A stretch of DNA of 14,319 nucleotides, from contig JAFGKV010000041.1 in NCBI GenBank assembly GCA_016928395.1, forward strand, positions 1 to 14,319, given 5' to 3'. The position numbers were made by a program, and so were the translations under genes. Positions 1-14,319 of the stretch are shown here, in pieces; within the stretch, counting starts at the first letter, position 1, and every line of letters begins with the position of its first letter. The stretch comes from Candidatus Fermentibacterota bacterium. GTDB lineage: Bacteria > JAFGKV01. The notes beneath the pieces were generated by a model. The model saw only the letters and a list, made by a program, of their open reading frames with translations, ran no database searches and was not told the DNA's origin.

Positions 1-432
1 CGTCCCGCGCGCCGGTCCTAATTCGGTTTCTCGATCCACAAACCCCACAATGAGGCACCCATGGGGCTTCAGCACTCGGAACGCTTCTTGAAAGGCCTTG
101 AGAATATCGTCAACGAAACAAATGGTTGTTACCATTAGCACAAGGTCAAACTCGGGAACTGAAAGAGGCGGCTTCTCAGCTACATGCCGAAAAACCCGGA
201 TACCCTGTCTTTCAGCCTTGCTCGCCATCTTCTCAGACGGCTCTACACCGATTCTTATACCCAGAGGCACAGCGAATTGACCTGAACCAACGCCTACGTC
301 CAAACCCCTTGCTGGGAGAGAAGGCATTACTTGGCGTATCGCCTCTAATTCGGCATGATAGAAATCGCGATGTCTTTCGAACCACTCATCATATCTGTCG
401 CTATATTTGTCAAATTGCTCTATATTTGGCAT
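1..432 (-). CDS. Class I SAM-dependent methyltransferase, 3' end cut by window
   Basis: 144 residues are visible and the frame is open at base 1, so the C-terminus is missing. The Rossmann-fold hallmarks are present: motif I GLDVGVGSGQFA at residues 43-54, the acidic end of strand 2 in GVEPSEKM (62-69), the FDLVLMVTTICFVDD stretch (95-109), and RVLKPHGCLIVGFVDRE (119-135), where the post-III segment of Methyltransf_11/25 proteins lies. The N-terminus (MPNIEQFDKYSDRYDEWFERH) is the usual lead-in of small UbiE/ubiquinone-type methyltransferases. The substrate cannot be read from the sequence. The start is the ATG at 432, which lies 33 bp after the DsrE-family gene stop, so the two are probably co-transcribed. 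The stretch is visibly more AT-rich than the genes upstream. Confidence 0.88.
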   Translation of the reverse strand, partial: MPNIEQFDKYSDRYDEWFERHRDFYHAELEAIRQVMPSLPARGLDVGVGSGQFAVPLGIRIGVEPSEKMASKAERQGIRVFRHVAEKPPLSVPEFDLVLMVTTICFVDDILKAFQEAFRVLKPHGCLIVGFVDRETELGPARGT

Positions 433-465
433 ACCATACTCAAGTTCCTTACTATGGCAAACAAA

Positions 466-825
466 CTAGAAGGCTATGACCTTATCGCTTTCAACTATCC
501 ATTGTGCAAAATCTTTCATATTGCTTAATTTGATGCCTTCGATTAATTGAAGTTTGTCAATGCCTCGCGCTTCAGAACAACCACCACAACTTTTCACTTC
601 CCCACCCTTCTTGATAATAGATTTCAGCATGCGTTCAATGTTATAGTAGCCAGTCGGCGTTGTTTGATTGGGCAAGCCACAAAGAACAGAATCAGCCATC
701 AAGAAAATTCGTATTTCTACCGAATCGTCGTAGTCTTTCTGAAGCGTCATTGCCATTCGCAATGCGTTGTAAGCCTTCTCCGTCCCATAGGGGGCGTCAT
801 TGATAATAATGAGTATTCTCCGCAT
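466..825 (-). CDS. DsrE/DsrF-like (YchN-type) small protein
   Basis: About 119 residues. The opening MRRILIIINDAPYGTEKAYNALRMA is the beta-strand plus helix start of the DsrE family, and the stretch VKSCGGCSEARGI carries the family's typical cysteine next to an ARGI turn. DsrE-like proteins are small soluble alpha/beta sulfur-carrier or sulfur-relay relatives, often oligomeric. The two cysteines here (CGGC) could carry persulfide, but that is inference. I chose ATG 825, preceded by AAGAAG at suitable spacing. An in-frame ATG at 852 would add nine unlikely residues (MRYPHKEDN). The gene lies 32 bp after the CPBP protease stop and 33 bp before the methyltransferase start, and is probably the first or middle gene of a short operon. 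Confidence 0.85.
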   Translation of the reverse strand: MRRILIIINDAPYGTEKAYNALRMAMTLQKDYDDSVEIRIFLMADSVLCGLPNQTTPTGYYNIERMLKSIIKKGGEVKSCGGCSEARGIDKLQLIEGIKLSNMKDFAQWIVESDKVIAF

Positions 826-857
826 GTTGTCTTCTTTATGCGGATAGCGCACGCGTT

Positions 858-1742
858 TCAGATGCGGCGGGTGCCAGCTGCAACCGCTGGCGAGCCTGCT
901 TGCGCCATTCCTGCGCGATCAATCTGACCGGCGCGCCCAAACCACATCGAGCGAGTTGATGCGATCATCAGCACCACGAACACCCACAGCACGATCTCAT
1001 CGGTCAGGGTCGGCTGTCCTGGGAAGACGTAGTTCTTTGACGCGATTGAGGCATGGTAGAGGATGGCGGGAACGAGGCTGCCGCCGGAACCGTAGTAGAT
1101 CCAGGTGAACACGAAGGCGGTCGCAACAAGACCCATAACCCGAATCGCCATGGGACCGAACCCCAGGCTGAGGCCCTGGCCTATCCACGCCGGTATGTGC
1201 CATAGGCCCCAGAACACGCCGAGCACGAGGGTCCCCACCAGCGCGCCGCGCCATGCCTCGAGCCGAGGCAACGCGAAGCCCCGCCAGCCGATCTCCTCAC
1301 CCACGGCGTTCGGAAGAGTGAACACCAGGGCCACGGGAATCATGTACGCCGCAGCCGGGCCTAGGATCACTCGCAGCGGCATCGGCCCGAGCTCGTAGGA
1401 CCGACCCAGAACGCGGTCGATGCCCAGAGACAGACACCACCGCGCAGGCTCGAACAAAAGTGCTACGAGGTACCACTGCCAGCGAACACGCCATCTGCCG
1501 AGCTTGCTGAACAGAGCGCCCAGGCCTGGCCCGCGCGACGAGAGAATCGTGAGCAGAATGGCCGCAAGGCCGGGAGACCATACCGTGAGCGCGTTCGCTG
1601 GCGACCTGGGCGACACGGCTGACTCGGCGAGTCCGAGCCGGTACCTTGCCTGTGGTATCCAGATCGTCCAGGCAATCAGAGTCAGCAGAAAGAACATCAC
1701 AAGCTCAATCGCGCGCCTCGCTCGCGTGGCGTCAGCTTCCAT
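858..1742 (-). CDS. CPBP/CAAX-type intramembrane metalloprotease
   Basis: 294 residues, strongly hydrophobic, with several membrane segments (about residues 12-30, 55-70, 88-105, 130-146, 165-182, 200-217, 248-262). The CPBP (Rce1/Abi) glutamic protease motifs are all visible: EEIGWRGF (149-156, the EExxxR motif), FWGLWHIP (177-184, the FxxxH motif with H182) and the third motif histidine in ILYHAS (H230). Bacterial members are membrane proteases of mostly unknown substrate; some act in bacteriocin immunity or processing. I chose ATG 1742 because GGAGGTG sits just upstream. The frame is open 41 codons further upstream, but that extension has no hydrophobic or family character. The C-terminal tail after residue 265 is polar and probably cytoplasmic. 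Confidence 0.9.
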   Translation of the reverse strand: MEADATRARRAIELVMFFLLTLIAWTIWIPQARYRLGLAESAVSPRSPANALTVWSPGLAAILLTILSSRGPGLGALFSKLGRWRVRWQWYLVALLFEPARWCLSLGIDRVLGRSYELGPMPLRVILGPAAAYMIPVALVFTLPNAVGEEIGWRGFALPRLEAWRGALVGTLVLGVFWGLWHIPAWIGQGLSLGFGPMAIRVMGLVATAFVFTWIYYGSGGSLVPAILYHASIASKNYVFPGQPTLTDEIVLWVFVVLMIASTRSMWFGRAGQIDRAGMAQAGSPAVAAGTRRI

Positions 1743-1872
1743 TGCCACCTCCAATACCCTGAGCGTAGCCAGCCAAAAGGCCGGGCCGCAAGACATCAAG
1801 ACAGAAAATGATGCGAGCTCCGGCCTTCTTGGTCTTCGTTCATGCGATTGCTCGCATTCCCGCAATTCTGGC

Positions 1873-2013
1873 TTACTTCTTGGGCTTCTCCTTAATTCCT
1901 TTCTTTCCTCCAGTCATCGGACCTTGACCAGGGCCTGTGCCCTTGCCCTTACCTTTGCCATGACCGTCTTTCGGTCCCTGACCTTTTGGTCCAGTTCCAT
2001 CTTTGTTTGGCAT
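1873..2013 (-). CDS. Gly/Lys/Pro-rich 46-residue small protein
   Basis: The ATG at 2013 is preceded by AAGGAGGTGATTAAT, an essentially ideal ribosome binding site. The product is only 46 residues: it starts MPNKDGTGPKGQGPKDGHGK, contains 15 Gly and 12 Lys, and ends KEKPKK. The repeating GTGPxGxGP pattern and a PMTGG turn resemble the N-terminal part of the short DUF5320-like proteins (MPxxDGTGPxGxGPMTG...) found in many anaerobes and candidate phyla. The Cys-containing part of that family is absent. It has no signal peptide or membrane segment. The function is unknown; a very basic, disordered protein could bind nucleic acid, but that is a guess. It sits between gpmA and the CPBP protease in the same direction. 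Confidence 0.75.
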   Translation of the reverse strand: MPNKDGTGPKGQGPKDGHGKGKGKGTGPGQGPMTGGKKGIKEKPKK

Positions 2014-2099
2014 ATTAATCACCTCCTTCCCGTTGGTTAGCGCTAAGGAGCTCTACTTGGTCGTTGCACGCATCCGCCTTGTAGGCTGATCCTACCTTT

Positions 2100-2843
2100 C
2101 TATTGAGCTTTACCCTGGTCCGCTACAGCTTTCGTTGCCTGATCTACATCTTCTGTATTTCCCAAATAGTAATGTTTGATAGGTCGCAACTCCTTATCCA
2201 ACTCATATACCAACGGAATTCCGGTAGGAATATTGAGTGCGACAATGTCTTCGTCTGAAACATTGTCAAGATACTTCACCAGTGCCCGTAGGCTGTTGCC
2301 GTGAGCTACGATGATGGCTCTCTTTCCCGCTTTGACGGCAGGTGCAATAGATCCGTTCCAATAGAGTAAGAAGCGCTCGACTGTGTCTCTAAGACACTCT
2401 GTGAGTGGCAAGTCGCGATCATCCAATTCCCGATACCGTGGATCATGGGCCGGATATCGTTCGTCCGTTCTCTCCAGGGCCGGGGGCTTGATATCATAGC
2501 TTCTGCGCCAAAGGAGTACCTGATCCTCCCCAAAGCGCGTTGCGGTCTCCGCCTTGTTCAGGCCTTGCAGAGCCCCATAGTGCCGCTCATTCAGCCGCCA
2601 CGAACGCTCGACAGGAATCCACATTTGGTCAAGTTCATCCAGCACGATCCAAAGTGTGCGTATGGCGCGCTTCAGCACTGATGTATAGGCAACATCGAAT
2701 TGGTAGCCTTCAGATCTGAGCGTTTTGCCGGCTTCTCGAGCTTCGATCCTGCCATGGTCAGAAAGATCGACATCCGACCAGCCAGAAAAGCGGTTTTCCT
2801 TATTCCACAAGCTTTCACCGTGCCGCAATAGGGTCAGTTTCAT
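2100..2843 (-). CDS. gpmA: 2,3-bisphosphoglycerate-dependent phosphoglycerate mutase
   Basis: 247 residues, close to the ~250 of E. coli GpmA. It interconverts 3- and 2-phosphoglycerate in glycolysis and gluconeogenesis through a phosphohistidine. The phosphoacceptor motif LLRHGES (H8), the [12 protein letters not shown] stretch (17-28), the [15 protein letters not shown] segment (85-99, acid/base E86) and the second catalytic histidine in [15 protein letters not shown] (H181) are all present. The ending [17 protein letters not shown] is also typical. The start is the second of two tandem ATGs (2843; the other is 2846), with GGTGA about 7 nt upstream. The family consensus begins M-K-L-x-L-L-R-H-G-E. 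The open frame upstream to 2966 overlaps the preceding gene's end and is not part of the protein. Confidence 0.95.
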
Positions 2844-2923
2844 CATCCCATCACCCTGTGTTCTTCCTTGGCAGCGAACGATAAGGATCACGCGCGAGGG
2901 ATGGCGCAGAGCGAAGCGGCACG

Positions 2924-3577
2924 CTATTCCTCGTCGCCGTCGATGGCTCTGTTGGGATCGATCCATTTCACGACCCCGTTCTTTGTTACACTTCTCTCAA
3001 CTGTGATCGGCAGATCAGAGCTCTTGATCACCGCCTCATAGATCGCGTTGCCCATCTTTGATCCGCTATCTCCAGGGTGGATCGTGATGGAATGGTATTC
3101 TGACAACGTGTCCTCGAAAACTTCGTAATATCCAATTTGACCAATCCATCCGCCAAGACGACAATAAGTCCAGAGTCTGACCTGGGTTCCGATCTTCTCA
3201 AGGGAAACAGCCATGGTATGGGCGAAGAATTCCCCATACTTGCGATACTTTCCTGTGGCATTGCCAAGGTATAGAGTAAATTGGCCGCCGGCGTTGCCAA
3301 ATGATCTCATGTCACAGGACAAGGCCATGTCTTGAATACCGTCCGAATTGAAATCGGCAAGCATTCTGAAACGTTCACCGCTGTGGATATCGTCCTTCGC
3401 AACGGCTCTGATCGATGGATCGTCACTCCATTCAAATCCCGTGGCGATCACCGCCGCCAACCCAATGATTGTTGTGGCAAAACCTCTCTTCATTCTCATG
3501 ATCCCAACGGGGCCGCGGGTGAGCCGCATAACACGTATACAGCACTGTAACCTGGTTGAGGTTTTCCTTTGTAGCAT
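2924..3577 (-). CDS. Secreted or anchored FG-GAP/VCBS-like protein, function unknown
   Basis: 217 residues from ATG 3577. A hydrophobic segment (about residues 33-48, [16 protein letters not shown]) after a basic stretch looks like a signal peptide or N-terminal anchor. Residues 68-118 hold a single FG-GAP/VCBS-like unit: [20 protein letters not shown] with the Ca-binding-loop spacing D-x-N-x-D-G-x-x-D, then [18 protein letters not shown]. The rest is not recognisable. The start is uncertain. The strong AAGGAGGAGGTGA lies at about 3587-3600 and fits the long start, but gives a 30-residue n-region. ATGs at 3499 or 3493 would give a normal signal peptide ([10 protein letters not shown]...) with only a weak ribosome binding site. 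The gene ends 80 bp before gpmA. Confidence 0.68.
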
Positions 3578-3735
3578 CTATCATTCACCTCCTCCTTGAC
3601 AAACCGGAGCCGCGTCTTGTGCAGATCCGAATAACACTCACGTTCAGCCTCACAGCGCATCCATCGGGCTCGCCAAGAGAAGGAGTGGTCAGTCTTCAGT
3701 TGTCGGTAGTCAGGTGAGCGCGGGGGAAGCGGAGA

Positions 3736-3905
3736 CGCGAACCCGTGGAAGACCCCCCGCGGTGCGACGGAACTGGCAGCGGAAAGAAGTGGTATGGGAC
3801 GAGAAGCATGAGCGCGAGATTCGATCGGTTCCATCACAGCCCCATTGTGAAGGTCGCTCTTGTAGAGGGATAGGCCGAAGGAAGAGCCGCGGCTCGAACC
3901 TGTCA
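3736..3905. repeat. Diverged direct repeat, copy A
   Basis: By eye this stretch aligns over about 150-165 bases with 4031-4200, at roughly 65-75% identity. Matching anchors, written on the plus strand, include CGACGGAACTGG/CGACGGAACCGG, the GCGCGAGATTCGATCGGTTCCAT region against GCGAGATCCGATTGGCTCCAT, and GGAAGAGCCGCGGCTCG against GGAAGCCGGTGCCTCG. On the minus strand both copies could read ...ERPS... and then ...VMEPI(E/G)SR(A/E)HA, but a one-base indel between these segments breaks a shared frame. This looks like decayed coding sequence or a non-coding element. Boundaries are approximate. Confidence 0.6.
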
Positions 3906-4030
3906 AGGCGCCCAGTCCTCGCTCTATTCGGGGAGTGCTGTCCGACAAGGGTGCCAGCGTGCTTCGCCAGGCCATGAATCGTTATGTGGATGGCCCTTTC
4001 GCTCAGCAACTTGACACTTTGTCTACGTCC

Positions 4031-4200
4031 CTAGACCCGACCAGACACGCCCGTCTCACGACGGAACCGGTAGTGGAGAGACGGCGAATGGTGTGAAAAG
4101 CGTGCTCGCGAGATCCGATTGGCTCCATGACGGCCCCTGGTGATGGTCTCTCTCGGAAGGGGATGCAGCCAAGGAAGCCGGTGCCTCGTGCACGGTCAGG
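4031..4200. repeat. Diverged direct repeat, copy B
   Basis: Partner of the repeat at 3736-3905, in the same orientation about 295 bp away. On the minus strand it can be read as one frame including GAVMEPIGSREHAFHTIRRL and ending at 4003. Its last bases reach within 40 bp of the glycosyltransferase stop at 4240. Many differences from copy A fall at third positions of the MEPI-SR-HA segment (GAA/GAG, CCG/CCA, CAT/CAC), which hints at past coding use, but the upstream indel argues against two intact related proteins. Confidence 0.6.
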
Positions 4201-4239
4201 CACGCGCGGCCGTGCGACGACGGCGTGGTGCGTGGGGAA

Positions 4240-5190
4240 TCAGACTCCCCTCAGAAGCACGTAGTTGTGGAACCCGCCGATCTGGCGACCACGAAGAATG
4301 CGGCGCTCCAGGAAGGTCAGGAATCGGTACTTGGCCCGCTCATGCTTATGAGGCACGCGCCGAGGATCCGGCGATCCCGAGTACTGCAGCCTGTCCCGCC
4401 AGTCCATACGACCGATCATGCCCGCCATGACCTTCGGGTGGGCGCCGGTGAACACCGCAAGGCGATCCAGTGGGCCGTAGTCAAAGGGCCGTTCCTCTTC
4501 CGCGGGGACGCGATCCCGCCAGGCCACGCCACGGTGCAGCGTGGTGAGGGCGCGGCTCTTGCTCGTCATGAGGTGCGGCGGCCGTACCCATCCGTAGTGA
4601 TAGATCTCCGCGTCCACCGCCGCCACCTTGAGCTTGTGATGCCCTTTGGGCTGGCGAGGCCCCTGGTAGAAGTCGAAACGCCGAAAGGACTGGGCGCTCT
4701 GCCATGAGTGAATGTCGGGCCGGTTGCGGATGATCCTGATCTCGTGGGGATACCAGCCATGACTCACGTGGTAGTGCTCGTAGTCACCCCAAAAGTGCGT
4801 GTAGCGGAACAGGAGGCCCTCAACTTCATGCCGACCCAGCAACTCCTGACATCGTTGTTGGATGACCGGCAGATATGTCTCGTGTACGACCTCGTCGGCC
4901 TGGAGGTAAAGGAGCCAGTCTCCCGAGCAGGCGTCTTTGGCGATATCGGTCTGCACCGAGTTGATGATGCCCTTTTCGAAGAGCTTCTCGTCCCACACGG
5001 TATCGATGATGCGAACCTTGTCGCTTTCGATGGCGGCAATGGCGTCCCTGGTGGTATCCTCAGGATCGCCCCTGCCGACTGCTACCACGAACTCGTCGAC
5101 AATCGGAAGCACCGAGAGAATCGATTCAACGACCGGATAGTAGAGCTTGAGCCCGTTTCTTACGAAGGAGAATCCACTTATCTTCATCAT
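4240..5190 (-). CDS. Family 2 (GT-A fold) glycosyltransferase
   Basis: 316 residues. The N-terminus ISGFSFVRNGLKLYYPVVES (4-23) followed by IVDEFVVAVGRGDPEDTT (30-47) is typical of GT2 proteins of the type that add sugars in lipopolysaccharide-core or other surface glycans. The metal/nucleotide-sugar motif appears as WLLYLQADEVVHE (92-104), with QADE in place of the more usual D-x-D/DADE. No membrane segment is seen, so it is probably cytoplasmic or membrane-peripheral. Start: tandem ATGs lie at 5190 and 5187, and AGAGA six bases upstream of 5190 favours it; a further ATG is at 5196. The gene is transcribed divergently from the next glycosyltransferase, with a 136-bp intergenic region between them. 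Confidence 0.88.
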   Translation of the reverse strand: MMKISGFSFVRNGLKLYYPVVESILSVLPIVDEFVVAVGRGDPEDTTRDAIAAIESDKVRIIDTVWDEKLFEKGIINSVQTDIAKDACSGDWLLYLQADEVVHETYLPVIQQRCQELLGRHEVEGLLFRYTHFWGDYEHYHVSHGWYPHEIRIIRNRPDIHSWQSAQSFRRFDFYQGPRQPKGHHKLKVAAVDAEIYHYGWVRPPHLMTSKSRALTTLHRGVAWRDRVPAEEERPFDYGPLDRLAVFTGAHPKVMAGMIGRMDWRDRLQYSGSPDPRRVPHKHERAKYRFLTFLERRILRGRQIGGFHNYVLLRGV

Positions 5191-5326
5191 GGTCATTCTC
5201 TTGGTCAGTATCCACGGAGTCCTATGCGGTCGGACAGGATTCTCCAACTAACCGGGCTTGGGCGCCCCGCGTCAAGAGCAGCCTGACGGCACGTTTCGTC
5301 TTTCCCGGGGAAACGGAGATCAGTGC

Positions 5327-6178
5327 ATGCAGCATGTGAGTGTAGTGATTCCAGTGTACAACCGATGCGATCTCCTGAGGAGAACCCTGCTCTCGCTGGC
5401 AAGCCAGAGCCTGGCGCCCTGCGAAATCATCGTCTCGGATGACGGGTCCGATGAAGATATCTGGGCTACCTTAATGGGGTGCGTTCCCCTGCTGAACTGC
5501 TCACTCGCCTATGTGCGACAGCCTCGGAAGGGCTTCAGGGCCGCACGGACTAGAAACAACGGGATTCACTATGCGAGCCATGACATCCTGGTGTTCGTCG
5601 ACCAAGATATCGTGACGACCCGGGGCTACCTCGCAAGGCTGGCGCAGGGCACCGGACCAGGCACCTTCGCGGTGGGGTATCCGATACGGCTGACCCAGCG
5701 GCAGACGGCATGCGTCACCGATGCGATGATCAGACAAGGTCGATTCGGGGGAGTCGTGACGGCCCAGCAGCGTGGAAAGGTGACGCGCCAGTTCGTGAAG
5801 GACTTCTTCTATCACCACGCACGAAGGCATGGACTCATGCGCGCAGCGAGACCGAAACTCCGCAGCGGCGTGTTTGGGGCCTGGCGAGAGGACATTCTCC
5901 GCGTGGACGGTTTCGACGAGAACTTCGAAGGGTGGGGCAACGAGGACGACGACCTTGGTCGGAGGCTGTACGCCTCTGGAGTACGGGGCAGGAACGTGTG
6001 CTTCCGCGAATTTCCTCTTCATCTCTACCACGTGCCGCACCACAATGGTGGGTTCCGGGCGAATCAGGCCTTTGCTCAGGAGCGAATCCCCCGCATCCTC
6101 TCTGGAGAGGTACGCGCGTCCAGGGGCTTGAGCAGTACCACTCCCGAAGAGCGTCCCAACGCAACGTGGCTGCGCTAA
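5327..6178 (+). CDS. Family 2 glycosyltransferase with Glyco_transf_7C-like C-terminus
   Basis: 283 residues. The GT2 start VSVVIPVYNRCDLLRRTLLS (4-23), the nucleotide-binding IIVSDDGSDED (34-44), the metal motif in LVFVDQDIVT (88-97, DQD) and the C-terminal acceptor-side motif GAWREDILRVDGFDENF plus EGWGNEDDDLGRRL (184-214) show a GT-A enzyme of the type with an N-terminal GT2 and a C-terminal galactosyltransferase-like (7C) region. I chose ATG 5327 because GGAGATC lies about 8 nt upstream and the family core starts right after it. The open frame from 5258 would add 23 uncharacteristic residues. Probably acts in surface polysaccharide synthesis with the GT4 gene downstream. Confidence 0.92.
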   Translation: MQHVSVVIPVYNRCDLLRRTLLSLASQSLAPCEIIVSDDGSDEDIWATLMGCVPLLNCSLAYVRQPRKGFRAARTRNNGIHYASHDILVFVDQDIVTTRGYLARLAQGTGPGTFAVGYPIRLTQRQTACVTDAMIRQGRFGGVVTAQQRGKVTRQFVKDFFYHHARRHGLMRAARPKLRSGVFGAWREDILRVDGFDENFEGWGNEDDDLGRRLYASGVRGRNVCFREFPLHLYHVPHHNGGFRANQAFAQERIPRILSGEVRASRGLSSTTPEERPNATWLR

Positions 6179-6604
6179 GGCGTCTGCCTCGCGCAGGAAT
6201 GGAAGTAACTGCGACGTGGGGCGTGTCTAGTCAATCAGCTCAAACCCTACGGGGCCGCATATGTCAGCGCAGGCCGGGCGTTCGGAAACGCCCCGAGTTG
6301 CCGCCGTGGGAGATACACCAGACGGTCACGGCGCCGAACGAGGCTCCCCCGCACCGCAGAGACAATCCGCCCTGCACAGCGTATGACCGTACACTGCGCT
6401 GCCCTCACGCCGGCAAGAGCGCGCCGCGCCATAATCCTTCATTGACAGGGGCCAGCCTAAAGACGAGGTTCACGTGGTGTCGTCAGAGGGGAACTCTGCG
6501 AGGGAAAGCGGTTAGTGACTATGGGAGTTCCTCGACAAGGCGCGCCCATTGCAGCAGGGCGCATGCCTGGGCCACCTGGTGGCTACCATGAACAAGGAGC
6601 ATAC
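6179..6604. other. Intergenic stretch, no gene recognised
   Basis: 426 bases between two glycosyltransferase genes on the same strand. The open frame that runs through from 5710 to 6591 is an Arg/Pro-rich shadow of the upstream gene. The only structure seen is a 7-bp hairpin at 6276-6293. TTGACA at 6443-6448 could be a -35 element for the GT4 gene, but no good -10 follows at 17 bp. Confidence 0.5.
6276..6293. other. Hairpin (GGGCGTT-CGGA-AACGCCC)
   Basis: A perfect 7-bp stem with a 4-base loop, about 100 bp after the glycosyltransferase stop. No T-run follows, so it is not a standard intrinsic terminator. It may protect the 3' end of the mRNA or be chance. Confidence 0.35.
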
Positions 6605-7738
6605 GTGACCGGCCTTAGCCTGCTCTTCATCAACTCCGCCAAGCGAGCCTCCGGGGGAGAATACTGGATGGCGCAGGTGGGGGGGGAGTTCGTACGAAGA
6701 GGCCACCGGGTAACCTTGGTCTGCCGCCCGTTCCGTCCGTGGGCGGAGCACGCGCGGGATTTGGGCGTGACAGTCTATGAGCATGGGCTCCGCGGCGACA
6801 TCAATATGAACGCGGTGGTGCGCCTTGGATTGATCATGCTGCGGCAACGAGTAGAACTGGTCTGCACGGTATTCGAACGGGAAGCTCGTTTGGCGGGAAT
6901 GGCGAAGCGCTTCTTCCCATCCGTTTCCTTGGTTCAGCGCAAAGTCGTTCCCCGGATCAAGAACCGCCTCCAGTACCGGGCAAGTTATCGCTACCTCGTC
7001 GACAAGATCCTCGCGTCCAGCCACAGCATAGAATCGCAGCTCACGCGGTACCCGTGGCTGTCGCCCGGCATGGTCGAGGTCGTTCCCAACGGCATCGACC
7101 TGACGCCGTTCACTTCCTTCAACCCGTCACGTCATGTGGCGAAACGGCTTGGGATCCCGCGCGGGAGGGTAATCGTTGGGTCGGTTGCCGACCTTGTGCC
7201 CTCCAAGGGGCACGAGATGCTCCTCGATTCCCTGCCCAAGCTCCTTCTGCTGGCACCGCAAGTTCATCTGCTGCTAGTCGGAGAGGGACTGATGCGGAGA
7301 CGTCTTGAGCGGAAGAGCGAGGAGATGGGCCTTGCGGATCGCGTTACCTTCGCGGGATTCCGGCGGGACATTCCCGATGTTCTGCGCAACGTCGATGTAT
7401 TTCTACTCCCCTCACGCTCGGAAGGGGCTTCACTGGCAGTACTGGAAGCCATGGCGGCGGCCCGCCCTGTGGTAGTCAGCGATGTGGGCGGAAACTCGGA
7501 ACTGGTGATCCACGGCATCAATGGATTCCTCTTTCCCTTGGATGATCCGCTCATGATGATCCAGCACGTGGCCCTTCTTGCGGCCAACCCTCGCCTGCGC
7601 AAGAGGATGGGGACTGAGGGCAGACGATGGGCCGAGCGCGAGTTCACCCTAGACAAGATGATCGACAAGGTCGAGACCATCTTCCTCTCAACTGTCGAAG
7701 GCAAGCGAAAGGGAAGAGGTCTGCGGCATCCACAATGA
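6605..7738 (+). CDS. GT-B fold glycosyltransferase, family 4
   Basis: 377 residues, the usual GT4 size. The N-terminal acceptor domain has SAKRASGGEYWMAQVGGEFVRRGHRVTLV (11-39). The linker PNGIDLTPF (161-169) leads to the donor domain with VGSVADLVPSKGHEMLLDSL (191-210), HLLLVGEGLMRRRLE (221-235) and the EX7E motif in SEGASLAVLEAMAAARPVVVSDVGG (272-296; E273 and E281). It transfers a sugar from a nucleotide donor, probably onto a lipid-linked or surface glycan. I chose the GTG at 6605: it has AAGGAG five bases upstream and starts directly at the first beta strand. Frames from 6515 (GTG) or 6521 (ATG) would add ~30 Gly/Pro-rich residues without a clear ribosome binding site. Confidence 0.93.
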   Translation: MTGLSLLFINSAKRASGGEYWMAQVGGEFVRRGHRVTLVCRPFRPWAEHARDLGVTVYEHGLRGDINMNAVVRLGLIMLRQRVELVCTVFEREARLAGMAKRFFPSVSLVQRKVVPRIKNRLQYRASYRYLVDKILASSHSIESQLTRYPWLSPGMVEVVPNGIDLTPFTSFNPSRHVAKRLGIPRGRVIVGSVADLVPSKGHEMLLDSLPKLLLLAPQVHLLLVGEGLMRRRLERKSEEMGLADRVTFAGFRRDIPDVLRNVDVFLLPSRSEGASLAVLEAMAAARPVVVSDVGGNSELVIHGINGFLFPLDDPLMMIQHVALLAANPRLRKRMGTEGRRWAEREFTLDKMIDKVETIFLSTVEGKRKGRGLRHPQ

Positions 7739-8122
7739 GCGGCCTTGTCCTCGCATGCGTGTGCGACGATGGCCGTGAACCTACACGCGCAAGGACGGCT
7801 TGATCCCAGTCGCGTGGGGGGGTAAGTTGTGGTTGCATCAATGATGAGATGAAGGATAGCCCCAAGAAACGGGGGAAGCCTTGGCAACGGTCTTCTTCAC
7901 TTCTCCCTCCGTGATCCGGGCGCCTCAACGGCGTGGGGATCAACTCGCTCAAAGCGCCTTGTCGCCGGGTCGCACGACAGGGGCGGTGTCGGTCAGGGCC
8001 CGCTCTGGCGTGCGCGCCATCGAGGGAGGGGGTCTATCAGGCCGGGTGAATTCTCGATGCTCTCTCCTACGGAACATCCTTCGGTTTCGCGAGTCGCACG
8101 TCGCCATGCAAGGAGCGGGGGT
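7739..8122. other. Intergenic stretch, no gene recognised
   Basis: 384 bases between the GT4 gene and the ankyrin-repeat gene. A frame from TTG 7881 to TGA 8126 overlaps the ankyrin ATG in the ATGA manner, but its product is Arg/Ser-rich with no domain, and I do not call it. No terminator, promoter or RNA gene is evident. Confidence 0.45.
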
Positions 8123-8734
8123 ATGACCACATCGTCTACCATGGGACCCACGTTGGGCGTAAACCTACACAAAGCAGTTGTTGCACGAGATCTCCGGCTC
8201 GTCGAGACGCTCCTGGCCAAGGGTGCGGACGTTCGCGCCCAGGATGCACTCGGACGCACCCCGCTTCACTGGGCAGCCGGATGGAGTTCCCGCGAACTCG
8301 TGCATGTGCTCCTCAAAGCGGGCGGGGCCTTGGCAATCGCTACGGGCGACAAGGAGGGACAGACTCCGCTTCACCTGGCCGCCCTCCAGGGCCATCCCGA
8401 CGTCGTCGAGCTTCTGATCGATGCGGGGGCGAACCGAGACATCAGAGACGGTAACGACATGACGCCCCTCGACCTGGCGATCATCCTTGACCGGCGAGAC
8501 GTTCTCGAGCGGCTGCTGTCCAGGGGGGTAGACGTGAATTCGAGAAGCAAGGACGGATGGACGGCCCTGCACACGGCCGCGCTCTATGGGAAGCGGGTTG
8601 TCGCGGGGGTCCTCATCCTTAAGGGCGCGGATGTGAATGCCCGCGACGCCGACGGCGACGCGCCTCTGGATATCGCGCTGGCGGAGAATCATCGGGAAAT
8701 CGTCGATCTACTGCAGAGCAGTGGCGCCCGGTAA
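8123..8734 (+). CDS. Ankyrin-repeat protein
   Basis: 203 residues made almost entirely of ankyrin repeats: a capping unit at about 10-43, then GRTPLHWAAGWSSRELVHVLL (44-64), GQTPLHLAALQGHPDVVELL (79-98), MTPLDLAIILDRRDVLERLL (113-132), GWTALHTAALYGKRVVAGVL (145-164) and a final GDAPLDIALAENHREIVDLL (178-197). The loop residues KGADVRAQD and KGADVNARD match the consensus. There is no signal peptide or membrane segment, so it is likely a cytoplasmic protein-protein interaction scaffold; the partner is unknown. Start: ATG 8123 follows GGAG at 8 nt. An upstream in-frame ATG at 8057 would add 22 residues outside the repeat fold. It may be co-directional with the glycosyltransferases by chance. Confidence 0.93.
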   Translation: MTTSSTMGPTLGVNLHKAVVARDLRLVETLLAKGADVRAQDALGRTPLHWAAGWSSRELVHVLLKAGGALAIATGDKEGQTPLHLAALQGHPDVVELLIDAGANRDIRDGNDMTPLDLAIILDRRDVLERLLSRGVDVNSRSKDGWTALHTAALYGKRVVAGVLILKGADVNARDADGDAPLDIALAENHREIVDLLQSSGAR

Positions 8735-8879
8735 GTCGCATTCGCGCGAAAGGGGTCGCCCTTGACTCTTCTCGCCCCGGTCATGACCCCGTTGCATCGT
8801 GTGCTGGAAAAAGGTCTTCAAGCCCGACACATCCCGTTCATTTCGCGGCGAGTATCCCTCACGCGCCGGATGTCGAGGA

Positions 8880-10052
8880 TCACAAGAGAGCGGATCCTCG
8901 GGAAAGACTCTCCTCTCCAAAACGATCCCAGATCCTGTCCATAGCGCTCACCAGCCTTTTTCTCACCACAGTATCCGGGAAGAGCTGATCCTCCAGCGTC
9001 ACCTCAACATCACGCCGCAACCCAGCCGCAGTCACGCCCACCAACCGTACGCGTCTATCCCTTTGTATCATACCCTTGAGCAAGCGGGTGGCGATAAACC
9101 TGAGGGTTGATGGATCATGGAGATCCTCGCGCGCGGATGTTTGTCGCGTATGAGTCTCGAAACTCGACCATCGAAGGCGGGTTTGAACCCGTGAGGCCTG
9201 AAGCCTGTCTTGACGAAGGCGCCTGCTGACCCTGTCGCACAGCACGGTTACCACCGCCCAGAATTCGGGGCCGATCCTCACATCGTGCCCGAAGGTATAC
9301 TCGTGCCCCAGTGATCGTTCCTTGATCGGCCCTTGCTCACCGTCCAAAGCTCCCTTCAAGTCATCTAAAAGGCGCGCCATTCGATCTCCGCAGATACGAC
9401 GAAGCCGCACAGGATCATTTCTGAGAAGATCACCGATGGTTACGATGCCATGCTGTTCAAGAAGGCACGATGTCTTCTTCCCGATACCCCAGAGTGATGA
9501 GGCCTTGAGCGGCAGGATGGCACCCGGCATCATGAGAGGATGAAGCACAGTGAACCCGCCGGGTTTGTCCATGGATGACCCTAGTTTGGCCAACAGCCTA
9601 TTGGGAGCGATGCCAATTGAGCAACTCAAGCCATGGGTGGAGGTAATGGCTTCAGACAATGTGCGACCATGTTCGACGACCGCAGCCCACGTCTGATGAA
9701 ACCACATAGTGCATTCATCAACGCTCACAACCTCAAGGCGGGGGGCGAACCGCTGGCATGTAGCGAAAACCTCCAAGGACGCCTGGACATACTTCGACCA
9801 GTTCCCCGTCAAAAATACTCCATGCGGACACAGCCTACGGGCCTCCTTCATACTCATTGCCGAATGCACGCCGAACCTTCTTGCTTCATACGACGCCGCG
9901 GATACGATCCCACGCCCTTCCCGCTCTCCGCCGACAATCACCGGCCTTCCCTTGAGGCATGGCATGTCTCGCTGCTCGACTGAAGCAAAGAACGCATCCA
10001 TGTCGAGATGAACGACAACCCTTGCTCGCTTCGCGGACAGGTCATCGTGCAT
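8880..10052 (-). CDS. dinB: Y-family DNA polymerase, DinB/Pol IV type
   Basis: 390 residues. Translesion DNA polymerase: the palm motif VHLDMDAFFASVEQ (14-27, metal ligand D17), GGEREGRGIVSAASYEARRFGVHSAMSMKEA (41-71) and VVSVDECTMW (108-117, catalytic D112-E113) are intact. The usual AYLD after the catalytic pair is replaced by CTMWF. The helix-hairpin-helix stretch LWGIGKKTSCLLEQHGIVTIGDLL and the little-finger domain follow. A shortened clamp-binding-like EDQLFPD precedes the terminal helix ALDRI-type segment (AMDRIWDRFGEESLSRGSALL). Start: ATG 10052 has GGGAGG six bases upstream; a TTG at 10070 would add six residues. It lies 87 bp after the DUF6504-like gene under a shared promoter. Confidence 0.93.
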   Translation of the reverse strand: MHDDLSAKRARVVVHLDMDAFFASVEQRDMPCLKGRPVIVGGEREGRGIVSAASYEARRFGVHSAMSMKEARRLCPHGVFLTGNWSKYVQASLEVFATCQRFAPRLEVVSVDECTMWFHQTWAAVVEHGRTLSEAITSTHGLSCSIGIAPNRLLAKLGSSMDKPGGFTVLHPLMMPGAILPLKASSLWGIGKKTSCLLEQHGIVTIGDLLRNDPVRLRRICGDRMARLLDDLKGALDGEQGPIKERSLGHEYTFGHDVRIGPEFWAVVTVLCDRVSRRLRQDRLQASRVQTRLRWSSFETHTRQTSAREDLHDPSTLRFIATRLLKGMIQRDRRVRLVGVTAAGLRRDVEVTLEDQLFPDTVVRKRLVSAMDRIWDRFGEESLSRGSALL

Positions 10053-10139
10053 CTCCACCCTCCCATCCAATCATCCGGCAGGCCATGTTCCGCGTTTCGA
10101 GTTTCCCATTCGGCGGACAGACTGCCGATTCATCACGTC

Positions 10140-10394
10140 TCATCCTTCCAGAAATACTTTCTCGACCCGCCACTGAAAGGTTCTGCTGTGAAACGACAGC
10201 TCATAGTAATCTATGCCATTGTCGGATACCGAATAGAAATGCTCCTGATCCGCTCCCGAACGGCTCATCCAATGCGATGCCAGATGCCGTACGGGCAATG
10301 TTCGCCCACGCCACTGAAAACGCAGGGGCTTCAAACATCCGTCTCGGAATAGCCCGATCACGTTGACCGGCTCCTCCAGGGTCTCGATCCGCAT
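10140..10394 (-). CDS. DUF6504-like small protein upstream of dinB
   Basis: 84 residues: MRIETLEEPVNVIGLFRDGC, then LKPLRFQWRGRTLPVRHLASHW, then HFYSVSDNGIDYYELSFHSRTFQWRVEKVFLEG. The arrangement of an EPV/I start, a F-x-W-R-G-R strand, a V-x-x-x-x-x-H-W turn and a closing Y-E-L...W-R-V-E-x-V strand resembles DUF6504 proteins, which often sit next to Y-family polymerase genes. The biochemical role is not known. ATG 10394 has a near-ideal AAGGAGGTGACC just upstream; the GTG at 10400 lies within that site. It is the first gene of the putative damage-inducible operon with dinB. Confidence 0.78.
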   Translation of the reverse strand: MRIETLEEPVNVIGLFRDGCLKPLRFQWRGRTLPVRHLASHWMSRSGADQEHFYSVSDNGIDYYELSFHSRTFQWRVEKVFLEG

Positions 10395-10413
10395 GGTCAC
10401 CTCCTTTCACCTG

Positions 10414-10442
10414 GTATTAATGTACAAATGTACAGTAGTCAA
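10414..10442 (-). promoter_or_regulatory. Sigma-70-like promoter of the DUF6504-dinB operon
   Basis: On the minus strand TTGACT (10437-10442) is followed 17 bp later by TAATAC (10414-10419). Transcription would start about 12-15 bases before the DUF6504-like ATG. The -35 is 5/6 to consensus; the -10 is weaker. The spacer is filled by the palindrome at 10421-10434. Confidence 0.6.
10421..10434. promoter_or_regulatory. TGTACAAATGTACA palindrome, putative LexA-type operator
   Basis: A perfect inverted repeat (GTAC-N4-GTAC extended by one pair) centred in the -35/-10 spacer of the dinB operon. Its position predicts repression of the promoter by a bound dimer. The form resembles the GTAC-N4-GTGC boxes described for the second LexA of some pseudomonads. 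LexA control of a translesion polymerase is the natural explanation, but no lexA gene is in the window. Confidence 0.5.
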
Positions 10443-10594
10443 GGAGAGAAGTGACCAATGACCTCGGGCCTCTCCGGCTCGCGTGACACGATCCAGGGAG
10501 AACGGGGTCGACACCTTCATCTCACCTTGAGGGAAGCCCTTCCAGATCCGGCAGGTCACGATCATGAGGGTGCGGTCCGCCCGCTCCCTCCCTC

Positions 10595-10642
10595 CTTCAC
10601 CCCTTCACCCCTTTACCTCCTCACCCCTTCACCTCTTCACCC
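10595..10642. repeat. Tandem repeat, six 8-bp units of CTTCACCC
   Basis: Six contiguous 8-bp units: CTTCACCC, CTTCACCC, CTTTACCT, CCTCACCC, CTTCACCT, CTTCACCC. Four single-base differences in 48 bases. It is intergenic and strongly strand-biased (C/T on the plus strand), so it could be a slippage-prone microsatellite. Confidence 0.85.
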
Positions 10643-10699
10643 CCCCTGTGTCATCGCGGCAGCCCAGGTGCTTGTTCTGAACGGGTCCCAGGGCTAAGT

Positions 10700-10715
10700 T
10701 GAACCGATCGGTTCA
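10700..10715. promoter_or_regulatory. Perfect 16-bp palindrome TGAACCGATCGGTTCA
   Basis: A perfect dyad about 200 bp upstream of the aminotransferase ATG. The ACCGATCGGT core and length are those of operators bound by TetR-type dimeric repressors. It also partly recalls Gram-positive LexA boxes (GAAC...GTTC), but the inner spacing is 6 rather than 4. No T-run follows, so a terminator is unlikely. Confidence 0.5.
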
Positions 10716-10914
10716 CCCCTCCCGAACCTCGGTGCCGATTCCACGGACCACTCTGATTTCTTGCCAATGAGGGGCCCTTCGAAAGTCAGGCATGCACCCG
10801 CCGCGGAAGGCCGGGAGATTCCTGCTGGAACACCCGGCTGTGAAACGATCCTGCGGTGCCAAGTGCCCGCCGAAGGCTCAGCGGCGTGCATCCCTGCATA
10901 TAGAGGAGATTGTG

Positions 10915-12117
10915 ATGACCTCAAGAGATGCCATGGCCATCGAAGAAGCGTATGGCGCCCACAACTATCACCCCATTCCCGTGGTGCTGACCAGAGGCGA
11001 GGGTGTATGGGTGTGGGATGTGGAGGACATGCGGTATCTGGATATGCTCAGCGCATATTCCGCTCATAATCTTGGCCACGCCCATCCAGGAGTCCTGGCC
11101 GTTGCCCATCGTCAATTGGAACGGCTCACGCTCACCTCCCGGGCTTTCCACAATGACCTTCTGGGGATTTTCTGCCGCCGGCTGGCGGAGTTCTGCGGGT
11201 TGGAGATGGTTCTACCCATGAACACCGGCGCTGAAGCAGTGGAAACCGCCATCAAGACCGCACGAAAATGGGGATATCAGGTCAAAGGCGTCGAGCAGGA
11301 GAAGGCGGAGATCATCGTCTGTTGTGAGAATTTCCACGGCCGTACCACGACCATCATCAGCTTCTCCACGGACCCGGTAGCCCGCAATGACTACGGCCCC
11401 TACACGCCGGGCTTCACCATCATCCCCTTCGGCAACGCGGCAGCCCTCGAAGAGGCGATCACGCCCAATACCGTCGCCTTCCTTGTGGAACCGATTCAGG
11501 GTGAGGCCGGAGTCAAGGTGCCGCCCGACGGGTATCTGAGTGCGGCCCGTCAGATTTGCACCCGCCACAATGTCCTGCTGGTTCTCGACGAGGTGCAGAC
11601 CGGATTCTGCAGAACAGGTAAACGCTTCTGTCACCACTACGAGGATGCGACGCCCGACATTTTGGTCTTGGGCAAGGCTCTCGGTGGCGGTGTGATGCCG
11701 GTCTCAGCCGTGGTATCACGGCGCGACATCTTGAGCGTCTTCAAGCCCGGGGAGCACGGTTCAACCTTTGGCGGAAACCCCCTGGCATGCGCCATTGCCA
11801 TGGCCGCCCTCGATGCCCTCGAGGATCCAGCGCTGCTGGCCAATGCCGCGCGCCAGGGCGAGCGATTCCGCTCCACCCTTCGGAGCATCGACAATCCCGT
11901 CGTACGCGAAGTGCGGGGCAGGGGGCTTCTCAACGCCATCGAGCTCGACGCCCACAAGGCATCCGGCAGGAAGGTGAGCGAGGCCCTGCAGGCCCGGGGA
12001 GTGTTGGCCAAGGAGACCCATCAGAACATCATTCGTTTCGCGCCACCCTTGATCATCGATGACGACGAGATGAGCTGGGCATTGGAGCGGATCATCGCAG
12101 TGATTCGATCGCTATAG
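10915..12117 (+). CDS. rocD: Ornithine-aminotransferase-like class III PLP enzyme
   Basis: 400 residues. The N-terminus [20 protein letters not shown] (11-30) and [20 protein letters not shown] (41-60) closely match the ornithine delta-aminotransferase signature (GAHNYHPLPV...SAVNQGHxHP), as does [19 protein letters not shown] (103-121). PLP residues are intact: FHGRTT (140-145), D225 in [14 protein letters not shown] and catalytic K254 in [18 protein letters not shown] (283-290) closes the site. The family converts ornithine to glutamate semialdehyde; other omega-amino substrates are possible. ATG 10915 follows AGAGGAG at 7 nt; the open frame to 10792 is not part of the protein. The stop is 11 bp before the radical SAM gene, implying one transcript. 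Confidence 0.88.
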
Positions 12118-12128
12118 AGGCACGGTTC

Positions 12129-13208
12129 GTGACCTTTGACGACCACGGTGTCGGTCCGCATGCGCTCATGGTGCAGCGCTCATCCCGTGGCTTCGTGCCG
12201 CTCACGGCCATCCTGGAACTTACTCACCGATGCAATGAGCGTTGTGTCCATTGCTACGTGATACAACCGCGGGGAAAGCCTCCCGAACTTACCACGGGCC
12301 AATGGAAGGATATCCTCGGGCAGCTCGCCGCGTCGGGAACCATCGAGGTCACCTTCAGCGGCGGTGAAGCCTTCCTCCGGTCCGACTTGTTCGAGATCCT
12401 GGAGGAGGCTCGCCGGCTGAACTTCTCCATTAAGCTCTCGACCAATGCCACCCTGGTGGGCTCTGAGGAAGCGGCACGGCTGAGCGAGCTGAAGCCGTGG
12501 GAAATAGGCGTGAGCCTCTATGCGGCCGATCCTGCCGTCCATGAAGCCATCACTAGACTGCCCGGCAGTTTCCACCGCACTGTGGCGGGTATCTCCGCCA
12601 TGGTCGGCCAGGGAATGCGAGTGCGGATACGCAGCGTGCTCATGCAGGAGAATCTTGGCCAGGAAGAGGCACTTGAGGCCTTGGCGCTCCGGCTCGGCGC
12701 ATCGTTCTCTCAAGATCCCTTGCTGACACCGCGCAGCGATGGGTCACTGGATAATCTGCTCCACCGGCTCACGCCTCAGCAGTTGCGCCGATCCCTGGAG
12801 GCCGATGCACAGCGCCTCCTGGGCGAGGATGACCCCGCCCGGTGGGATGAGGTCCGCCAGGACAAGCTGCAAAGCTTCATGTGCAAGGCGGGCATCAACT
12901 TCGTGTCCATCGGCCCCGAGGGGCAGGTGCTGCCATGCGTGCAGTTTCAGCAGATTGCGGGCAATGTATCGGAAAGACCCTTCGCGGAGATCTGGAAAAC
13001 CTCGCCGGTGTTCCGTCGCCTTCGCGCAACTGTGAACGCCGACCTCGATACGTGCCGTGACTGCGAGCTTTCACCGTTGTGCTTCCGCTGCCCGGGAGAG
13101 GCGCTTCTCTCCAACGGCGACGCCTTCGGGCCATCGACCTATGCGTGCATGCGCGCAGGCTTCCTGAACGAGCTCAGGGCGTCCCGAAGAGGCTTTCCGG
13201 AGCGATAG
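12129..13208 (+). CDS. Radical SAM/SPASM protein, probable RiPP maturase
   Basis: 359 residues from GTG 12129 (AGAGG 8 nt upstream, 11 bp after the aminotransferase). The SAM-cluster motif is LTHRCNERCVHCYV (C35-x3-C39-x2-C42), then FSGGEAF (77-82). The C-terminal SPASM domain has C252, IGPEGQVLPC (C270), C309-x2-C312-x5-C318-x2-C321 and C340: seven cysteines, enough for two auxiliary [4Fe-4S] clusters. The usual spacing of the last pair is x3, here x2. SPASM enzymes mature peptides (sactipeptides, PQQ, mycofactocin) or cofactors (NirJ, heme d1). There is no N-terminal PqqD-like recognition domain. The peptide gene 116 bp downstream is the likely substrate. NirJ/AhbD-type tetrapyrrole chemistry is the main alternative, but no heme-pathway neighbours are present. 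Confidence 0.92.
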   Translation: MTFDDHGVGPHALMVQRSSRGFVPLTAILELTHRCNERCVHCYVIQPRGKPPELTTGQWKDILGQLAASGTIEVTFSGGEAFLRSDLFEILEEARRLNFSIKLSTNATLVGSEEAARLSELKPWEIGVSLYAADPAVHEAITRLPGSFHRTVAGISAMVGQGMRVRIRSVLMQENLGQEEALEALALRLGASFSQDPLLTPRSDGSLDNLLHRLTPQQLRRSLEADAQRLLGEDDPARWDEVRQDKLQSFMCKAGINFVSIGPEGQVLPCVQFQQIAGNVSERPFAEIWKTSPVFRRLRATVNADLDTCRDCELSPLCFRCPGEALLSNGDAFGPSTYACMRAGFLNELRASRRGFPER

Positions 13209-13230
13209 ATGAGGGTGCGCCTTTTTTTTC

Positions 13231-13259
13231 TTGACACCCATGCGATACGTTCGTACTCT
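13231..13259 (+). promoter_or_regulatory. Promoter of the precursor-peptide gene
   Basis: A consensus -35 TTGACA (13231-13236), then a 17-bp spacer and TACTCT (13254-13259, 3/6 match). A T8 tract at 13222-13229 directly upstream could act as an UP-like element. The leader would be about 60 bases to the ATG at 13325. The element suggests that the peptide is transcribed separately from, and more strongly than, the modifying-enzyme genes. Confidence 0.6.
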
Positions 13260-13324
13260 TGTGCCGGTTCTGTATGTAGGTCTATTCCCTACTGCGATGT
13301 TCTCTACTCGTGGAGGTGTACCAA

Positions 13325-13567
13325 ATGAAGAAGGCGTATCGGAAGCCCTCGATCTTCTCCGAGGCGACTTTTGAGACTTCGGCGCTGGCATGCGGCAAGT
13401 CCACTGCCACCCCGTATGGCTACATCTGGACGGTGACCGGCCATCACACCGGCTCCAGCCACAGCCCCGGCACCGGCTCGGGCTGGGTTTCCAGTTCGGC
13501 AAGTTACTCTGACGGCGCGTACTGCGGCTATAGCGACGTCCAGCCGAACAATATGTTCGCCTCCTAA
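13325..13567 (+). CDS. Putative RiPP precursor peptide (80 residues)
   Basis: Starts at ATG 13325 with GGAGGTG 8 nt upstream. Residues 1-22 are leader-like: MKKAYRKPSI-F-S-EATFETSALA, with a K-x-Y-x-x-P element like those bound by RiPP recognition elements, followed by an acidic FET-ALACGK segment. From C23 on the peptide changes character: it has no Arg, only K25, and is rich in Gly, Ser, Thr, Tyr, His and Trp (YGYIWTVTGHHTGSSHS, GTGSGWVSSSASYSDGAY), with a second cysteine C67 and the end NNMFAS. It has no membrane segment. It lies directly after a radical SAM/SPASM gene and before a strong terminator. The modification type, cleavage site and activity cannot be read from the sequence. Translation of the frame from 13310 would add five residues and is less likely. 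Confidence 0.82.
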   Translation: MKKAYRKPSIFSEATFETSALACGKSTATPYGYIWTVTGHHTGSSHSPGTGSGWVSSSASYSDGAYCGYSDVQPNNMFAS

Positions 13568-13587
13568 GACTAGAGCAGAGTTTTAAG

Positions 13588-13619
13588 CCGGGGCTGCGGC
13601 TTTCGCAGCCCCGGTTTTT
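13588..13619 (+). terminator. Rho-independent terminator after the precursor gene
   Basis: A perfect 11-bp GC-rich stem CCGGGGCTGCG / CGCAGCCCCGG with a 5-base loop (GCTTT), followed by TTTTT. It lies 20 bp after the peptide stop codon. The preceding TTTTAA also makes weak termination in the opposite direction possible, for the metH-like gene. Confidence 0.95.
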
Positions 13620-13889
13620 GTATGCCCACGGCGTGGTCGTGCGTGAGTGTCGGGGTTATGATGACAGAAAGCCCTTGGGAGTCATGGTCAGAACTCACTG
13701 CAGCGGAGGGCGGAAATCGAGCGCCCTGGAGGGATTCGCTTCGACCCATCGAGTGCGCCCGCCCTGAGCCCGCACTGGTGTGTGGTGTGCGAGGGCCTCC
13801 AGGTCCGACACGTTCGCTGATGCGTGCGGGGCCACCCGCAGAGAAGGACTCGGAATCCAAAGACGCCGAGCCCAGCGCCCCCAGCCGGA
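13620..13889. other. Intergenic stretch between convergent genes, no gene recognised
   Basis: 270 bases between the terminator and the stop of the metH-like gene. A plus-strand frame (from about 13658 to 13921) is Pro/Arg/Ser-rich, has no clear ribosome binding site and runs antisense into the metH end, so it is not called. I see no further short peptide gene here. Confidence 0.5.
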
Positions 13890-14319
13890 CTAGGCTGGTG
13901 CGCCTTCCGGGCGCACGCTGAAGTACTCGGCGTCGGGATGATGCAGAATCAGCCCGGAGGTGGAGCACTCCGGTAGCAGTTGCCATGCTTCGGTATGGGA
14001 GATCCCGATCCGTTCGGGCGCCAGCAGGGCGAAGAACTGCTCATGGGCCTCTATGGCCGGGAACGCGGGCATGCCCGGCGCATAGGCCTTGCCGCCGGCA
14101 CCCAATCCCCACTCAGTCACGATGGATGCCCGCACCATGTCAGCCAACGCCTCGGTCAGAGCCATGATAAGCCCATGAAGAAGGAAATAGCGAGAATAGA
14201 GGCCGTTGTTCCGTGCCTCCTCTGCCGTGGCAAGGCTTTTCGCACCCATGGTCGCCATGAACGCAGCGACCACATCGCCTGACGGCGCCACATAATCCTG
14301 AATGGAGCGACCCCCACCC
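13890..14319 (-). CDS. metH: Cobalamin-dependent methionine synthase, activation domain (C-terminal part, cut by window)
   Basis: 142 C-terminal residues; the frame is open to the window edge, so the N-terminus is missing. The sequence RSIQDYVAPSGDVVAAFMAT, the long helix YSRYFLLHGLIMALTEALADM, and the end SHTEAWQLLPECSTSGLILHHPDAEYFSV match the end of the AdoMet-binding activation domain of MetH (E. coli ...[25 protein letters not shown]...). The AdoMet-site segment usually RPAPGYPACPDH is here KAYAPGMPAFPAIEAH, a divergent form lacking the first Arg and the Cys. This could be the end of a full MetH or of a stand-alone activation-domain protein. It is convergent with the peptide gene. Confidence 0.82.
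   Translation of the reverse strand, partial: GGGRSIQDYVAPSGDVVAAFMATMGAKSLATAEEARNNGLYSRYFLLHGLIMALTEALADMVRASIVTEWGLGAGGKAYAPGMPAFPAIEAHEQFFALLAPERIGISHTEAWQLLPECSTSGLILHHPDAEYFSVRPEGAPA

Follow-up and report, generated by a model that had tools for sequence, protein, structure and literature searches.

A candidate radical SAM RiPP family with a conserved C-terminal serine and a linked HprK-like kinase in several bacterial phyla

The window analyzed here, the whole stretch of 14,319 nucleotides from a Candidatus Fermentibacterota genome, contains a radical SAM gene followed by a short open reading frame. This raises the question whether the small gene encodes the substrate of the enzyme and which modifications such a peptide would receive. 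An earlier note on this DNA had read the region as a possible RiPP locus composed of a transaminase, a maturase and a precursor. The order of the genes was confirmed: an ornithine aminotransferase (OAT)-type gene is followed 11 bp downstream by the gene of a radical SAM protein with a seven-cysteine SPASM domain (rSAM1), and then by the gene of an 80-residue peptide (Table 1).

Table 1. Features of the cassette and of the peptide gene, as positions in the window
Feature	Position	Strand	Basis
OAT-type PLP enzyme, 400 aa	10915..12117	+	Co-directional with the maturase; TIGR01885
Radical SAM/SPASM maturase rSAM1 (putative), 359 aa, GTG start	12129..13208	+	PF04055, PF13186; seven SPASM Cys
Peptide-gene promoter TTGACA-17 bp-TACTCT	13231..13259 (TTGACA 13231-13236; TACTCT 13254-13259)	+	Recurring hexamers
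Ribosome-binding site GGAGG	13312..13316	+	Sequence
Precursor peptide gene (putative), 80 aa, ATG start	13325..13567	+	dN/dS; homologues in G001 and G002
Leader MKKAYRKPSIFSEATFETSALACGK with YxxPx[IV] and FETxALxC motifs	13325..13399	+	Alignment of 18 leaders
Core, residues 26-80, Gly/Ser/His/Tyr-rich, with Cys67	13400..13564	+	Core dN/dS; core Cys in 40/40 family members
C-terminal Ser codon, proposed phosphorylation site	13562..13564	+	Ser at the end of 37/40 family members, Thr in 2
Intrinsic terminator hairpin	13586..13619	+	Fold z -4.1

The peptide gene is truly coding and strongly conserved. A comparison of the window copy with three homologues gave dN/dS values of 0.05-0.10, leader and core alike (core 0.06-0.10), and therefore this gene represents a real protein under purifying selection and not a chance open reading frame. 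In an alignment of 18 leaders, the positions Y, P, E, A, L and C are invariant. The claim that the gene has its own promoter and terminator was borne out as well. TTGACA and TACTCT are also present upstream of the copy in locus L009, the L010 version being TTGATA; in a generic promoter scan, the promoter fell below the sigma-70 consensus threshold. The terminator was missed by a simple terminator scan, while a 66-nt fold of -31.8 kcal/mol (z -4.1) is predicted, and hairpins are also found 3' of the last copy in L009 and of most orphan precursors described below.

The enzyme rSAM1 matches PF04055 (79.2 bits) and PF13186 (42.0 bits), both over cut-off. It carries the CxxxCxxC motif at C35, C39 and C42 and exactly seven SPASM cysteines (C252, C270, C309, C312, C318, C321 and C340), and orthologues are present in L009 (78%) and L010 (61%). 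It stays below the curated cut-off for all NCBIfam equivalogs, i.e., mycofactocin, PQQ, NirJ/AhbD and SynChlorMet. In a tree of radical SAM enzymes, it falls within a supported set of 29 mostly kinase- and PqqD-linked homologues, within which its sister is not resolved. An AlphaFold2 model from a three-row alignment had a mean pLDDT of 48, too low for use.

The earlier note had proposed to check whether homologues of the enzyme and of the peptide co-occur. Here, a precursor profile and a radical SAM profile were searched separately in 386 relatives. The cassette is present in all three genomes of the phylum examined (G000, G001 and G002), and of eight leader-positive genomes outside the phylum five are also rSAM-positive, compared to 17 of all 383 outsiders. 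Furthermore, the family was collected with a profile of the leader alone, yielding 40 distinct peptides from several phyla. Twelve of the peptides found by this profile belong to two other phyla, one of them (G087) being already known and part of the profile; ten of the twelve lie beside a homologous radical SAM gene, at nine of these together with PqqD. The co-occurrence test was therefore passed, which supports the idea that the peptide is the substrate of the maturase. Taken as a whole, the reading of the peptide as a RiPP precursor modified by rSAM1 is held with good, though not full, confidence.

The same linkage was observed directly in 26 tabulated loci outside the phylum, several of which are restricted by contig ends. 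Within 5 kb of the radical SAM gene, 22 loci contain a kinase, 21 PqqD, 14 an NTP_transf_5 protein and 13 a leader peptide, and four more peptides (L078, L080, L085 and L090) were seen by directed inspection. In L075 (G087), the genes are contiguous: kinase (3502-4524), PqqD (4517-4807), peptide (4820-4987), radical SAM enzyme (5000-6109) and NTP_transf_5 protein (6125-7285).

Some further observations concern the wider family. The 3.0 Mb genome G106 contains ten paralogous leader peptides on contigs C6, C16, C18, C70, C90, C100 and C106, most of them with YYAKDYEGC-type cores; in the 11 kb examined around its closest radical SAM gene (C99), no leader peptide, PqqD or kinase was detected. In L074 (219-1862) and L088 (1819-3243), the NTP_transf_5 protein has an N-terminal signal-peptidase-like (Peptidase_S24) part and might act as a leader peptidase. 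Glycosyltransferase-like genes are found upstream of the cassette in the window (4240-7738), and the loci L082, L088 and L133 are surrounded by genes for polysaccharide export, O-antigen ligase or glycosyltransferases.

The end of the peptide is nearly invariant. The last residue of the 40 leader-bearing peptides is Ser in 37, Thr in two and Gly in one case, the residue preceding the terminal Ser not being conserved; among the open reading frames of the same loci, 8.5-10.8% end with Ser. Since the 40 peptides are related and not independent, representing about eight lineages by estimate, the naive binomial value was not used as a probability. A Ser end in even seven of these eight lineages, the lineage count being an estimate, would still be improbable at the background rate.

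In lasso peptides, the invariant C-terminal Ser is phosphorylated by the kinase PadeK (paeninodin), and a hexose is attached to it by PsmN (PMC9266682). By profile, the kinase and the nucleotidyltransferase of the loci belong to such lasso-tailoring kinds, the likeness to PadeK and PsmN being one of family only. Most of the kinases score highest with the NCBIfam model ScmC, and the HprK/ScmC matches are below cut-off (24-44 of 125 bits for ScmC). A paeninodin-type context was found, in which a conserved C-terminal Ser occurs together with a linked HprK-like kinase (22 of 26 outside loci). By analogy, phosphorylation of the window peptide at its C-terminal Ser appears slightly favored.

In the home phylum, these components are dispersed. 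G001 contains two precursors in tandem, and five orphan precursors with the same leader and another core (GH..GS..., SHTPGT in most) are located elsewhere (G000:C53, G001:C44, G001:C379, G002:C4 and G002:C105). Each of the three genomes also encodes a paralogous enzyme, rSAM2 (~43% identical), next to a PqqD protein. In other phyla PqqD is adjacent to the radical SAM gene; here, it was found only away from the cassette, beside rSAM2. Since G002 has one PqqD in total, rSAM1 of this genome, if RRE-dependent, must use that PqqD in trans. A kinase homologue (188 bits) is located on G000:C53, about 1 kb from an orphan precursor and not beside the window precursor. Its residues His119, Lys140 and Asp155 are conserved across the kinase set, the Asp being followed by Glu in comparison to the published motif His-Lys-Asp-Asp. 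Apart from this, further PqqD-like and HprK-like loci exist in the phylum, namely L091 (G000:C329), L096 (G001:C222) and L095 (G001:C279); L091 and L096 include SPASM-type enzymes, and L096 also NTP_transf_5. These apparently represent a system separate from the window cassette.

A mechanism can be proposed from these data. The leader motif YxxPx[IV] would be bound by a PqqD-type recognition protein, encoded in trans on contig C3 beside the paralogous maturase; such recognition by an RRE would resemble that of lasso peptide leaders, which carry the motif YxxPxL (PMC6784204). The neighboring rSAM1 would then modify the core, most simply via a link involving the core Cys, although Cys-based radical chemistry on the window peptide is proposed tentatively, a little short of an even chance. 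The HprK-like kinase on contig C53, beside the orphan precursor, would phosphorylate the C-terminal Ser, so that the window peptide would be served by a PqqD and a kinase both acting in trans. The complete picture would be a radical SAM RiPP class spanning several phyla, whose members are modified in the core and carry a phosphate, perhaps also a sugar, on the conserved C-terminal Ser, a single RRE and a single kinase acting in this phylum on precursors scattered over the genome; it is regarded as evenly balanced between right and wrong. Counting against the proposed mechanism, PqqD, kinase, leader peptidase and exporter are all missing from the window cassette, the core of 55 aa is long compared to the relatives, and the home-phylum kinase was found in G000 only, G001 and G002 having been inspected in part.

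A simpler product would be a RiPP of the sactipeptide or ranthipeptide type that is only cross-linked, with thioethers formed via the core Cys and with the kinase and the C-terminal Ser being irrelevant to the window peptide. The earlier note had called the peptide not sactipeptide-like due to its two Cys. This is unsafe, because no member of the family has fewer than two Cys and 40/40 leader-bearing peptides contain a Cys in the core, which speaks for cross-linking. Similar to SkfB, StsB and SCIFF systems, a SPASM enzyme is combined with a short Cys-containing precursor; SkfB is the second solved-structure match of rSAM1, the model of the sactipeptide maturase StsB reaches 97.9 bits, and the L079 peptide weakly resembles StsA. 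Nevertheless, a family-level match to these systems is absent and the window family has few Cys. Thioether chemistry cannot be read from a sequence, and the near-invariant C-terminal Ser and the linked kinase would be left unexplained, so that an only cross-linked product is considered rather unlikely.

Alternatively, the C-terminus itself could be the site of radical chemistry. Here, rSAM1 would convert the C-terminal Ser into an aldehyde by oxidative decarboxylation, comparable to MftC acting on a C-terminal Tyr, and the OAT-like enzyme would aminate this aldehyde to a daptide-like end. MftC and AhbD, both decarboxylating enzymes, are among the closest NCBIfam models of rSAM1, and Ser/Thr is conserved at the C-terminus. 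The amine of daptides is made from a C-terminal Thr by a class III transaminase (PMC10036551, PMC12670281). The daptides thus have in common with the window locus a hydroxy amino acid conserved at the C-terminus and a class III transaminase nearby. In contrast to these, the window peptide ends with Ser and not Thr, the transaminase is a canonical OAT, and Pfam and NCBIfam scans recognized no MpaB/MpaC-type decarboxylase or methyltransferase in the cassette.

The transaminase is clearly above the TIGR01885 cut-off (549.9 vs 378.4 bits), and its top solved-structure matches are ornithine aminotransferases. In an alignment with human OAT, the residues corresponding to Y55, Y85, R180, E235, K292 and R413, which we take to be the active-site positions, are present. 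At E<=1e-30, G000 and G002 each contain a single such protein. An in-frame ATG at 10792, upstream of its start, has no counterpart in the relatives. The gap between the OAT and radical SAM genes amounts to 11, 9 and 0 bp in the three phylum genomes; since synteny in L010 extends to DinB and a glycosyltransferase, the conserved neighborhood by itself says little about a role of OAT in maturation. Because family score and aligned active site are canonical and OAT is not among the conserved neighbors noted in the loci outside the phylum, the enzyme is probably an ordinary ornithine aminotransferase with a housekeeping function, and a mere neighbor. Its inclusion in the RiPP locus by the earlier note was therefore given up, and a function as tailoring enzyme was judged unlikely. 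Furthermore, the HprK-like kinase is a simpler reason for the C-terminal Ser; decarboxylation, the first reading considered, was lowered because this kinase was found, and is now regarded as very improbable.

That rSAM1 acts on a small molecule, as the heme-type enzymes NirJ2 and AhbD do, and the peptide is unrelated is hardly credible, since these top NCBIfam scores (137 and 132 bits), which would favor it, are far under the 500-bit cut-offs, no tetrapyrrole genes were recognized nearby and the recurrence of the peptide-rSAM-PqqD-kinase linkage across phyla argues strongly against it; by scores and gene context, a heme-type NirJ/AhbD function was rejected.

Among the known systems, the RiPP reading with a phosphorylated C-terminus has its closest counterparts in the phosphorylated or glycosylated lasso peptides paeninodin (PadeK) and pseudomycoidin (PsmK, PsmN). 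Shared features are the C-terminal Ser, the HprK-like kinase, the nucleotidyltransferase (in relatives), the PqqD-type RRE (away from the cassette in the home phylum) and the YxxPx[ILV] leader motif. In contrast to these, a SPASM radical SAM enzyme replaces the B2 peptidase and the C cyclase, the core is long and Gly/Ser/His-rich, and the home kinase is encoded in trans. Neither a lasso B2 peptidase nor an asparagine-synthetase-like C cyclase was found among the window proteins or the L075 neighbors scanned. The SynChlorMet system (TIGR04249-04251: ScmC, ScmE and ScmF) shares ScmC-like kinases and, with ScmE and ScmF, SPASM radical SAM proteins, but all matches are far below cut-off (radical SAM enzyme 110 of 400 bits, kinases 24-44 of 125). 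Mycofactocin MftC and PQQ PqqE likewise represent SPASM enzymes that modify a short peptide together with a PqqD-type partner; here, the scores are 132 of 265 and 118 of 381 bits, respectively, and the precursors are unrelated.

The combination is a new arrangement of known RiPP logic and not a new kind. The peptide family has apparently not been described before, no description being found in the literature searched, which left most subscription journals out of reach. As a rule, a distinction is made between radical SAM RiPPs and phosphorylated lasso peptides as separate classes. In the present family, a lasso-like leader motif, a recognition protein and a kinase for the C-terminal Ser appear to be paired with a radical SAM enzyme instead of a lasso cyclase, in several phyla known mostly through metagenome-assembled genomes. 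Ten representative precursors were compared with the NCBIfam and Pfam models without any match reaching the cut-off, and therefore annotation pipelines would miss such precursors. The conserved C-terminus offers a direct and testable handle on the function of the family.
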